A stretch of DNA of 63,239 bases from an uncultured Marivita sp. (GTDB lineage Bacteria; Pseudomonadota; Alphaproteobacteria; Rhodobacterales; Rhodobacteraceae): assembly GCA_947503115.1 (NCBI GenBank), contig CANNCS010000006.1, positions 1-63,239 of the forward strand, written 5' to 3'. Made by a program: the position numbers and the translations under genes. Below are positions 1 to 63,239 of the stretch, piece by piece (position 1 is the stretch's first letter; every line of letters begins with the position of its first letter). The notes under the pieces were generated by a model that was not told the origin of the DNA, ran no database searches, and saw only the letters and a program-made list of their open reading frames with translations.

Positions 1-2
1 CT

Positions 3-764
3 ACCGGACGTCATCACGTCAATCGGAACCAGAGATTGGGCGAAAGTGGGTCAATGATCGCAGCCCTTGGTATAAGTTACGAGGTAGCGTTTTATCTGCT
101 TTTCGGTGCGGTGCTGTTCCTGAAGGGCGCGGTCCGCGGTGCGGTTCTGTTGACGCTGGTGCTTCTGGTCGGTCCACCGGCGCTTGTGCTCTTGCCTGCG
201 TGGTGGGCTGGCGTCTGGATCTGGCGGCACGCATCGGTTCTGACCGAAGGACACGGGCGCAGCCGCGCATGGGTCTTTGCTGTGGGCAGTATTACGGCGC
301 TGGTGATGATGAAAATATCGTCGATCCCCGCCGATCTGGAAGGCTTCACCGCCCAAATTCTAGCGCCTCATGACCACCATGCGGTTCTGGTCTATTCCAA
401 CGAGGTACTTTGGAACACGGTCATCGCCGTTTGCCTTGCACTGCATTTGGTTGGGGTGCGCCATCTGGCCGATACATGGCCACAACGCTCAGAAGGTGGT
501 CTGGCCAAGACGGTGCGTTGGGTCGCTGGCGGCAGTTTCTCACTCTACCTTGTACATTACCCAACGCTGCACTTGCTGGATGCGACGCTTCCAGAAGCCC
601 TTCCTGCCTACAACCTTGTGCTTTTGGTGCTGACGCTGGCGATTTGTTTTGGCTTTGCCAGCCTCTTTGAGCGGCCGATCCGGCAATATCGTGCGGTACT
701 TTACAAAGGTTGGGATCGGATCGCCCCCTATATGCCCATTGCTGGACGGAGGTCGATGTCATGA
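3..764 (+). CDS. Acyltransferase-3 family membrane protein, 3' part only
   Basis: Probable O-acyltransferase of the acyltransferase-3 family, which transfers acyl groups to surface or exported glycans in the inner membrane. The frame is open to the left edge, and the family SYE..FYLL motif (SYEVAFYLLF, about 13 residues after a TTG at position 36) normally lies mid-protein. The N-terminal half with the conserved Arg/His should therefore be outside the window. Several hydrophobic helices follow, including ones near LVLLVGPPALVLL and LVLLVLTLAICFGF, then a basic C-terminus. The TTG at 36 could be an internal start of a truncated gene, but an edge-cut gene is simpler. With the sugar transferase at the other end of the window it hints at polysaccharide decoration. 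Confidence 0.7.
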   Translation, partial: TGRHHVNRNQRLGESGSMIAALGISYEVAFYLLFGAVLFLKGAVRGAVLLTLVLLVGPPALVLLPAWWAGVWIWRHASVLTEGHGRSRAWVFAVGSITALVMMKISSIPADLEGFTAQILAPHDHHAVLVYSNEVLWNTVIAVCLALHLVGVRHLADTWPQRSEGGLAKTVRWVAGGSFSLYLVHYPTLHLLDATLPEALPAYNLVLLVLTLAICFGFASLFERPIRQYRAVLYKGWDRIAPYMPIAGRRSMS

Positions 765-1218
765 GTGAATCATTGTGCAAGGGCTGCCAAAAGATCCAGA
801 ACGGCGGGTGTCGGCGCACCAAGGCAGGCCAGCCTGTATTTCCAGCCCTAATGCTGCGCGGTGACCCGCACCAGCCCACCCAGAACAAGACAAAGGGAGA
901 TCAACCCTCCCGGAAAAGCGATCACCCCGATCACCGATATTAAGTCCACGACGCGACAAGTTTGCTCCGCGAAAGCAGCCGCAGCGCCAGAGGTCGATTC
1001 CGTGCATCGCAGCCCGCCGCGCGCGTGTAAGGAACAGAGCTACGGCAGGGCTGCTGGGTCGATGGTTTGCTACCAAAGATCCAAAAGCATGGGGCGGTGT
1101 TTCGGAATCGGCAAGAAAGTAGGGTGCTTTCATTATGTCGCCACTCTGTGGCCCAGCTTGCACCGGATTCCGTGGGCAATATTTGGGCGGAACAGAACCA
1201 GAGGGGATGTTTTCTTGC
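765..1218. other. Gap without a convincing gene
   Basis: This 454-base stretch lies between the acyltransferase and mtgA. Open frames on both strands lack recognisable domains. The only protein-like stretch is a 33-codon frame on the minus strand (949 to 848, GTG start) encoding one hydrophobic segment, without a visible ribosome-binding site. No tRNA-like fold, strong hairpin with a T-run, or repeat was seen. It may hold the mtgA promoter or remnants of a decayed gene. Confidence 0.5.
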
Positions 1219-2031
1219 ATGGCAGTTGCGCCTAATGTGCCTGCAATGGCAGGCGGAAAACCCAAATCCACAACGCAGCAGGGGCCACGGTTGGACAAAC
1301 CGAAGGCCAAGCGCAGCCGTGCCCGCAAGGAACCAGGTGTGGTGGACAAGATCCTCGCTCCCTATCGCTGGTTTGTAAAATGGGGTTTTCGGGCCGGTCT
1401 GGCGCTGATTGTTGTGGGACTGGTGATCGTTGGTCTGTTCGGCGTTGTGAATCCGCCGACGACCCACACGATGTGGTCCGAGGGCCGCCGTCTGGGGTTG
1501 CCAGTGGATCAGGTTTGGGTCGATGCCGAACAGATCGCACCTGTCATGTTCCGATCTGCTGTGGCGGCAGAGGATGCGAACTTTTGTTTGCATTGGGGCT
1601 TCGACGTCGAAGCGATTCAGGCGGCAATAGAAGCCGGTGGGTCGCGCGGTGCATCGACGATTTCACAACAGGTCGTAAAGAACGTGTTTCTTTGGCAGGA
1701 ACGGTCCTGGTTCCGCAAAGGTATGGAAGCCGTGTTGACCCCGGTTTCCGAGGCGATGTGGTCCAAGCGGCGTATCCTTGAGCTATATCTGAACGTCGCA
1801 GAATTCGATGAAGGTGTGTTTGGCGTGCAGGCCGCAGCCCGGCATTATTTTGGCGTCAATGCGCGCGATCTAAGCGCCCTGCAAGCGGCACGGCTGGCCG
1901 CAGTCCTGCCGTCACCCAAGACAAGATCCGCCTCCAACCCCAGTAATTTCGTGGACCGACGCGCCCGGTCGATACGAGGTGGGGCAGAGACCATCAATCA
2001 GGATGGGCGGGCGGCGTGTTTCCAGAATTGA
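1219..2031 (+). CDS. mtgA: Monofunctional biosynthetic peptidoglycan transglycosylase
   Basis: Polymerises lipid II glycan strands at the inner membrane (glycosyltransferase family 51) without a transpeptidase domain. From the ATG at 1219 the protein has 270 residues: a basic N-terminus, one membrane helix at about 57-77, then the GT51 motifs. These are AAEDANF (about 116-122, catalytic Glu), GASTISQQ (144-151), RKGMEA (166-171) and ILELYLN (186-192). The end matches the usual ..GA.TI..DGRA.CF pattern, so the gene is complete. Upstream ATG 1135 is in frame, but its extension has no family character. Length fits MtgA. It stands alone, with no operon partner downstream. Confidence 0.93.
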   Translation: MAVAPNVPAMAGGKPKSTTQQGPRLDKPKAKRSRARKEPGVVDKILAPYRWFVKWGFRAGLALIVVGLVIVGLFGVVNPPTTHTMWSEGRRLGLPVDQVWVDAEQIAPVMFRSAVAAEDANFCLHWGFDVEAIQAAIEAGGSRGASTISQQVVKNVFLWQERSWFRKGMEAVLTPVSEAMWSKRRILELYLNVAEFDEGVFGVQAAARHYFGVNARDLSALQAARLAAVLPSPKTRSASNPSNFVDRRARSIRGGAETINQDGRAACFQN

Positions 2032-2153
2032 TCCTGTACGGGTGAGACGAAAACCGCGCGTCGGGCATTAATCCGACCCCGGCCCATTGTATTGCGGGTC
2101 GCTTCGCGGCAATTAGAGAGGGACTGTTCACCCTTCTTCGAGACTCGTTCCGC

Positions 2154-2819
2154 ATGGCCAAACTCTATCATGTTCCGTTGTCGCCGTTCTGCCGGAAAGT
2201 CCGGCTGAGCCTTGCGGAGAAAAAGATCGAGTGCGAGTTGGTGGAAGAGAAATACTGGGAAAAAGACCCCGATTTCCTGCGCCGCAATCCTGCTGCCAAG
2301 GTGCCAGTGCTCAAGATCGATGGACGCACGATGGCGGAAAGTGCTGCGATCTGCGAATACCTTGAAGAGAAATATCCCGAGCCGCCGTTGATGCCCCGCT
2401 CTCTTGATGCACGCTATGAAGTGCGGCGGCTTGTCGGTTGGTTCGATGACAAGTTCCACAACGAGGTCACGTCGAAACTGCTTTACGAGCGGGTGAACAA
2501 GAAAGTCACCAAACAGGGTTTTCCAGACAGCGCGAACGTCAAGGCGGGCGCCAAGGCGATCAAGTATCACCTCGATTATATGGCGTGGTTGCTAGATCAC
2601 CGCCGCTGGCTGGCAGGCGATACGATGACGCTCGCGGATTTCGCAGCGGCAGCGCACCTGTCCTCGTTGGACTATATCCGCGACGTGGATTGGAACCGCA
2701 GTGCCGTGGTCAAAGACTGGTACGCCAAGATCAAGTCGCGCCCGGCGTTTCGGTCGATCCTTGCGGATCAGGTGCCGGGTTTCCCGCAACCGCCGCATTA
2801 TGCCGATCTGGATTTCTAA
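2154..2819 (+). CDS. Glutathione S-transferase family protein
   Basis: Cytosolic GST, 221 residues. The thioredoxin-fold N-terminal domain (about 1-75) has PFCRKVR at 11-17, with Cys13 as the likely thiol-activating residue. The cis-Pro segment KVPVL is at 49-53, and the gamma-glutamyl-contact Glu-Ser pair at 62-63 sits before AAICEYLEE. The all-alpha C-terminal domain has the usual capping-box region LAGDTMTLADFAAAAHLS. The PFCRK pattern is seen in bacterial GSTs related to the stringent-starvation, omega or zeta groups; the substrate cannot be predicted. It is monocistronic and is followed by a strong hairpin at 2827-2850. Confidence 0.9.
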   Translation: MAKLYHVPLSPFCRKVRLSLAEKKIECELVEEKYWEKDPDFLRRNPAAKVPVLKIDGRTMAESAAICEYLEEKYPEPPLMPRSLDARYEVRRLVGWFDDKFHNEVTSKLLYERVNKKVTKQGFPDSANVKAGAKAIKYHLDYMAWLLDHRRWLAGDTMTLADFAAAAHLSSLDYIRDVDWNRSAVVKDWYAKIKSRPAFRSILADQVPGFPQPPHYADLDF

Positions 2820-2826
2820 GGCCGAT

Positions 2827-2850
2827 CCGATTTTTCTTCCGAAAAATCGG
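2827..2850 (+). terminator. Hairpin downstream of the GST gene
   Basis: Perfect 10-bp inverted repeat (CCGATTTTTC / GAAAAATCGG) with a TTCC loop, starting 8 bases after the GST stop codon. It has no T-run on the + strand, so it may act as a processing or stability hairpin as much as a terminator. A recurrent intergenic element follows at 2875. Confidence 0.6.
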
Positions 2851-2874
2851 AACTTGGGTGGCCAGCCCCCCAAA

Positions 2875-2903
2875 CCCCCCGGCATATTTGGAAAAAGAAG
2901 AAG
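2875..2903 (+). repeat. Recurrent intergenic element, copy 1
   Basis: A C-run, GGCATATTTGGAAAAAGAAG and a further purine stretch lie just before queG. A second copy with the same order (CCCC, GAGGTATTTGAAAAA, purine-rich AGAAGA) is at 18872-18899. Both follow hairpin-like sequence at the end of a + strand gene. I recall similar elements from intergenic DNA of other Rhodobacterales; that is memory, not a search. Here the purine run also supplies the queG ribosome-binding region. Confidence 0.5.
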
Positions 2904-2915
2904 TTGGGGGCATGG

Positions 2916-3974
2916 ATGGATCTGACAGGCCGACTGAAAGAGCAGGCAAGGTCGGAAGGTTTTTCGGCCTGTCGCATCTGTCGCCCTTGGGATGTGGCTG
3001 AGGTTCCGGCGCGGCTGCAAAGCTTTCTGGACGCTGGCTATCATGGGCAGATGGGCTGGTTGGCTGATCGGGTTCATTGGCGCGGAGCGCCGCAGATGCT
3101 GTGGCCGGAGGCGCAGTCGGTCATTGTCTTGGCCGAGAATTACGGGCCGGAGCTCGATCCGTTGGAGGTGTTGGCGCATTCCGAGCGGGCGGCGATTTCC
3201 GTCTATGCTCAGAACCGCGATTATCATGATGTGGTCAAGAAACGGCTCAAACGACTTGCGCGCTGGTTGATCGCTGAGGCGGGCGGAGAAGTGAAGGTGT
3301 TTGTCGACACAGCACCAGTGCCGGAAAAGCCTTTGGGGCAGGCGGCGGGTCTGGGCTGGCAGGGCAAGCATACCAATCTTGTGTCGCGCGATTTGGGGTC
3401 GTGGTTCTTTATCGGGTCGGTGTTCACAACGCTTGATCTGATACCGGATGCAGCAGAGGTGGATCATTGCGGATCGTGTCGAGCCTGTCTGGATGTGTGC
3501 CCGACGGATGCCTTTCCCGCGCCCTACCGGTTGGACGCGCGGCGCTGCATTTCCTATCTGACAATTGAACATCACGGGCCTGTGGATGAAGACCTGCGCG
3601 GTTTGATGGGCAACCGAATTTATGGCTGTGATGATTGTTTGGCCGTGTGCCCATGGAACAAGTTTGCAAGCCTCGCGGCAGAGGTGAAATACCACGCACG
3701 CGATGATCTGGTGACCCCAGATCTGGCGGAGCTTGCGCAGTTGGATGATGCGGGGTTTCGGGAGCGGTTCTCGGGCTCGCCGATCAAGCGGATCGGGCGC
3801 AACCGCTTTGTGCGCAATGTGCTTTATGCGATCGGCAATTCTGGATCTCCGCGATTGCGCTCCGTCGCTCAGGCGTTGATGGATGATCCCGATGAAACCG
3901 TTGCCGATGCGGCGCGTTGGGCCGCGATGCGACTTGGCGATGTCGCAAACGCGCGGGCCGGGTCTTGCGACTAG
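2916..3974 (+). CDS. queG: Epoxyqueuosine reductase
   Basis: Last step of tRNA queuosine synthesis: cobalamin- and [4Fe-4S]-dependent reduction of epoxyqueuosine in the cytosol. From ATG 2916 the protein has 352 residues. The DTAPVPEK motif is at 131-138, with Asp131 the likely proton donor. Two ferredoxin-type Cys sets follow: C185, C188, C191, C195-P, and C211, C238, C241, C245-P. A HEAT-like C-terminal tail (about 290-350) matches the family. A TTG four codons upstream is in frame, but the ATG preceded by AGAAGAAG fits better. No other queuosine gene is nearby. Confidence 0.95.
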
Positions 3975-4001
3975 TCTAGGTCAGTCGCAGGAGGCGGGTT
4001 T

Positions 4002-6011
4002 ATGGCAATTCTACTGGGTGTGGACACCGGCGGCACGTACACCGATGCCGTGCTGATGCGCGACGAAGACATGGTGATCGCCAGTGCCAAGGCGCTGACG
4101 ACGCGGCAGGATCTGGCCATCGGGGTGCGCGAGGCAGTGAAGGCGGTTCTTGCAGAGTCGTTTGTGTCTCCTGGCGACATCGCCTTGGCGTCTTTGTCTA
4201 CCACCTTGGCGACCAATGCGTTGGTCGAAGGGCAGGGTGCGCGGGTGGCTTTGATCTATATTGGGTTCTCTGAGCGCGATATTGGAGCGCAAGGTCTGGC
4301 CGAGGCGCTTGCTGGTGATCCGGTGTTGGTGACCGCTGGAGGGCACAGTCATAGCGGGTCGGAAGTTGCGCCTTTGGATGTGGCATTGATCGCAGAGTGG
4401 GCTTCGGCGCAAGACGTGTCGGCCTTTGCCATCGCGGCGCAGTTCGGCACGCGCAATCCAGCGCATGAGGTGGCAGCGCGAGATGCTGTCCGTGCGGCAA
4501 CTGGGCGGCCTGTCACCTGTTCGCACGAATTGTCGGCCAAACTGGGGGGGCCGAAGCGGGCGTTGACCGCCGTTCTGAACGCGCGGCTGATCGGGTTGAC
4601 CCATCGTTTGATCGGGCGGGCCGAGGGGGCGTTGCGCGAGTTGGGGATTGATGCGCCACTGATGGTGGTGCGGGGCGATGGGGCGTTGATGTCAGCGGCG
4701 CAGGCGCAGGAGCGGCCCATCGAGACCATTCTGAGCGGGCCTGCGGCCTCTATCGTCGGTGCGCGTTGGTTGACCGGGGCGGATCAGGCTTTGGTGTCTG
4801 ACATTGGTGGGACGACGACCGACATCGCCGTATTGCGCAATGGGCAGCCGGTGATCGACCCCGACGGCGCGCGGGTTGGGCCACATCGCACAATGGTCGA
4901 AGCGGTGGCAATGCGCACACACGGGTTGGGCGGTGACAGCGAGGTGCGGTTGACCAGCGAGGGCCTGACCGGGGGCGTGACCCTAGGGCCGAAGCGCGTG
5001 CTGCCCGTGGCGCTTGTGGCGCAGGATGCGCCGGAGGTTGTGCACAAGGCGCTGGACGAGCAGATGAACAGGCCCGTTCCCGGTGAATACGATGCGCGGT
5101 TTGTGCGTCGGGTCGAGGGGCAGGATGCAGTCGGCTTGCCAGAGCGCGCGCAGGCGGTGCTTGATCGGATCACAGTTGCACCGCAGCCTTTGGGCGCTGT
5201 GGTTCAGACACGGCTCGAGGCGCAGTCGCTGCGACTGCTGGTGTCGCGCGGATTGGTGCAGGTGGCCGGTCCAACCCCGACGGACGCGCTGCATGTGCTG
5301 GGACGGTTCACCCATTGGGATGCGACGGCGTCGGAAAAGGCGCTTGCCTTATTGGCCCGCAACCGTGCTGGATCGGGAGAAAAGCACGCCCATAACTCGC
5401 TGGAGATGGCTGAACAGATCGTTGATGCACTGACCCACGCCACTGGCACCGTGCTTTTGGAGGCCGCGTTTGCCGAGGACGGGATGGAGGATCCATCGGC
5501 CTTGGCCTTGCATCCGCTGATGGCGCGCGGTTTGCGACAGATGCCGGGACTGGTGCGTCTGACGGCTGGGCTTGGCGTGCCTGTGGTTGGGTTGGGAGCC
5601 TCGGCACAAACGACATATCCGGCGGTTGGACAGTACCTGAATGCCGAGATGCTGCTGCCTGATCATGGCGATGTGGCCAACGCGATCGGTGCTGTAACCG
5701 GGCGCATTCGGATGCTGCGCGAAGGTCTGGTCAGCAGCCCGTCCGAAGGGCTTTTCCGGGCACATCTTACAGACGCACCGCAGGATTTCCGCGATCCCGA
5801 CGCGGCGATGGCGATGCTCGAGGCAACGTTGACCGCGGCGGCGACTGAAGACGCGGAAGCGGCGGGTGCGGCGTCGGTTCATGTGCAGGTCTGGCGCGAA
5901 GTTAAACGGGCGGAAATCGAAGCGCGCGAGATGTTTGTGGAGGCGCGGATCGTGGTCGAAGCCACAGGGCGGCCCCGGATAGCTGCTCACGCAGGCGAGA
6001 CTGGTTTGTAA
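4002..6011 (+). CDS. Hydantoinase/oxoprolinase A-type protein (HyuA-like)
   Basis: ATP-dependent ring-opening hydrolase of the hydantoinase A / oxoprolinase family, 669 residues and cytosolic. The ASKHA-fold phosphate loops are visible: GVDTGGTYTD (6-15) and DIGGTTTD (267-274). STTLATNALVEG (66-77) and ETILSGPAASIVGA (241-254) are typical of the family. Substrates in the family include 5-oxoproline, N-methylhydantoin and acetone (acetone carboxylase beta subunit). The usual HyuB-type partner is absent on either side, so the substrate is open. It starts 27 bases after queG and may be cotranscribed, but no functional link is evident. Confidence 0.85.
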   Translation: MAILLGVDTGGTYTDAVLMRDEDMVIASAKALTTRQDLAIGVREAVKAVLAESFVSPGDIALASLSTTLATNALVEGQGARVALIYIGFSERDIGAQGLAEALAGDPVLVTAGGHSHSGSEVAPLDVALIAEWASAQDVSAFAIAAQFGTRNPAHEVAARDAVRAATGRPVTCSHELSAKLGGPKRALTAVLNARLIGLTHRLIGRAEGALRELGIDAPLMVVRGDGALMSAAQAQERPIETILSGPAASIVGARWLTGADQALVSDIGGTTTDIAVLRNGQPVIDPDGARVGPHRTMVEAVAMRTHGLGGDSEVRLTSEGLTGGVTLGPKRVLPVALVAQDAPEVVHKALDEQMNRPVPGEYDARFVRRVEGQDAVGLPERAQAVLDRITVAPQPLGAVVQTRLEAQSLRLLVSRGLVQVAGPTPTDALHVLGRFTHWDATASEKALALLARNRAGSGEKHAHNSLEMAEQIVDALTHATGTVLLEAAFAEDGMEDPSALALHPLMARGLRQMPGLVRLTAGLGVPVVGLGASAQTTYPAVGQYLNAEMLLPDHGDVANAIGAVTGRIRMLREGLVSSPSEGLFRAHLTDAPQDFRDPDAAMAMLEATLTAAATEDAEAAGAASVHVQVWREVKRAEIEAREMFVEARIVVEATGRPRIAAHAGETGL

Positions 6012-6043
6012 CAAGGGTTGGACTTGCGGTCGCGCGCGCCATT

Positions 6044-6049
6044 TATAGT
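6044..6049 (+). promoter_or_regulatory. Possible -10 element for msrBA
   Basis: TATAGT lies 27 bases upstream of the msrB start, in a stretch richer in A/T than its surroundings. A TTGGAC at 6018-6023 resembles a -35 box, but the 20-base spacer is too long, so the call rests mainly on the -10-like hexamer. Confidence 0.25.
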
Positions 6050-6075
6050 GTCGAGACGTTTAATGGAGGTGCCCT

Positions 6076-6525
6076 ATGGCCAAGTACGAAAAGAACCCGG
6101 ACGTGATTGCCACGCTGTCGCCGGAACAGTTCTATGTGACGCAGGAAAGCGGAACGGAACGCCCGGGCACTGGGGAATACCTCAATAACAAGGAGCCTGG
6201 CATCTACGTCGATATCGTCAGCGGTGAGCCTCTTTTCGCGAGCGCGGACAAATACGAGTCCGGCTGCGGTTGGCCCAGCTTTACCAAGCCGATCGAACCC
6301 GCGCACATGAATGAACTGCGCGACATGTCCCACGGGATGATCCGCATTGAGGTGCGCTCGACCCATGGTGACAGCCATTTGGGCCACGTGTTCCCTGACG
6401 GCCCGCAAGACCGGGGTGGCCTGCGCTATTGCATCAATTCCGCCAGCCTACGGTTTATCCATCGTGACGATATGGAGGCCGAAGGCTATGGTACTTATCT
6501 GGATCAAGTGGAGGATGTGGCATGA
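6076..6525 (+). CDS. msrB: Peptide-methionine (R)-S-oxide reductase
   Basis: Repairs methionine-R-sulfoxide in oxidised proteins, presumably in the cytosol because no signal peptide is seen. It has 149 residues. CGWPSF at 64-69, [11 protein letters not shown] at 100-110 and RYCINSASL at 118-126 are present; Cys119 is catalytic and Cys64 the probable resolving Cys. The two CxxC zinc pairs found in many MsrB proteins are missing, as in the zinc-free subgroup. GGAG lies 6-10 bases before the ATG. The stop codon overlaps the msrA start (ATGA), giving a translationally coupled pair that covers both sulfoxide diastereomers. Confidence 0.94.
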
Positions 6526-7028
6526 CTGAACGTGCTGTTCTGGCCGGTGGTTGTTTCTGGGGGATGCAGGATCTGATCCGCAAGCTGCCCGGCGTGCAGG
6601 GAACCCGCGTGGGCTATACTGGTGGCGATGTGCCCAACGCGACCTATCGCAATCACGGCACCCATGCCGAAGGGATCGAGATCGTTTTCGATCCGTCGGT
6701 AATCTCGTATCGCAAGCTGCTTGAGTTTTTCTTTCAGATTCACGATCCGACCACGCTCAACCGACAGGGCAATGACCGGGGCATGAGTTATCGATCGGCG
6801 ATCTATTATGTCGACGAGGCGCAGAAGGACTGTGCTCTGGACACGATTGCGGATGTGAATGCGTCGGGCGTCTGGCCCGGCAAGGTTGTCACCGAAGTGG
6901 AGCCAGTGGGTGATTTCTGGGAAGCTGAACCTGAGCATCAGGATTACCTTGAACGGATCCCGAACGGCTATACTTGCCACTTCCCGCGCGCAGACTGGGT
7001 TCTGCCGAAACGTGATGCGGCCGAGTAA
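6522..7028 (+). CDS. msrA: Peptide-methionine (S)-S-oxide reductase
   Basis: Reduces methionine-S-sulfoxide, complementing MsrB. It has 168 residues, the short single-domain form. The GCFWG motif is at 10-14 with catalytic Cys11. GYTGG, Y..V..H..HAE and the long central family block (near [13 protein letters not shown] and [11 protein letters not shown]) are present. The gene starts inside the msrB stop codon (ATGA) and ends before a strong shared hairpin at 7048-7069. Confidence 0.95.
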
Positions 7029-7047
7029 GTAACGCGGCAAAACAACG

Positions 7048-7069
7048 GGAGGCCTGTGCGCAGGCCTTC
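7048..7069. terminator. Bidirectional terminator between msrA and plsY
   Basis: The inverted repeat GGAGGCCTG / CAGGCCTTC with a TGCG loop lies between two convergent genes. The + side continues with CTCTTC and the minus side with GTTGTTTTGCC, so it plausibly stops both transcripts. Confidence 0.65.
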
Positions 7070-7084
7070 CTCTTCAAAACTGGA

Positions 7085-7696
7085 TCAGGCTTTCTTGCCA
7101 CCAATTCGCGGCTCGGTGCCCGCTTTGAGGCGTGCCAAGTTTTCGCGGTGACGCCAGATGATGAGCAGCGCAAGGATCATGGTCAGGAAAAACACCTGTC
7201 CCTGACCGACCAGAAGACACCACATAATTGACCACGATGCGGCCACCAGTGCGGACAGGCTGGAGATCCGGCTGATGACAGCTGTGGCAAGCCATGTGGC
7301 ACAGGCCAACAGGCCAACAGGCCATGCAAGGGCAAGCATCAAACCCAGGAAGGTCGCGACCCCTTTTCCGCCTTTGAAGCCAAGCCAGACGGGAAAGCAG
7401 TGGCCAAGAAATGCGGCAAGTGCTGTAATCTGGGCGGCTGCTTCGCCGGCGAACTCACGCGCCAACAGCACCGCCACCGCGCCTTTTGCGCCGTCCAGCA
7501 AGAGGGTTGCTGCAGCAGCGCCTTTGTTGCCAGTGCGCAGCACATTGGTCGCGCCGATGTTGCCGGACCCTATTTCGCGCAGATTGCCCAGCCCCATCGC
7601 CTTGGTCAGTAGCAGGCCAAACGGAATCGAGCCAAGCAGGTATCCGACGAGAGCCCAAAGGGCGTAGAGTGCTATGCCTGTCTCAAGCGTTGGCAT
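7085..7696 (-). CDS. plsY: Glycerol-3-phosphate acyltransferase PlsY
   Basis: Membrane enzyme that transfers acyl groups from acyl phosphate to glycerol-3-phosphate, the first step of phospholipid synthesis. It has 203 residues and about five membrane helices. The three PlsY motifs are clear: GSIPFG (22-27), [12 protein letters not shown] (43-54) and [18 protein letters not shown] (98-115). The start overlaps the pyrC stop by one base (TGATG on the minus strand), so it is the last gene of the pyrB-pyrC transcript. Confidence 0.96.
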
Positions 7697-8991
7697 CAGG
7701 CGCTCCGGTAGACCGAGGTTCCGCTGACGAAGGTTTCAAGAACCTTACCTTGCAAGCGCGCGCCGTCAAAGGGCGTGTTTTTCGACTTGGACAGCAGTTT
7801 GAAGCGATCAAGCACGATGGGTTTGTCGGGATCGAAGAGAACCAGATCGGCAGGCGCGCCTTTGGTCAAACGGCCGCATTCAAGCCCCATCCGTTTTGCC
7901 GGGTTCAACGACAGCGCACGGAACAGCGTCGGTAAGTCCAGGTCGCCAGAATGATATAGCCGCATCAGTACCGGCAGCATGGTTTCCAGACCGACGGCTC
8001 CGCTCGCCGCTTCTTCGAACGGCAGGCGCTTGCTTTCCTCGTCCTGCGGAGTGTGGAACGATCCGATTACGTCGATCAGGCCGGATTTCACGGCTTCGAC
8101 GACCGCCTGTCGGTCGTCCTCGGATCGTAGCGGCGGCTTGACCTTGAAGAAGGTGCGGTAGTCAGCGACGTCGTATTCGTTGAGCGTCAGGTGGTGCATC
8201 GACACCCCCGCCGTCACGTCGAACCCATTGCGCTTGGCCCGTTCCAGCGCGGGCAGGGCGCGGGTCGTGGTGATCTGGTCAGCGTGATAACGCACGCCGG
8301 TCATCTCCACGAGCGCGATGTCCCGGTCGATCCCCATGCGTTCCGCCATCGGAGTGACGCTTGGCAGACCGCGCAGGGAGGCGAACTTGCCCGATGTGGT
8401 GGCGGCTCCTGCTGACAGGTTGGGTTCCTGTGGGTGGCCGACGACCAACGCGCCCAACGCACGCGCATAGGTCATGGCCCGGCTGAGAACCTTGGTGTCA
8501 CGAACCACACGGTCGCAATCGGTGAACGCGACCGCCCCAGCATCCATGAGAAAACCGATCTCGGTCATTTCGCGACCTTCACGGCCTTTGGTCAAAGCGG
8601 CCATCGGCAACACGTGTACGGGGGCGGCCTCGTTCGCGCGCCGCCGCACGAATTCAAGCGCCTCAGGCGTGTCGATAGATGGGTTTGTATCGGGGCGGGT
8701 CACGATGGTGGTCACCCCCCCCGCTGCCGCCGCAAGACCGGCAGACCCATAGCTCTCTTTGTGCCGCTCGCCGGGCTCGCAAATCTTGACGCCAATATCG
8801 ACAATACCGGGTGCAAGGTACTTTCCGCCAGCATCGCGGCGGTTTTCGTCCGATATGTGATCTGTGCTGATCTCTGGGGTCGGGGTGTCGAACACTTCGG
8901 CAATGATGCCATTGCGCACAAGGATCGCGCCGGGCTTGACCTCGGCTGCCTCGGGATCGACCAGACGTGTGTTGGTGATAAGAAGTGTCAT
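7696..8991 (-). CDS. Dihydroorotase homologue with lost catalytic residues (PyrC'-like)
   Basis: Full-length (431 residues) amidohydrolase of the class I dihydroorotase family, encoded in one operon with pyrB. The usual D-x-H-x-H metal motif reads D65-I-G67-V-K69, so both zinc His residues are replaced. The C-terminal motif normally starting T-D-H reads S311-F312-H313, so the catalytic Asp is Phe. His186 and His236 are kept. A classical dihydroorotase reaction is therefore unlikely. In Pseudomonas, an inactive PyrC' is needed to assemble the PyrB dodecamer, and that structural role is the natural inference here. The ATG at 8991 was chosen because an upstream extension has no family character. 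A functional PyrC must lie elsewhere. Confidence 0.9.
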
Positions 8992-8992
8992 G

Positions 8993-9382
8993 TCACGCCG
9001 CCTGTTTCTGACGCGCTGCGTTGATCTGGTCGATCGCCGCACCTGTGTCTGGCTGATATTTGATGAGGTGCTTGTCGCCGGATTTGGTGATGATCTGTAC
9101 CGATCCGGCAATCGTTCGTACCTTGACGATGTCGTCTAACCGCGCCTTGCGTTCATAGGGGCCTGTGAGGCTGGTGCTGTTCATCGTCCAAACCTCGTCC
9201 ATGACCTCATCCGCCATATACCATCCCCGTAGGGCAACTGCGGCAAACCCGCCAACCGCACCAGTCCAGACATGCGGATTGTCCAAAACCCAGAGGATTA
9301 GCATCCCGGCCGCCATCGCAAATGCCGTCATGACCACGTGGGCGCGGATGTAGGTGGTCATATCAGGTTTGAATTCGATCAT
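8993..9382 (-). CDS. Small membrane protein between pyrB and pyrC'
   Basis: Unrecognised protein of 129 residues from the ATG at 9382; a TTG at 9400, right after the upstream stop, would add six residues. Two hydrophobic segments (about 12-30 and 37-52) are followed by a soluble domain with beta-rich character (KARLDDIVKVRTIAGSVQII), rather like a small PH-type domain on a membrane anchor. It ends two bases before the pyrC' start, so it is cotranscribed with the pyrimidine genes. No function is proposed. Confidence 0.7.
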   Translation of the reverse strand: MIEFKPDMTTYIRAHVVMTAFAMAAGMLILWVLDNPHVWTGAVGGFAAVALRGWYMADEVMDEVWTMNSTSLTGPYERKARLDDIVKVRTIAGSVQIITKSGDKHLIKYQPDTGAAIDQINAARQKQAA

Positions 9383-9400
9383 GGGAACTTTCGGAGGCAA

Positions 9401-9949
9401 TCAGTTGAGCATGAACCGGGCGATGATGATGCCGAGTGGGATCACGACAAACAATCCAAGCACGACCCAAAGTCCCGTGTTTGACCGGGGCCCCGCACCC
9501 GATCCCGCCGTGCCTATAACTCCTTTAGAGGAGTCCGATCGGATGGGAGCGCCGCCCATTGCAGCCTTTGGTTCGTTGAACGTGCCAATCCAGCGCAGAG
9601 GCGTGGCGATGGTCAAATCCTGTTCCGTCTGGTCAAACGCCTGTGACGGCAAAACCAGCGCAAACCCTGTCAGAGCATCAAGCCGTGTGCGCATCGCTTG
9701 AAAATCGGAACCGGACACGTCGTGCGCATTGATCAAGTATTGCGATAGGGACATTTCGCCCAGATCGCGGATGTTGACGACTTCGACAAAAGCAGACCGT
9801 AGGGACTTTGCTCCAAGCGCATATTGCAGCGGCCATTCACCCGTGCCCGCCTGCGTCGTGAACCGTTCAATCGCTTCACGCGGCAGGTCGATATGAAAAA
9901 GCCGGATCACGCCATGCTCACTGGTCTTGATGTGCATGGTCGTGCTCAT
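9401..9949 (-). CDS. Tail-anchored membrane protein between pyrB and pyrC'
   Basis: Unrecognised protein, 182 residues. A soluble N-terminal region of about 125 residues is followed by a Gly/Ser-rich linker (about 130-155) and one C-terminal hydrophobic helix ([19 protein letters not shown]), so it looks tail-anchored with the bulk in the cytosol. The start overlaps the pyrB stop (ATGA), which implies translational coupling to aspartate carbamoyltransferase. Whether it and the next small protein tether pyrimidine enzymes to the membrane is speculation. Confidence 0.75.
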
Positions 9950-10911
9950 ACCATGACGCCCTCGGACTGCGCCTCGCGTCTTTCCCGCAGCGACCGTGCC
10001 AGCAGGTCCATTGCGGCCATCCGCACGGCGACACCCATTTCCACCTGTTCCTGAATCACCGAACGGTTGATGTCGTCGGCCAGTGTACCGTCGATCTCGA
10101 CCCCGCGGTTCATCGGGCCGGGATGCATGATGATGGCGTCGTCCTTGGCATAGCTCAGCTTTTCCGCGTCTAGACCATAGCGGTGGTAGTATTCCCGCTC
10201 GGACGGGATGAACCCGCCATCCATGCGCTCTTTCTGGAGGCGCAGCATCATAACAACGTCGACGTCCTTGAGCCCCTCGCGCATGTCCTCGAAAACTTCG
10301 ACACCGAACTCACCGATCCCGGACGGCATCAGCGTCGGCGGGCCAACAAGGCGCACACGGTTTTCCATCTTGCCCAGCAGCAGGATGTTTGATCGAGCCA
10401 CGCGGCTGTGGGAAATGTCGCCACAGATCGCGATGGATAGGCGATGCAAACGTCCCTTGGCACGCCGGATGGTCAACGCATCCAACAACGCCTGCGTCGG
10501 ATGTTCGTGCTTGCCGTCGCCTGCGTTCAGAACCGCGCAATTCACCTTCTGCGACAGCAGATCGACCGCGCCCGAATGAGGGTGTCGTACCACCAGAAGA
10601 TCGGGATGCATGGCGTTCAACGTCAGTGCAGTGTCGATTAGGGTTTCGCCCTTTTTCACCGACGACGCTTGCATCGCCATGTTCATCACATCCGCCCCCA
10701 AACGCTTGCCTGCCAGCTCAAAGCTGGCCTGCGTCCGGGTAGAGTTTTCGAAGAACATGTTGATCTGCGTCATCCCCGCCAGCACGTCTGTGCTCGGCGT
10801 CCGCTTGCGATTGCGGTCGGCATATTGGTCCGACAGATCCAGCAGGGTGGTGATTTCGTCAGGGCGGAGGGGTTCGATCCCAAGCAGGTGTCGTTGATCG
10901 AAACGCATCAT
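9946..10911 (-). CDS. pyrB: Aspartate carbamoyltransferase catalytic chain
   Basis: Condenses carbamoyl phosphate with aspartate in de novo pyrimidine synthesis, in the cytosol. It has 321 residues. The carbamoyl-phosphate loop FFENSTRT is at 53-60, and [19 protein letters not shown] and [10 protein letters not shown] follow in order. The start is one of two adjacent ATGs (10911 or 10908), behind an AAAGG. No regulatory chain gene is present. The neighbouring degenerate dihydroorotase suggests the PyrB/PyrC' type of holoenzyme. Confidence 0.95.
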
Positions 10912-11011
10912 CAGGCCTTTTCGGAGTACTCGGGTGCTTATAGAAACTGCACCGTCGCGCGGCAAGACCGTGTTCCCTTTTGCGCGACACAATGCCGGGA
11001 TAGGGTGCAGC

Positions 11012-11800
11012 ATGGATTCGCAAATCGACTGGCACGCGGCGCGCGCTGCCCTTGAATGGCAGCTTGAGATGGGTGTGACCGAGACAATCTCGGAAACGCC
11101 CGTTAACCGCTTTGAACAAGTGGCCCCGCCGCCGAAGGCAGGTGTTGGGCATGGCGTCGCCGCGCCAACCATGCCCGTTCAAGCCGTGCCCGAGGTCGAT
11201 CCGGTGGCCGAAGCCGAAGCAGCCGCCCGCGCTGCACCGGATCTTTCTGCGTTGCAGGCGGCAATGGCCGAGTATCCGCATTGCGAGTTGCGCAAAGGGG
11301 CGCGCAATCTGGTGTTCTGTGATGGCGTTGCAGGCGCGCGTGTGATGATCATCGGCGAAGCGCCGGGGCGTGATGAAGACCGGATCGGCAAACCCTTTGT
11401 TGGTCGCGCTGGGCAATTGCTGGACAAGATGTTGGCAGCGATTGATCTGGGTCGCGATCGCGAGGGGGATCAGGCTGTCTACATCACCAACGTACTGCCG
11501 TGGCGTCCGCCGCAGAACCGTGATCCCAAGCCCGATGAAATGGGAATGATGCTGCCATTCCTGAAACGTCATATTGCGCTGGCAAAACCCGAGGTTTTGG
11601 TCGTGATGGGCAATATCTCGTGTCAGGCGTTGTTGGGTAAACGCGGCATCACGCGTCTACGCGGCCAGTGGGCCGAGGCCGAAGGTCTGCCTGTAATCCC
11701 CATGTTCCACCCTGCCTACCTATTGCGCAACCCCTCTGCCAAGCGCGAGGCCTGGGCCGATCTGCTCGACCTTAATGCGCGTTTGAATAAGAAAGCCTGA
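11012..11800 (+). CDS. Type-4-like uracil-DNA glycosylase
   Basis: Removes uracil from DNA. It has 262 residues: a poorly conserved N-terminal region (1-80), then the UDG fold with GEAPGRDED (115-123), [11 protein letters not shown] (128-138), [14 protein letters not shown] (157-170), VVMGN (197-201) and HPAYLL (233-238). Canonical family-4 enzymes hold a [4Fe-4S] cluster with four Cys. Here only Cys91 is in place, and the K-C-R motif reads P163-W164-R165. This pattern fits an alphaproteobacterial subgroup lacking cluster ligands, as far as I remember. The ATG at 11012 is preferred over in-frame upstream codons because the extension overlaps the pyrB leader. Confidence 0.88.
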
Positions 11801-11803
11801 TCC

Positions 11804-12346
11804 ATGAGCCGTATCGACGAAAGCAAAGACTTCCTACCCATCCGCATCGCCGTTCTGACGGTCAGTGACACGCGCTCCATGGCCGAGGATCGTTCAGGCG
11901 ACACGCTGGTGGGACGGATCGAAGGCGCGGGTCACATCGTGGCCGACCGCAAGATCATTCAGGACGAACGCGATCAGATCGCAGCACAGCTTCGCGCTTG
12001 GTGCGATCAGTCCGATATCGACGTGGTGATTTCCACCGGTGGCACAGGTTTGACTGGGCGTGATGTGACGGTCGAAGCGCACCGCGATGTCTACGAAAAA
12101 GAGATCGACGCGTTTGGCACCGTCTTCACCATGGTTTCGTTCCAAAAGATCGGCACCAGCGCCATTCAGAGCCGTGCCACTGGCGGTGTGCGCAATGGAA
12201 CCTACCTTTTTGCGCTGCCTGGCAGCCCCGGTGCTTGCAAGGATGCATGGGATGAAATTTTGAGCTTCCAGCTCGATTACAGGCACCGTCCTTGTAACTT
12301 TGTCGAGATTTTACCGCGATTGGACGAGCATCTGCGACGGAAATAG
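11804..12346 (+). CDS. moaB: Molybdenum cofactor biosynthesis protein MoaB
   Basis: MoaB/Mog-fold protein linked to adenylylation of molybdopterin in the cytosol; 180 residues. The molybdopterin-binding motif STGGTGLTGRDVT is near 77-89, and FALPGSPGACKDAWDEIL is near 145-162. It starts three bases after the UDG stop, so the two are probably cotranscribed, though no functional link is apparent. It is followed by a small hairpin at 12351-12371. Confidence 0.92.
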   Translation: MSRIDESKDFLPIRIAVLTVSDTRSMAEDRSGDTLVGRIEGAGHIVADRKIIQDERDQIAAQLRAWCDQSDIDVVISTGGTGLTGRDVTVEAHRDVYEKEIDAFGTVFTMVSFQKIGTSAIQSRATGGVRNGTYLFALPGSPGACKDAWDEILSFQLDYRHRPCNFVEILPRLDEHLRRK

Positions 12347-12350
12347 CATT

Positions 12351-12371
12351 TCTCTTCGTGTAACGAAGAGA
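12351..12371 (+). terminator. Hairpin after moaB
   Basis: The 8-bp inverted repeat TCTCTTCG / CGAAGAGA with a TGTAA loop starts five bases after the moaB stop. No clear T-run follows, so termination strength is doubtful. It separates moaB from the RND efflux pair and lies just before a promoter-like sequence. Confidence 0.45.
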
Positions 12372-12378
12372 TGAGTTA

Positions 12379-12410
12379 TTGGAAAATATGCAGTTCTGGC
12401 TATCTGATAG
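12379..12410 (+). promoter_or_regulatory. Possible promoter/operator of the RND efflux operon
   Basis: TTGGAA (12379-12384) and TATCTG (12401-12406) are spaced by 16 bases, a sigma-70-like arrangement 33 bases before the adaptor gene. The -10 overlaps a short dyad, CTATC-T-GATAG (12400-12410), which could bind a repressor. Efflux operons are often locally repressed, but no regulator gene adjoins. Confidence 0.35.
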
Positions 12411-12438
12411 ACAAAGCTGATGATGAGGATTGTCGCAC

Positions 12439-13896
12439 ATGCGGTTTTTACGCCGTAGCCTGACAGGGCTTTTTCTACTTTCGTTGACGCTTGGGCTTTT
12501 GGCGTATGCCGGCGTGCAGGTCCGCGATGCCGTGCAAGAACGGATGGCACAAGAGCCGCGCAGCTTCCCGCAGCGTGAACGTGTGTTTGCGGTTAACGTG
12601 GTGACTGCTGATTTCCAAACAGTGACACCGATTCTAACCGCCTTTGGTCAGATCGAAAGTGTGCGGACCTTGGAGTTGCGTGCCGCGGCCGGTGGACGTG
12701 TTCTGGAAATCGCCCCCGAATTCATCGAAGGCGGTTCCGTAACTGAGGGCCAGATGCTGGTGCGGGTCGATCCAACTGATGCCGAGGCGGTGTTGCAGCG
12801 GGTTGAAAGCGACATCCTTGATTCCGAGGCTGAAAAGCGAGAGGCGGAACGTGCCATCGTTCTGGCACGCGATGAATTGGTTGCGGCCGAGGAACAAGCG
12901 GCGCTGCGCGAACGTGCGTACCAGCGGCAGGTCGATTTGCAGGGTCGGGGTGTCGGCACTGCGGCCGCTGTCGAGGTGGCTGAACTGGCGGCCGCTCAGG
13001 CACGACAAGCTGTTCTGTCGCGGCGGCAAGCAGTGGCGCAGGCCGAGGCGCGCATTGATCAGGCGACAACACGCCTGTCCCGCGCCGTCATCGCCGCGGC
13101 CGAAGCACAACGGCGTCTGGACGACACGCTGGTCACGGCCGACTTCTCGGGGACGTTGGCGGATGTGACGGTGGTGCAGGGGCGTCTTGTGTCGTCCAAC
13201 GAACAGCTTGCCCGCTTGATCGACGCTGATGCTCTCGAAGTTGCGTTCCGGGTATCGACCCAGCAATTCGCACGCCTGCTGGATGACGACGGGAAATTGA
13301 ACAAATCGGATGTCACTGTTGTTCTGGACGTTTTTGGCACCAATCTGACCGCGACCGGTACACTTAGCCGCGCAGGGGCAGCCGTGGGCGATGGCCAGAC
13401 CGGGCGGCAATTGTTCGCAACCTTGAACAGCGCGCCAGGTTTCCGTCCGGGTGATTTCGTGACCGTGCAGATCGACGAACCGCAGCTTGAAAACGTGGCG
13501 CGCTTGCCCGCGTCGTCATTGAGCGCGGCGAACGAGGTGCTCGTGATCGCCGAAGAAGACAGACTGGAGGTCGTGCCCGTCAACTTGCTCCGCCGTCAGG
13601 GCGATGATGTTCTAGTGCGCGCGCGCGGCTTGCAAGGGCGCGAGGTTGTGGCCGAACGTACGCCGCTACTGGGTGCCGGGATCAAGGTCCGTCCGTTACG
13701 CGAGGCCGGACAAGCCGCGCCGGAAGAGCCGGAAATGGTCGAACTTACCGAAGAACGCCGCGCGCGTCTGACCGCCTTTGTTCAGGCCAACACGCGCATG
13801 CCTGAAGAGGCGCGTCAGCGCATCCTGCAACAGCTCTCGGAAGGAACTGTCCCCGCGCAGGTGGTTGAACGCATCGAATCCCGGATGGGAGGGTAA
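12439..13896 (+). CDS. RND efflux periplasmic adaptor subunit
   Basis: Membrane-fusion (HlyD/AcrA-like) protein that couples an RND pump to the outer membrane; 485 residues. An N-terminal signal-anchor (about 7-26) is followed by a lipoyl/barrel-sandwich half near 60-90, a long Ala/Glu/Arg-rich coiled-coil hairpin (about 115-220) and beta-barrel and membrane-proximal domains. The C-terminal tail near 430-485 (EERRARLTAFVQ..) is an unusual helical extension. The ATG at 12439 was chosen over an in-frame TTG at 12430; GAGGA lies upstream. The permease gene begins four bases after the stop. Confidence 0.9.
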   Translation: MRFLRRSLTGLFLLSLTLGLLAYAGVQVRDAVQERMAQEPRSFPQRERVFAVNVVTADFQTVTPILTAFGQIESVRTLELRAAAGGRVLEIAPEFIEGGSVTEGQMLVRVDPTDAEAVLQRVESDILDSEAEKREAERAIVLARDELVAAEEQAALRERAYQRQVDLQGRGVGTAAAVEVAELAAAQARQAVLSRRQAVAQAEARIDQATTRLSRAVIAAAEAQRRLDDTLVTADFSGTLADVTVVQGRLVSSNEQLARLIDADALEVAFRVSTQQFARLLDDDGKLNKSDVTVVLDVFGTNLTATGTLSRAGAAVGDGQTGRQLFATLNSAPGFRPGDFVTVQIDEPQLENVARLPASSLSAANEVLVIAEEDRLEVVPVNLLRRQGDDVLVRARGLQGREVVAERTPLLGAGIKVRPLREAGQAAPEEPEMVELTEERRARLTAFVQANTRMPEEARQRILQQLSEGTVPAQVVERIESRMGG

Positions 13897-13899
13897 GAT

Positions 13900-16800
13900 A
13901 TGGTCCGCACTCTGTCAGGTAAGGCGGGGGGGATCCTCAGCTATTTTGTACGCCACCGGACGGTCGCGAACCTGCTGCTGATCCTGCTGTTGGCGGCAGG
14001 TGCGGTGTCGATCCCCAACATGCGAGCGCAGTTTTTCCCTGATGTGATCGTCGATGATGTCGATGTTTCGGTTGTCTGGGATGGCGCAGGTGCCGACGAT
14101 GTGGATCGTGGCATTGTCCAGGTTCTGGAACCGGCGGTGTTATCCGTTGAAGGGGTCGAAAGTTCAGAAGCCACGTCGCGCGAAGGACGTGCCAGCATCC
14201 GGCTGGAATTCGAACCCGGTTGGGACATGTCGCGCGCAGCAGATGATGTACAGACAGCGATTGATGCGGTTTCCACATTGCCTACTGATGCCGAAGATCC
14301 GGTGGTCCGGCGCGGGGCATGGCGTGACAGGGTCACAGATTTGGTCATCACGGGCCCTGTCGGCGTCGATCAACTTGCCCGATTCTCCGATGAACTGAGC
14401 GCCCGCTTGTTCGCTGAAGGCGTCACCCGGACCACCATTCGGGGTTTGTCGGCACCACGTACCGTGATCGAAGTTCCATCAGCAAACTTGATCGCATTTG
14501 ATATTTCCATGCGGCAGATCTCCGATGCGATTGCTCAAGAGGTAGATGCCGATCCAGCGGGCGACGTTGGCAATGCCAACACCCGCGTCCGCACCGGTGT
14601 TGAAAAACGCAGTGCAGAACAGATCGCTGATATCGTCCTCCGATCGAATCCTGACGGATCGAACCTCACGGTTGGTGACGTCGGTACCATCGTCATCGAA
14701 GGTATCGACCGCGAACGCAGCTACTTTGTTGGCGAAAACCCCGCGATTTCCATTCGCGTTGACCGCAGCGATCAGGGCGATGCAATCGCGATCCAGCGCA
14801 AAGTCGAAGAGGTGGCGACAGAGTTTGAGGCCTCTTTACCGGCTGGCGTGTCCATTGACCTCATCCGCACTCGCGCCGAAGCGATCACCGGACGTTTGGA
14901 CATCTTGCTCGACAATGGGCTGACTGGACTTGGGTTGGTGGTCTTGCTGCTGTTCCTGTTCTTGAACGCGCGCACTGCTTTTTGGGTCGCGGCGGGCATT
15001 CCTGCTGCGATGATGGCCGCGATTGCGCTGATGTATGCGGGAGGGATCACCATCAACATGATCTCGCTCTTTGCGCTGATCATCACATTGGGCATCGTCG
15101 TGGATGATGCCATCGTCGTGGGTGAACATGCCGATCACCTGGCCCGGGCCGGCTTACCTCCGGTCGAGGCGGCGGAACGCGCAGCGCAACGTATGGCTCT
15201 GCCGGTGTTTGCGGCGACCTTGACCACCATTATCGCGTTCTTCGGCCTTGTTGCCATCGGAGGGCGCTTTGGCGACCTGATCGCGGATATCCCGTTTACC
15301 GTTATCGCGGTTCTGGCTGCGTCGTTGGTGGAATGCTTCCTCATCCTGCCGAACCACATGGCGCATGCCATCGCCCACAGCGCCAAGGAACACTGGTACG
15401 ACATCCCGTCACGCGTGGTGAACCGAGGCTTCCGTTGGATGCGGGAAACACTGTTCCGACCGTTCATGGCTTTGATCATTCACGCGCGTTATGCCGTGTT
15501 GGCAGGCGCGGTGGTGCTGCTTGCGTCGCAAGCCGCATTGTTCATCCGGGGTGATGTGCAATGGCGCTTCTTCAATTCGCCAGAACAAAGCTCAGTTACG
15601 GGCAACTTTGCGATGGCCCCCGGCGCCACCCGCGAAGACACATTCGAGATGATGCGCATCTTCCAGAGATCGGTCGATGATGTCGCCAAGAGCTTTGAAG
15701 AGCGGCATGGCGTAAACCCGATTGACTATGTGATCGCCGAAGTTGGCGGCAATGCCGGACGCGGGATCGCCGGGGCCGATACCAAGGACGCCGATCAGCT
15801 GGGCGGTATCTCCATTGAACTGATCGACGCAGACTTGCGCCCGTTTTCCAGCCGTGCCTTCGTGAGTGAATTGCAGGACAGCGTGCCGCGCCATCCGATG
15901 GTGGAAACCATCAGTTTCCGCAGCTGGGGCAGTGGCCCTCAAAGCGATGCTTTGGACGTGCAGTTCTACGGCGCAAGCGCCGATACGCTCAAGGCAGCGT
16001 CCGAAGACCTTAAGAATGCTTTGTTGCAGTATCCCGAAGTGTCGGCAGTCGAAGACAACCTTGCCTATGACAAGGAAGAACTGATCCTCGAACTCACACC
16101 CCAAGGCCAGGCTTTGGGCTTTACCATCGACGGTCTGGGCAGCGTGCTGCGTGCGCGCCTTGGTGGCGTCGAAGCCGCCACCTACCCCGATGGACCTCGC
16201 AGCGCCGAGATTCGCGTTGAACTGCCCATCGGCGAATTGACAGCCGATTTTCTCGAACGAACGCAAATGCGCACGCCTGAAGGCGCATATGTGCAACTGG
16301 CAGATATCGTCAGCGTCGAACGTCGCACCGGGTTTTCAACCGTCCGGCGCGAGAATGGCATCCGCCTGATCTCTGTCACAGGGGACATTTCCGAAGACGA
16401 TGCTGCACGGGCGAATGACATCATGTTGGCGCTTGAGACCGAAATCTTGCCCAACATCGCCAGCGAACGTCAGGTGGATTACCGACTGTCGGGCCTGAGC
16501 GAGCAAGAAGGCGATTTCCTCAACGATGCGCGCACTGGACTGATCCTAGCACTTCTTGCGATCTACCTCGTGCTGTCATGGGTGTTCGCCAGCTGGACAC
16601 GCCCCTTGGTGGTCATGTCGGTGATCCCGTTTGGTCTGGTCGGCACGATCTATGGCCATGCGGCTTGGGATGTACCGCTTAGTATGTTCACTGTGGTGGG
16701 GCTTTTGGGGATGACCGGAATCATCATCAACGACTCCATCGTTCTGGTTACGACGATTGACGAAAAGGCGCAGGATCGCGGCTTGATTCCGTCGATCATA

Positions 16801-17307
16801 GATGGCGCCTCTGACCGACTGCGCCCGGTGTTCCTCACAACGGCGACAACTGTTCTGGGGCTTGTGCCACTGCTCTACGAGCAATCCAGTCAAGCACAAT
16901 TCCTGAAGCCAACGGTCATCACTCTTGTTTACGGGCTGGGCTTTGGCATGTTCCTCGTGCTTCTGATCGTGCCGTCGCTGATTGCCATTCAGAACGACAT
17001 CGGGCGCTTGACGCAGACTGCGCGTCGCGGCCTGCGGTTCCGTCAGGGCGGCATCCGCGTTGCCTTGGGCGCGGCGTCGCTATTGATCGTCGGATGGCTT
17101 GCCGCAACGATGGGGGCCTTTGCCCTGACCGGGGCCTTGCCCGAGATGCTCTCAGCAGCGCTGGCGGACACGCCTCTGGCTGGGGATCTCACCCTGGCAA
17201 GAAGCCTTGGTTTCTTCGTGCTCGGAGCCGCAGTGATCTGTCTTGCGGTCTACCTGCTCTCGGCAGTGGTGCTAGTGGTGTCACGGATGCGCAGCCGGGC
17301 GGCCTGA
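13900..17307 (+). CDS. RND family efflux permease (AcrB-like)
   Basis: Proton-driven inner-membrane efflux pump, 1135 residues, slightly longer than typical AcrB. The first helix (NLLLILLLAAGAVSIP) is followed by MRAQFFPD, common in RND proteins. A first helix bundle near 330-480 includes GIVVDDAIVVGE, which carries the acidic proton-relay pair. A second periplasmic half and a second bundle (GMTGIIINDSIVLV) follow. An extra hydrophobic pair at the C-terminus (near 1045-1065 and 1105-1130) accounts for the added length. It pairs with the adaptor; no outer-membrane channel gene is present. The substrate is unknown. Confidence 0.93.
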   Translation: MVRTLSGKAGGILSYFVRHRTVANLLLILLLAAGAVSIPNMRAQFFPDVIVDDVDVSVVWDGAGADDVDRGIVQVLEPAVLSVEGVESSEATSREGRASIRLEFEPGWDMSRAADDVQTAIDAVSTLPTDAEDPVVRRGAWRDRVTDLVITGPVGVDQLARFSDELSARLFAEGVTRTTIRGLSAPRTVIEVPSANLIAFDISMRQISDAIAQEVDADPAGDVGNANTRVRTGVEKRSAEQIADIVLRSNPDGSNLTVGDVGTIVIEGIDRERSYFVGENPAISIRVDRSDQGDAIAIQRKVEEVATEFEASLPAGVSIDLIRTRAEAITGRLDILLDNGLTGLGLVVLLLFLFLNARTAFWVAAGIPAAMMAAIALMYAGGITINMISLFALIITLGIVVDDAIVVGEHADHLARAGLPPVEAAERAAQRMALPVFAATLTTIIAFFGLVAIGGRFGDLIADIPFTVIAVLAASLVECFLILPNHMAHAIAHSAKEHWYDIPSRVVNRGFRWMRETLFRPFMALIIHARYAVLAGAVVLLASQAALFIRGDVQWRFFNSPEQSSVTGNFAMAPGATREDTFEMMRIFQRSVDDVAKSFEERHGVNPIDYVIAEVGGNAGRGIAGADTKDADQLGGISIELIDADLRPFSSRAFVSELQDSVPRHPMVETISFRSWGSGPQSDALDVQFYGASADTLKAASEDLKNALLQYPEVSAVEDNLAYDKEELILELTPQGQALGFTIDGLGSVLRARLGGVEAATYPDGPRSAEIRVELPIGELTADFLERTQMRTPEGAYVQLADIVSVERRTGFSTVRRENGIRLISVTGDISEDDAARANDIMLALETEILPNIASERQVDYRLSGLSEQEGDFLNDARTGLILALLAIYLVLSWVFASWTRPLVVMSVIPFGLVGTIYGHAAWDVPLSMFTVVGLLGMTGIIINDSIVLVTTIDEKAQDRGLIPSIIDGASDRLRPVFLTTATTVLGLVPLLYEQSSQAQFLKPTVITLVYGLGFGMFLVLLIVPSLIAIQNDIGRLTQTARRGLRFRQGGIRVALGAASLLIVGWLAATMGAFALTGALPEMLSAALADTPLAGDLTLARSLGFFVLGAAVICLAVYLLSAVVLVVSRMRSRAA

Positions 17308-17310
17308 CGC

Positions 17311-18132
17311 TTAGGGCGAACAGCCAAGAATATCGACGGCGCGGGACGACCCGATCACGGTAAATCGCAGGTCCGACCGGTTCAAAGCAAAGCTGCCACC
17401 TTCGACGTGAACAAGACGGGTGGTTGCGTGAAGGATACCTTCGTCACGGTGGCTGTCGGGCTCCGCGACCCAGACACGCGGATTGCCAGCCTCGACAACG
17501 ACATATTCCGTACCGCCTGCTGACGGCATGTCGATGCGGACATGCAGCACCAAAGCACCGTCCGCGCCGGTCTCGATCGAGCAGGTCACACCGCGCACGC
17601 CGGCCTCGGTCGCGGTATAGGGGCGGTTCGTCAGGGCCGCCGCGATCACTGGGTCAGGACGCGTGACGTTGGGCGGCAAAGTCGCGGTGAACCGCAGATT
17701 GGCGGGAATGCAGATGTCTTTACAGATGCCGATCTGCATTTCGCCAGACAGGTGCATGTCGCGGTCCGTGGTCTGCGCCGTCATATGCAACGGGATCACC
17801 ACTTCGGATTTATAACCGACAGACCGCATCCCTTGTTCGAAGAATACCACGGGCGTCGGCCAGTTGGTCGAGATCGCGTGGATGTTCTGCGAGCCGCTCC
17901 AGTCGAATTGCGGCGGGATCCCCACATCACCTGGCGCACGCCAATAGGTCTTCCACCCCGGCTCCAGAACGATATGTAACGCCGCCATATGCGTGCCGTC
18001 AGGCATTCGCCACCCTGGGCGCAGTTCGACAAGGGACAGACCCGTTGTGTCCGAAGCCGCGGAACCGGTGGGCGCAGCAAGGCCTAAAGCCACAGCCAGC
18101 ACTGCTATGAGGGTATGAAGAAGATGCGTCAT
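17311..18132 (-). CDS. Secreted DsbD-alpha-like domain protein
   Basis: Periplasmic protein of 273 residues with a signal peptide (TLIAVLAVALGLAAP..ASD). The body resembles the N-terminal domain of DsbD/ScsB thiol reductases. ICKDICIP near 150-158 carries the C-x3-C pair expected to exchange disulfides, and YWRAPGDVG and FFEQG are typical. The membrane electron-relay domain and C-terminal thioredoxin domain of DsbD are missing, so it needs another partner. Start ATG 18132 fits the signal peptide; a longer frame overlaps the divergent yqgE leader. It ends three bases from the convergent RND gene. Confidence 0.82.
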   Translation of the reverse strand: MTHLLHTLIAVLAVALGLAAPTGSAASDTTGLSLVELRPGWRMPDGTHMAALHIVLEPGWKTYWRAPGDVGIPPQFDWSGSQNIHAISTNWPTPVVFFEQGMRSVGYKSEVVIPLHMTAQTTDRDMHLSGEMQIGICKDICIPANLRFTATLPPNVTRPDPVIAAALTNRPYTATEAGVRGVTCSIETGADGALVLHVRIDMPSAGGTEYVVVEAGNPRVWVAEPDSHRDEGILHATTRLVHVEGGSFALNRSDLRFTVIGSSRAVDILGCSP

Positions 18133-18247
18133 ACCAAAGCAGATGGCGGTTTTCCGCCGCGATGAAAAGTCACAAACGGGCGATCCGTCGTGTGTGCAGC
18201 GTGTCTGTGCTCTTGCAACCCCGCGCATCGCTGTCCATGTTTCTCTG

Positions 18248-18823
18248 GTGAGCCAGAAAACACCCATCACCGACCTGACAGGGCAAATGCTGATTGCGAT
18301 GCCGGGGATGTCCGATCCTCGGTTTGAGCACAGCCTGATCTACCTGTGCGCCCATTCCACGGAAGGGGCGATGGGATTGATCGTCAACAAACCCTCTGCC
18401 GAGATGAGTTTCGAAACGCTGGTCGACCAACTGCCGATCGAAAACACCGGCAATCTGACCGAGATTCGTGTGCATTTTGGCGGTCCTGTCGAAGTGGGCC
18501 GCGGCTTTGTCCTCCATTCGCCGGATTTTCAGTCCGACATGGCAACGCTGCAGGTGGATGATGACTTCGCCATGACGGCCACGCTCGATGTGCTGGAAAG
18601 CATTGCAGAGGGCGCAGGGCCGGACAAGCGCTTGATCGTTCTGGGCTATGCTGGATGGGGGCCAGGTCAACTTGAAAGCGAAATCGCCCAGAATGGATGG
18701 CTGGTGTGCGAGGCTGACAGCGAGCTGGTGTTTGACACAGTGGATACCGACAAATGGGAAGCAGCGCTGGGCCGTCTGGGCATTTCACCATTGGCCTTGT
18801 CGTCAGAAGGCGGCCGCGCCTGA
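18248..18823 (+). CDS. YqgE/AlgH family protein
   Basis: DUF179 protein of unknown biochemical role. From the GTG at 18248 it has 191 residues and begins with the family pattern D.TG..LIAMPGM.DPRF..S..YLCAHS..GAMGLI.N. The middle has GGPV..GRGF.LH and LGYAGWGPGQLE.EI..NGW, all diagnostic. An in-frame ATG at 18143 would add 35 residues of atypical sequence, so GTG is preferred, but its ribosome-binding site is weak. It is divergent from the DsbD-alpha-like gene. Confidence 0.88.
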   Translation: MSQKTPITDLTGQMLIAMPGMSDPRFEHSLIYLCAHSTEGAMGLIVNKPSAEMSFETLVDQLPIENTGNLTEIRVHFGGPVEVGRGFVLHSPDFQSDMATLQVDDDFAMTATLDVLESIAEGAGPDKRLIVLGYAGWGPGQLESEIAQNGWLVCEADSELVFDTVDTDKWEAALGRLGISPLALSSEGGRA

Positions 18824-18871
18824 GACACGCGCGCCGTAGGCGAGACCTTCGGAAAGGGACGCTGCCCCTCA

Positions 18872-18899
18872 CCCCGAGGTATTTGAAAAACAGAGAAGA
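18872..18899 (+). repeat. Recurrent intergenic element, copy 2
   Basis: CCCC, GAGGTATTTGAAAAA and AGAAGA occur in the same order as the copy at 2875-2903. It begins 48 bases after the yqgE stop and ends at the convergent MBL gene. A short dyad containing CCTTCGGAAAGG lies just upstream (18847-18857), so hairpin plus element may together form a 3'-end module. Confidence 0.45.
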
Positions 18900-19946
18900 T
18901 CAGGGGCGGGTCTGAAACACCCACGCGCCACTGTCATTCAGGTGACGGGTTGCACGCCCTTCGTGCCAAAGGTGTTGGCAATGCGCCATCGCCTCGACCA
19001 GAGCCAAGCCATATTCGCTGTCACCGATGGTTCGCTTGAACAAGGGTGCAAAGCTGTCTCCCGCCGATTTTGGCGTATCCAGATGCGCTGCGAGTCGGCG
19101 TAGTGCGCCGTGATGGTTTTCGATCAACTGATGCAGGCGCAAAGGCAGCCCCGTGAAAGGCAGCTTGTGCCCTCCCAGAACCAGATGATCTTCCCGCGCG
19201 ATGGTGCTGAGGCGTTCGCAGGATTCCAGCCAATCCGCCACGGGGTCGGCCTCGGGTTCGGTCGCGTAGACCCCGATATTCGAACTGATCGACGGCAAGA
19301 TTTGATCGCCTGCAAGGATGAGATTGTCATCACGTGCCCAGAACGTGGCGTGTTCGGGCGCATGTCCATTACCGATATGAATGTCCCATGTCCGCCCCCC
19401 GGCGCTGATCGTATCGCCCTGCTGAATGCGTGTGTAGCCCAGAGGCAAAGGATCAACGCAATCAGCAAAGTTGAACGGGCGTTCTGTCCGGCGTTTGTCC
19501 AGCACCTCCGGTGCCATGCCGCAACGAGTCCAAAAGCTCAGGGTTTCCGGGCTGGGTAAGGGTTGCTCGTCAAGCTGCAGCATTCGGGCCATCAGCCATG
19601 CCGTGCGCGTTGTCATCAGCTCTGCGCCATGTTCGGACTTCAACCAGCCAGCCAGCCCGACATGGTCGGGGTGGTGGTGCGTGACAATCACGCGATGTAC
19701 CGGCTTGCCCCGCAACGGACCTTCCAACAACCGGGTCCAGATCGCCTTGCCCCGCTTCGATGCAAAACCCGTGTCGACAATGGTCCAGCCGTCGCCATCA
19801 TCCAGCGCGTAGACATTGACGTGGTCTAGCTTCATGGGCAGCGGCAGGCGAATCCATAGAATGCCCTCAGCGACCTCGGTGGCACTGCCTTCTTCTGGGG
19901 GGGTGTCCCAGGGGTAGCGAATTCCACCTGTACTCCGGTCCTTCAT
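18900..19946 (-). CDS. MBL-fold metallo-hydrolase
   Basis: Cytosolic metallo-beta-lactamase-fold hydrolase, 348 residues. The metal motif THHHPDH is at 89-95 (H90, H92, D94, H95). A further ligand set is at GNGHAPEH and AGDQILP, and a helical C-terminal extension follows (about 265-348), as in glyoxalase II-like and LACTB2-like groups. Its ATG overlaps the stop of the acyl-CoA dehydrogenase gene (ATGA), so the two are translated together, suggesting a role in acyl-CoA or thioester metabolism. The substrate is unknown. Confidence 0.88.
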   Translation of the reverse strand: MKDRSTGGIRYPWDTPPEEGSATEVAEGILWIRLPLPMKLDHVNVYALDDGDGWTIVDTGFASKRGKAIWTRLLEGPLRGKPVHRVIVTHHHPDHVGLAGWLKSEHGAELMTTRTAWLMARMLQLDEQPLPSPETLSFWTRCGMAPEVLDKRRTERPFNFADCVDPLPLGYTRIQQGDTISAGGRTWDIHIGNGHAPEHATFWARDDNLILAGDQILPSISSNIGVYATEPEADPVADWLESCERLSTIAREDHLVLGGHKLPFTGLPLRLHQLIENHHGALRRLAAHLDTPKSAGDSFAPLFKRTIGDSEYGLALVEAMAHCQHLWHEGRATRHLNDSGAWVFQTRP

Positions 19947-21643
19947 GCGGCAAGATCTTCCATGCTCAGGGCATATAGGTCATCCGCGCCCTGCCGTGCG
20001 TGGGCCATCAGGCCGACATGCTCGGGCAGCAGGCTGTGAATATAGAACGTGGCCAAACGTTCGTGTTTGCCTCCCCGATCCGCGCGCGCGGCCTTGAGGT
20101 GGAAATGTGCGCCAAGCACCCGGGCAAAACCACGCAGATAAGGTACGGACCCAGCAAAGCGATCCTGCGCATCTTGCGCTACCATCCATTCGGTTGTTTC
20201 CCGCAGCGTTTCGCAGGCCTGCCAGACCGCTTCGGCCAATTCCGGCAATTCGGCGCGCGCCGCTTCCGCGTCGGCCTCCATCTCGTCAAGCAGACGATAT
20301 GCAGCTTCGCCCCCATCCATAAGCTTGCGTCCGACAAGGTCCATCGATTGAATTCCGTTGGTGCCTTCGTAAATCGCGGTCACACGCACATCGCGTGAAT
20401 ACTGTGCCGCACCAGTTTCTTCGATGAATCCCATACCGCCATGCAACTGCACGCCCAGTTCCGCAACGTCAATCCCCGTATCAGTTCCGAACGCCTTGGT
20501 GATCGGAGTCAGGAGCGCTGCGCGCGCGGACCAATCGGCGTGACCCGTGGCGGTTTCCATGTCGATGGCGACCGCGTTGGCAAACGCAATGGCGCGGGCG
20601 GCAAAGGTGTCGGCTTTCATCGTCGCCAGCATTCGGCGCACATCCGCGTGGTCGGTGATGGTGTTATGCTCGGTGCGGCCCTGTTTGCGGCCCTCGGCAT
20701 AGGCCAGCGCGTGCTGATACGCTCCGTCGGCCACACCAATGCCCTGAACACCCACGCCAAGACGTGCGTTGTTCATCATCGTGAACATGGCGCGCATGCC
20801 GTCATGTTCCTGACCGATCAACCACCCGGTTGCGCCGTCATACTGCATCACGGCGGTCGGGCTACCATGAAGACCCATCTTGTGTTCCAGGCTCACCACC
20901 TTGAGATCATTGGCCACGCCGGGGACACCGTTTTCATCCGGAATGCGCTTGGGTACGAGAAACAGGCTGATCCCCTTGGTGCCCGGCACCGCGTCGGGCA
21001 GACGGGCCAGAACAAGGTGACACACGTTCTCGGTGATGTCGTTGTCGCCCCAAGAGATGTAGATCTTCTGACCCGTAATCGCATAGGTGCCGTCGCCATT
21101 GGGCTCGGCCTTGGTCGTAAGAGCACCCACATCGCTCCCGGCTTGTGGCTCGGTCAGGTTCATGGTGCCCATCCATTCGCCGGAAATCAGTTTGGGCAGA
21201 TATAGGTCCTTGATCGCATCGGGCGCGTGATGCTCCAGCGCCTCGATCTGGCCTTGTGTCATCAGAGGGGCCAGTTGCAACGACAGGCATGTCGCGCTCA
21301 TCATGTCGTTCACTGCGGTTGTCATGGCCATGGGCAGCCCCATACCGCCGTACTCTGGGTCAGCCGCAATCGCGATCCACCCACCGTCTGCGATGGCGCG
21401 ATAACCATCAGCATATCCCGGCGAGGTGCGCACGATCCCATTCTCAAGCCGCGCCGGATGCAGATCGCCGGCCCGTTGAAGCGGCGACAGGATGTCTTCG
21501 CACAGCTTTCCGGCTTCGCTCAGGACGGCCGCTACGGTCTCGGGCGTCGCTTCGGAAAACCGCTCTGTTGCGGCAACCTGGTCAAAGCCGACGACGTGGT
21601 CGAACAGGAAACGGATCTCGGAAACAGGGGCACGGTACGACAT
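19943..21643 (-). CDS. Acyl-CoA dehydrogenase (FadE/DmdC-type)
   Basis: FAD-dependent acyl-CoA dehydrogenase, 566 residues, of the long-chain/DmdC-like type with an extra C-terminal domain. YGGMGLPMA, MGTMNLTEPQAGSD and GQKIYISWGDND mark the FAD/substrate domain. QLHGGMGFIEETGAAQYSRDVRVTAIYEGTNGIQ is the classical C-terminal signature. DmdC, which oxidises methylmercaptopropionyl-CoA in DMSP-degrading roseobacters, belongs to this group, but DmdB and DmdD are absent here. ATG 21643 was chosen over an upstream-extended frame because MSYRAPV.. is the family start. It is the first gene of a two-gene operon with the MBL hydrolase. Confidence 0.92.
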   Translation of the reverse strand: MSYRAPVSEIRFLFDHVVGFDQVAATERFSEATPETVAAVLSEAGKLCEDILSPLQRAGDLHPARLENGIVRTSPGYADGYRAIADGGWIAIAADPEYGGMGLPMAMTTAVNDMMSATCLSLQLAPLMTQGQIEALEHHAPDAIKDLYLPKLISGEWMGTMNLTEPQAGSDVGALTTKAEPNGDGTYAITGQKIYISWGDNDITENVCHLVLARLPDAVPGTKGISLFLVPKRIPDENGVPGVANDLKVVSLEHKMGLHGSPTAVMQYDGATGWLIGQEHDGMRAMFTMMNNARLGVGVQGIGVADGAYQHALAYAEGRKQGRTEHNTITDHADVRRMLATMKADTFAARAIAFANAVAIDMETATGHADWSARAALLTPITKAFGTDTGIDVAELGVQLHGGMGFIEETGAAQYSRDVRVTAIYEGTNGIQSMDLVGRKLMDGGEAAYRLLDEMEADAEAARAELPELAEAVWQACETLRETTEWMVAQDAQDRFAGSVPYLRGFARVLGAHFHLKAARADRGGKHERLATFYIHSLLPEHVGLMAHARQGADDLYALSMEDLAA

Positions 21644-21782
21644 TTTCAACTTTCCTCGGACGCTAGGTCTTAAGTTCTGTGACTTGGCAATTGCGAGCCG
21701 TATCGGTAAGCAATCGTCAGCTTTTGATGCGACCCTGACGAATGCGGCCCACCCCATCAACAAGAACGCGGCGTCATAACCG

Positions 21783-22736
21783 ATGAACACAACCCCACCC
21801 AATTTGTTGCCCGATACCGAAATGGGCCAAGCCGCCGCCGCCGCCCGTCTGCGTTCAGGTGGGTTGGTCGCGTTCCCGACAGAGACGGTGTACGGATTGG
21901 GCGCGGATGCCTGCGATGACCGTGCCGTTGCGCGGATTTTCGAGGCCAAGGGTCGACCCAGCTTTAACCCGTTGATCGTTCATTTTGCCGATCTCGATAC
22001 ACTCAAACAACATGTCCATTGGAAATCAGAAGCCGAACTTCTGGCACAGACTTACTGGCCCGGTCCACTGACCCTTGTTCTGCGCAAGCAAGCGGACAGC
22101 GCGATCTCGTCGTTGGTCTCGGCGGGGCTAGACACGATTGCGGTACGCCTTCCGGCCCACGCTTCTGCTCGCGCTGTGTTGCGCGCCTTTGGTGGCGGAG
22201 TTGCGGCCCCGTCGGCAAACAGGTCCGGCCAGATCAGCCCGACGCTGGCGCGCCATGTGGCCGACAGCCTCGGAGCGAGAGTGGATGCGATTCTCGATGG
22301 TGGGCCGTGCAAGGTTGGTGTCGAATCGACCATTGTCGGCCTCACTGACAAACCGGTCTTGCTGCGCCCTGGTGGCATCACCGAACAGGAACTGGCGCTG
22401 ACACTTGGTCGCCACCTTGCTGTGCGCCATAAAGCCGAGGCGATCTCGGCTCCGGGGCAATTGATGTCGCACTATGCGCCGACAGCATTGGTGCGCCTTA
22501 ACGCCACCGAATGGGAGCCGGGTGACCTGCGCCTTGGATTCGGCGATGTAGACTGTGATCTTAACCTGTCCGAGACCGAGGACTTGGTCGAAGCGGCGGC
22601 ACATCTGTTTGACCACTTGCACCGCCTTGATGCGATGGGAGGTGGCACGATCGCGGTCTCGCCTATTCCTCACGAAGGGCTAGGTATCGCGATTAACGAT
22701 CGCCTCAGCCGCGCCGCAGCACCGCGCGAAGGATAG
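21783..22736 (+). CDS. L-threonylcarbamoyladenylate synthase (Sua5 type)
   Basis: Makes threonylcarbamoyl-AMP for the tRNA t6A37 modification. It has 317 residues: a YrdC/TsaC domain (about 14-200) with FPTETVYGLG (31-40), KGRPSFNPL (56-64) and SANRSGQISPT, then a Sua5 C-terminal domain introduced by APGQLMSHYAP. That makes it the long Sua5 form rather than short TsaC. It is divergent from the acyl-CoA dehydrogenase, and the frameshifted MFS gene follows after 5 bases. Confidence 0.94.
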   Translation: MNTTPPNLLPDTEMGQAAAAARLRSGGLVAFPTETVYGLGADACDDRAVARIFEAKGRPSFNPLIVHFADLDTLKQHVHWKSEAELLAQTYWPGPLTLVLRKQADSAISSLVSAGLDTIAVRLPAHASARAVLRAFGGGVAAPSANRSGQISPTLARHVADSLGARVDAILDGGPCKVGVESTIVGLTDKPVLLRPGGITEQELALTLGRHLAVRHKAEAISAPGQLMSHYAPTALVRLNATEWEPGDLRLGFGDVDCDLNLSETEDLVEAAAHLFDHLHRLDAMGGGTIAVSPIPHEGLGIAINDRLSRAAAPREG

Positions 22737-22741
22737 CCCGG

Positions 22742-23928
22742 ATGACATCGCAGACAGACATAAGTCGACCACCTGTCGGCCTCATCGCACTTTTGTCGGC
22801 CTGCAACTTTGTGATCGGGATGGGGGCTTTCGTGGTGATCGGTATGGTGCCGCTGTTGGCGTCAGATCTCGAAGTCAGCACCGCCGCCGCCGGGGGGCGA
22901 TGACCGCCTATGCGCTGGCCTATGCAGTTCTGTCCCCGATCCTCGTGTCCGTCACAGGCCGGATCGGCCGCCGCCGGGTGATTGCTGCGGGGATGGCGGT
23001 GTTTGCACTGGGCGCACTGCTGGCCGCTCTCGCGCCGAACGTGACGGTTCTCTACATCGCCCGCGCGCTGGCGGCGGCTGGCGCGGGTGTGGTTACCCCT
23101 GTAGGCGCTGCGGTGGTCGCCGCTCTGGCAGCGCCTGCCGCGCAGGGCAAGGCGATCTCGGCCTTTTACTTTGGGCTGACGTTGTCTCAGGTGATCGGCG
23201 TCCCGGCGGGTGGCTGGATCGCCTATACCTTTGGCTGGCGCATGGCCTTCTGGATGGTTCTGGCGCTTGCGATCCTGTCCGTGATCCTGATCTGGGTCCG
23301 CGTGCCCGCAGGACTGCGCTTCACGCCAGTGTCGCTTTCTGATCTGGGGCGCGCCTTAAAAGATGGGCTGATTATGGGTGCGGTGCTGTTTACGGCAACC
23401 TTCCTTGGCGCGATCTACATCCTCTTCACCTACCTCGCGCCGCTGCTTGAACAGACGATGGACTTTGGCCGAGACGGCATCACGCTTGTATTGCTGGTGT
23501 TCGGTGCGGGCGCGGTGGTGGGCAACCTGCTGGGTGGATTTCTTACCGATCGGCTTGGGTCTGTCGCATCGCTTGTGCTGCTCTGTTTGGGACAGATCGT
23601 GTTGATGCCGGTCTTCTCGGGTCTGCCGCTGACCCCGTGGCTGGTGCTGGTGTTGACGTTTGTCTGGTCCGCCTTCGGTTGGTCCTTCATGGCCCCGCAG
23701 CAGGTCCGCTTGATGCAGCTGGCCCCGAACCTTGCCGGAGTGGTCCTCGCCCTCAACGCGGCTTCGATTTACATCGGAACGGCGTCAGGCTCTTTTTTGG
23801 GTGGCTTTGTGCAAAGTGCGGGCGATCTCACATGGCTCGGTGCCGCTGCTGGAATTGCGATGTTGGGCGCGCTGGGACATCTGCTCTGGTCCCACCGCGC
23901 CGCCAATCTGCGGGCGTTTCGCGCTTAG
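22742..23928 (+). pseudogene. MFS transporter (DHA1/AraJ-like), frameshifted at a G6 tract
   Basis: The first reading frame from ATG 22742 encodes a typical first MFS helix (FVIGMGAFVVIGMVPLLA..STAAAG) but stops at TGA 22901. From 22900 another frame continues without a break: MTAYALAYAVLSP, then the GRIGRRR loop (motif A) and ten or more helices to 23928. The join lies at six G residues, 22892-22897. Adding one G or removing two restores a single protein of about 395 residues with STAAAG(G)AMTAYA. This may be a sequencing error in a homopolymer, a true pseudogene, or a slippage or phase-variation site. The family exports drugs or sugars; the substrate is unknown. Confidence 0.8.
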
Positions 23929-24893
23929 TCGAACTGCCACATCGCGGGAATGAAGCTATAGCTGTCGCCCTCGCGTTTGACATGCCCGACACCGGGGAAG
24001 GGGAAGTGGTAGCCCAGCACCGCCATCCGGTCTGCGGACGCCATATCTAGCAGACGTTTGCGGGTGGCCACGGTCAGGTCGCCATCGGTATCCGTGCCAT
24101 TGAACCATTCGGGATGCGCAAAATTGGCATAGGCATGGGTCATCGCATCACCCAAAGCGATCAGTTGCTGCCCCCCGCTTTCTACCACAACTGACATATG
24201 CCCCGGCGTGTGGCCGGGCGTATCGATGACCCGTACGCCGGGGGCGATCTCAAATCCGTCCGACACGAGTTCCCACTCGGCACCATCAACATTGATCGAG
24301 TTCTGCGCACCTACGACAAATTGCTGAAGCTCCGGCGTGACCTTGGACACAAGGTCGTCCTGCATCCAATAACCGTGTTCCGCTTCGCCAAGGTAATAGG
24401 CCGCATCCGGGATGATCGCTTCATCGAAATCATCGCGGACACCCCAGATGTGATCAGGGTGTGCGTGGGTGATGACCACATGGGTGGTCTCCATCGGATC
24501 AATGCCTGCCGCTTCCATATTGGCCCAGACGCGCCCGGTGGTGTCGAAAAAGCGGCTGCCAGATCCTACGTCGACCAGAACCTTGGCGTCACCCAGTTCA
24601 ACGTAAAGGTGATTTGTGTGCGAATAGCCCATCTCCGGCGACATGAAATGCGCGGCAAGAAAGGCTTGTACCTCGGCGGGGTCAGCATTGATGCCAACTC
24701 CGGTTGTCGGAACCGAGAAGAAACCATCCGACACGATGGTGATTTTCGCGTCGCCCAAAGTGAAACGGAAATAACCGGGGTTGCCGCCTTCCGGCCCACC
24801 CAGTTCGGCAAGCGCTTGCGCGCCGGGAAGCGCAAAGGCCGGCATCGCGGCTGCGGTTTTCAGAAATGACCGGCGTGTGGGGCGCAAAAGCAT
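23925..24893 (-). CDS. Tat-exported MBL-fold metallo-hydrolase
   Basis: Periplasmic metallo-beta-lactamase-fold protein, 322 residues. The N-terminus has a twin-arginine signal (T-R7-R8-S-F-L-K, then an Ala-rich hydrophobic stretch ending near ALAELG). The metal motif THAHPDH and the later PGHTPGH and GDAMTH provide the expected ligands. The ATG at 24893 is preceded by GGAGG; longer frames would put sequence ahead of the Tat motif. It overlaps the convergent MFS stop by a few bases. It resembles exported N-acyl-homoserine-lactonase/arylsulfatase-like members of the fold, but no substrate can be assigned. Confidence 0.88.
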   Translation of the reverse strand: MLLRPTRRSFLKTAAAMPAFALPGAQALAELGGPEGGNPGYFRFTLGDAKITIVSDGFFSVPTTGVGINADPAEVQAFLAAHFMSPEMGYSHTNHLYVELGDAKVLVDVGSGSRFFDTTGRVWANMEAAGIDPMETTHVVITHAHPDHIWGVRDDFDEAIIPDAAYYLGEAEHGYWMQDDLVSKVTPELQQFVVGAQNSINVDGAEWELVSDGFEIAPGVRVIDTPGHTPGHMSVVVESGGQQLIALGDAMTHAYANFAHPEWFNGTDTDGDLTVATRKRLLDMASADRMAVLGYHFPFPGVGHVKREGDSYSFIPAMWQFD

Positions 24894-25163
24894 GATTTCT
24901 CCTCCCAGAGATAAATTCAATTTTGTGAATAACATTACTGCGCGCCACGCTGCAATTCTGATTTTGCGCATCACCCTATAGGAGAATAACTCGTTTTAAT
25001 TCCCCCATGTCGCGAATTTCATCTGCTGAGACAAGGCGTTCATGCTAAATTTGAGCGATTGCCGCTTTGCGAACCATTTGCAACTGCCGCAGGGGAAGCA
25101 TAAATACGCCCTGCGCTGCAGTGCAGCAGCGTGGGACCATAGCTTCATACAGGAGGCGCTGAC

Positions 25164-26213
25164 ATGACTTTCCTCAAGACAGCCGCTCTCACCGCCATGC
25201 TTGGCATTACCGCAACCACCGGAATCGCGCAGGAGGTGACCTTACGCTTCCAGCATTTCGTTTCGCCCAATTCTGCGAACCCGAAATACTTCCTCGACCC
25301 TTGGGTCGAAAAAGTTGAAGCGGAATCGAACGGACGGATCAAGATCGAGATCTACCCGTTCATGCAGCTCGGCGGCAAAGCCACCGCGCAATATGACCTG
25401 ATCCGCGATGGCGTGATCGACGGCGGCTGGGTGATCCCGGGCTACACGCCGGGCCGCTTTCCCGAAGCCGAGGCGCTAGAACTGCCCTTTATGGTCACCA
25501 AAAGCGCCGAAGAAGCCTCGCGTGCTGCGTGGGAATTCACCCAAGCGCACCTGGTGGACGACTTTGCCGACGTACACCTGATCGCGGCCCACATGCATGG
25601 GCCCGGCATTGTGCACAAGAAAGGCGCCGCTATTGAAGACCTGAGCGATTTCGCGGGTCTCAAGCTGCGCGGTCCGTCGCGCCCTGCGACCCTGCTGCTC
25701 GACAAGCTGGGGGCTGAACCCATCGGCCTGCCTGTGCCGCAATTCCCCGAGGCGCTGTCGAAAGGCGTGGTCGATGGTGGTGTGATCACATGGGAAATGT
25801 CGCCCTCGCTGAAGCTCGATGAGCTGACTGACAGCCACACGGACGTGGCCGGGGACAAATCGCTCTACAACCTCTACTTCATCTGGGCGATGAACAAGGA
25901 TAGCTACAACGCGCTGCCCGATGACCTCAAAGCGGTGATCGACGCCAATTCGGGTCTGGAAACCTCTGCCATGGCAGGTCGGGCCCACGACACGGGCGAT
26001 CGCGACGGGTTTGTCCTGATGGAAGACGCAGGGAACGAGATCGCAACGCTTAGCGAAGAGGTCACTTCGCAGATCGTGGCGCTGGGCGACGAGGTCACCC
26101 AAGATTGGATTACCGAGATGACAGAACGTGGCCTTGATGGCGCGCAACTGGTGGACGACGCTCGCGCAGCGGTCGAAGCGACCCGCGGCACCGGCAACGG
26201 TACAGACGGATAA
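25164..26213 (+). CDS. TRAP transporter substrate-binding protein, DctP family
   Basis: Periplasmic solute receptor, 349 residues with a short signal peptide (AALTAMLGITATTGIAQE). LRFQHFVSPNSAN, PWVEKVEAESNGRIKIEIYPFMQLGG and LRGPSRPA carry the carboxylate-contact Arg of DctP proteins. Ligands are usually organic acids. No DctQ or DctM membrane subunit lies on either side, so it is an orphan receptor. GGAGGCG precedes the ATG. The upstream 270-base divergent intergenic region contains a small dyad (GCTGCA-G-TGCAGC, 25115-25127). A strong terminator follows at 26234. Confidence 0.92.
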   Translation: MTFLKTAALTAMLGITATTGIAQEVTLRFQHFVSPNSANPKYFLDPWVEKVEAESNGRIKIEIYPFMQLGGKATAQYDLIRDGVIDGGWVIPGYTPGRFPEAEALELPFMVTKSAEEASRAAWEFTQAHLVDDFADVHLIAAHMHGPGIVHKKGAAIEDLSDFAGLKLRGPSRPATLLLDKLGAEPIGLPVPQFPEALSKGVVDGGVITWEMSPSLKLDELTDSHTDVAGDKSLYNLYFIWAMNKDSYNALPDDLKAVIDANSGLETSAMAGRAHDTGDRDGFVLMEDAGNEIATLSEEVTSQIVALGDEVTQDWITEMTERGLDGAQLVDDARAAVEATRGTGNGTDG

Positions 26214-26233
26214 CGCAAGTCCATTACCACAAG

Positions 26234-26261
26234 CGACGCGGCATCAGTGCCGCGTCGTTTT
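26234..26261 (+). terminator. Rho-independent terminator after the DctP gene
   Basis: Perfect 10-bp stem CGACGCGGCA / TGCCGCGTCG with a TCAG loop followed by TTTT, starting 21 bases after the dctP-like stop. This is a textbook intrinsic terminator and confirms the receptor gene ends its transcript without membrane subunits. Confidence 0.85.
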
Positions 26262-26291
26262 GCATCGACGCAAAACTGCCGCCAGCCTGCG

Positions 26292-26465
26292 TCAGTCCTC
26301 TCGGTCCCAGCGCTTCCAAAGCAGAGACAAGAGCGTTTCCCCAGCCAGCGGTGTGGCGCAATCGGCCATCAATACCGGCCCGTCGCGCGGCGGTGATGCT
26401 GTGTCTGCCTGCGCGCGCGTCTCCAGAACGCGCAACTCTTCAAGGGTCGGGCTGTAGATATCCAT
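26292..26465 (-). CDS. Small 57-residue protein downstream of rsmD
   Basis: Unrecognised short frame beginning MDIYSPTLEELRVLE and ending LLSLLWKRWDRED. It starts 12 bases after the rsmD stop on the same strand, with AAGG seven bases before the ATG, so it looks like the last gene of the FAD reductase-rsmD transcript. The composition is coding-like (acidic N-terminus, Trp/Arg-rich end), with no membrane segment. No function is proposed. Confidence 0.5.
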   Translation of the reverse strand: MDIYSPTLEELRVLETRAQADTASPPRDGPVLMADCATPLAGETLLSLLWKRWDRED

Positions 26466-26477
26466 ACTCCGACCTTA

Positions 26478-27050
26478 TCACGGATCGGGTATTTCCCCAA
26501 ATCTCAGCACCGCCACATGGGTGTCGCCATAGCGCCGTGAATCCAATCGGGTGAACCCCTCGGGTGCCAATTGCGGTGTGCTTTCTTCCCACACGATCAG
26601 CGCACCGTCGGCCAGCCAACCACCCTTTACGGCAGCCGCCAGGGCCTTGTCCCCCAACCCCTTTCCATAAGGCGGGTCAAGAAACACCAGCGTGGCCTGC
26701 GCACCGTCGCACGGCGGCAAACGCGTGGCGTCCCGCGCGATCACCCGCGCCGTTTCGCAGCGCAACAGTCTGAGGTTTTCCTTGATCAGCGACTGCGCCT
26801 TGCGCCCGTCATCAACAAACACCGCCGACACGGCCCCGCGCGACAGTGCCTCAAGCCCCAGTGCCCCGGTCCCGGCAAACAGATCAAGCACAGACGCCCC
26901 ATCGAACGGATCACCAAATCTGCCACCCGCCAACATGTTGAACAGGCTTTCCCGCACCCGGTCAGTCGTGGGCCGCAGATGCGCGCCCGGATCACCCTTG
27001 CCCACGTTGGCAAGGGTGCGACCGCGCCATGTGCCCGCAATGATCCTCAC
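26478..27050 (-). CDS. rsmD: 16S rRNA (guanine966-N2)-methyltransferase
   Basis: Methylates G966 of 16S rRNA in the 30S subunit using S-adenosylmethionine; 190 residues. It begins with the family signature MRIIAGTWRGR, then LRPTTDRVRESLFNML, the SAM motif VLDLFAGTGALGLEALSRGA and the catalytic LDPPYGKG. The ATG overlaps the stop of the flavoprotein gene (ATGA), so they are coupled. A 57-codon frame follows after 12 bases. Confidence 0.95.
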   Translation of the reverse strand: MRIIAGTWRGRTLANVGKGDPGAHLRPTTDRVRESLFNMLAGGRFGDPFDGASVLDLFAGTGALGLEALSRGAVSAVFVDDGRKAQSLIKENLRLLRCETARVIARDATRLPPCDGAQATLVFLDPPYGKGLGDKALAAAVKGGWLADGALIVWEESTPQLAPEGFTRLDSRRYGDTHVAVLRFGEIPDP

Positions 27051-28258
27051 GCTTTGAGCAGCGCCTTGAGATCCGTTGCCGGATCGCGCACCGCCTCTGG
27101 TGCAGGGGATTTACCGCTCTCGATCAACCGTTTGCCCACCATGTAAGCGCGGGGATCGTTCATCGCGTCGATCGCCAGTAACCGGTCACCGGCATAGTAC
27201 CAGAACGACACCACACCATGCTCGCCCTGCCGCGTGACGATGTGGTCATAACCTGTGCTGAGACCCGCAATCTGCAATTTGACGTCGTATTGATCCGACC
27301 AGAACCACGGCTTGGGCTCATAAGGGCGACCGTTGCCAAGAATGTTGTCGGCCACACATTCCGACTGGTCGATGGCATTGCCGACGCTTTCCAGCCGCAT
27401 CTGTTGACCATTCATCGGAAACGAGGCGCAATCGCCCGCAGACCAGATATGCGGGTCCGAGGTACGCCCCTGCGCATCAGTGGCGACGCCGTTTTCGATC
27501 CGGACACCCGCCATCTCGGCCAATTGCGTGTTCGGGACAATTCCCACTCCAACCAGCACGAAATCCACTTCCAGCGTGCTACCATCGCTCAGCTTTGCAA
27601 CGGTCACGCGATCCTCGGTTCCCGTCAGATGGTCCAGCCCAACACCTTCGCGGATGTCGACACCGTGCCCGCTGTGCACTTCGCGGAAATAAGCTGAGGT
27701 TTCAGGTGCCGCCACCCGCTGCAAGATCCGCTCGGCCATCTCGACCAGAGTGACGGTCAGACCCAGCTTGGCCGCGACCGCTGCCGCCTCAAGCCCGATA
27801 TAACCGCCACCGACGATCAGCACCCGAGCACCTTTGGTAAACCGGGGGGCCATGGCATCGACGTCGTGCAAACCACGCACGACCATCACACCGTCCAGAT
27901 CACCTCCAATCGACGCAGGCAGTCGGCGTGGGGTAGAACCGGTCGTCAACACAAGTTCGTCATAGTGCAGTTGTTCGCCGTCCACACTCAGCGTTTGCGC
28001 CCCTGGGTCAATCGCCGTCACCGGAGCGCCAAGTTTCAGCGCGATGTCCTGTTCGGCATAGAAACTTTCGGGCCGCAGATAGAGTCGATCCCGCTCCATT
28101 TCGCCCAGCAGATAGGCTTTCGACAGGGGTGGGCGCTGGTAGGGTGGAAAGGGTTCTTCCCCGATCAGGGTGATCTGACCGTCGAACCCCTTGGCGCGCA
28201 GACGGGCGACACAAGAGGCCCCGGCCTGCCCGGCACCAACCACAATTACATGTTTCAT
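27047..28258 (-). CDS. FAD-dependent ferredoxin/rubredoxin reductase-type oxidoreductase
   Basis: NAD(P)H-dependent flavoprotein of the ferredoxin-reductase class that feeds P450 and oxygenase systems; 403 residues. It has the FAD-binding GAGQAG (near 8-13), PPYQRPPLSKAYL (43-55, diagnostic of this class), the NAD-binding IVGGGYIGLEAAA near 150-162, and SAGDCA near 275-280. C-terminal part typical of rubredoxin/ferredoxin reductases (WFWSDQYDVKLQIAGL). The ATG at 28258 was chosen because the longer frame lacks family sequence. It sits near alkB, with only a divergent peroxiredoxin gene between, but no rubredoxin or ferredoxin gene is seen. Confidence 0.9.
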   Translation of the reverse strand: MKHVIVVGAGQAGASCVARLRAKGFDGQITLIGEEPFPPYQRPPLSKAYLLGEMERDRLYLRPESFYAEQDIALKLGAPVTAIDPGAQTLSVDGEQLHYDELVLTTGSTPRRLPASIGGDLDGVMVVRGLHDVDAMAPRFTKGARVLIVGGGYIGLEAAAVAAKLGLTVTLVEMAERILQRVAAPETSAYFREVHSGHGVDIREGVGLDHLTGTEDRVTVAKLSDGSTLEVDFVLVGVGIVPNTQLAEMAGVRIENGVATDAQGRTSDPHIWSAGDCASFPMNGQQMRLESVGNAIDQSECVADNILGNGRPYEPKPWFWSDQYDVKLQIAGLSTGYDHIVTRQGEHGVVSFWYYAGDRLLAIDAMNDPRAYMVGKRLIESGKSPAPEAVRDPATDLKALLKA

Positions 28259-28352
28259 TCTTAAACCTTTTTCCGCACTGCCATTGGTCTGGTTGCGGGC
28301 GACCCTATATGGCAGAGCATCGAGAATGCAATTCATCAACAAGGGACCGACG

Positions 28353-28841
28353 ATGACAATCGCACAGGGTGATACACTTCCAGACGCAACACTTGTGAAA
28401 ATGGGGGCAGACGGCCCCGAGGCCGTCACGTTGGCCAACCATGCCAAAGGCAAGAAGATTGTGATCTTCGCCGTTCCCGGCGCTTTCACACCGACCTGCC
28501 ATTCGGCACATGTGCCCAGCTTTATCCGCACCAAGGATCAGTTCGCCGAAAAAGGCGTGGACGAAATCATCTGCGTGTCGGTCAACGATCCCTTCGTGAT
28601 GAAAGCCTGGGGCGAGGCAACGGGCGCGACCGAAGCCGGGATCACCATGCTGGGTGATGCGGAAAGCGCGTTCACCAAGGCCATCGGTATGGATTTCGAC
28701 GCACCACCCGCCGGCCTGATCGCGCGCTCCAAGCGGTATGCGATGCTGGTCGAAGACGGCAAGGTCACCACCCTGCATGTCGAGGAAAGCCCTGGCGTCT
28801 GTGAAGTGTCCGGCGGTGAGGCTCTGCTTGCCGAGTTGTGA
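28353..28841 (+). CDS. Peroxiredoxin (Prx5-like)
   Basis: Thiol peroxidase reducing hydrogen peroxide and alkyl hydroperoxides in the cytosol; 162 residues. PGAFTPTCHSAHVP carries the peroxidatic Cys49. GVCEVSGGE near the end has Cys150, a candidate resolving Cys, as in Prx5/PrxQ-like atypical 2-Cys enzymes. ATG 28353 has AAGGGA at good spacing; in-frame ATG 28326 would overlap the leader. It lies between the flavoprotein and alkB, where oxygenase leakage would make peroxide. A palindromic terminator-like hairpin follows. Confidence 0.93.
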   Translation: MTIAQGDTLPDATLVKMGADGPEAVTLANHAKGKKIVIFAVPGAFTPTCHSAHVPSFIRTKDQFAEKGVDEIICVSVNDPFVMKAWGEATGATEAGITMLGDAESAFTKAIGMDFDAPPAGLIARSKRYAMLVEDGKVTTLHVEESPGVCEVSGGEALLAEL

Positions 28842-28851
28842 TCTGCGCGGC

Positions 28852-28869
28852 AATCCTTCGAAGGATTGT
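28852..28869. terminator. Palindromic hairpin between peroxiredoxin gene and alkB
   Basis: The 18-base perfect palindrome CAATCCTTCGAAGGATTG, centred on TTCGAA, lies between two convergent genes. The + side continues TTGAAACCTTTT. The same TTCGAA-centred design is seen at 40023-40042 and 43020-43039. Confidence 0.6.
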
Positions 28870-28904
28870 TGAAACCTTTTGAAGAGTTTTGGCCCGGTGC
28901 CGGA

Positions 28905-30047
28905 TTACAGTCCGTGCCGGGCCTTGTTGTATGCAGACCAGTCGTCGATCTCGGGGTAGTACTTCTCGCGCCACGCGGTGACCCTTGGGTTCATCATCGC
29001 CCGCCACTTGCGCGGGAAAAGTGCGAAAAAGGTCATCACGGAATAGCCATAGGGCAGTTGCGGCGCATCGTCTTCGTCATGGGTTTGCAACAGCGGAAAA
29101 CGCCGATCCGGCTTGTAGTGATGGTCGGAATGCCGTTGCAGATTGATCAGGAACCAATTCGACGCCTTGTGCGAGGCGTTCCAGCTGTGACGCGGTTTGA
29201 CGTGCTCGTATTTTCCGTCGCCTAGGTATTTGCGGGTCAACCCGTAGTGTTCGACATAGTTCACCAACTCGAGCTGGAAAATTGCGGAAAGTGCCTGAAG
29301 CACGAAGATCAACACGCCCAGCCCACCGCCAAGCGCGAATGCCAGTACGACAAACGCAGTCTGCAACCCCCAATAGCGCCAGAACGGATTGCTGGCATGC
29401 CACCATGGCAGGTTTTTGCGGGCCAACATGTCGCGTTCGGCACGGAACGAAGACAGCAGACATCCCTTGAGGACACGTGGGTAAAACCGCCAGAAGCTTT
29501 CGTTGTAGCGGGCCGTAACCGGATCGCGTGGGGTGCCAATGTGGCGGTGATGCACTAGCAGGTGCTCTGACCGGAAATGGCCATAAATCGCCATGGACAT
29601 CAGGATGTCGCCAAGCCAACGCTCAAGCTTGTTACGTTGATGCATGAGCTCATGTGCATAGACGATGCCGACACTGCCCGACAAAACGCCCATTCCCACG
29701 GTCACAAGATAGATTTCCAGCGGGTTCAAATGGTCGACCCTTGGAATGTACCAGATCAGACCAAAGATCATTGCGAACTGTAGTGGTGGCCAAATCAGCG
29801 TGATCATCCGGTGCCAGTAAAGTGCGCTGTCTTTGGTTTGGGGGTCGAGGTTGTTGGCATTGAGCCCCAAAGCGGCATCAAGCGTGGCGAAGACACCCCA
29901 TGTGGCGACGATCGGCACCACGACCCAGATGCCTCCGACGAGCGCGGCTGATAGAACAAGCGGGATCATGAAAAGCGACAGCCAGAACGGCATCGCTGCC
30001 CGGAAGGGCAGGCGTGTCGAAGAGCGGTGGACAGTGCTGTCAGTCAT
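28905..30047 (-). CDS. alkB: Alkane 1-monooxygenase
   Basis: Integral-membrane di-iron hydroxylase that converts medium- to long-chain n-alkanes to 1-alkanols; 380 residues and about six helices. All histidine boxes are intact: HELMH (132-136), EHLLVHH (161-167), and LQRHSDHH (303-310), plus the AlkB signature NYVEHYG (263-269). AlkB needs electrons from rubredoxin and its reductase. A ferredoxin-reductase-type flavoprotein is encoded 0.65 kb away on the same strand, but rubredoxin is absent from the window. The gene appears monocistronic. Confidence 0.95.
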   Translation of the reverse strand: MTDSTVHRSSTRLPFRAAMPFWLSLFMIPLVLSAALVGGIWVVVPIVATWGVFATLDAALGLNANNLDPQTKDSALYWHRMITLIWPPLQFAMIFGLIWYIPRVDHLNPLEIYLVTVGMGVLSGSVGIVYAHELMHQRNKLERWLGDILMSMAIYGHFRSEHLLVHHRHIGTPRDPVTARYNESFWRFYPRVLKGCLLSSFRAERDMLARKNLPWWHASNPFWRYWGLQTAFVVLAFALGGGLGVLIFVLQALSAIFQLELVNYVEHYGLTRKYLGDGKYEHVKPRHSWNASHKASNWFLINLQRHSDHHYKPDRRFPLLQTHDEDDAPQLPYGYSVMTFFALFPRKWRAMMNPRVTAWREKYYPEIDDWSAYNKARHGL

Positions 30048-30138
30048 GGGGCTGCTCGGTTCTTCCTAGCTCGTAGACTCTAACGGCCGAAACCTTAACG
30101 GTTGAAACCCTCGTCACCAACAGTGACCCCGCGTGCCG

Positions 30139-31194
30139 TCATTTGAGTTTTGCCAAAGCATGGGCTTTGCGCATCACCGTCGGTAGATTTTCCGGGTCGA
30201 ATTGGTCGGTCTCTACAAACATACCGCGTGCGGGGGCACGGTCCATCGGGACAAGCGCTGTTTTCACCGTGAGGCGCAGGTGGAAATGCGTGAATGTGTG
30301 GCGCGCTTCTTCGGGCAGGGTACGCCATTCGGCCCGGATGGGCGGGTCTTCGGTTGGGGTATCGCCCCAATCGCTGCCGGGCCAGCCCAGCATCCCGCCC
30401 AAAAGCCCGCTGTCGGGGCGCTGTTCCAAGAGCCATGCTCCATCGACCCGGCGGGCAAGATAGGCAATGCCGAACCGTGTGGGTTTGCGCTTTTTCGGTG
30501 ACTTCTTCGGCAATTCCTTGGCGGTGCCGGCATCCCATGCGGCGCAGGATTTGCGCCATGGGCAAAGACCACACGCCGGGTTGCGGGGGGTGCAGATGGT
30601 GGCCCCCAGATCCATCACCGCTTGCGCATAGCAGCCGGGCCGGTGCTGCGGCGTAAGGGCTGCCGCGTATTGCATCAGCACGGGTTTCGCAGCGGGCAAA
30701 GGCGTGTGATCGTCATACAGCCGCGACATCACCCGTTCGACGTTTCCATCCAGCACGGTTTCCGGCAGGTCAAACGCGATCGAGGCGATGGCAGCAGCGG
30801 TGTAGGGGCCAATACCCGGAAGCGCGATCAGGTTGTCATAGGTGTCCGGGAACACGCCACCGTGATCGTGATGGACGACACGCGCGCATTTGAGAAGGTT
30901 GCGGGCGCGGGCGTAGTAGCCAAGTCCGGCCCATGCGGCCATCACATCGGCATCTTCGGCTTGGGCAAGATCGCTGACGGTGGGCCAGCGGGTGGTGAAC
31001 GCCTCGAAATAGCTTTTTACGGCCGCAACGGTGGTTTGTTGCAGCATGATTTCGGACATCCACACGCGGTAGGGATCAGGCCGAATGCCTTCGGCACGGG
31101 CCGCAGGACCAATGCGCCACGGCATCTGGCGGGCATGCCTGTCGTACCAGTCAAGCAGCAAGGAGGGATCGGGCGGATCACGCTGGTCTGACAT
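30139..31194 (-). CDS. mutY: A/G-specific adenine glycosylase
   Basis: Excises adenine opposite 8-oxoguanine; about 351 residues. The glycosylase core has SEIMLQQTTVAAV, GLGYYARARNL and the helix-hairpin-helix LPGIGPYTAAAIASIAF followed by LDGNVERV with the catalytic Asp. The [4Fe-4S] loop is C-x6-C-x2-C-x5-C (CTPRNPACGLCPWRKSC). A C-terminal NUDIX-like domain reads 8-oxoG (HTFTHFHLRL). Both ATG 31194 and ATG 31215 are possible; neither has an ideal ribosome-binding site. It is divergent from dciA. Confidence 0.95.
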   Translation of the reverse strand: MSDQRDPPDPSLLLDWYDRHARQMPWRIGPAARAEGIRPDPYRVWMSEIMLQQTTVAAVKSYFEAFTTRWPTVSDLAQAEDADVMAAWAGLGYYARARNLLKCARVVHHDHGGVFPDTYDNLIALPGIGPYTAAAIASIAFDLPETVLDGNVERVMSRLYDDHTPLPAAKPVLMQYAAALTPQHRPGCYAQAVMDLGATICTPRNPACGLCPWRKSCAAWDAGTAKELPKKSPKKRKPTRFGIAYLARRVDGAWLLEQRPDSGLLGGMLGWPGSDWGDTPTEDPPIRAEWRTLPEEARHTFTHFHLRLTVKTALVPMDRAPARGMFVETDQFDPENLPTVMRKAHALAKLK

Positions 31195-31276
31195 ACCTTT
31201 GATTTCGGCTCTCATTTGTGGGGTGGTTGCGATAGCGTCGCGCCACTAGAATAGCGTTCGGACAAGGGAGTCAAAC

Positions 31277-31789
31277 ATGGCGCCGCGCAACAGTCAGACA
31301 CATGGCTTCAAACGCACATCGAGCCTCTTGCAGACACAGATCCGCAAGACTTCGGAAACGCGTGGCTTCGCGCAATCGCGTCTTCTGACCCATTGGGCGG
31401 AGATCGCAGGCGACGACATTGCCACAATCAGCCGACCTGTCGAGGTGCGCTATGGGCGTAGCGGATTTGGGGCGACGCTTACGCTTTTGACCACCGGGGC
31501 CAACGCGCCGATTCTGGAGATGCAGAAGGAAAAGCTGCGCGAGAAGGTGAACGCGGTCTACGGCTATAACGCGATTTCGAAGGTGCGGATTACACAGACG
31601 GCCTCAACCGGGTTTTCTGAAGGTCAGGTGAGCTTTGATCACCGTCCCAAATCGGCACAGGACGACACACCCGCGCCGATCCTGCCCGAGGCACAAAGTT
31701 TGGCCAACGGGGTTCAGGACGAAGGTTTGCGCGCGGCGCTGGAACGTCTGGCCACAAACGTCTATTCAAAAACGCAAGATCGGACCTAG
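31277..31789 (+). CDS. DUF721 protein, DciA-like replicative helicase loader
   Basis: 170 residues; the N-terminal DUF721 domain (about 10-105) contains RLLTHWAEIAGDDIA and LTLLTTGANAPILEMQKEKLREKVNAVYGY. DUF721 proteins (DciA) load DnaB helicase in bacteria lacking DnaC. The C-terminal half is disordered and then helical. The ATG has AAGGGAG upstream. The DsbA-like gene follows after 32 bases, an arrangement I recall as common in roseobacters (memory). Confidence 0.85.
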   Translation: MAPRNSQTHGFKRTSSLLQTQIRKTSETRGFAQSRLLTHWAEIAGDDIATISRPVEVRYGRSGFGATLTLLTTGANAPILEMQKEKLREKVNAVYGYNAISKVRITQTASTGFSEGQVSFDHRPKSAQDDTPAPILPEAQSLANGVQDEGLRAALERLATNVYSKTQDRT

Positions 31790-31821
31790 GTCCAACGGCA
31801 AACAGAGCAAAGGGTTTCGCA

Positions 31822-32505
31822 ATGAAACAACGGTTGATGACGATTGCACTGGCAACAGCCCTCGTGGCGGGCGCTGGATGGTGGGTCGCTGGAACGACGG
31901 GCCAAGCGCCCACGATCAACGGGCAAGCCATCGCGCTGCCGGGGGCGGCCAATGCGCAGGAAAGCGCGGCGGCGGATGTCACCATTCAGGAAATGGTACT
32001 TGGCGCCGAAGATGCGCCGGTCGAAATCATCGAATACGCATCGTTCACCTGTCCGCATTGCGCGACGTTCCACAAGGGCGTCTTCAAGGATTTGAAGGCC
32101 GATTACATCGACACCGGCAAGGTCAAGTTCACCTACCGTGAAGTGTATTTCGACCGCTACGGCCTTTGGGGGTCGCTGGTCGCCCGCTGTGGTGGTGAAG
32201 ATCGCTTCTATGGCATCACCGAGATGATCTATGACACGCAGGGCGAATGGTCCCGTGCGGGGTCTGAGGCGGCGATTGCGGACGAGCTGCGCAAGATCGG
32301 TCGGATCGCAGGGTTGGAGAATGACCAGCTTGAGGCCTGCTTGAGCAATGGCGACAAGGCGCGTGGGTTGATCGAGTGGTATCAAGCCAACGCCGAAGAG
32401 CACGGGATCAGTTCGACACCGTCTTTCGTGATTGACGGGACGACCTATTCCAACATGAGCTATGGTGAGTTTCAGGAAATCATCGACGATAAGCTGGGAA
32501 GCTAA
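31822..32505 (+). CDS. DsbA-family thioredoxin-fold oxidoreductase
   Basis: Periplasmic thiol-disulfide oxidoreductase, 227 residues. A signal peptide or anchor (LMTIALATALVAGAGWWVAG) and a spacer are followed by a thioredoxin fold with active-site FTCPHC (CPHC at 77-80). The helical insertion and cis-Pro motif SSTPSFVIDG near 203-212 are typical of the DsbA/DsbG-like DSBA oxidoreductase group. It ends before a strong terminator at 32526. Confidence 0.92.
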   Translation: MKQRLMTIALATALVAGAGWWVAGTTGQAPTINGQAIALPGAANAQESAAADVTIQEMVLGAEDAPVEIIEYASFTCPHCATFHKGVFKDLKADYIDTGKVKFTYREVYFDRYGLWGSLVARCGGEDRFYGITEMIYDTQGEWSRAGSEAAIADELRKIGRIAGLENDQLEACLSNGDKARGLIEWYQANAEEHGISSTPSFVIDGTTYSNMSYGEFQEIIDDKLGS

Positions 32506-32525
32506 ACGTCATACATCGCACGTCG

Positions 32526-32555
32526 AAAGGCCGGTTCGTTGGATCGGCCTTTTTT
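32526..32555 (+). terminator. Rho-independent terminator after the DsbA-like gene
   Basis: Stem AAAGGCCG / CGGCCTTT with an 11-base loop followed by a T-run (32550-32555). It lies 20 bases after the stop codon. Confidence 0.85.
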
Positions 32556-32601
32556 GTTTGTGCTTGGGCGGTGTTTGAAAATGGGTCCGATCCGGCCCAA
32601 A

Positions 32602-32619
32602 TGTTTCGCGCGCGAAACA
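32602..32619. promoter_or_regulatory. 18-bp perfect palindrome, parS-like half-sites
   Basis: TGTTTCGCGCGCGAAACA lies in the gap between two convergent transcription units, between their terminators, so it belongs to no promoter. The outer half-sites TGTTTC / GAAACA equal those of the chromosomal ParB site parS (TGTTTC-ACGT-GAAACA), but the core is GCGCGC, two bases longer. It could be a degenerate parS, another protein site, or a simple hairpin. Confidence 0.45.
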
Positions 32620-32641
32620 AAGGGTCCGGTGCGGACCCTTT
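32619..32641 (-). terminator. Terminator of the MoxR/DUF58 operon
   Basis: Ten-bp stem AAAGGGTCCG / CGGACCCTTT with a GTG loop, 21 bases beyond the stop of the last minus-strand gene. Read on the minus strand it ends with T-rich sequence (CCCTTTGTTTC). Confidence 0.7.
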
Positions 32642-32661
32642 AACTTATTGTTAACGCTTTA

Positions 32662-34704
32662 TTATGTTCTCCGTCCTTCGCGGAGCCATGCGCCAAGGAT
32701 TAGGGCAGAGGCCATCAGCAGGACGAGCCACCCCGGGAGCATCGGCGTTTGGGTCACATCCAATGTCTCGAACGCCTCGCGGGGGGTGATGCCAAGCCAA
32801 CCGCGACCAGCGGCGGGGCGGCCTTCGCCGACGGCGCGGATGCTGGGTAGGCCGTCTTCCAAGCGACGCACGCCGCCGCGCGTGCCGTCAACGGCGGTTT
32901 CAAGCAATTCACCGCTTGCGATGGTCTGTTCGAACTCGCGCGGAGCGGCCGGGCCGAGGCCTACCACTGCCTCTTGATCGCCATCTGTGAGACGGTAAAG
33001 GCCGATTTCGGGTCCGGTATAGAGCGCCTCGAAGCGGCCCGGTGTGATCTCTTCCAGAGTGATCTGTTCCTCGGTGCCATCGGGGCGCGTGATGGTCACT
33101 GTGCCGATGGTTTCGTCCAGCGTTCGACGGATGATGCGCATGGTCTGGCCAGTGGGTTCGGCCCAGAGCGCCTCTTCCTCTAACTCGGGTTCCTTCATCA
33201 TCCAGTGCGCCAGACGGCGGAGCAGATCGAGTTGTGGGCCACCGCCTTCGAAGCCGCGCGACCAGAGCCAGGCATGATCCGACGCTATGAGCGCGACGCG
33301 GCCTTCGCCGACGCGGTCCAGAATCAGAAGCGGTTTGTCGTCGATCCCGCTCATCACGACGTCGCCACCGATAGGATCGACTTCGATCTGGCGCATCCAG
33401 CGGCCCCACGTGTCTGCCCCGGCGAGGCCAGAGGTGACGGGGTGGCGGTTACCCAGGTCGGTGATGCGGGGACGGTAGCCGCGGTCAATTACGCGGGCGG
33501 TGGGTTCGGCGGGAATGATGTCGGCCAGAGGCGAGCGGTAGATGCTGTCGGCGCTGGCGAAATCGGGGCCAGCGGCGACGAGGACCGCGCCGCCTTCCTG
33601 AACATAGTTGGCGACGTTGTCGAGATAGATGGCAGGCAAGATGCCCCGGCGCTTGTAACGATCGAAAATGATGAGGTCGAAGTCCTCGATCTTCTCGAGG
33701 AACAGTTCGCGGGTTGGAAAGGCGATCAGCGAAAGTTCGGTGACCGGAACGCCGTCCTGTTTTTCGGGTGGGCGCAGGATGGTGAAGTGGACCAGATCGA
33801 CAGAGCTGTCGGACTTGAGCAAGTTGCGCCATGTGCGGCCACCTGCATGTGGTTCACCACTGACCAGCAAAACGCGCAAACGGTCGCGGACGCCGTTGAT
33901 CTGCACCAGTGCGGTATTGTTGCGGTCGGTCAATTCGTCTTCGGCGGTGGGGACCGTGAACTGGATCACGTTGAGACCACCGTGGGGCAGTGTGATCGGC
34001 AGCTCGATGTCTTCACCGATGGGCATGTCAAAGCGCTGGGGGTCTGCGCCGTCGACAGAAATGTCGATAACGGTTGAAGTGGCTTGCGGAGCCGCGCCAT
34101 CGTCTTCGACACGCAGGGTCAAAGTCACGGGTTCCCCAAGGATGGCAAAGGCCGGGGCGTTCTTGACGATCAGGCGGCGGTCCCAGTCGGTTTCTTTGCC
34201 AGTCAGCAGTAGGTGCAACGGCGCGGGCAGATCGGGGGTGCGCTCCAGATCGTGGACGCGCCCATCGCTGAGTAGGAAGATACCGGCAATGCGGCCGCGT
34301 GGTTCTTCGGCCAAGGCATCCGACACGGCGGACATAAGCAACGTACCGGTGTCGCCTTCGCCGTCGCGGACCTCGATCCGGCGGATTTCGGTGTTGTCGC
34401 GGGCGTTCAGTTGAGCGGCCAAGGAGACGGCGGCGTTGGTGGTGGTGTCGAGGCGGTCGCCCAGAGATTGGCTGGCGCTTTTGTCTTCGACGATGAGCAC
34501 GATATTGGACAGCGGCGCGCGGTCTTCGATCTGGTAGGAGGGCTGCGCGAGGGCGGCGAGCACAACCAAGGCGGCCAGCGCGCGGAGCGCCCAGCCTTGC
34601 AATCCTCGCCAGAGTGCGAGTGACACACCAAGCAGGGCAAAGGCGGCCAGAACGGCGATGATAACCCACGGGAGAAGTGGATCGAAGACGATGCTGCCGG
34701 TCAT
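32662..34704 (-). CDS. Large membrane protein of the MoxR/DUF58 operon, VWA/GATase-like
   Basis: 680 residues. Two N-terminal membrane helices (near WVIIAVLAAFALLGVSLAL and LRALAALVVLAALA), a long periplasmic part and one C-terminal helix (LPGWLVLLMASALILGAWL). The first soluble domain begins IVLIVEDKSAS, a degenerate von Willebrand A-like start. A later segment (FDLIIFDRYKRRGILPAIYL ... GGAVLVAAGP) resembles the class I glutamine-amidotransferase-like domains of such operons. The start ATG overlaps the upstream stop (TGATG). I infer a membrane partner of the MoxR system; its biochemical role is unknown. Confidence 0.8.
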   Translation of the reverse strand: MTGSIVFDPLLPWVIIAVLAAFALLGVSLALWRGLQGWALRALAALVVLAALAQPSYQIEDRAPLSNIVLIVEDKSASQSLGDRLDTTTNAAVSLAAQLNARDNTEIRRIEVRDGEGDTGTLLMSAVSDALAEEPRGRIAGIFLLSDGRVHDLERTPDLPAPLHLLLTGKETDWDRRLIVKNAPAFAILGEPVTLTLRVEDDGAAPQATSTVIDISVDGADPQRFDMPIGEDIELPITLPHGGLNVIQFTVPTAEDELTDRNNTALVQINGVRDRLRVLLVSGEPHAGGRTWRNLLKSDSSVDLVHFTILRPPEKQDGVPVTELSLIAFPTRELFLEKIEDFDLIIFDRYKRRGILPAIYLDNVANYVQEGGAVLVAAGPDFASADSIYRSPLADIIPAEPTARVIDRGYRPRITDLGNRHPVTSGLAGADTWGRWMRQIEVDPIGGDVVMSGIDDKPLLILDRVGEGRVALIASDHAWLWSRGFEGGGPQLDLLRRLAHWMMKEPELEEEALWAEPTGQTMRIIRRTLDETIGTVTITRPDGTEEQITLEEITPGRFEALYTGPEIGLYRLTDGDQEAVVGLGPAAPREFEQTIASGELLETAVDGTRGGVRRLEDGLPSIRAVGEGRPAAGRGWLGITPREAFETLDVTQTPMLPGWLVLLMASALILGAWLREGRRT

Positions 34705-37475
34705 CAATTGCCCAATCTGTCAAGAAGTGCAGGCACGTGAACCTGATCGGATTTGTAGTTTCCGGTCAGCACGTGCATGACCAGATTGACCCCGAAGCGA
34801 TACGCGATTTCGCGCTGACGCTCACCGGAATAGCCGCGTCCGACTGGGAACAGCGCGTTGCCTCGGTTGTCCATCGCCCATGCTGATGCCCAGTCATTAC
34901 CGCCGATGATCACTGGGGTGACGTTGTCATTGAGGTTGCGGAAGGGCATGCCTTCGACCAGTTCAGCATCGGGTGGGGCTGCTTCGACCCAGACATCGCT
35001 GCTGTTGTGGCGGCCGGGGAAGTCCTGAAGCAGGTAGAAGGTGCGCGTCAGTACGTGGTCCTGTGGGATCGGTTCCAACGGCGGAATGTCGAGCGGTGCC
35101 GCCAATTGTTGTAGCTTGCGGCCATTCGGGCTTCCGGTGCCAAAGCGGGCGATGTCGGCATCACGGGTGTCGAACATGATCATCCCACCAGACCGCAGGT
35201 AGGTGTTCAGTTTTGCGTAGGCTTCGGCCGAGGGCGTGGGCTGATCGGGGGTGATTGGCCAATAGAGGAACGGGAAGAACGCCAGTTCATCTGTTTCGAG
35301 GTCCACCGCCACCGGCGTCGCCGGTTCAACGGACGTGCGGAAGAAGAGTGTTTCGGACAGCCCCAAGAGCCCCGCTTGCGCGGTTCGGTCCAGCGCGGCG
35401 TCGCCAGTGATGACGTGGGCGAATGTCACTTCGGCGGTGGCTGCAAGGGCGAATTGATCCGCGGTCGATTGCGCCTGTGCCGGGGAGTTCGGCATCAGCA
35501 ACAGGGCAAGCGCGATGCCCGCTGCGGTGGTGGCGCGGGGGCCGGAGAGACGACCAGAGAGAAAGAGCGACGCGACGATATCCGCCAAGAGGAGAATGAT
35601 GGCGAGGGCAAGGAGCCAACCTGCCAGCGGGGTTTCCTCGGACTGGGTCAGGCCTTCGACGGTGATGTCCGAGGGCCAGTTGACTGGGGTCAACGTGGCG
35701 TCTGAGGTCAATACGTTGCGGGCCATCGTGCGGTCCTGACTTTGGTAAAGGCCGGGGCGCAGTTCAGGACCAAGATCGGCCTCGACCATGTTCTCGCCGG
35801 GGACGCCGGGCAGGGTGCTGCCGTCGTTCAGCGATCCGAAGGCGTCAAGCACCATGTTCGGCTGCCAGATGGTTCCGGCAAGGTCTTCTGCGCTGGGCTG
35901 GCTCGCGTTGCCTGCTGCGATGGCGAGCCGTTCGAGCATCTGCATGAAGAGTCCCGACAGCGGCAGGGAGGACCATTCGGCATTGGCGGTGACGTGGAAC
36001 AGGATGATCTGGCCTTGACCCACCGCCTTGCGCGTGACCAGCGGAGTGCCGTCGCTGAGTTGCGCAATCACGCGTTCCGCCAAGGCCGGGTCGGGCTGCG
36101 CCATGACCTGAGCTGTCACAGTCACGTCGGGGGGGATGGAGAGGCCAAAGAACGGGCTGTCTTCGCCGAATTCGGCCAATGATTTCGGCTCACCCCAGCT
36201 CATCGCGCCGCCAACGCTGCGGCCACCTGCGCGCAGGCGCACGGGCATCAGCGGGTCTTCGGTTTCGCGGCTGATATCGCTGGCAGCAAGGCGGGCCCCG
36301 GCAAAGCGCAAGAGGATCCCACCTCTATCGAGCCAGTCGAGCAGCGCGTCTTCTTCGGCTGCGCCAAGGGTGGCCACATCGGCCAGCGCGATGACGTCAG
36401 GGTTGGCGGGGATCATGTCCATCAGCGTGCCGGTGAGCAGGTCGGCGCTGGGCTCGAGTGCCTTTTCGAGGTAGTGCAGCGGCGAGAGAAGTTGCAGCCC
36501 TTCACGGTCTTCGCGGCCAGCCATCAGGGCGACTTCGCGGCGGCGGAGGCTGTCGTCTGGTAGGGTGGTCGCGCCTGCGCTGCGGTTGCCTTCGATCTCG
36601 AAGCGGGTGATCCGGGCACGCAGTTCAGACGGAAGAGACAACGCGGCTTCGGTCGTGGAGGCACCGGCTTCAAACGTTGCGGAGGCGCGTGCCAGAACGG
36701 CGGGATTGCCGGCAGGGTCGCGACCTTGGGCGAGGATTGTGATTTCGCGGTCGCTGTCCGACTGGGCGCGTAGGGCTGTCAGGACGATGTTGCCATCCTC
36801 GAACCGCGCGGGCGCAAGTCCAAGGATGGTTTGTCCCGCCTGAAACACCGTGACGGTGCCGCGATCTTTGAGTGTGGTCAAAAAGGTTGCGCGGCTGTCT
36901 CGTTCAAGCCCATCGGACATCCAGTAGGTATCGAAATCTCCCTCTGGCAAAAGATCGAGCGCGCGGGTGATCTGGGTTTCGCCCGGTTCCCACGCTTCGG
37001 GTGAGAGACCGACCAGACGCGCGCGCAGGTCGTCGGCGGTTTGAAAACTGGTGGGTTCCGGTGAGCTGAGTTTGAGCAATGCCACACGGCGGTCTTCGCG
37101 GGCGGCTTGGGCAAGTAGGCCATCCAGCGCCTGTGTGCGCGCGCGCCAGCTTGCAGCACTGGCCCAAGAGGCATCCATCACGACAAGCAGCGGGCCGTCA
37201 TTTGCCGCGATGTCATCGGTCTGCGGGTTTAGGATCGGACCAGCCAGCCCAATGATAAGTGCCGCGACGGCCAACATCCGTAACAGCAGCAGCCACCACG
37301 GGGTGCGATCGCTGACCTGATCGTCGTCCTTGAGGCCAAGCAACAGCACGACCCCGGGAAACATGCGCCGGATCGGGGCGGGCGGCACGGCGCGCAGGAT
37401 GAGCCATAGGATCGGCAGCGCCAGAAGTGTCAGCAGAAGCCAAGGTGTCGCGAAACCGATGCCAAATAGAGTCAT
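34704..37475 (-). CDS. BatA N-terminal and DUF4159 domain membrane protein
   Basis: 923 residues. The N-terminus (FATPWLLLTLLALPILWLI..) is the BatA/aerotolerance-type N-terminal domain with two helices. A VWA-like domain follows, with the MIDAS motif altered to D-A-S-W-A. A middle helix region (near WLLALAIILLLADIVASLFL and a second at about 690) precedes a C-terminal DUF4159 domain from about 715 on, with FFPFLYWPI, GGMIMFDTRDAD, HVLTRTFYLL and YRFGVNLVMHVLTGNYK. The ATG at 37475 overlaps the DUF58 stop (ATGA). It likely sits in the inner membrane and works with the MoxR ATPase. Confidence 0.87.
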   Translation of the reverse strand: MTLFGIGFATPWLLLTLLALPILWLILRAVPPAPIRRMFPGVVLLLGLKDDDQVSDRTPWWLLLLRMLAVAALIIGLAGPILNPQTDDIAANDGPLLVVMDASWASAASWRARTQALDGLLAQAAREDRRVALLKLSSPEPTSFQTADDLRARLVGLSPEAWEPGETQITRALDLLPEGDFDTYWMSDGLERDSRATFLTTLKDRGTVTVFQAGQTILGLAPARFEDGNIVLTALRAQSDSDREITILAQGRDPAGNPAVLARASATFEAGASTTEAALSLPSELRARITRFEIEGNRSAGATTLPDDSLRRREVALMAGREDREGLQLLSPLHYLEKALEPSADLLTGTLMDMIPANPDVIALADVATLGAAEEDALLDWLDRGGILLRFAGARLAASDISRETEDPLMPVRLRAGGRSVGGAMSWGEPKSLAEFGEDSPFFGLSIPPDVTVTAQVMAQPDPALAERVIAQLSDGTPLVTRKAVGQGQIILFHVTANAEWSSLPLSGLFMQMLERLAIAAGNASQPSAEDLAGTIWQPNMVLDAFGSLNDGSTLPGVPGENMVEADLGPELRPGLYQSQDRTMARNVLTSDATLTPVNWPSDITVEGLTQSEETPLAGWLLALAIILLLADIVASLFLSGRLSGPRATTAAGIALALLLMPNSPAQAQSTADQFALAATAEVTFAHVITGDAALDRTAQAGLLGLSETLFFRTSVEPATPVAVDLETDELAFFPFLYWPITPDQPTPSAEAYAKLNTYLRSGGMIMFDTRDADIARFGTGSPNGRKLQQLAAPLDIPPLEPIPQDHVLTRTFYLLQDFPGRHNSSDVWVEAAPPDAELVEGMPFRNLNDNVTPVIIGGNDWASAWAMDNRGNALFPVGRGYSGERQREIAYRFGVNLVMHVLTGNYKSDQVHVPALLDRLGN

Positions 37476-38347
37476 CCGTGAGCCCCATCCATAGCCCGGT
37501 AAATCCAAAGCAGCGCGGATTGTGCGCTGTCACTTGTGTGGTGGCTAAGGTATTGCCAGCCAGTCAACCGCGCCAAACGGTCGAGCCTGTCTTTTCGTTC
37601 GGCTAGCCGATCGAGATAGCGGCTGCGCAGATCACCCGCCTTGAGAGTTTCGTGAACCAAACCGCCACCGATGCTTTGGAAGATCGTGCGGCCGTCGAAA
37701 GGAAAGCTTTCTTCGCTGGGATCAAGGATTTGAACCAAAGCGCCGCGCACGCCGCGGTCGGCAGCCTTGGTTAAGGCGGCCTCGACCGGAGCGGGATCGC
37801 CGAGAAAATCGGAAAAGAAGATTGCGCGCGATTGCGGAATCATCCCGCGCGCCTCGGGTTCGGCGTAATCATCGCCGTGATCGACGGACAACATCTGCGC
37901 AAGGCGTGTGATCTGTGCCTGACCGCGCCGGGGTGGTAGATCAAACCCGGTGAGGCCCACGCGTTCGCCGCCCCGGATCAGCAGGATCGCGCTGGCCAGC
38001 GCCAGAGTGCGGGCGCGGTCGGCTTTGGTGGTCAAATCGGCGTCGGATGCAAAGCGCATCGACGCAGCCTGATCGACCCAAAGGATGACGCTTTGCGCGA
38101 TCTGCCATTCGCGTTCACGGACGAATTGCGTGTCGCTGCGGGCCGAGCGCCGCCAGTCGATGTCACGCAGGGCATCGCCTTGTTGCATCGGTCGGTATTG
38201 CCAGAAATCATCGCCCAATCCAGAGCGTCGCCGCCCGTGCTCGCCCAAGAGAACTGTACCTGCCAAGTATTCCGCCCGAGCCAAAAGCGCGGGCAGCTTG
38301 GCGGCTTCCTCTTCTGAGCGTTGACGGAGGGCGGTGATGGTTGTCAC
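37472..38347 (-). CDS. DUF58 domain protein
   Basis: 291 residues. It shows the DUF58 signature G..GDDFWQYRP...GD.LRDIDWRRSAR near 42-70 and a VWA-like region (LWVDQAASMRF). Encoded between MoxR and a BatA-like protein with ATGA overlaps on both sides, the usual order of these operons. Such proteins are thought to be clients or partners of MoxR AAA+ chaperones in envelope-stress or metal-insertion tasks; the specific role here is unknown. Confidence 0.9.
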   Translation of the reverse strand: MTTITALRQRSEEEAAKLPALLARAEYLAGTVLLGEHGRRRSGLGDDFWQYRPMQQGDALRDIDWRRSARSDTQFVREREWQIAQSVILWVDQAASMRFASDADLTTKADRARTLALASAILLIRGGERVGLTGFDLPPRRGQAQITRLAQMLSVDHGDDYAEPEARGMIPQSRAIFFSDFLGDPAPVEAALTKAADRGVRGALVQILDPSEESFPFDGRTIFQSIGGGLVHETLKAGDLRSRYLDRLAERKDRLDRLARLTGWQYLSHHTSDSAQSALLWIYRAMDGAHG

Positions 38348-39351
38348 GCAGCAGCCTCGGTCGCCACCATGCGGTGGGCCACATCGTCGATCAGGCTGCC
38401 GAGGTCTTCGCCACGAGCGCGCGCCGAGAAGGTCAGCGCCATCCGGTGGGTCAAGACTGGGCGGGCCATGTTGATTACGTCCTGTGGTGACGGGGCAAGG
38501 CGACCTTCAAGCAGTGCACGCGCGCGCACGGTCAACATCAGCGCCTGAGCGGCACGCGGGCCGGGGCCCCATGCGACGGTGTCTTTGACGCGGTCCCCGG
38601 CAAGCGGGTCATCTGGACGGAAGGCGCGGACCAGATCAAGGATCATCTCGACCACGGCATCGCCTACGGGCATACGGCGGAGCAGTTGCTGCGCTGCAAT
38701 CAACTCGTCGGCGGTGAACACTTCGTAGGCTTCGGCTTCGTCAGCGCCAGTGGTGGCAAGCAGGATTTCCTTTTCCGTTTTGCGGTCGGGATACTGCACG
38801 TCAATCTGGACAAGGAAACGGTCAAGCTGCGCTTCGGGAAGCGGGTAGGTGCCTTCCTGTTCGATGGGGTTCTGGGTGGCCAGAACGTGGAAAGGTGCAT
38901 CGAGCTTTCGTGTTTCGCCGGCGACGGTGACGACCTTTTCCTGCATCGCCTGCAACAGCGCCGACTGCGTGCGGGGGCTGGCGCGGTTGATTTCGTCGGC
39001 CATCAGAAGCTGGCAGAAGATCGGGCCCTGGATGAATTTGAACGCTCGGCTGCCATCGCTTCCGGTTTCCAGAACTTCGGAGCCGAGAATGTCGGCGGGC
39101 ATCAGGTCGGGCGTGAACTGCACGCGGTTGCCATTCAGGCCCATGACGGTCGACACGGTTTCGACCAGACGGGTTTTCCCAAGGCCGGGGAGACCGATTA
39201 GCAAGCCGTGGCCACCACATAACAGCGAGGTCAGCGTCAGTTCGACAACACGTTCCTGACCGATGAAGCGGCGGGTGATTGCGGTCTTGGCCTGCGCCAG
39301 CTTGTCTTCCAGCGCTTCGATCTCTGCGACCAAATCTTCGCCTGCGGCCAT
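38344..39351 (-). CDS. MoxR-family AAA+ ATPase
   Basis: 335 residues. Walker A is [12 protein letters not shown] (near 51-62), Walker [25 protein letters not shown], sensor 1 [22 protein letters not shown], and a C-terminal lid with arginine-rich elements. MoxR ATPases act as chaperones that remodel partner proteins, here presumably the DUF58 and BatA/DUF4159 products. The ATG at 39351 is preceded by GGGAGA; the longer frame extends over the divergent gene. First gene of a four-gene operon. Confidence 0.94.
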
Positions 39352-39360
39352 GACGTGTCT

Positions 39361-39406
39361 CCCTTGCGCATTACGTCTGTTTGAGGAAAGTGTAACGCGC
39401 AAAGGG
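39361..39406. promoter_or_regulatory. Imperfect dyad between MoxR and DUF1285 genes
   Basis: CCCTTGCGCATTAC (39361-39374) and GTAACGCGCAAAGGG (39392-39406) form an inverted repeat with one gap and one mismatch across the 58-base divergent gap. It overlaps both ribosome-binding regions, so it may be an operator or just paired Shine-Dalgarno-like sequence. Confidence 0.3.
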
Positions 39407-39409
39407 AAA

Positions 39410-40012
39410 ATGGCAAAAGCAATGAGCGCACAAGATCGTGTAATTCCGTCCGCTGAAGGCATCGCTGCCTCTGTTCGCGCCACCAAAAGCAAAGGTTTGC
39501 CGCCGGTTCATCTTTGGAACCCGCCCTTTTGCGGGGACTTGGACATGCGGATCGCGCGCGATGGGACGTGGTTCTATTTAGGTACGCCGATTGGTCGTGC
39601 GCCCTTGGTCAAGCTGTTCTCGTCGATTCTGCGGAAGGACGGGGACAAATACTTCCTAGTGACCCCTGTCGAAAAGGTGGGAATCACGGTGGATGACGCG
39701 CCGTTTGTGGCCACGGATTTCGAGTCGTCTGGTGAGGGGGAGGCGCAGGTGCTGACGTTTTCCACGCATGTGGGGGATACGGCGGTGGCGGGACCGGAGC
39801 ATCCGATCCGGGTCGAGCGGGATGCAGAGACCGGTGAGCCGTCGCCTTATGTGTTGGTGCGTGCCAATCTGGAAGCGTTGATCGACCGGAAGAGTTTTTA
39901 CCGTTTGGTCGAACACGGCGCGACCCATGCGGTGGATGGAACAGATTGGTTCGGCGTCTGGTCGGGTGGTGTGTTCTTTCAGATTATCCCGTCTGACGAA
40001 CTGCCGGATTGA
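39410..40012 (+). CDS. DUF1285 family protein
   Basis: 200 residues. The family block [44 protein letters not shown] is unmistakable, and [16 protein letters not shown] and the C-terminal [13 protein letters not shown] follow. DUF1285 proteins are small cytosolic proteins without a settled function. Either ATG 39410 (right after AAAGGGA) or ATG 39422 may be used. It is divergent from the MoxR operon and followed by a hairpin at 40023. Confidence 0.88.
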
Positions 40013-40022
40013 ACCGAGCGAA

Positions 40023-40042
40023 AAGCCGCTTCGAAGTGGCTT
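40023..40042. terminator. TTCGAA-centred hairpin after the DUF1285 gene
   Basis: AAGCCGCTT / AAGTGGCTT pair (one G-U) around a CG centre, between two convergent genes. The design matches the hairpins at 28852 and 43020. The + side continues GTCACC, so there is no T-run beyond the stem. Confidence 0.5.
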
Positions 40043-40079
40043 GTCACCGCACTTTGAAGAGCGCTTCGCACTGGCCGGA

Positions 40080-40898
40080 TCAGTCGCCCAGTTTGGCGTG
40101 CACTTCGTCGAGATCGATCTCTCCGATGGGCATCTTGTTCCCCGGATTTTCGAAGTCGTATTTGAAGAGTTCGAAATCTTTTTTGTAGATCTCGTAGATC
40201 AAGTGCATCGACAGGTCGTCAAAGTAATCTTCGACCGGGTGCGCGCGCTTGGGCCCGTGCCCTTCGCTTTCGTTGAAGCGCGGGATCGCCGTGAGGTCGA
40301 TTTGCTTTTTCGTCTCAACGTGCTTGAGAACGTCAGACATGCCGTCGTTGAAGCTTTCGGTCCAGAAGATGTTGTCGTACCGGCCACCATTGACGATGAA
40401 GGTGCTGATATGGCCTGACATCGCGGACCAATGGATGTCTGGATCCATCGGGCGGCGCCAGCGGATGGTATCGCGGGCGAACAGAAGGAAGCGGCGGAAG
40501 CTTTTGATCTGGTCAAAATCCTGCTTGCCGTCATCGCCGCCGACCTCGATCCCGTATTTCTGGATCAGCAGGGGGACAAGGTTGCCCCGATAGCGTTTGC
40601 CGTTTCGCTGAATGCCGCAAATCTTGTCGAAGAATGAACTAAGGATGCGGGTGTATGGATTGCGGACGCAGGTGAAGGCATAGGTATCATGTGCCTGAAT
40701 GCGCTGCGTGATCGGGTCTTTCGAATGATCCAATGCCCATTTGTGCAGCCCGGCTTGGGCATCATGGATGTCGCCCTCAAAGAATTCTCCGTGATCGGAG
40801 TAGAACATGATCTGACCAATGGTCGAGCACGCGCATTTCGGGACCACGCGATAGACCATGCTTTCGCTCTCGGTCATCCAAGTTCCGGGAAATCCCAT
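40080..40898 (-). CDS. Sulfotransferase family protein (Sulfotransfer_2-like)
   Basis: PAPS-dependent carbohydrate sulfotransferase-like protein, 272 residues and cytosolic. VYRVVPKCACSTIGQ (about 15-29) is the 5'-phosphosulfate-binding loop. CVRNPYTRILSSFFDK (near 75-90) is the 3'-phosphate-binding part. The C-terminal half has FTESFN-like and DYFDD segments seen in bacterial Sulfotransfer_2 proteins. The ATG at 40898, with GGAGG upstream, is preferred to longer frames. It is divergent from a DUF5928 glycosyltransferase, so the pair may build and sulfate a surface glycan. Confidence 0.83.
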   Translation of the reverse strand: MGFPGTWMTESESMVYRVVPKCACSTIGQIMFYSDHGEFFEGDIHDAQAGLHKWALDHSKDPITQRIQAHDTYAFTCVRNPYTRILSSFFDKICGIQRNGKRYRGNLVPLLIQKYGIEVGGDDGKQDFDQIKSFRRFLLFARDTIRWRRPMDPDIHWSAMSGHISTFIVNGGRYDNIFWTESFNDGMSDVLKHVETKKQIDLTAIPRFNESEGHGPKRAHPVEDYFDDLSMHLIYEIYKKDFELFKYDFENPGNKMPIGEIDLDEVHAKLGD

Positions 40899-41002
40899 TC
40901 TTCTGCCGCCTCCAGCCTCATTCCGGGCTCTTGTCGTCCCGTAACGTAAACAAAAAATCAAAGAAAGTCGGTTTATTCAATCACTGAACGCGCCTATCAC
41001 TA

Positions 41003-41044
41003 TATGAACGAGGTGAAAATTGATATGAACGAGGTGAAAATTGG
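41003..41044 (+). repeat. Tandem 21-bp direct repeat
   Basis: Two adjacent copies of TATGAACGAGGTGAAAATTG plus one base (41003-41023 and 41024-41044), matching at 20 of 21 positions. The unit length is a multiple of three and both copies are read in the same frame of a micro-ORF. Each copy carries a GAGG, a possible ribosome-binding core. Confidence 0.8.
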
Positions 41045-41060
41045 GCAAATGAAGACCTAA
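41004..41060 (+). CDS. 18-codon micro-ORF made of the tandem repeat
   Basis: ATG 41004 to TAA 41058-41060 would encode a peptide with the unit MNEVKI twice (MNEVKIDMNEVKIGQMKT). Its stop codon directly abuts the ATG of the downstream glycosyltransferase gene, so ribosomes ending here could restart. There is no good ribosome-binding site before the first ATG. It may instead be a chance frame over a duplicated Shine-Dalgarno region. Confidence 0.3.
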   Translation: MNEVKIDMNEVKIGQMKT

Positions 41061-42638
41061 ATGGCGAATATTGCCTTCATACTGCTGTGTCACAAGGACC
41101 CAGATGCAATCATCCGTCAAGCTCTTAGCCTGACGGCGGTCGGTGACTTTATCTCTATCCATTTTGACGTGCGCGCCGATAAAGCGGCGTTTGCCGCGAT
41201 CCAGACGGCACTGTCCGACAATCCAAATGTAACCTTCGCCAAGAAGAGAATCAAATGCGGTTGGGGGGAGTGGTCGCTGGTGCAGGCCTCTCTTTACGCT
41301 GTCGAAGCAGCCGTCGAAGCGTTCCCAAGGGCCACGCATTTCTACATGCTGTCGGTCGATTGTCAGGCGATCAAGACCGCCGAATATGCGCATGAATACC
41401 TTGACAGGATGGACACGGATTTCATCGAAAGCTTCGACTTTTTCGCTTCGGATTGGATCAAGACGGGCATGAAGGAAGAGCGGTTGATCTACCGTCACTA
41501 CTTCAATGAACGAAACCACAAAACGATCTTTTATCAGAGCTACAATCTCCAGCGGAAACTGGGACTGACCCGCAAGATTCCTGAGGATCTGGAGATCCAA
41601 ATCGGCAGTCAGTGGTGGTGTTTGCGCCGCCGTACAATCGAGGCAATCCTTGATTTCCTGAAGAAACGCCCGGATGTGAAGCGGTTCTTCAGCACGACTT
41701 GGATCCCGGACGAGACGTTTTTTCAGACATTGGTACGGCATCTCGTCCCCGAAGATGAGATCGAATGCCGGACGCTGACTTTCCTAATGTTTTCGGACTA
41801 CGGGATGCCGGTGACCTTCTATAATGATCACTTCGACCTACTGCTAAGCCAAGATTTCCTGTTTGCGCGCAAGATCAGCCCGGAGGCGATGGAACTTAAA
41901 GAGCGGCTGGGGTCGCTTTATTCGGCAAAGGGAGTGAATTTTCAGATCTCGAACGAGGGGCGGTCACTTTATAAGTTCCTGACCGGCAAGGGCCGGATTG
42001 GTCGTCGGTTTGCGCCGCGGTTCTGGGAAACTGAAAGCACATTGGGCCGCGAACGCGAATTGCTGATCGTGGTCTGCAAGAAGTGGCATGTCGCCAAACG
42101 GCTGGTGTCACGCATCCGACAACTGACGAACGTGCCCTGCATCGAGTACCTGTTCAATGAAGAACAGACGGACTTGCCGGATATGGGAGGCATCCAATCC
42201 ACCTTGGGTAAGCGGCACCGTCACCGACGGTCGCTGATGCGGATGCTGTTCGACTATTTTGACTCGGATCGCATGGTGGTGTGCATGGATCCCGGCAATC
42301 TTGACCTGCTCGAGGATTTCTGTCGCGACCGGGCAACCACACGGCTGCTCGAGGTGAATTGCACCTTTACAGATGAATACCTGATTGGCCATGCGATGCG
42401 TGTCGGTTTGGCTGGAGAACGCACGCCGCAGGAAACGCTGGAACGGCTGTTACCGACGATCCGCAATGATATCGTCCATGAAAGTGACCGCATTCGCGAC
42501 GCAGAGTTCGAAAACCACCTGCGCATCCGTGAAGAAGACAGTATTGACGTCAATGCTGCGGCTTTGGCTACGTTCCTATCGATTGCACCGGAACAGGCGA
42601 TGGACATTGCGCGCACCGATCACCTGTTTGCAGACTGA
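41061..42638 (+). CDS. Beta-1,6-N-acetylglucosaminyltransferase-like protein with DUF5928 domain
   Basis: 525 residues. The N-terminal half (about 1-290) resembles core-2/I-branching enzymes (GT14): IAFILLCHKDP, IHFDVRADKAAF, GWGEWSLVQASLYAVE, HFYMLSVDCQAI and the acceptor-side SQWWCLRR and TTWIPDETFFQTLV. The C-terminal half (about 300-525) fits DUF5928 as I recall it from Rhodobacterales. No signal peptide or membrane helix, so it would act in the cytosol on nucleotide-sugar donors. It is preceded by a tandem-repeat micro-ORF and divergent from a sulfotransferase gene. HIT follows after 11 bases. Confidence 0.85.
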   Translation: MANIAFILLCHKDPDAIIRQALSLTAVGDFISIHFDVRADKAAFAAIQTALSDNPNVTFAKKRIKCGWGEWSLVQASLYAVEAAVEAFPRATHFYMLSVDCQAIKTAEYAHEYLDRMDTDFIESFDFFASDWIKTGMKEERLIYRHYFNERNHKTIFYQSYNLQRKLGLTRKIPEDLEIQIGSQWWCLRRRTIEAILDFLKKRPDVKRFFSTTWIPDETFFQTLVRHLVPEDEIECRTLTFLMFSDYGMPVTFYNDHFDLLLSQDFLFARKISPEAMELKERLGSLYSAKGVNFQISNEGRSLYKFLTGKGRIGRRFAPRFWETESTLGRERELLIVVCKKWHVAKRLVSRIRQLTNVPCIEYLFNEEQTDLPDMGGIQSTLGKRHRHRRSLMRMLFDYFDSDRMVVCMDPGNLDLLEDFCRDRATTRLLEVNCTFTDEYLIGHAMRVGLAGERTPQETLERLLPTIRNDIVHESDRIRDAEFENHLRIREEDSIDVNAAALATFLSIAPEQAMDIARTDHLFAD

Positions 42639-42649
42639 GGAAACGCTGC

Positions 42650-43021
42650 ATGGCTTACACCTATGACGACCAAAACATCTTTGCCAAAATCCTGCGTGGG
42701 GAAATCCCGAACAACACCGTTCTTGAAACCGAACACACATTGGCATTCCGGGACATCCAGCCGCAAGCGCCTGCGCATGTTTTGGTGATTCCGAAGGGAC
42801 CCTATGTGTGCTTCGATCACTTTGTGCTTGAGGCGAGCGATGCAGAAATCGTGGATTTCAACCGAACTGTGGGCGAGGTCGTGAAGGCCGAAGGGTTGCA
42901 GGAAGGGGGCTACCGGATCATCTCGAACGCTGGCGAGGCCGGTGTTCAAGAGGTGCCGCATCTACATGTCCACGTGCTTGGCGGTCGGGGTCTTGGACGG
43001 ATGCTGCAACGGGCGGGGTAA
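42650..43021 (+). CDS. HIT-family nucleotide-binding protein
   Basis: Histidine-triad hydrolase of the Hint branch, 123 residues. IFAKILRGEIP near 10-20, AFRDIQPQAPAHVLVIPK and the triad HLHVHVLGG near 104-112 are all present. Hint proteins hydrolyse nucleoside phosphoramidates in the cytosol. Eleven bases after the DUF5928 gene, it could share its transcript. A TTCGAA-centred terminator begins at its stop codon. Confidence 0.94.
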   Translation: MAYTYDDQNIFAKILRGEIPNNTVLETEHTLAFRDIQPQAPAHVLVIPKGPYVCFDHFVLEASDAEIVDFNRTVGEVVKAEGLQEGGYRIISNAGEAGVQEVPHLHVHVLGGRGLGRMLQRAG

Positions 43022-43039
43022 GGCTTTTCGAAAAGCCTT
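43020..43039 (+). terminator. TTCGAA-centred terminator of the HIT gene
   Basis: The perfect 20-base palindrome AAGGCTTTTCGAAAAGCCTT overlaps the stop codon, followed by CTGATTC. It is the third hairpin of this design in the window. Confidence 0.65.
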
Positions 43040-43059
43040 CTGATTCAAATTCGAAATTG

Positions 43060-43089
43060 CGGATCAGCGTTTTCCAAAACGCTGATCCG
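43060..43089 (-). terminator. Terminator-like hairpin downstream of the ABC ATPase gene
   Basis: Fourteen paired bases (CGGATCAGCGTTTT / AAAACGCTGATCCG) around a CC centre, 10 bases beyond the ABC gene stop on the minus strand. The minus strand continues CAATTTCG. Confidence 0.65.
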
Positions 43090-43098
43090 TGCATGGTT

Positions 43099-44016
43099 TC
43101 AGGCCGACCGCGTCAGCGATAGGAACACGTCTTCCAGATCTGCCTGTTCGGTGCGCACATCGCGGATACGGACGCCGTTGTCGCGCAGCATTGAAAGCAC
43201 ATCCTCGGCTGAGGTCTGGCGCGCGCGGTAGCTCACCGCAATCGTGCCATCGTCGCGTGTTGTCACGGCGATTCCGTCCACTTCGGGAAGCGACCCGACT
43301 GTGCTGTCGGGTTGAATGACCATTGTCTTGGCATCCAGTGCGCCCAGCAGGTTGCTAGTGCTGTCGCGGGCCACCACGGCGCCGTGGTTGATGATCGCGA
43401 TCTCGTCGCACATCTCTTCGGCCTCTTCGAGATAGTGCGTGGTCAGGATGATCGTCATGCCTTCTTCGCGGTTCAGCTTGCGCACATTGCTCCAGAGCAT
43501 CTGCCGCAGTTCGATATCCACTCCGGCGGTGGGTTCGTCCAATACCAGCACATGCGGGCGGTGCACCAAGGCCTTCCCCAACAGCAAGCGCCGCCGCATC
43601 CCCCCTGACAGTGTGCGCGCATAGGCTTCGGCCTTGTCGGTAAGGCCGATCATTTCAAGAATTTCGTCCGAGCGGCGCTGTGCCTTGGGAACACCGTAAA
43701 GCCCAGCTTGCACCTCCAACGCGCCGCGTGGCGTGAAGAATGGGTCGAGGTTCAGCTCTTGTGGCATCACACCGATGGCCGCGCGGGACTGGCGCGGGTT
43801 TACATCCTGATCCCAGCCCCAGATTGTTACTTTGCCTGCAGATTTCGTGACCAGACCCGCCAAAATGTTGATGAGCGTCGATTTTCCCGCCCCGTTTGGC
43901 CCGAGAAGACCAAAGACGGATCCGCGTGGCACGGTGAGGTTGATGCCTTTCAGGGCGTCTTTGCCTCCGGAGTAGGTCTTTTTCAGCCCTTCGATCTCAA
44001 TGGCGTGCTGTGTCAT
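43099..44016 (-). CDS. ABC transporter ATP-binding protein (ABC-2 type)
   Basis: 305 residues. Walker A GPNGAGKST (near 39-47), Q-loop MPQELNL, signature LSGGMRRRLLLGKAL, Walker B HVLVLDEPTAGVD and H-loop TTHYLEEAEEM are intact. The C-terminal extension (about 225-305) is typical of ABC-2 exporters of the YadG kind. No ABC-2 permease gene adjoins, which is unusual since it is normally next door. ATG 44016 was chosen because the upstream frame overlaps the divergent promoter region. Confidence 0.92.
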   Translation of the reverse strand: MTQHAIEIEGLKKTYSGGKDALKGINLTVPRGSVFGLLGPNGAGKSTLINILAGLVTKSAGKVTIWGWDQDVNPRQSRAAIGVMPQELNLDPFFTPRGALEVQAGLYGVPKAQRRSDEILEMIGLTDKAEAYARTLSGGMRRRLLLGKALVHRPHVLVLDEPTAGVDIELRQMLWSNVRKLNREEGMTIILTTHYLEEAEEMCDEIAIINHGAVVARDSTSNLLGALDAKTMVIQPDSTVGSLPEVDGIAVTTRDDGTIAVSYRARQTSAEDVLSMLRDNGVRIRDVRTEQADLEDVFLSLTRSA

Positions 44017-44092
44017 TGCTGTCTCTTGCTCCCGTGGCCGCGTCGTCTTAAACCGCACCTAGTGGAAATTCCGAATGAAGGAAACGCAGCAG

Positions 44093-44278
44093 ATGGCTAC
44101 GCAAGCGCCCGAAACCAAGATCGTGGACAGCTACCGCATCGCCTGTGATGGCGGCGAAGGCGCTTTGGGGCACCCGCGGGTCTGGCTGCAAATCCCGCAT
44201 GACACCGGTTGGGTCGAGTGCGGATATTGCGATGCGAAATACATCCACACGGATTTCGCCGACAAACAGGACTCGTGA
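44093..44278 (+). CDS. Small zinc-finger domain protein
   Basis: 61 residues. The C-terminal part has the CHCC-type zinc-finger spacing: a Cys at position 18, HPRVWLQ with a His, and CGYC near 43-46. It resembles the bacterial homologue of the mitochondrial complex I accessory subunit NDUFS6. AAGGAA lies ahead of the ATG at 44093; in-frame ATG 44075 is less likely. Its stop overlaps the next GTG start (GTGA). Confidence 0.85.
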
Positions 44279-44901
44279 CGGGCAAGCGTCTTTGTGCAGC
44301 GTTTCTTGCGCTGGCCGTCTGTCTGACGATTGTCACGCGGGTCTGGCTGCGGATCGACCGGTACGACATTGGGCTGCTTGAGACGCTGGCGTTCAACTAC
44401 CGCTATTTCACCATTTGGACGAACACGCTTGTCGGACTGACCTGCGCGTGGGTCGCGCTGGGCGGGCGCGAACCTTCAAAAGTGCAGGCTGGTTTGCTGC
44501 TGTCGATTTCGATGGTGGCGATTGTATATCATGTGCTTCTTGCCCATCTGCGGGATTATCAGGGCATCGACATGGTGATTGACCTGATGTTGCACACGCT
44601 GATCCCACTGGGTTTTGCAGGCTATTGGCTGGTGTTCGTGCAAAAAGCCGATCTTAGGTTTCCAGACATTCTGCCGTGGCTGATCCTGCCGCTGCTTTAT
44701 TGTATTGTGGCAATGGTCCGTGCCGGGTTCTTCGATGGGCGCTACCCTTACCACTTCCTGAACCTGAGCGAACTTGGATCGCTGCGCACGGGGATCAACA
44801 TCTTCGGGCTGCTGGTCGTATTTTCCGGGTTCGGCGCGCTTATCGTCTGGGCCGGGCAGCGGTTGGGGCGGCGTCCAGTCTTTGCGGGGTCTCAGCCCTA
44901 G
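44275..44901 (+). CDS. Pr6Pr-like integral membrane protein
   Basis: 208 residues, about six hydrophobic helices. [44 protein letters not shown] and YPYHFLNL resemble the Pr6Pr/FAR-17a-AIG1-like membrane family, whose eukaryotic members hydrolyse fatty-acid esters of hydroxy fatty acids. Bacterial function is unknown. The GTG start at 44275 overlaps the zinc-finger stop codon. It ends overlapping the convergent secreted-protein gene. Confidence 0.78.
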
Positions 44902-45440
44902 CTGATCGGGATGGGCGCAGGTCCGCAGGGTAGCACTGGCGTGTCATCGTCTGGCCCGGTTAGGAATTGCAGCACCTTTTCGCCAGACCATGCCGTGATC
45001 TCGCGCCCCTGATTGTCCAGCCCGCTGCCGATCACCGTGCCGGTTTCGTTGTTGAGCGTGTGATAGAGGACATCTGCCTCGACCCCGTTTTCGCAGATCA
45101 GGCTCGCGCGTCCGGGCGTCTGCGGCCCTCCCGCGATCCATTCGCCATTGCAGGCCGTGCCGTCGTCCAGAAAACCGATGATGATACCGGTGTCCCACCC
45201 ATGTACTTGCCCGTCGAAATAGACGCCCTCAGAGCCGAGGCAGGCCAGCGTGCGCACGCAATTTGCTTTGTCATATGGGATATTTTCACAGACCGGCAGG
45301 CTGGCTTTGGGGTCGATTTTTGGGGTCAGACCCTCAAGGTTTAACGTTTCATTTGCTGCAACAGGGCCTGTCCCGATTGCGAGGAAAACTGCACCAATTA
45401 AAGCACGCACGGCATATGCTCCGTTTGCTGAATGAGACAT
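44898..45440 (-). CDS. Secreted protein with six cysteines
   Basis: 180 residues from ATG 45440 with a signal peptide (VRALIGAVFLAIGTGPVAANE, cleavage probably after AA). The mature part has six Cys, which could form three disulfides in the periplasm, and repeated Gly/Asp turns; no domain was recognised. It is divergent from polA across 122 bases and ends overlapping the Pr6Pr-like gene. Confidence 0.75.
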   Translation of the reverse strand: MSHSANGAYAVRALIGAVFLAIGTGPVAANETLNLEGLTPKIDPKASLPVCENIPYDKANCVRTLACLGSEGVYFDGQVHGWDTGIIIGFLDDGTACNGEWIAGGPQTPGRASLICENGVEADVLYHTLNNETGTVIGSGLDNQGREITAWSGEKVLQFLTGPDDDTPVLPCGPAPIPIS

Positions 45441-45562
45441 AAGCAAGAGATAAGTCACGGTTTGTGAAACGCCAATGACGAGTTGCAGCTCCACGTTCGG
45501 GCTGGCACCTCTGCGCCGACCGTGGCACATCTTGGTCCAGTACGAAAATGGGGATGCGCGAT

Positions 45563-48364
45563 ATGGCTTTCGGCAAAGGACACCACCTTCACCTGATCGA
45601 TGGGTCGGCCTTCATCTTTCGCGCCTATCACGCGCTGCCGCCCCTGACACGCAAATCCGACGGTCTGCCCATCGGGGCTGTCAGCGGATTTTGCAACATG
45701 CTGCAACGCTATGTCGAAGGGAATGCAGGGTCGGACGTGACCCATGTTGCGGTGATCTTTGACAAGGGCAGCCATACGTTCCGCAATGACACGTACGATC
45801 TGTACAAGGCCAATCGCGAGGCGATGCCCGAAGATCTGCGTCCGCAGATCCCGCTGACCCGCCGCGCGACCGAGGCGTTCAACATCGCCTGCGAGGAGCT
45901 TGAGGGCTACGAGGCGGATGACATCATCGCCACGCTGGCCGTGCAGGGGCGCAGGGCTGGGGGGCGAGTGACTATCATCAGTTCGGACAAAGACTTGATG
46001 CAATTGGTGGGGGACGGGGTCGAGATGTTCGACGCCATGAAGAACCGCACCATCGACCGCGAAGGTGTGTTCGAGAAATTTGGCGTATACCCGGAACGTG
46101 TTGTCGATGTGCAGGCTTTGGCGGGCGACAGTGTCGATAACGTGCCGGGAGCGCCGGGCATCGGGATCAAGACGGCGGCGCTTTTGATAAATGAGTTTGG
46201 ATCATTGGAAGAGTTGCTGGACCGCGCGGGCGAGATCAAGCAGCCGAAACGCCGGGAAACGCTGCTGGAAAAGCGCGACCAGATCGAGTTGTCGAAAAAG
46301 CTGGTTCTGCTGGATGAGAACACGCCACTTGGGTTTACTCTGGATGATCTGGAGGTGCGCGAGCCCGACCCGGACAAGCTGATGACGTTCTTGGCTGAGA
46401 TGGAGTTCCGCACGCTTACCAAACGCATCGCAGATGCGCTTAAGGTCGAAGCGCCGGTCATTCAGGATACAACACCCGAGGGCGCGAACCCTCCGTCCGA
46501 GGATGCACCCGAATGGCCCGCGATGGACCCCGCGAATTACGAATGTGTGCGGGATCTGGCGGCCCTTCAGGTTTGGATCGACGCGGCCCAGGAAAAGGGC
46601 TGGGTGGCGTTCGATACCGAGACCACGTCGCTCAATGAAATGGCTGCTGACCTTGTGGGCGTTTCTTTATGCGTGGAGCCTGGGAAGGCGTGTTACATCC
46701 CGCTGGGACATAAAGCCGATGGCGGCGAAGGCTTGTTTGGGTCAGACGATTTGGCCGAGGGGCAAATCCCGATGGAAGCCGCTTTGTCTGTGCTCAAGCC
46801 ACTGCTTGAAGACCCGGCGGTGATGAAGATCGGCCAGAACATGAAATACGACGCTAAGATCATGGCGCGTTTGGGGGTCGCCGTCGCACCCATCGACGAC
46901 ACGATGCTCATGTCCTACGCGATGAATGCTGGTCTACACGGGCATGGGATGGACACGCTGGCAGAGCGCTATTTGGGTCACACGCCGATCCCGATCAAGG
47001 ATTTGCTGGGCAGTGGAAAAAGCCAGATTACCTTTGACCGCGTGCCGATCGACAAGGCTGTGCCTTATGCAGCCGAGGACGCAGAGGTGACGCTGCGCCT
47101 TTGGCTAATGTTCAAGCCGCAACTTCACCAAACCAAGGTGACCCGCGTCTATGAAGGCATGGAGCGCCCTCTGGTGCCGATATTGGCAGATATGGAGATG
47201 TCTGGGATCAAGGTGGATCGGGACACGCTGTCCCGCATGTCCAACGCGTTCAGCCAGAAAATGGCGGGTCTTGAAGACGAGATCTACGAGCTTGTGGGCC
47301 GCAAGTTCAACGTCGGATCGCCCAAGCAGTTGGGCGAGATCCTGTTTGACGAGATGGGGCTTGAAGGCGGAAAGCGCGGCAAGACTGGGGCCTATGCGAC
47401 GGGTGCGGATGTGCTGGAGGACTTGGCCACAGAGCATGAGCTGCCGCGCCGGGTGCTGGATTGGCGGCAGCTTTCCAAGCTTAAATCGACCTATACCGAT
47501 GCGCTGCAGGACCATATCAACCGCGACACAGGACGCGTTCATACGTCCTATTCGATTGCCGGGGCGAACACCGGACGTCTGGCGTCGACCGACCCTAACC
47601 TGCAGAACATTCCGATCCGCACTGAGGAAGGCCGTCGTATCCGCGAGGCGTTTGTCGCCGAAGAAGGCAAGACGCTTGTGGCGCTGGACTACAGCCAGAT
47701 CGAACTGCGCATCCTAGCGCATGTCGCAGATATTCAGGCGCTCAAGGATGCGTTCAAGGACGGGCAGGATATTCATGCGGCCACCGCGTCGGAAATGTTC
47801 AACGTGCCATTGGACGAGATGACTCCGGAGGTGCGCCGTCAGGCGAAGGCAATCAATTTTGGTGTGATCTATGGGATCAGCGGTTTCGGACTTGCGCGCA
47901 ATCTTCGCATCCCGCGAGCCGAGGCACAGGGTTTCATTAACAGCTATTTCGAACGGTTCCCTGGCATTAAGGCCTATATGGACGACACGACTGAGTTTGC
48001 TAAAAAGCACAACCGGGTCGAGACTTTGTTTGGTCGGGTCATCCACACACCTGAGATCAACGCCAAAGGTCCGCGTGCAGGCTTTGCCAAGCGCGCGGCG
48101 ATCAATGCGCCGATCCAGGGGACGGCGGCGGACGTTATCCGCCGGGCGATGATCCGGATGCCCGATGCGATTGCCAGTCTGCCCGCGAAAATGCTGTTGC
48201 AGGTGCATGACGAACTGCTTTTCGAGGTCGAGCAGGGGGCCGAGGATGAACTGATCAAGGTCGCGCGTGAGGTCATGGAGGGGGCCGCTGATCCGGTTGT
48301 TCACCTGACCGTGCCTTTGATCGCCGATGCGGGGCAGGGCAAGAACTGGGCAGACGCGCATTGA
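45563..48364 (+). CDS. polA: DNA polymerase I
   Basis: Gap-filling and primer-removing DNA polymerase, 933 residues. A 5'-3' exonuclease domain (about 1-290) with LIDGSAFIFRAYHALPPL and YEADDIIATLA. The 3'-5' exonuclease domain (about 325-510) keeps FDTETTSL and NMKYDAKI, so proofreading looks intact. The polymerase domain has LDYSQIELRILAHV (motif A), the O-helix RRQAKAINFGVIYGIS (motif B) and LLQVHDELLFEV (motif C). The ATG at 45563 was chosen among three nearby in-frame ATGs. A hairpin follows at 48394. Confidence 0.97.
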   Translation: MAFGKGHHLHLIDGSAFIFRAYHALPPLTRKSDGLPIGAVSGFCNMLQRYVEGNAGSDVTHVAVIFDKGSHTFRNDTYDLYKANREAMPEDLRPQIPLTRRATEAFNIACEELEGYEADDIIATLAVQGRRAGGRVTIISSDKDLMQLVGDGVEMFDAMKNRTIDREGVFEKFGVYPERVVDVQALAGDSVDNVPGAPGIGIKTAALLINEFGSLEELLDRAGEIKQPKRRETLLEKRDQIELSKKLVLLDENTPLGFTLDDLEVREPDPDKLMTFLAEMEFRTLTKRIADALKVEAPVIQDTTPEGANPPSEDAPEWPAMDPANYECVRDLAALQVWIDAAQEKGWVAFDTETTSLNEMAADLVGVSLCVEPGKACYIPLGHKADGGEGLFGSDDLAEGQIPMEAALSVLKPLLEDPAVMKIGQNMKYDAKIMARLGVAVAPIDDTMLMSYAMNAGLHGHGMDTLAERYLGHTPIPIKDLLGSGKSQITFDRVPIDKAVPYAAEDAEVTLRLWLMFKPQLHQTKVTRVYEGMERPLVPILADMEMSGIKVDRDTLSRMSNAFSQKMAGLEDEIYELVGRKFNVGSPKQLGEILFDEMGLEGGKRGKTGAYATGADVLEDLATEHELPRRVLDWRQLSKLKSTYTDALQDHINRDTGRVHTSYSIAGANTGRLASTDPNLQNIPIRTEEGRRIREAFVAEEGKTLVALDYSQIELRILAHVADIQALKDAFKDGQDIHAATASEMFNVPLDEMTPEVRRQAKAINFGVIYGISGFGLARNLRIPRAEAQGFINSYFERFPGIKAYMDDTTEFAKKHNRVETLFGRVIHTPEINAKGPRAGFAKRAAINAPIQGTAADVIRRAMIRMPDAIASLPAKMLLQVHDELLFEVEQGAEDELIKVAREVMEGAADPVVHLTVPLIADAGQGKNWADAH

Positions 48365-48393
48365 TTGGGGGATAAGTTTTTGAAATTTCTTCC

Positions 48394-48415
48394 CAAGGCT
48401 TTTCAAAGAGCCTTG
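48394..48415 (+). terminator. Hairpin after polA
   Basis: CAAGGCTTT / AAAGAGCCTTG-type stem (one G-U pair) 30 bases beyond the polA stop. No T-run follows; a weak intrinsic terminator at best. Confidence 0.5.
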
Positions 48416-48486
48416 AGCGCCAAAGTCCGTTCTGGAATCGAAGGGGTGATGCAGGGGAATAACCTGATCTAACGCTTGGAGGTTGT

Positions 48487-49662
48487 GTGAGCGTTCTCAA
48501 GATATCGAACCGCACTGCCAGACATCTTTGGCTGTCTATCAACGGCTTGGCGGAAACGCCCATCGGCGCGCTGGACCTCGATTCCCTGATCACGTCGCTG
48601 GGTTTTGTTCAGCTTGATACGATACAGGTCGTGTCTCGGGCGCATCATCATATCCTCTGGAGCCGCAATCAGAATTATCGTGAACAGGGCTTGGATCGGC
48701 ATCTGGCCAAAGATCGCGCCGTGTTTGAGCACTTCACCCATGATGCGTCTGTGCTGCCGATGCAGTTTTTGCCAATGTGGCAGCGGCAATTTCGTCGAAT
48801 GCGCGAAAAGGTTGGACGGTCTTCTTGGTACGGCAAGCACCTTGACCCGATCCACCTTGATGCGATCCGCCGCCGAATTGCGGAAGAAGGTCCGTTGTCG
48901 ACCCATGACTTCGACACCAAGATTCAGGGCGAACGCGAGATGTGGAAACGTCCACCGCACAAGATTGGGTTGGACTACCTTTGGTACGCTGGAGAGTTGG
49001 CGACCTGTCATCGCGATGGCTTTACCAAATACTATGATCTGGCTGAGCGCGTGTTTCCCGATGATTTACGCTTGCAAGAGGTGCCGGATCGGGAACAGAT
49101 CGACTGGCTGTGCCATGCGGCGCTGGATCGGATCGGGGTAGGCACTCAAGGCGAAATCCGAAAGTTCTGGGATGCGACGGATGTGTCCGAAGTTGCTGAT
49201 TGGGCCGATCGCCATGCTGCGCGTCTTGTTCCCGTCGAAATCCAATCGGCAGACGGTGGCTGGACCAAAGCGTTGGCGGCGCCCGATATCGAGGATCGGA
49301 TCGCAAACCTGACCCAACCCACGTCGCGATTGCGCATTCTCAATCCGTTTGATCCGGCGATCCGTGATCGAGCACGTCTGAAGCGGTTGTTTGGCTTTGA
49401 ATATACGGTCGAAATGTTTGTGCCAGCGGCCAAACGTGTCTGGGGCTACTATGTTTATCCCATGCTTGAAGGCGATAGGTTGGTTGGCCGGATTGAAGTC
49501 AAGGCTGACCGTAAGCAAGGCTGCCTGTCTGTTCAGAAACTCTGGTGGGAACCAGGTGTCCGCACATCGGCACAACGGCGGAAGAAACTTGATGGTGAAT
49601 TGGATCGGTTAGCGCGCTTGGTGGGCGTTTCCGACGTTGTTTGGCAGTTGATCGCGAAATAG
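48487..49662 (+). CDS. YcaQ/AlkX-like DNA glycosylase (winged-helix, DUF1006)
   Basis: 391 residues of the HTH_42/YcaQ family, glycosylases that unhook DNA interstrand crosslinks and remove alkylated bases. The catalytic Q-x-D motif is present as Q42-L-D44 in GFVQLDTIQVV, which favours the YcaQ/AlkX branch over the Q-x-Q AlkZ branch. Winged-helix elements follow, with AHHHILWSR, FEHFTHDASVLPM and LNPFDPAIRDRARLKRLFGF. GTG start at 48487 with GGAGG five bases before. It follows polA after 122 bases, a repair-rich neighbourhood, though apparently separately expressed. Confidence 0.88.
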   Translation: MSVLKISNRTARHLWLSINGLAETPIGALDLDSLITSLGFVQLDTIQVVSRAHHHILWSRNQNYREQGLDRHLAKDRAVFEHFTHDASVLPMQFLPMWQRQFRRMREKVGRSSWYGKHLDPIHLDAIRRRIAEEGPLSTHDFDTKIQGEREMWKRPPHKIGLDYLWYAGELATCHRDGFTKYYDLAERVFPDDLRLQEVPDREQIDWLCHAALDRIGVGTQGEIRKFWDATDVSEVADWADRHAARLVPVEIQSADGGWTKALAAPDIEDRIANLTQPTSRLRILNPFDPAIRDRARLKRLFGFEYTVEMFVPAAKRVWGYYVYPMLEGDRLVGRIEVKADRKQGCLSVQKLWWEPGVRTSAQRRKKLDGELDRLARLVGVSDVVWQLIAK

Positions 49663-49673
49663 CTTGCAGCCCG

Positions 49674-50537
49674 CTAGGTCAGAGCTGACCAGAAGGCTTC
49701 TGCCGCTGGTCCAAGATGGCGGTTGTCTGGCCGAATCTTACGCAATTGCCGTTTGGTGATCGGATCGTTGGGCATCAGGAACACCAAGTCGCCAGATTGA
49801 TTGTGTACTGCGCTGCGTGGCAACACAGTTGCGCCAAGCCCAGTGCGCACGAATGACAGAAGTGCTGTTGTGTTGCGAGCTTCTAGGCTGCATTCGGCCA
49901 AGAGGCGCGACACGCTTGCGCTGTCCACCAGCCGACAGAGCGGATTGGCAATCAAAGGCTCGTGCTCCAGCAGGCTCCAAGAGGGCGCATCGTTGCCCAA
50001 GGCTGCTGAGTGCAGTGCACCGCCGGCACGGCAAACGATGCCAAGGTCGTCCTCAAAAACGAGATTGCCATCTTGGGGATCATCCATCGACGCCGAGAGG
50101 ATCCCGATATCAGCCGCATCAGTTAAAATGCGGTGGCGTACTGTGGCGCTGTCCACATCACTGATATCGAGACGCACATCCGGTCTGATCTGGCGAAACG
50201 CCGTAATGATGCTTGGCAAAATAGTGATCGTCGCAGACGGAACTGTGGCGATGCGTACGGTCCCGGCAGTTGAAACAGCATGTCGTCGGATCGCATCCAC
50301 GCTTTGAACAAAAGCATCTGTCGCACGGCCGCTTTCTTCAAGCACAAGTTGGCCCAAAGGGGTTAGTCGGTTTTTGCGATCTGTTTCGAACAAGGGTGCG
50401 CCGATATCGTCTTCAAGCTGCGCCAGCATCATGGAGACGGCTGATGGGGTTCGTCCCAATTGCGTGGCCGCTCCGTTCAGAGAGCCATGTTCGGCCACCG
50501 TTCGAAAGGTTCGAAGCATTTCCAGTTTTATCGCCAA
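49674..50537 (-). CDS. LysR-type transcriptional regulator
   Basis: 287 residues: N-terminal winged HTH (1-60) with LRTFRTVAEHGSLNGAATQLGRTPSAVS, then a periplasmic-binding-type effector domain (about 90-287) with GTVRIATVPSATITILP. It is divergent from the ALDH gene across 93 bases that hold an inverted repeat, the usual arrangement of a LysR regulator with its target operon. It most likely senses the substrate, or an intermediate, of the pathway encoded by 50631-57521 and also represses itself. Confidence 0.93.
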   Translation of the reverse strand: MAIKLEMLRTFRTVAEHGSLNGAATQLGRTPSAVSMMLAQLEDDIGAPLFETDRKNRLTPLGQLVLEESGRATDAFVQSVDAIRRHAVSTAGTVRIATVPSATITILPSIITAFRQIRPDVRLDISDVDSATVRHRILTDAADIGILSASMDDPQDGNLVFEDDLGIVCRAGGALHSAALGNDAPSWSLLEHEPLIANPLCRLVDSASVSRLLAECSLEARNTTALLSFVRTGLGATVLPRSAVHNQSGDLVFLMPNDPITKRQLRKIRPDNRHLGPAAEAFWSALT

Positions 50538-50547
50538 TTCAGTATTC

Positions 50548-50572
50548 CTGAAATTTTATTAAGAATTTCCAG
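50548..50572. promoter_or_regulatory. Inverted repeat, candidate LysR operator
   Basis: CTGAAATT-TTATTAAG-AATTTCCAG: arms AAATT/AATTT with flanking CTG/CAG, one base offset, 11-35 bases ahead of the LysR start. The core is A/T-rich, unlike the surroundings. T-N11-A type LysR sites are A/T-rich dyads of this size. The position allows control of both divergent genes. Confidence 0.5.
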
Positions 50573-50630
50573 ATTGTCTGAAGTCAGTGTCGCCGTCTAG
50601 GTGGGCAAGACGACAAGCTGAGGAATGACT

Positions 50631-52079
50631 ATGATGAATACCGAACTCTATATCGACGGCCGCTGGACTGCGGGCACCACCGAAATCGAGAATCGGAATC
50701 CATCCGATGTGTCTGACCTGATCGGACTCTATTCTCAGGCCAGTGCCGATCAACTGGATGAAGCTCTCGCAGCTGCTCGTCGGGCGCAACCGATCTGGTG
50801 GGCGGCCGGAATTCAAAAGCGCCATGATGTGCTGATGGGGATCGGCACTGAGCTGATGGCGCGCGCGGCTGAAATCGGTCGAATCGTGGCCCGTGAGGAA
50901 GGCAAGCCACTGGCCGAGGGCACTGGCGAAGTCTACCGTGCTGGCCAGTTCTTCACCTATTTCGCGGCAGAGGTTCTGCGCAATCAGGGCGACCTTGCTG
51001 AAAGCGTCCGCCCCGGCGTCGAGATCGACGTGCGTCGCGAGCCCGTGGGTGTGGTTGCCATTGTGTCGCCGTGGAACTTCCCGGTGGCGACACCTGCCTG
51101 GAAAATTGCCCCGGCCCTAGCTTTTGGCAACGCAGTGGTTTGGAAACCCGCGAACCTGACACCAGCAAGTGCCGTAGCACTGACCGAAGTCATTACGCGT
51201 CAGGATATCCCGGCTGGCCTTTTCAACCTTGTGACCGGTCCGGGCCGCGATGTTGGGCAGCGGCTGGTCGAAAGCCGTGATGTTGATGCAATCAGCTTCA
51301 CCGGATCGGTACCTGTTGGTCGTGGCATCGCAGCTTCTGCTGTCACCAACATGACAAAAGTGCAGATGGAGATGGGGTCGAAGAACCCTATGATCGTCAT
51401 GGACGACGCGGATCTTGATCTTGCTGTGGTGCATGCCGCAGGTGCTGCGTTCGGCGGAACAGGGCAGAAGTGCACGGCCGCTTCGCGCCTGATCGTTCAT
51501 TCAGCGATCCATGATGCGTTCGTCGAAAAGCTCGTCGTAGCCGCGCAGGCCTACAAGGTGGGACATGCGCTGGACGAGGGGACGCAGATCGGCCCTGTTG
51601 TGTCAGAAAGCCAGCTTACCCAGAACATGGATTACGTGACCCTCGCACAGCAGGAAGGTGCGGAGCTGTTGTGCGGCGGCACACGGCTTGATCGCCCGAC
51701 CGAGGGGTATTTCATGGCTCCCACTGTTTTTGCCGGTACGCGCAACGACATGCGCATCAACCGCGAAGAAATGTTCGCGCCGATCACCTGCGTCATCAAG
51801 GCTGACAGTTATGATCAGGCGTTGACGATCGCCAATGACAGCGAATTCGGACTTACGGCTGGCATCATGACGCGCAGCCTGTCCCGCGCCAGCCATTTCC
51901 GGGCGAATATGCGCGCGGGATGTGTGATGGTGAACCTTCCAACAGCGGGCACTGACTACCACGTACCGTTCGGCGGGCGTGGTGCGTCGTCCTTTGGCCC
52001 ACGTGAGCAGGGGCGCTATGCTGCTGAATTCTACACCACGGTAAAAACGGCCTATGTCGCCGCGGGAACACCGGAATGA
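50631..52079 (+). CDS. Aldehyde dehydrogenase family protein
   Basis: NAD(P)-dependent oxidation of an aldehyde to a carboxylate; about 482 residues. SPWNFPVATPAWKIAPALAFGN, FTGSVPVGRGIA, the catalytic-Glu motif MEMGSKNP (Gly to Ser beside the usual GG) and the nucleophile motif GGTGQKCTAASR are all there. Three ATGs compete (50625, 50631, 50634); GAGGA at 50620-50624 favours 50631 or 50634. First gene of the LysR-flanked operon; its stop overlaps the next start (ATGA). The substrate is unknown; a betaine aldehyde or semialdehyde-type product is an inference from neighbours. Confidence 0.93.
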   Translation: MMNTELYIDGRWTAGTTEIENRNPSDVSDLIGLYSQASADQLDEALAAARRAQPIWWAAGIQKRHDVLMGIGTELMARAAEIGRIVAREEGKPLAEGTGEVYRAGQFFTYFAAEVLRNQGDLAESVRPGVEIDVRREPVGVVAIVSPWNFPVATPAWKIAPALAFGNAVVWKPANLTPASAVALTEVITRQDIPAGLFNLVTGPGRDVGQRLVESRDVDAISFTGSVPVGRGIAASAVTNMTKVQMEMGSKNPMIVMDDADLDLAVVHAAGAAFGGTGQKCTAASRLIVHSAIHDAFVEKLVVAAQAYKVGHALDEGTQIGPVVSESQLTQNMDYVTLAQQEGAELLCGGTRLDRPTEGYFMAPTVFAGTRNDMRINREEMFAPITCVIKADSYDQALTIANDSEFGLTAGIMTRSLSRASHFRANMRAGCVMVNLPTAGTDYHVPFGGRGASSFGPREQGRYAAEFYTTVKTAYVAAGTPE

Positions 52080-53071
52080 GTGTTTTGATCGACGGCCTGC
52101 AATACGCGAACTGGTCTGAAAAGATCTTCCGCCAGATGCGTGCGGGAGGGGTCGATGCGGTGCACGTCACGATCACCTATCACGAGACCTTCCGTGAAAC
52201 CGTGTTGAACATTGAACAGTGGAACCGCTGGTTCGAAGCCTATCCCGACTTGATCTTTCAGGGCCGAACGGCGGCCGATGTGATGCGCGCAAAGGAGACC
52301 GGGCGCACGGCAATTTTTTTTGGCTCGCAAAATCCATCCTGCATTGAGGATGATATCGGTCTGGTCGAGATACTGCACACGCTGGGTTTGCGGTTCATGC
52401 AACTGACCTACAACAACCAGTCGCTGCTTGCATCGGGATGTTACGAAGATGACGATACTGGGCTGACGCGTATGGGCCGCGAAGTTGTCACCGAGATGAA
52501 CCGCGTCGGTCTTGTCGTGGACATGAGCCATTCCGGCGAACGCTCCACGCTTGAGGCGATCGAGTATTCGAGCCGTCCGATAACGATCACTCACGCCAAC
52601 CCGGCAAGCTGGCACGCGGCACTTCGCAACAAATCCGAAACTGTCCTGCGGGCCTTGGGTGAAACCGGCGGGATGCTGGGCTTTTCGGTCTACCCGCATC
52701 ACCTGAACGGAGGTAGCGCCTGCGCCCTGTCAGATTTCTGTGGTATGGTCGCGCGTACGGCGGATCTGATGGGCATCAACCAGATCGGTATTGGTACGGA
52801 CCTCTGTCAGGACCAGCCCGACAGCATTGTCGAATGGATGCGCGTCGGCCGGTGGACCAAACAAATCGATTATGGCGAGGGCAGCGCGGCAGCGCCGGGC
52901 TTTCCACAGATGCCGGATTGGTTCGAGACCAATCAGGACTTTTCGAACATCGCGGCGGGTTTGCGGCAAGTCGGTATGTCCGATGCCGATGTTGCAGCAG
53001 TCATGGGCGGGAATTGGTTGCGGTTCTTCGAAGACAGTTTCACGGCGCAGGGCTCCGAAATCGGATCATAG
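52076..53071 (+). CDS. M19 dipeptidase-family protein lacking canonical metal ligands
   Basis: 331 residues of the renal/membrane dipeptidase (M19) fold without signal peptide. The family start D-G-H-x-D reads I-D6-G7-L-Q-Y, so the first His/Asp pair is gone, and the bridging E-G reads FGSQN, so Glu is Gln. The later His residues remain (VVDMSHSG, ITHAN), and the C-terminal GIGTDLCQDQ and VMGGNWLRFF fit the fold. A similar M19 group (IDGL..A.W) is, from memory, encoded with dimethylglycine/betaine catabolic genes in Pseudomonas. Activity and substrate are open. Coupled to the ALDH (ATGA). Confidence 0.87.
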   Translation: MSVLIDGLQYANWSEKIFRQMRAGGVDAVHVTITYHETFRETVLNIEQWNRWFEAYPDLIFQGRTAADVMRAKETGRTAIFFGSQNPSCIEDDIGLVEILHTLGLRFMQLTYNNQSLLASGCYEDDDTGLTRMGREVVTEMNRVGLVVDMSHSGERSTLEAIEYSSRPITITHANPASWHAALRNKSETVLRALGETGGMLGFSVYPHHLNGGSACALSDFCGMVARTADLMGINQIGIGTDLCQDQPDSIVEWMRVGRWTKQIDYGEGSAAAPGFPQMPDWFETNQDFSNIAAGLRQVGMSDADVAAVMGGNWLRFFEDSFTAQGSEIGS

Positions 53072-53130
53072 GCGTCAAGGATCAACAGACCATAAGGGTC
53101 GTTTGCTTGTTTTGTCAGGGAGGGCAAAAA

Positions 53131-54681
53131 TTGAGCGATACCACACAAACCGGCGGCTTCGGCGCCACCTTCGGGCGGGTAGACAAACCGCTTTTCGCAG
53201 TCACAGGCGGGTTCATCCTGATTTTCTGCGGTCTTGCTCTGTTCAATATCGACCTTCTGTCCGCGATGGTCGATTGGGGCTTCAACTTTGCCGCCACCTA
53301 TTTCGGGCTTTACTGGCAGGTTCTGTTGCTGGCGACCTTCGTCATCGGTCTTGTTCTCTGCATCCTGCCGGGAAGCCGCACAAAGCTTGGCAATATAGCC
53401 CAGCCGGAATTCACCACGTTTCAGTGGGGTTCCATGATCATGTGTACGCTGCTTGCCGGAGGCGGTGTGTTCTGGGCCGCGGGCGAGCCGATTGCCCATT
53501 ACCTGTCGACACCGCCTTTGTTCGGTGATCTGAGCGCCGATCCGCAAGCACAGGCGCATGCCGCGTTGGCACAAAGTTTCATGCATTGGGGCTTTTTGGC
53601 ATGGGCTATTCTGGGCGCACTGACCACGGTCATGCTGATGCACTACCATTACGACAAAGGCTTACCATTGGCGCCCCGCACGCTGCTTTACCCGGTGTTT
53701 GGCGATCGTGCGATCAATGGTCCAATCGGCCTGATTGCGGACGCGTCCTGCATCATCGCAGTGGTCGCGGGTACTGTTGGGCCGATCGGATTTCTTGGCC
53801 TTCAGATGTCTTATGGTTTGAATGCGCTGTTCGGCATTCCCGATACCTTTGCGACCCAGACCGTCGTGATCCTTGCGCTGGCCAGCCTATACACGATCTC
53901 TGCAATCACCGGACTGTCGAAGGGAATTCAGATCCTTTCCAAGATTAACGTGATCCTGGCCTTTGTGCTGATGGGGTTCATGCTGTTGGCTGGTCCGACC
54001 TTTTTCATCTTCGATGGGTTCGTTGGGGGACTTGGCGTCTACCTGAGCAACTTCTTCGACATGGCGTTGTACAGAGGCGATTCCGGGGTGTTCGGCGCAC
54101 CTGGATGGCTTGGCTGGTGGACCGTGTTCTTCTGGGGTTGGTTCCTGGGCTATGGACCGTTGATGGCGATCTTTATCGCACGGGTCAGTCGCGGTCGTTC
54201 GATCCGTTCGATCATTGTCATGCTCGCAATTATCGCACCGCTGGTCACCAATTTCTGGTTCACCATCATCGGCGGAACCGGCATTGCTTTGGAACAAGCG
54301 ACACCGGGTGCGATTTCGGGACCGTTCGAAGGTTTCAACCTGCCTGCGGGCCTCTTGGCGACGACGCAGGCGATGCCGCTCGGATTTCTGCTGTCGCTGT
54401 TGTTTCTTGTTCTGACGATGATCTTTGTGGCCACCACCAGCGATTCCATGAGCTTTGTGATTGCCACGTCCATGTCTGACGACACACCTTCGGTTGCCTT
54501 GCGCGCATTCTGGGGTTTGGCGATGGGAGTGATGGCGTTGATCCTGATCTCAACAGGTTCTGGCGGGATCGGGAAGCTGCAAAGCTTTATCGTTGTGACG
54601 GCTGTTCCAGTGTCGCTGGTTCTGCTGCCATCGCTTTGGGATGCGCTGCGGATCACACTGGCGCTTGGCAAGAAAGCCTGA
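53131..54681 (+). CDS. BCCT family transporter
   Basis: Betaine/choline/carnitine-type symporter of the inner membrane, 516 residues and about 12 helices. GGGVFWAAGEPIAHYL and the BCCT signature region WTVFFWGWFLGYGPLMAIFIARVSRGRSIR are clear. FVATTSDSMSFVIAT follows, as in other BCCT carriers. Start TTG at 53131 is preceded by AGGGAGGG with good spacing; an upstream in-frame extension overlaps the M19 gene. It lacks long cytosolic osmosensing tails, so uptake for catabolism seems likelier than osmoprotection. Sits between the M19-like enzyme and two unknown genes. Confidence 0.93.
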   Translation: MSDTTQTGGFGATFGRVDKPLFAVTGGFILIFCGLALFNIDLLSAMVDWGFNFAATYFGLYWQVLLLATFVIGLVLCILPGSRTKLGNIAQPEFTTFQWGSMIMCTLLAGGGVFWAAGEPIAHYLSTPPLFGDLSADPQAQAHAALAQSFMHWGFLAWAILGALTTVMLMHYHYDKGLPLAPRTLLYPVFGDRAINGPIGLIADASCIIAVVAGTVGPIGFLGLQMSYGLNALFGIPDTFATQTVVILALASLYTISAITGLSKGIQILSKINVILAFVLMGFMLLAGPTFFIFDGFVGGLGVYLSNFFDMALYRGDSGVFGAPGWLGWWTVFFWGWFLGYGPLMAIFIARVSRGRSIRSIIVMLAIIAPLVTNFWFTIIGGTGIALEQATPGAISGPFEGFNLPAGLLATTQAMPLGFLLSLLFLVLTMIFVATTSDSMSFVIATSMSDDTPSVALRAFWGLAMGVMALILISTGSGGIGKLQSFIVVTAVPVSLVLLPSLWDALRITLALGKKA

Positions 54682-54695
54682 ACCTGTCTCAAATG

Positions 54696-54720
54696 GTGCG
54701 GAGGATAGCATCCTCCGCAC
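54696..54720 (+). other. Strong intra-operon hairpin
   Basis: The perfect 11-bp inverted repeat GTGCGGAGGAT / ATCCTCCGCAC with an AGC loop lies in the 66-base gap between the BCCT and 559-residue protein genes. No T-run follows (TGAAAAC), so it is more likely an mRNA-stability or partial attenuation element than a full terminator; its GGAGG is sequestered in the stem. Confidence 0.6.
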
Positions 54721-54747
54721 TGAAAACCGTCACGCAAAGAGGGCATC

Positions 54748-56427
54748 ATGGACTGCGCATCCCTGAATCCGTTTCCCCAAGCCGCAGCGTTCCGGCGTTC
54801 CCGGTCTGAGGTAATGCGTCTGGCCCGTATGGGCTGTGCACATCCAACGCGGTTGTCCTTCCTGCGTACGCTCTTGCGGCGTGTGACGGATCAGGGATGG
54901 GTGTTCGCCCGTCCGGTTTGGGATGTCGATGACACTGGCGTCGGTCGTGCCGTGTACCGTGCCACCGGGCCAGAGCGCACCTATAGCCTTGTTGCTTTTG
55001 CCCATGACCTGCCGGATGAGATGCGGTCGGATCGAGTGATCGCAACCGCATGGGATGCCACGTTTACTATGTTTGACGGAGAGCCGTCCCAAGACGATCT
55101 GGATCGGCTTCAGGCCAACGTGCCGCTGCAAGAGGCCGGACGGATCAGCCGCAAGGAGCTGTCGCTCAGCCGCGCCAATCGATCAGTGCGGTTGTTCGAG
55201 CACGTGATCGATCGTTTGGCTGCTGGCCAACAGCCGGATTTCGAAGAGGTCGAATCGGTTGGTTACCTGATGCGCACTACGGCCGTTTATGGCTCGGGTA
55301 AATTCGGTGCGGCTGATCTGGCGTCCATCTCAGGCCGCCCAGAACTGTGCGCGCCGTTTCAGGTCGAGATGCTGTCTGTCTGGCTGACCCGGCAATTCAC
55401 AGTCGATATCGCCGAGCATCTGGCGCGGGTACGCGGAGGAGACCGCGCGGTTCAGCTTGATCCGGCGATCAAGCGAACGCTTGGGGTTGGCAACTCTACC
55501 GGGTTGGGTATGGCGCCTTTCCTTGTCCGTCACCCTGTTCTTCTCAACAACTGGATGATGGCGCGGGAAGAGGCATTGGCGCGTGTGCGTGCCCAAGACA
55601 CTGCTGACCCCGCTTGCGTGGCAGGGTTTCGCGCAGCCCTGTCCGACGCGCAAGAAAACGCAGCGAAATGGGCATCGACCCATCCCATTCAGGTTACAAA
55701 GCTGGATGAGTTGCGCCGTGATCTAGCGAAGCTTGCCGATCATACCCGCGAATGGCCACCGCTCAATGACCCGCACCCGTGGGACGCTCTGTGGCGTTGG
55801 GCGGAGGAGGAATTATCGCTGGAAGGACAGGAGGCATTGCTGTCGGTCATGTTGGAACCGCATGGTGATCTGATCGACGGTCTTGCGGATTGCATGATCG
55901 CTGACGAACAGGCGACGTTCCGGCTTGATGGTGCCATGACGGTCTCAGCTCTGTCGGATCGGCTTGAGCGTGACTATGATTGGGCACTCGACATCGACTT
56001 CGACCAGCCAGAGAACGCCGCGCGCTTTTGGTATGTGTCTGAAGAAAAGCTGGAACCCCGGCTTGGCAATCGGTTCGAAGAGGATGGCGCCGCGCTAGAA
56101 CAACCGCTTTGCATCGCGCGGCTAGCCAAAGACCTGCATATCGCGTTGGCGATGTGGCGCGGTGATACCCCGCTTGCCACTTTTCTGCTTGCCCACCCTG
56201 AACACCGTCTGATGACGCGCCGGGCGCAGGTGGTACAACGCCATCCTTACTCCGAGGTGCGCGACAACCTAATCGCCGCCGAGATGCTGCCGATTGATCT
56301 CATGCGTTGTAAACTGGCGTTCTTCGGGGCCAGCCGGTTTGACCCACGGTCCGATAAATGGGTGCGGATCAGTCTGTTCCAAGGTCTACCGTACCCGTCA
56401 GACCTTTGCCCGGAGGGATGGGCATGA
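54748..56427 (+). CDS. 559-residue protein of unknown function
   Basis: Not recognised. Soluble by appearance, no signal peptide or membrane helix. Regions that look conserved and enzyme-like are TGPERTYSLVAFAHDLP near 75-91, TTAVYGSGKFGAAD near 175-188 and GVGNSTGLGMAPFLVRHPVLLNNWM near 245-270, the last Gly-rich. The C-terminus has SEVRDNLIAAEML and DKWVRISLFQGLPYPS. The frame is long, GC-balanced with neighbours and overlaps the DUF3726 start by ATGA, so it is a real gene of the operon. A catalytic role in the BCCT-linked pathway is inferred from context only. Confidence 0.85.
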   Translation: MDCASLNPFPQAAAFRRSRSEVMRLARMGCAHPTRLSFLRTLLRRVTDQGWVFARPVWDVDDTGVGRAVYRATGPERTYSLVAFAHDLPDEMRSDRVIATAWDATFTMFDGEPSQDDLDRLQANVPLQEAGRISRKELSLSRANRSVRLFEHVIDRLAAGQQPDFEEVESVGYLMRTTAVYGSGKFGAADLASISGRPELCAPFQVEMLSVWLTRQFTVDIAEHLARVRGGDRAVQLDPAIKRTLGVGNSTGLGMAPFLVRHPVLLNNWMMAREEALARVRAQDTADPACVAGFRAALSDAQENAAKWASTHPIQVTKLDELRRDLAKLADHTREWPPLNDPHPWDALWRWAEEELSLEGQEALLSVMLEPHGDLIDGLADCMIADEQATFRLDGAMTVSALSDRLERDYDWALDIDFDQPENAARFWYVSEEKLEPRLGNRFEEDGAALEQPLCIARLAKDLHIALAMWRGDTPLATFLLAHPEHRLMTRRAQVVQRHPYSEVRDNLIAAEMLPIDLMRCKLAFFGASRFDPRSDKWVRISLFQGLPYPSDLCPEGWA

Positions 56428-57152
56428 CCAGCGCAGCCATCGACGATCTGGAGCCGAATGACCCCACGCGCTCCGGACCACCCCTTTTGGGTGAAGACGG
56501 AGCGTGGTTGTCGAATAACGAGATCGAGCAATTGTGCCTCAAGGCTGCGCGGGGCGCTGGCATGAGTTGGGGGCTTGCCGAAGAGGCGGGTTTCGCGGCG
56601 GCTTGGCTTGCGCGGCGCGGAATTGACGGTCCGTTGGCGGTTCTGACACAGCTCAACCATGCGCAGGGCCGTGGGTGGAACGAGATCTGCCCAGTCGTTG
56701 CCCCGGATCGTTTGTACCCTGCCGATGGGCATATTCTTTGCCCCATCGCATTGGGAGCGGCACTTTGCGATCATGGGACGCTTCTTGGTCTTGGCGCGGA
56801 TCAAAAGTCGCTTCGAATTGGTCCGGTAAGCCATCCGATCTTGCTTTTGCCATTCCTGTCCGACCTTGCGCGAACATGTGGTGTGAATCTGCGGCTAGCA
56901 TGGCCTGGCGGCACGGTGCTGCTTGGAGTGGATGGCAGCCTATTGGGTGACGTTGACGTACTTGGCGCGGAAACTGCATTTGAGGCAGAGATCTCGGGGC
57001 ACGTCGGTTCGGTCAGCCACGATCAACGCACCCCGCAAACAAGGCTTGTGGCGTCTGACACATTGGGCGGGCTCAACACATACGCTTTGACAACCACTGT
57101 TCCCGCGTCCGACGCCTCGCGCGCGGGAGCCGGTGCCGACGATAACGAATAA
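56424..57152 (+). CDS. DUF3726 domain protein
   Basis: 242 residues, soluble. LSNNEIEQLCLKAARGAGMSWGLAEEAGFAAAWLARRGIDG near 30-70 is the DUF3726 block, then LCPIALGAALCDHG and a beta-rich C-terminal part ending in a disordered tail. It starts inside the stop codon of the 559-residue protein (ATGA), so the two products are made together and may form a complex. No function is known to me. Confidence 0.83.
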   Translation: MTSAAIDDLEPNDPTRSGPPLLGEDGAWLSNNEIEQLCLKAARGAGMSWGLAEEAGFAAAWLARRGIDGPLAVLTQLNHAQGRGWNEICPVVAPDRLYPADGHILCPIALGAALCDHGTLLGLGADQKSLRIGPVSHPILLLPFLSDLARTCGVNLRLAWPGGTVLLGVDGSLLGDVDVLGAETAFEAEISGHVGSVSHDQRTPQTRLVASDTLGGLNTYALTTTVPASDASRAGAGADDNE

Positions 57153-57167
57153 CCTTTAGGACGGTTC

Positions 57168-57521
57168 ATGACCCTTCAACGCCTGCACCCCGGCCCCCGC
57201 ATGAGCGAAGCGGTCCGCATCGGAGAAATCGTGTTTTTGGCAGGGCAGATCCCCACAACTTTGACCGCTGACATCACCGTGCAAACCCGCGAGGTTCTGG
57301 GCGAACTGGATGCTGTCATGGCCGAACTGGGGGGATCGAAGGCCGATATCGCCTCGGTTCAGGTCTGGCTGAGTGACATGGCAGACTTTCAGGGTATGAA
57401 CGCGGTTTGGGATGAATGGGTCCACCCCGAACATCCTCCAGCGCGTGCAACTGGTGGTGTTGCGCTGGCGCGTCCGGGGATGCGTGTCGAAATGATCGCC
57501 GTTGCGCGGGCGCCTAGATGA
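57168..57521 (+). CDS. RidA (YjgF/YER057c) family protein
   Basis: 117 residues, single RidA domain; these trimers hydrolyse reactive enamine/imine intermediates of amine metabolism to ketones and ammonia. RIGEIVFLAGQIP near 17-29, the mid-protein VQVWLSDMADF, and the C-terminal arginine motif GMRVEMIAVA are present. Its placement at the end of the ALDH-M19-BCCT operon suggests an imine or enamine intermediate in that pathway. A strong terminator overlaps the 3' end. Confidence 0.92.
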   Translation: MTLQRLHPGPRMSEAVRIGEIVFLAGQIPTTLTADITVQTREVLGELDAVMAELGGSKADIASVQVWLSDMADFQGMNAVWDEWVHPEHPPARATGGVALARPGMRVEMIAVARAPR

Positions 57522-57528
57522 CCCTTGC

Positions 57529-57557
57529 CCGCCGGATCAGATCAATCCGGCGGTTTT
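57529..57557 (+). terminator. Rho-independent terminator of the LysR-flanked operon
   Basis: Stem CCGCCGGAT / ATCCGGCGG, 7-base loop, then TTTT, starting eight bases after the RidA stop and running into the 3' end of the convergent kinase gene. It fixes the right boundary of the 50.6-57.5 kb operon. Confidence 0.8.
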
Positions 57558-58529
57558 GAACAAGTCTTGCAAGTCGGCTTCTGGGCGCGGCCCGATGTGT
57601 GAAATCACTTCGGCTGCCGCAACGCAGCCCATGCGCCCAGCGGTGTCTATGTCGTGCCCGGTGGCGAGACCATAGAGGAACCCGGCGGCAAACTGGTCGC
57701 CCGCGCCGGTGGCGTCGACCGGCACGACCTTTTCGACGGGAATGTCATAACGAGCGCCTTCGTGGATGATCGACACACCGTCACCAGACCGGGTGCAGAC
57801 CACCAGCGGGCAGATTGCGGCGACTGCGGCCAAATCGGCTTCCAGATCGTTGTTCTGATACAGGGACATGATCTCGGCCTCGTTGCCGATCACGTAGTCC
57901 ATTTCGTTTTCGATCAGGCTTAGGAAATCGTCGCGGTGACGTTCGACGCAAAACGGATCAGAGATCGCGATCCCCGCCTTTCCCCCTGCGGCGCGGCAGG
58001 TGCGGGCCGTGCGGATGAAGGCGTCTTTGCCTTTGTCTTTGTCGAAGAGATAGCCTTCGAGGAACACCACTTCGGCCTCTGCGGCCACGTCTTCGGACAC
58101 GTCTTCGGGCCCAAGTTCAGCCGAGATGCCCAGATAGGTGTTCATTGACCGCTCGCCGTCCGGCGAGACAAAAATCATCGACCGTGAGGTGGGCAATTCA
58201 CCACCAGGGACCGGCGCGTTGACGAAGTCGGTGCCGTCTTCTTCCATGGCATCCGCGTAGAAGCGGCCCAAGGCATCATCATGCACCCGTCCGATGAAGG
58301 CGGTTCGTAGGCCTAGATTGCCAAGACCGGCCAACGTGTTGGCGACCGATCCTCCGGGCGTTTGCACACGTTCCTTCATCGCGGCGTAAAGCGTTTCGCC
58401 GCGCTCGCGTTCGACCAGTTGCATGATGCCTTTCTGAATGCCCATCAGGTCCAGAAACGTGTCTTCGGCCCGCGCGATCACGTCGACAACGGCATTGCCG
58501 ATGCCGACAACCTGGTATTTCTTGCTCAT
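57537..58529 (-). CDS. PfkB-family kinase, adenosine kinase-like
   Basis: Ribokinase-fold sugar/nucleoside kinase, 330 residues, cytosolic. GIGNAVVDVIA near 7-17, the sugar-contact GGSVANT near 58-64, SMNTYLG near 120-126 and the catalytic/anion-hole motif VDATGAGDQFAAGFLYGL near 275-292 (Asp base after GAG). The ..GNAVVDV.. pattern and NTYLG match bacterial adenosine kinases of roseobacters, as I recall, but a sugar substrate is not excluded. ATG 58529 overlaps the nth stop (ATGA). Confidence 0.88.
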   Translation of the reverse strand: MSKKYQVVGIGNAVVDVIARAEDTFLDLMGIQKGIMQLVERERGETLYAAMKERVQTPGGSVANTLAGLGNLGLRTAFIGRVHDDALGRFYADAMEEDGTDFVNAPVPGGELPTSRSMIFVSPDGERSMNTYLGISAELGPEDVSEDVAAEAEVVFLEGYLFDKDKGKDAFIRTARTCRAAGGKAGIAISDPFCVERHRDDFLSLIENEMDYVIGNEAEIMSLYQNNDLEADLAAVAAICPLVVCTRSGDGVSIIHEGARYDIPVEKVVPVDATGAGDQFAAGFLYGLATGHDIDTAGRMGCVAAAEVISHIGPRPEADLQDLFKTAGLI

Positions 58530-59170
58530 TCGGTTTTGTCCTCGAATTGACAGAGTTCGCGGATCACGCAGACGCCGCATTTGGGTTTCCGGGCCACACA
58601 GGTGTAGCGCCCGTGCAGGATCATCCAGTGATGGGCGTGCTGCTGAAAATCGACCGGAATGTGATCTTCGATGGCGCGTTCTACAGCCACAACATCTTTG
58701 CCGGGGCAGATGCCGCTACGATTGCCGAGGCGAAAAATGTGGGTGTCCACAGCTTGCGCCGGATAGTGCCACCACATGTTGAGAACGACATTCGCGGTTT
58801 TGCGACCTACACCCGGCAGGCTCTCAAGTGCAGCGCGGGAATTAGGAACGTCTCCGCCGTATTGATCGACCAAAATCTGGCTCAGTTTGATGACGTTTTT
58901 CGCCTTGTTACGATAGAGGCCGATGGTCTTGATGTGCTCAATGACACCTTCTTCACCAAGCGCTAGCATTTTTTCTGGCGTATCCGCGATCTTGAATAAC
59001 TCGCGGGTGGCTTTGTTCACGCCAACGTCCGTCGCTTGCGCAGATAGCGCCACGGCAACGACAAGCGTATAGACGTTGACATGGTCAAGCTCGCCCTTGG
59101 GTTCAGGGTCCACCGCCTGAAAGCGGGTGAAGATCTCGCGGATCGTGTGGTAGTCAAGTTGCTTTGCCAT
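58526..59170 (-). CDS. nth: Endonuclease III
   Basis: DNA glycosylase/AP lyase for oxidised pyrimidines, 214 residues. HhH motif LESLPGVGRKTANVVL carries the catalytic Lys, VDTHIFRLGNR the Asp, and the [4Fe-4S] loop is C-x6-C-x2-C-x5-C (CVARKPKCGVCVIRELC). ATG 59170 fits other Nth N-termini (MAKQLDYHTI); a longer frame adds atypical sequence. The stop overlaps the kinase start, so both are cotranscribed. Confidence 0.96.
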   Translation of the reverse strand: MAKQLDYHTIREIFTRFQAVDPEPKGELDHVNVYTLVVAVALSAQATDVGVNKATRELFKIADTPEKMLALGEEGVIEHIKTIGLYRNKAKNVIKLSQILVDQYGGDVPNSRAALESLPGVGRKTANVVLNMWWHYPAQAVDTHIFRLGNRSGICPGKDVVAVERAIEDHIPVDFQQHAHHWMILHGRYTCVARKPKCGVCVIRELCQFEDKTE

Positions 59171-59219
59171 CGCTGTCTTATGACCGCCGGCGGGCGGCGG
59201 CTGCAACGGAAAACTGATG

Positions 59220-60029
59220 TTATTTGGTCAGTCGTCCCCCGGCCATCAGCACAGGATCAAAAGCGATCACGACGTGGTACGGTGTCCGTGCAAAGCCAAG
59301 TTGCGTGCAAAGTGCCTCGGATGGGGCATTGCCGATGCGGATGCCGGTAAAGAACTCGGTCATGCTATGCCGTCGGTTCATTTCGTCCAACACCATAGCG
59401 CCGAGGCGGCTGGCGATGCCTTCGCCGCGCCGGTCCGAATAAGTGGAAAGCATGCCCCACCAGCATAGGCCCGGCCAGCTTGAGGCGGAATGAAACATCT
59501 CGACCGAGGCCGAGGTGCCGACGATATGCCCCGATGCCTCGGCCACATAAGCGCAGACTGCAGGCCGTTCGAGACCGCGTAGGAACGGACCGAGGGGCAA
59601 CAGCACATCGCAGGCCTGTGTGACGGCATCAAGACCGGCCATGATTTCATGCGGGGTGTCCGGCCCTACGAAACCAAGGGTCAGGTCTTCGGCAAAGGGC
59701 CGGGCAGCCAAACGCGCGCGGGCCAAGGTCAGGGTTTCAGCGCTGCTACGCCAACCCACGAAGCTGTCGGTTTTTAACCCTTCGACCTCCAGCGCAGCAA
59801 AGCGGGCGGCAACGTCGGCCTCGTGTACATGCTCACAGGCGGCAGCGCCCATCTCGCGGGCCATGGCTACCTGACGCGACAGCGGTGCGACCTCGGGCGA
59901 CGCCAGCCCTAGCGCGCGCCCATGAGTGACGATGGCGGGATCATCACGCAGGTCCTGCCATTTTGCCCATACCCGAGCCTGCAATGCCTGCGAGGGGGGT
60001 GGGCCAAAGGTTTCAACATTTTTATTCAT
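59220..60029 (-). CDS. GNAT-family N-acetyltransferase
   Basis: 269 residues. The C-terminal GNAT fold shows the acetyl-CoA loop DRRGEGIASRLGAMVLDEM near 205-223 and a following GNAPSEALCTQLGFARTPYHVV, typical of motif B. The N-terminal half (1-140) is a less conserved domain, perhaps a degenerate second GNAT. The substrate is unknown. It is divergent from the HTH/MGMT fusion and ends 49 bases before nth. Confidence 0.82.
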   Translation of the reverse strand: MNKNVETFGPPPSQALQARVWAKWQDLRDDPAIVTHGRALGLASPEVAPLSRQVAMAREMGAAACEHVHEADVAARFAALEVEGLKTDSFVGWRSSAETLTLARARLAARPFAEDLTLGFVGPDTPHEIMAGLDAVTQACDVLLPLGPFLRGLERPAVCAYVAEASGHIVGTSASVEMFHSASSWPGLCWWGMLSTYSDRRGEGIASRLGAMVLDEMNRRHSMTEFFTGIRIGNAPSEALCTQLGFARTPYHVVIAFDPVLMAGGRLTK

Positions 60030-60149
60030 AACCTAACGTGGCACATCTCAGGTGCGTTCCAAACCCAAGTTGCGCAAAGCGCAAAATCCGGGTCGCGGCA
60101 GGGTTCGTGTGCGAGATATGACGGGGGCAGAGAACAAAGAGGTGACGCG

Positions 60150-60995
60150 ATGCAGGTTCTGGATGAAGACACTCACGGCTATCATTTCCACGTCATGCGC
60201 CGTGCACTTGATGTGATCGATGCGCAGGGGCCTTCGGTATCTTTGGACGAGCTGGCATCAGAGATGAACATGAGCCCTGCACATTTTCAGCGGGTGTTCT
60301 CGCGTTGGGTGGGCGTCAGCCCGAAACGCTACCAGCAATATCTGACGCTTGGCCACGCTAAGGCGCTTTTGGAAAATCGGTTCACTACTCTGCAAACCGC
60401 CCATGAGGCCGGTTTGTCAGGGGGAGGTCGATTGCACGATCTGTTCCTGCGTTGGGAGGCGATGAGTCCCGGTGATTTTGCCCGCAAAGGCGAAGGGCTT
60501 ACGATCTACTGGGGCTGGTTCGACAGCCCGTTTGGCCCCGCACTGGTGATGGGCACCGACAAGGGGCTGTGCGGAATCGGTTTCGCATCTGAGTGCACAG
60601 AGGCAGAGGCCATGCTCGACCTTCAAAGCCGTTGGCCCGACGCCACCTATGTCGAAGCCTTGGATCGCCTCGCCCCTTGGGTGCGAAGCGCCTTCGGTCA
60701 GACCAAGGGCGATGTGCCGCTTTTCATGATCGGCGCTCCGTTTCAGATCAAGGTCTGGGAGGCGCTGATGCGGATCCCCTCGGGCCATGTTACCACCTAT
60801 TCCGAAATCGCCGAGTTCATCGGCCATCCGAAGGCAGTGCGTGCAGTTGGAACGGCAGTGGGGCGCAACCCGATCAGCTATCTCATCCCCTGCCATCGCG
60901 CCCTGCGCAAGTCGGGCGGATTGGGTGGATATCATTGGGGTTTGCCGGTCAAACGCAGCATCCTTGCCTGGGAATCTGCCCGCGCCGAAGCCTGA
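60150..60995 (+). CDS. AraC-type HTH and methylated-DNA methyltransferase fusion
   Basis: Ada-like DNA alkylation repair protein, 281 residues. The N-terminal AraC-type HTH (about 15-112) has SLDELASEMNMSPAHFQRVFSRWVG and SPGDFAR. The C-terminal O6-methylguanine transferase has PFQIKVWEALMRIPSGHVTTY and active-site PCHR (247-250, Cys248). The N-terminal Zn-binding phosphotriester domain of E. coli Ada is missing. AGAGGTG precedes ATG 60150; longer frames overlap the divergent GNAT leader. Probably self-regulating, but the missing sensor domain makes the trigger unclear. Confidence 0.93.
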   Translation: MQVLDEDTHGYHFHVMRRALDVIDAQGPSVSLDELASEMNMSPAHFQRVFSRWVGVSPKRYQQYLTLGHAKALLENRFTTLQTAHEAGLSGGGRLHDLFLRWEAMSPGDFARKGEGLTIYWGWFDSPFGPALVMGTDKGLCGIGFASECTEAEAMLDLQSRWPDATYVEALDRLAPWVRSAFGQTKGDVPLFMIGAPFQIKVWEALMRIPSGHVTTYSEIAEFIGHPKAVRAVGTAVGRNPISYLIPCHRALRKSGGLGGYHWGLPVKRSILAWESARAEA

Positions 60996-61110
60996 GGCTT
61001 GCGCGGAAATGCGCCGATTTCCCCGCGACACCGCACGAGTTCATGTCTATGTTATCGCATAGCAGCAGACAGACCCGTACAATCGGGCGCAGTTATACGA
61101 GGCAAAAACT

Positions 61111-61779
61111 ATGACATTTACAAAACTTTCCCTAAGCGCCGCATTGTGCAGCGCCATCGCACTCTCGGCATGTACGACAGGCAACTTCAATAACCCGAAC
61201 GACCCGAACCGACAGGCCAAAAATGGAGCTCTGATCGGTGCGGGAACCGGTGCCGTGATTGGCGCTTTGATGGGCAATGATCCCGAAGAACGCCGCCGCA
61301 ACGCAGCTGCAGGCGCGATCCTTGGTGCGGGCGGTGGTGCTCTCATTGGCAATCAGCTCGACAAACAAGAGGCAGATCTGCGGGCTCAGATGGGCAACAG
61401 CAACGTCAATATTCAAAACACTGGCGATCGGCTGATTGTGACGCTGCCGCAAGACATCCTGTTTGCAACGGACAGCGCAACGCTGCGCCCTGACTTGCAA
61501 CGCGACCTGCGCACCGTCGGCCAGAGCTTGCTGGCCTATCCGGACACTACCGTTCAGGTTCTTGGCCACACCGACAACACTGGTGATGCGGACTACAACC
61601 TCAACTTGTCGCGCCAGCGCGCGCAATCTGTTGCGAGCATTCTGATCAGCGAGGGCGTGCCGTCGTTCCGTATCCAGAGCATCGGTCGCGGCGAGGATCA
61701 GCCGTTGGCCAGCAACCTGACACCTGAAGGTCGGGCGCAGAACCGCCGGGTCGAGATCGTGATCCTGCCCAACGCCTGA
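61111..61779 (+). CDS. OmpA-family outer-membrane lipoprotein
   Basis: 222 residues. Signal with lipobox LSA-C21, so the mature protein is lipid-anchored. A glycine-zipper segment (near 38-85, GALIGAGTGAVIGALMG and a second copy) precedes the OmpA C-terminal peptidoglycan-binding domain (about 105-222) with DILFATDSATLRP, VLGHTDNTGDADYN and LSRQRAQSV near the diaminopimelate contact region. It is YiaD-like and tethers the outer membrane to peptidoglycan. A terminator follows at 61802. Confidence 0.93.
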   Translation: MTFTKLSLSAALCSAIALSACTTGNFNNPNDPNRQAKNGALIGAGTGAVIGALMGNDPEERRRNAAAGAILGAGGGALIGNQLDKQEADLRAQMGNSNVNIQNTGDRLIVTLPQDILFATDSATLRPDLQRDLRTVGQSLLAYPDTTVQVLGHTDNTGDADYNLNLSRQRAQSVASILISEGVPSFRIQSIGRGEDQPLASNLTPEGRAQNRRVEIVILPNA

Positions 61780-61801
61780 TCGCAACACTAGGTTAAGACC
61801 C

Positions 61802-61835
61802 AAGGCCCGCATCCACGTGATGTGGGCCTTTTTTT
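61802..61835 (+). terminator. Terminator after the OmpA-like gene
   Basis: Stem AAGGCCCGCATC / GATGTGGGCCTT (one G-U) followed by a run of T (61829-61835). A typical intrinsic terminator. Confidence 0.82.
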
Positions 61836-61914
61836 GTTGGAACGGTCTGTCATTCGGGTTGTTTCTATCGCGGGGCGCACCACGTGTCCGGTGGGGCAGA
61901 TCAGGAGAACTCCA

Positions 61915-62469
61915 ATGACAGACTTGAAACTTGTGGGGCTCTGCGGCTCGTTGCGGAAAGCCTCGACGAACCGGTTGCTTATGCTGGAAGCGGCAAGGCG
62001 TTTTGGTGATGCCGCATTCATCGAGGGAGATTTGAGCCTTCCGCTTTATGATGGTGATCTGGAAGCGGACTCCGGCATTCCAGATGCCGTTCAGAGACTA
62101 GCGGATCAAATTGCTGCTGCGGATGCCGTGATTGTCGCAACACCAGAATACAACAAGGGTATATCGGGTGTTCTCAAGAATGCTTTGGATTGGGTTAGCC
62201 GGACCAAGGGAACGCCGTGGGCAAACAAGCCCGTTGCCCTTGTGTCAGCCGCAGCTGGGCGTGCCGGAGGTGAGCGGGCCCAGAACATGGCGCGGTTGTG
62301 CCTAACGCCGTTCCGGCCTTTGCTTCTTACTGGTCCTGAAGTGATGGTCGCTGCGACATCGAAACAATGGGACGATCAGGGTCAGTTGATCAATGAATTG
62401 AATGCCAAAGCGCTGGACGAGTTGATGCAGGTTTTGCGCCGTCACGCGATGGCGCAGCAGTCCTTCTGA
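61915..62469 (+). CDS. NADPH-dependent FMN reductase
   Basis: Flavodoxin-fold FMN reductase of the SsuE/ChrR-like group, 184 residues. GSLRKASTNR (11-20) binds the FMN phosphate, and the PEYNKGISGVLKNALDW motif near 78-94 is diagnostic. Roles in the family include quinone, azo or metal reduction. AGGAGA precedes ATG 61915. It ends one base before the convergent sugar transferase gene. Confidence 0.92.
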   Translation: MTDLKLVGLCGSLRKASTNRLLMLEAARRFGDAAFIEGDLSLPLYDGDLEADSGIPDAVQRLADQIAAADAVIVATPEYNKGISGVLKNALDWVSRTKGTPWANKPVALVSAAAGRAGGERAQNMARLCLTPFRPLLLTGPEVMVAATSKQWDDQGQLINELNAKALDELMQVLRRHAMAQQSF

Positions 62470-63159
62470 TCAGCAGCCGGTGCCTTTGGTCACAACGCTT
62501 ACGGTCTTGAACATCACGGACACGTCCTGAACAAAAGTCACCTTGCGCAAATACTCTGCGTCATAAGTCGCGCGCTCTGCAAAGCTGCTCTCGTTGCGCA
62601 CGGAGACCTGCCAGAAACCGGTGATGCCGGGGCGCAGTGCATAGTAGGCCGAGCCGGGGTACATGGACTGCTGATCCACCATCATCGGGCGCGGACCTAC
62701 CAGCGACATGTCGCCTTTCAGAACGTTCCAAAGCTGAGGCAGTTCATCCAGTGATGTTTTGCGCAGGATCTGGCCAATTTTTGTGATCCGAGGATCATGG
62801 CGCAGTTTTTGGTTCCGGTTCCATTCGGCCCGAGCCGCCGGGTTGGCGCGCAGGTGATCTTCCAAAGCGAGGTCTGCGTTGGCAACCATGCTGCGGAGCT
62901 TCCACATCTTAAAGGTCTTGCCGAAGCGACCGATGCGGCTTTGCTGGTAGAACGGTGAACCGCCGTCACGGGCGATCAGCAGCGCGCAAATGCCAAGTAT
63001 CAAGACAACGGCGGGTGCCGCCATGATCACCAGTGTGATGTCCATGATGCGCTTGAGATAGTCGCGATAGACGCTGGTTGGTTCTGTATTCGAAAAGGCC
63101 GCGTTGACCAGTGTTTCGATATCGGCGCCCGGCCCCGGCTGGCGAAAGTGAAGCGTCAT
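62470..63159 (-). CDS. Bacterial sugar transferase (exopolysaccharide initiation type)
   Basis: Polyprenyl-phosphate hexose-1-phosphate transferase, 229 residues, inner membrane. One hydrophobic anchor (near 38-64) is followed by the catalytic domain with FKMWKLRSM, RKTSLDELPQLWNVLKGDMSLVGPRP and GITGFWQV near the end. It has the short ExoY/WecP-like architecture that starts repeat units of exopolysaccharide. The gene is complete, with only 80 bases left to the window edge, so its operon partners probably lie to the right, upstream on the minus strand. Confidence 0.93.
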   Translation of the reverse strand: MTLHFRQPGPGADIETLVNAAFSNTEPTSVYRDYLKRIMDITLVIMAAPAVVLILGICALLIARDGGSPFYQQSRIGRFGKTFKMWKLRSMVANADLALEDHLRANPAARAEWNRNQKLRHDPRITKIGQILRKTSLDELPQLWNVLKGDMSLVGPRPMMVDQQSMYPGSAYYALRPGITGFWQVSVRNESSFAERATYDAEYLRKVTFVQDVSVMFKTVSVVTKGTGC

Positions 63160-63239
63160 GTTATACCAAAGGGGCTGGCTTCTGACTCATTAGGGATTTC
63201 TGAGGTTCCCAGCTCGCCCGCGCTCTGATTCCATGGCCG

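Follow-up and report, generated by a model that had tools for sequence, protein, structure and literature searches.

A divergently regulated operon of an uncultured Marivita sp., probably a variant of the bacterial homarine system

The window, a stretch of 63,239 nucleotides from an uncultured Marivita sp. (contig CANNCS010000006.1), carries an operon that we read, with a probability of about 0.6, as an inducible unit for taking up and degrading homarine (N-methylpicolinate) or a closely related N-methyl pyridinium, its substrate and all of its reactions being what we infer from comparative data. A sequence-only reading had proposed an undescribed pathway. This is probably not the case, since a bacterial homarine catabolic pathway was described in 2026 (Ferrer-Gonzalez et al. 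2026 Nat Microbiol, doi 10.1038/s41564-026-02313-7, cited in PMC13390433), in which N-methylglutamate dehydrogenase (Mgd) takes part according to an excerpt of PMC13390433, and our comparisons lead to the same N-methylglutamate route. The operon is probably a variant of that newly described system.

Operon layout and regulatory region

From the coordinates, Pfam matches and hairpin energy, it is clear that the operon is real, with six packed plus-strand genes lying between a divergent LysR gene and a terminator hairpin, as had been read from the sequence earlier. The LysR-type regulator (49674-50537, minus strand; HTH_1 and LysR_substrate) is separated by an 87-bp shared regulatory gap (50538-50624) from the gene of an aldehyde dehydrogenase (ALDH, 50625-52079, plus strand; Aldedh). 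This is followed on the plus strand by genes for an M19-fold protein with a degenerate metal site (52076-53071; Peptidase_M19), a BCCT carrier with a TTG start (53131-54681; BCCT), which is a candidate importer of a betaine-like zwitterion, a 559-aa protein without family, P559 (54748-56427), a 242-aa DUF3726 protein (56424-57152; DUF3726) and a RidA-type imine/enamine deaminase (57168-57521; Ribonuc_L-PSP). The packing includes ATGA overlaps, but two (at 52076 and 56424) rather than the three claimed before; the remaining gaps are 59, 66 and 15 bases. The terminator (57529-57557, plus strand), which overlaps the 3' end of a convergent PfkB-family gene, consists of a 9-bp hairpin (57529-57553) followed by TTTT, with an energy of -16.8 kcal/mol and a z of -2.76 (3 of 200 shuffles were equally good). 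A terminator consensus scan that requires five T did not list this hairpin, and such scans were uninformative here, giving 5 promoter sites against 3.9 expected and 12 terminators against 10.0 expected.

The operator-like dyad noted earlier, GAAATT-N8-AATTTC, is present in the LysR/ALDH gap, but was rejected as a conserved operator, because relatives do not keep the exact dyad (35 gaps, window included). Repeated TTCAG/CTGAA half sites, judged by eye in the same 35 gaps, are kept. Between BCCT and P559 there is also a stem-loop without a T run (54694-54722, plus strand), a putative element; a hairpin at this position occurs in 15 of 27 loci versus 34 of 108 coding control windows, which is too weak to claim conservation.

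Conserved gene set and exchangeable positions

The best 80 of 109 relatives were kept as homologous P559 loci, and counts out of 51 refer to loci whose sequence extends 6 kb or more before P559 and 3.5 kb or more after it. The gene set is found repeatedly in Alpha- and Gammaproteobacteria, which argues for more than chance. It is also kept together as the co-conservation check suggested earlier would have it, with M19 found in 48, DUF3726 in 49, ALDH in 43 and LysR in 37 of the 51 loci, supporting the view of one catabolic set that comprises a BCCT carrier, an aldehyde dehydrogenase, a protein of hydrolase fold and, at the end, an enzyme of the imine/enamine type. In 63 of 72 loci, P559 and the ORF that follows it share 4 bases or 1 base; three loci whose P559 match contains stops or a broken frame (L048, L105 and L107) were omitted from this count and from the P559 tree.

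Two positions of the operon look exchangeable. RidA is found in 20 of the 51 loci and an Ldh_2 imine-reductase relative in 15, never both together, with neither in 16; likewise, BCCT is found in 25 and an OpuAC-type betaine ABC importer in 10, again never together. Neighbour genes were called by tblastn within 9 kb at thresholds of 60 bits for RidA and 45 bits for Ldh_2, at which distant family members are missed. Missed in this way was a RidA-like gene, 40-41% identical, that lies beside LysR in the genomes G154 and G252.

In a tree of 87 rows, built with a quick method and including 9 rows from hand-picked plasmid records, one clade (SH-aLRT 97) consists mainly of the RidA form, with 24 of its 30 rows, and also takes in one Ldh_2-bearing locus (L051). 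Such a clade would be expected if homarine were the substrate of the Ldh_2 forms and the RidA/BCCT forms acted on a different N-methylated heterocycle, such as trigonelline or some other N-methylpyridinium carboxylate. Two substrates would likewise fit the two operon copies, with different neighbours, of Phaeobacter inhibens DSM 17395 and the two P559 each of G154 and G252, and the growth of R. pomeroyi is less effective on homarine than on trigonelline, as stated in an excerpt of PMC8269262. We nevertheless consider this division of substrates unlikely, since the ALDH (where found) and M19 proteins of Ldh_2 loci are 68-79% and 69-80% identical to those of the window, and both end enzymes could use one C5 imine.

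The operon also occurs in reduced forms. Two loci at the window's AlkZ/PfkB site (L032 and L033) have only M19, P559 and DUF3726, so that not every locus at this site needs the complete set, and in Sinorhizobium and Neorhizobium the same triad is found without an annotated ALDH beside it and with other ABC importers. A trigonelline link of S. meliloti pSymB was dropped, the word occurring only in the reference list of the paper in question. Neither purU nor folD is a general neighbour (none of 80 loci); they were seen only in Roseateles sp. XES5.

Proteins and the proposed route

For the homarine reading, import by the BCCT carrier (492.5 bits against its Pfam profile) would be followed by opening of the pyridinium ring by P559 and its probable, Ldh_2-like partner DUF3726, with LysR sensing the substrate or an intermediate. 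P559 has no Pfam or NCBIfam family at E 0.001, and 50 members scanned at E up to 1 gave scattered weak matches only (at most 3 members per family, best E 0.0059). Its PDB profile search reached a best E of 0.36, and its predicted model (pLDDT 85.1, pTM 0.88) found no fold match in the PDB by Foldseek (best E 0.19). The P559 and DUF3726 models used 50 of 78 and 51 of 73 alignment rows, respectively, the window included in each. A reduced Ldh_2-like fold is predicted for DUF3726: the 27 best Foldseek matches of its model all belong to the Ldh_2 family, only 2 of them with E below 0.001 (best 4.5e-4) and with TM-scores of 0.33-0.53, and the Sinorhizobium partner at the DUF3726 position matches the Ldh_2 profile at E 0.025, below the cut-off. 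DUF3726 is about 100 residues shorter than Ldh_2 proteins. By eye it is without their SHG motif, and therefore may not be catalytic. Literature searches for DUF3726 and PGA1_262p01 found no match, and Pfam recognised no oxygenase or flavin reductase among the operon proteins.

The resulting aldehyde would then be oxidised by the ALDH, which has the motifs holding the Glu and Cys that we take to be catalytic, and which scores best against NCBIfam models of 2-oxoglutarate-semialdehyde dehydrogenases, in no case reaching the cut-off. Next, the M19-type protein would act on an N-formyl-N-methyl intermediate and split off carbon 6 as formate, so that N-methyl-2-iminoglutarate or its enamine would remain. 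This protein passes the Peptidase_M19 profile with 241.7 bits (cut-off is 26). In M19 membrane dipeptidases, HxD and a bridging Glu are metal ligands; here DGLQYANW replaces the usual HxD and Gln85 stands where dipeptidases have Glu, with H152, H173 and D242 kept. Throughout the alignment, Gln replaces Glu in 73 of 73 rows and H152 and D242 are kept in all 73, with an LQY-type start in the 72 of 73 rows displayed and H173 in the 70 of 73 displayed. By these residues, the protein has lost the usual metal ligands of M19 dipeptidases. The best solved M19 relative, 2i5g ('amidohydrolase', E 3.9e-60), has the DGL start and the Gln for Glu as well. We take 2i5g to be PA5396, located beside dimethylglycine genes, an operon context that differs from that of the window's M19 gene; a literature search for PA5396 with dipeptidase had no match.

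The M19 fold, and the recurrence of the P559/DUF3726/M19 triad with other ABC importers, would also suit a betaine-like substrate outside the N-methyl-heterocycle class, such as an acylated or amide-linked amino compound with M19 as the amidase. This is quite improbable in view of the conserved M19 substitutions, and it leaves the Mgd-type neighbours and the DpkA-like reductase described below unexplained. Of the substrates guessed at earlier, homarine is now the best reading and an acylated amino compound is not favoured, although amide-type hydrolysis by M19 remains part of the scheme.

The last step of the homarine route would depend on the clade. In Ldh_2 relatives, a DpkA-like reduction would give N-methylglutamate, to be demethylated by Mgd to glutamate; the best PDB relative of the TM1040 operon Ldh_2 protein is delta1-piperideine-2-carboxylate reductase (1wtj, E 4.8e-53). 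In the window's clade, RidA would hydrolyse N-methyl-iminoglutarate to 2-oxoglutarate and methylamine, which could be recycled by GmaS, Mgs and Mgd of the window genome. The window RidA matches its family profile (90.5 bits, Pfam), and its R93, presumably the RidA/YjgF active-site Arg, is kept in 95% or more of the 24 rows aligned. Among its close solved relatives is PA5083, which we take to be DguB of D-glutamate catabolism, that is, an iminoglutarate deaminase; RidA proteins can also be general detoxifiers. The one Ldh_2 copy found in the window genome is 37-40% identical to the operon type and, going by its neighbouring ORFs (judged by eye), was rejected as a member of the system.

In addition, the operon of Ruegeria sp. 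TM1040, P. inhibens DSM 17395 (copy A) and XES5 has next to it a set of four subunit genes whose annotation is sarcosine oxidase. In TM1040 and DSM 17395 this set is of the Mgd type: the alpha subunit is 73% and 72% identical, respectively, to one copy of the window genome, C1, with which both group at SH-aLRT 100. Neighbours of C1 are an AraC-type regulator, dmm-like genes, mgsABC-like genes, a type III glutamine synthetase (gmaS) and Tmm. Thus mgd-, mgs-like, gmaS and tmm genes are all present in the window genome, the mgd-type ones on contigs other than the operon's. The SoxA/Mgd family was found in 37 of 39 P559-positive versus 75 of 250 P559-negative genomes, the latter perhaps slightly low because one scan scored the two best candidates per genome and the other up to 21. 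Such a gene lies within 10 kb of P559 in 3 of the 39 P559 genomes of the class sample (G065, G207 and G161), and within 9 kb in only 1 of the 80 loci (best 80 of 109), with a match 27% identical. The G065 gene is 61% identical to C1, and that of G207 has Tmm and formate-tetrahydrofolate ligase genes beside it. The alpha subunits of XES5, G207 and G161 are 41-51% identical to C1 (the window genome's third copy, 43%); since sarcosine oxidase and Mgd are one family, these cannot be named by sequence at such identities.

N-methylglutamate would likewise feed Mgd in a proline-betaine or N-methylproline route, in which the ALDH turns N-methylglutamate semialdehyde into N-methylglutamate and the other genes serve uptake and side products. 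The ALDH is indeed closest to C5 semialdehyde dehydrogenases, the BCCT/OpuAC importers fit stachydrine, and in Pseudomonas sp. MPC6 and DSM 17395 copy A the operon has Rieske-type dioxygenase genes at a distance of a few kb. However, no Rieske-type or N-methylproline oxidase family is found in the ten annotated recurrent extra clusters (of 15 unlabelled, each with at least 4 loci), and the rhizobial triads have no annotated ALDH beside them; we consider this route quite improbable.

Taken together, the co-conserved set, the RidA/Ldh_2 and BCCT/OpuAC alternation, the Mgd-type neighbours, the 1wtj-like Ldh_2 and the PA5083-like RidA lead to the homarine reading. More tentatively, and with the odds somewhat against it, P559 and DUF3726 may form a new pyridinium ring-opening class, in which a fold unmatched among solved structures is paired with a degenerate subunit of Ldh_2 type and no luciferase-type or Rieske oxygenase is used, and a mainly rhodobacteral clade may have swapped the reductive Ldh_2 end step for RidA hydrolysis, changing the fate of homarine nitrogen. 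If the homarine reading is right, there would be a ring-opening enzyme without a matched fold, the cluster would help to tell which bacteria consume homarine, with P559 and DUF3726 as marker genes, and the exchange predicts a physiological difference between methylamine release and N-methylglutamate formation. Homarine is an abundant nitrogen compound of the ocean, and a marine survey put it at up to 3% of the particulate carbon (excerpt of PMC8269262); a later author correction states that homarine concentrations had been overstated (excerpt of PMC10134881).

Comparison with known systems

The DpkA/Ldh_2 family is represented by the Ldh_2 protein of the sister operons, and DUF3726 is predicted to share parts of its fold, whereas the window operon has no Ldh_2 gene. 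In the trigonelline (Tgn) pathway, the TgnA/TgnB oxygenase opens the ring (excerpt of PMC8269262). The Tgn pathway also has ALDH and formamide-hydrolase steps, and its oxygenase is luciferase-like, with a flavin reductase. The proposed scheme resembles the Tgn pathway in N-methyl pyridinium opening, aldehyde oxidation and formamide hydrolysis, but the window operon has no luciferase-like oxygenase or flavin reductase domain by Pfam, and its ring opener would be P559/DUF3726.

The operon of the 2026 homarine pathway is reportedly named homABCDER, a name for which our literature search had no match and found no text naming hom genes. Going by that name, five enzyme genes and a regulator would match the TM1040-type ALDH, M19, P559, DUF3726 and Ldh_2 with LysR. 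Involvement of Mgd would be common to that pathway, as far as the excerpt of PMC13390433 describes it, and to the scheme proposed here. Compared with the TM1040-type set, the window has RidA in the place of Ldh_2 and, in addition, a BCCT gene inside the operon.

Operon layout and conservation

Every gene named in the sequence-only reading was found in the window: on the minus strand a LysR gene (49674-50537), and on the plus strand genes for an aldehyde dehydrogenase (ALDH, 50625-52079), an M19-family protein (52076-53071), a BCCT carrier (53131-54681, TTG start), the 559-residue P559 (54748-56427), a DUF3726 protein (56424-57152) and RidA (57168-57521). That reading had claimed three ATGA overlaps; two were counted in the operon, and the remaining gaps measure 59, 66 and 15 bases. 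The terminator it proposed was recovered as a hairpin at 57529-57553 followed by TTTT (folding −16.8 kcal/mol, z −2.76). Another stem-loop at 54694-54722, between the BCCT and P559 genes, has a perfect core, GTGCGGAGGAT-AGC-ATCCTCCGCAC, without a T run; hairpins of differing sequence occur in this gap in 15 of 27 relatives, compared with 34 of 108 coding control windows.

Genes for an AlkZ-like glycosylase and a PfkB-family protein border the operon, as they do in its nearest relative (locus L031). At the same site in two further loci, L032 and L033 (Marivita sp. XM-24bin2 and a second genome), M19, P559 and DUF3726 alone lie between the flanking genes.

Scanning genome contigs for P559 identified 109 relatives; the best 80, which were retained, come from Alpha- and Gammaproteobacteria, and P559 is present in 39 of 289 genomes sampled from the window's class. 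The P559/DUF3726 neighbourhood does recur as a set: among the 51 well-flanked loci of these best 80 of 109, tblastn detected M19 in 48, DUF3726 in 49, ALDH in 43 and LysR in 37. BCCT (25/51) and an OpuAC-type ABC importer (10/51) never occur together, with neither detected in 16 loci; likewise RidA (20/51) and an Ldh_2 enzyme (15/51) are together in none of the 51 and both missing from 16. Of 77 loci examined, 72 have a next ORF, and in 63 of these it overlaps P559 by 4 bases or 1 base. The cluster constitutes a conserved operon for catabolism, and we read the gene set as a working unit with two swappable positions, the importer and the last enzyme. An ALDH-M19-P559-DUF3726 set is also present in the Olavius algarvensis Gamma 3 endosymbiont (L073), and one gammaproteobacterial locus (L077) has two M19 matches side by side ahead of P559.

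In Sinorhizobium meliloti and Neorhizobium, a distant P559 (about 30% identity) is accompanied by another protein where DUF3726 would stand, M19 and an ABC importer, with no annotated ALDH or Ldh_2 beside the triad; on the rhizobial plasmids the triad, with an IclR regulator as well as the importer, spans L113:7986-11432 and L118:7962-11358. From these sets, together with L032 and L033, the triad of P559, DUF3726 and M19 is suggested to be the chemical core. The rhizobial triad lacking an annotated ALDH possibly serves another substrate or pathway.

The component proteins and the RidA/Ldh_2 exchange

The P559 model (pLDDT 85.1, pTM 0.88) had no fold match in the PDB (best E 0.19), and its sequence matched neither solved structures (best E 0.36) nor any protein family. 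Several invariant residues fall in the low-confidence stretches 180-189 and 533-538, which could be active-site loops. For the DUF3726 model (pLDDT 87.8), the 27 best Foldseek matches are all Ldh_2-family enzymes, with a best E of 4.5e-4, just two below 0.001 and TM-scores of 0.33-0.53; its Sinorhizobium counterpart has a weak Pfam Ldh_2 match (E 0.025). The SHG motif conserved in 22 aligned Ldh_2 rows is, by eye, absent from DUF3726, which may thus be a structural or cofactor-holding partner.

The M19 protein, whose best solved relative is 2i5g (E 3.9e-60), has LQY in place of the HxD start usual in M19 dipeptidases, and in the alignment with relatives from that search Gln85 stands where dipeptidases show Glu. 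Gln85, H152 and D242 are conserved in 73 of 73 sequences; judged from its residues, this is no ordinary dipeptidase. The ALDH retains its catalytic motifs, and its best NCBIfam models, below cut-off, are 2-oxoglutarate-semialdehyde dehydrogenases. Close solved relatives of RidA are PSPTO_0102 and PA5083, the latter presumably DguB of D-glutamate catabolism. Where a solved BCCT carrier reads FYWAWWIAWSP, the window's carrier reads FFWGWFLGYGP; aromatic residues of the putative substrate cage are thus altered, as would be fitting for a different substrate.

In the 87-row P559 tree, the window lies within a 30-row clade (SH-aLRT 97). RidA occurs in 24 of these rows, the window included, and all 23 RidA loci of the tblastn survey are inside the clade; in the other six rows no RidA was detected by tblastn, and one of them (L051) has Ldh_2 and an ABC importer. 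Since Ldh_2 forms are spread over several branches outside the clade, we infer that Ldh_2 was replaced by RidA. Outside the clade, too, P559 has RidA-family genes nearby: in three of the tree's plasmid records, in Neorhizobium, and in two sampled genomes (G154, G252), where the gene sits beside LysR and is 40-41% identical; the exchange may therefore have happened more than once.

A proposed homarine route

The cluster most likely, with a probability of roughly 60%, belongs to the homarine type and represents a variant that ends in RidA. The 2026 homarine study reportedly names its operon homABCDER and gives N-methylglutamate and glutamate as products. N-methylglutamate would retain the nitrogen of homarine, C2 with its carboxylate, and C3-C5, and therefore C6 would have to go. 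P559/DUF3726 would open the ring, ALDH would then oxidize the opened product, and M19 would remove C6 as formate, leaving N-methyl-2-iminoglutarate, which either Ldh_2 would reduce or RidA would hydrolyse. The mutual exclusion of RidA and Ldh_2 would follow, because both would act on the same bond. The best relative of the Ldh_2 in the Ruegeria sp. TM1040 operon is 1wtj, a delta1-piperideine-2-carboxylate reductase (E 4.8e-53).

A few kb away from the operon, genes for Rieske-type dioxygenases occur in Phaeobacter inhibens DSM 17395 copy A, one of its two operon versions (L137:7466-8620), and in Pseudomonas sp. MPC6 (L114:1-927), and for this reason our confidence in the homarine reading is slightly reduced. 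The trigonelline oxygenase TgnA/TgnB is unlikely to act on homarine, according to PMC8269262.

Probable N-methylglutamate dehydrogenase genes near the operon

According to PMC13390433, N-methylglutamate dehydrogenase (Mgd) has a part in homarine catabolism; that article cites a 2026 paper for a conserved homarine pathway. Next to the TM1040 operon (LysR, ALDH, M19, BCCT, P559, DUF3726, Ldh_2) stand an AraC-type regulator and genes for four subunits whose annotation is sarcosine oxidase. Copy A is arranged likewise, except that no Ldh_2 is annotated, and in Roseateles sp. XES5 the operon is accompanied by a four-subunit set of this kind together with purU and folD. Plasmid pPGA1_262 of DSM 17395 carries both operon versions (L111, L137), one by Mgd-type genes and the other by DMSP demethylation genes.

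Three alpha subunits of the SoxA/Mgd family are encoded in the window's genome (L135, L136, L134); the C1 and C96 copies are 73% identical, and the C80 copy is about 43% identical to both. With the C1 copy, the TM1040 subunit shares 73% identity and the DSM 17395 subunit 72%, and both cluster with it (support 100), so their two sets are most likely Mgd. The sets of XES5 and of two sampled genomes, G207 and G161, are 41-51% identical to C1, a level at which sequence alone does not choose between Mgd and sarcosine oxidase; that several neighbouring sets are inseparable in this way is the other reason for the slight reduction in confidence.

Among the 39 P559 genomes of the class sample, three encode a member of the family no more than 10 kb from P559: G065 (61% identical to C1, about 7.5 kb away), G207 (1.2 Mb, locus GC 0.30; about 6.6 kb, its neighbours being genes for Tmm and formate-tetrahydrofolate ligase) and G161 (1.6 Mb, GC 0.32; about 2.5 kb). 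The family occurs in 37 of 39 P559-positive versus 75 of 250 P559-negative genomes (Fisher 3e-15, by genus 2e-12, with relatedness not removed and sarcosine oxidases counted in). Against the link, just one of the 80 loci (best 80 of 109) has a family member within 9 kb of P559, at 27% identity.

On contig C1, the matching set of the window's genome stands next to an AraC-type regulator, dmm-like and mgsABC-like genes, type III glutamine synthetase (gmaS) and Tmm. In PMC13390433, the R. pomeroyi cluster contains tmaR and mgdABCD, and it is this cluster that the C1 cluster resembles.
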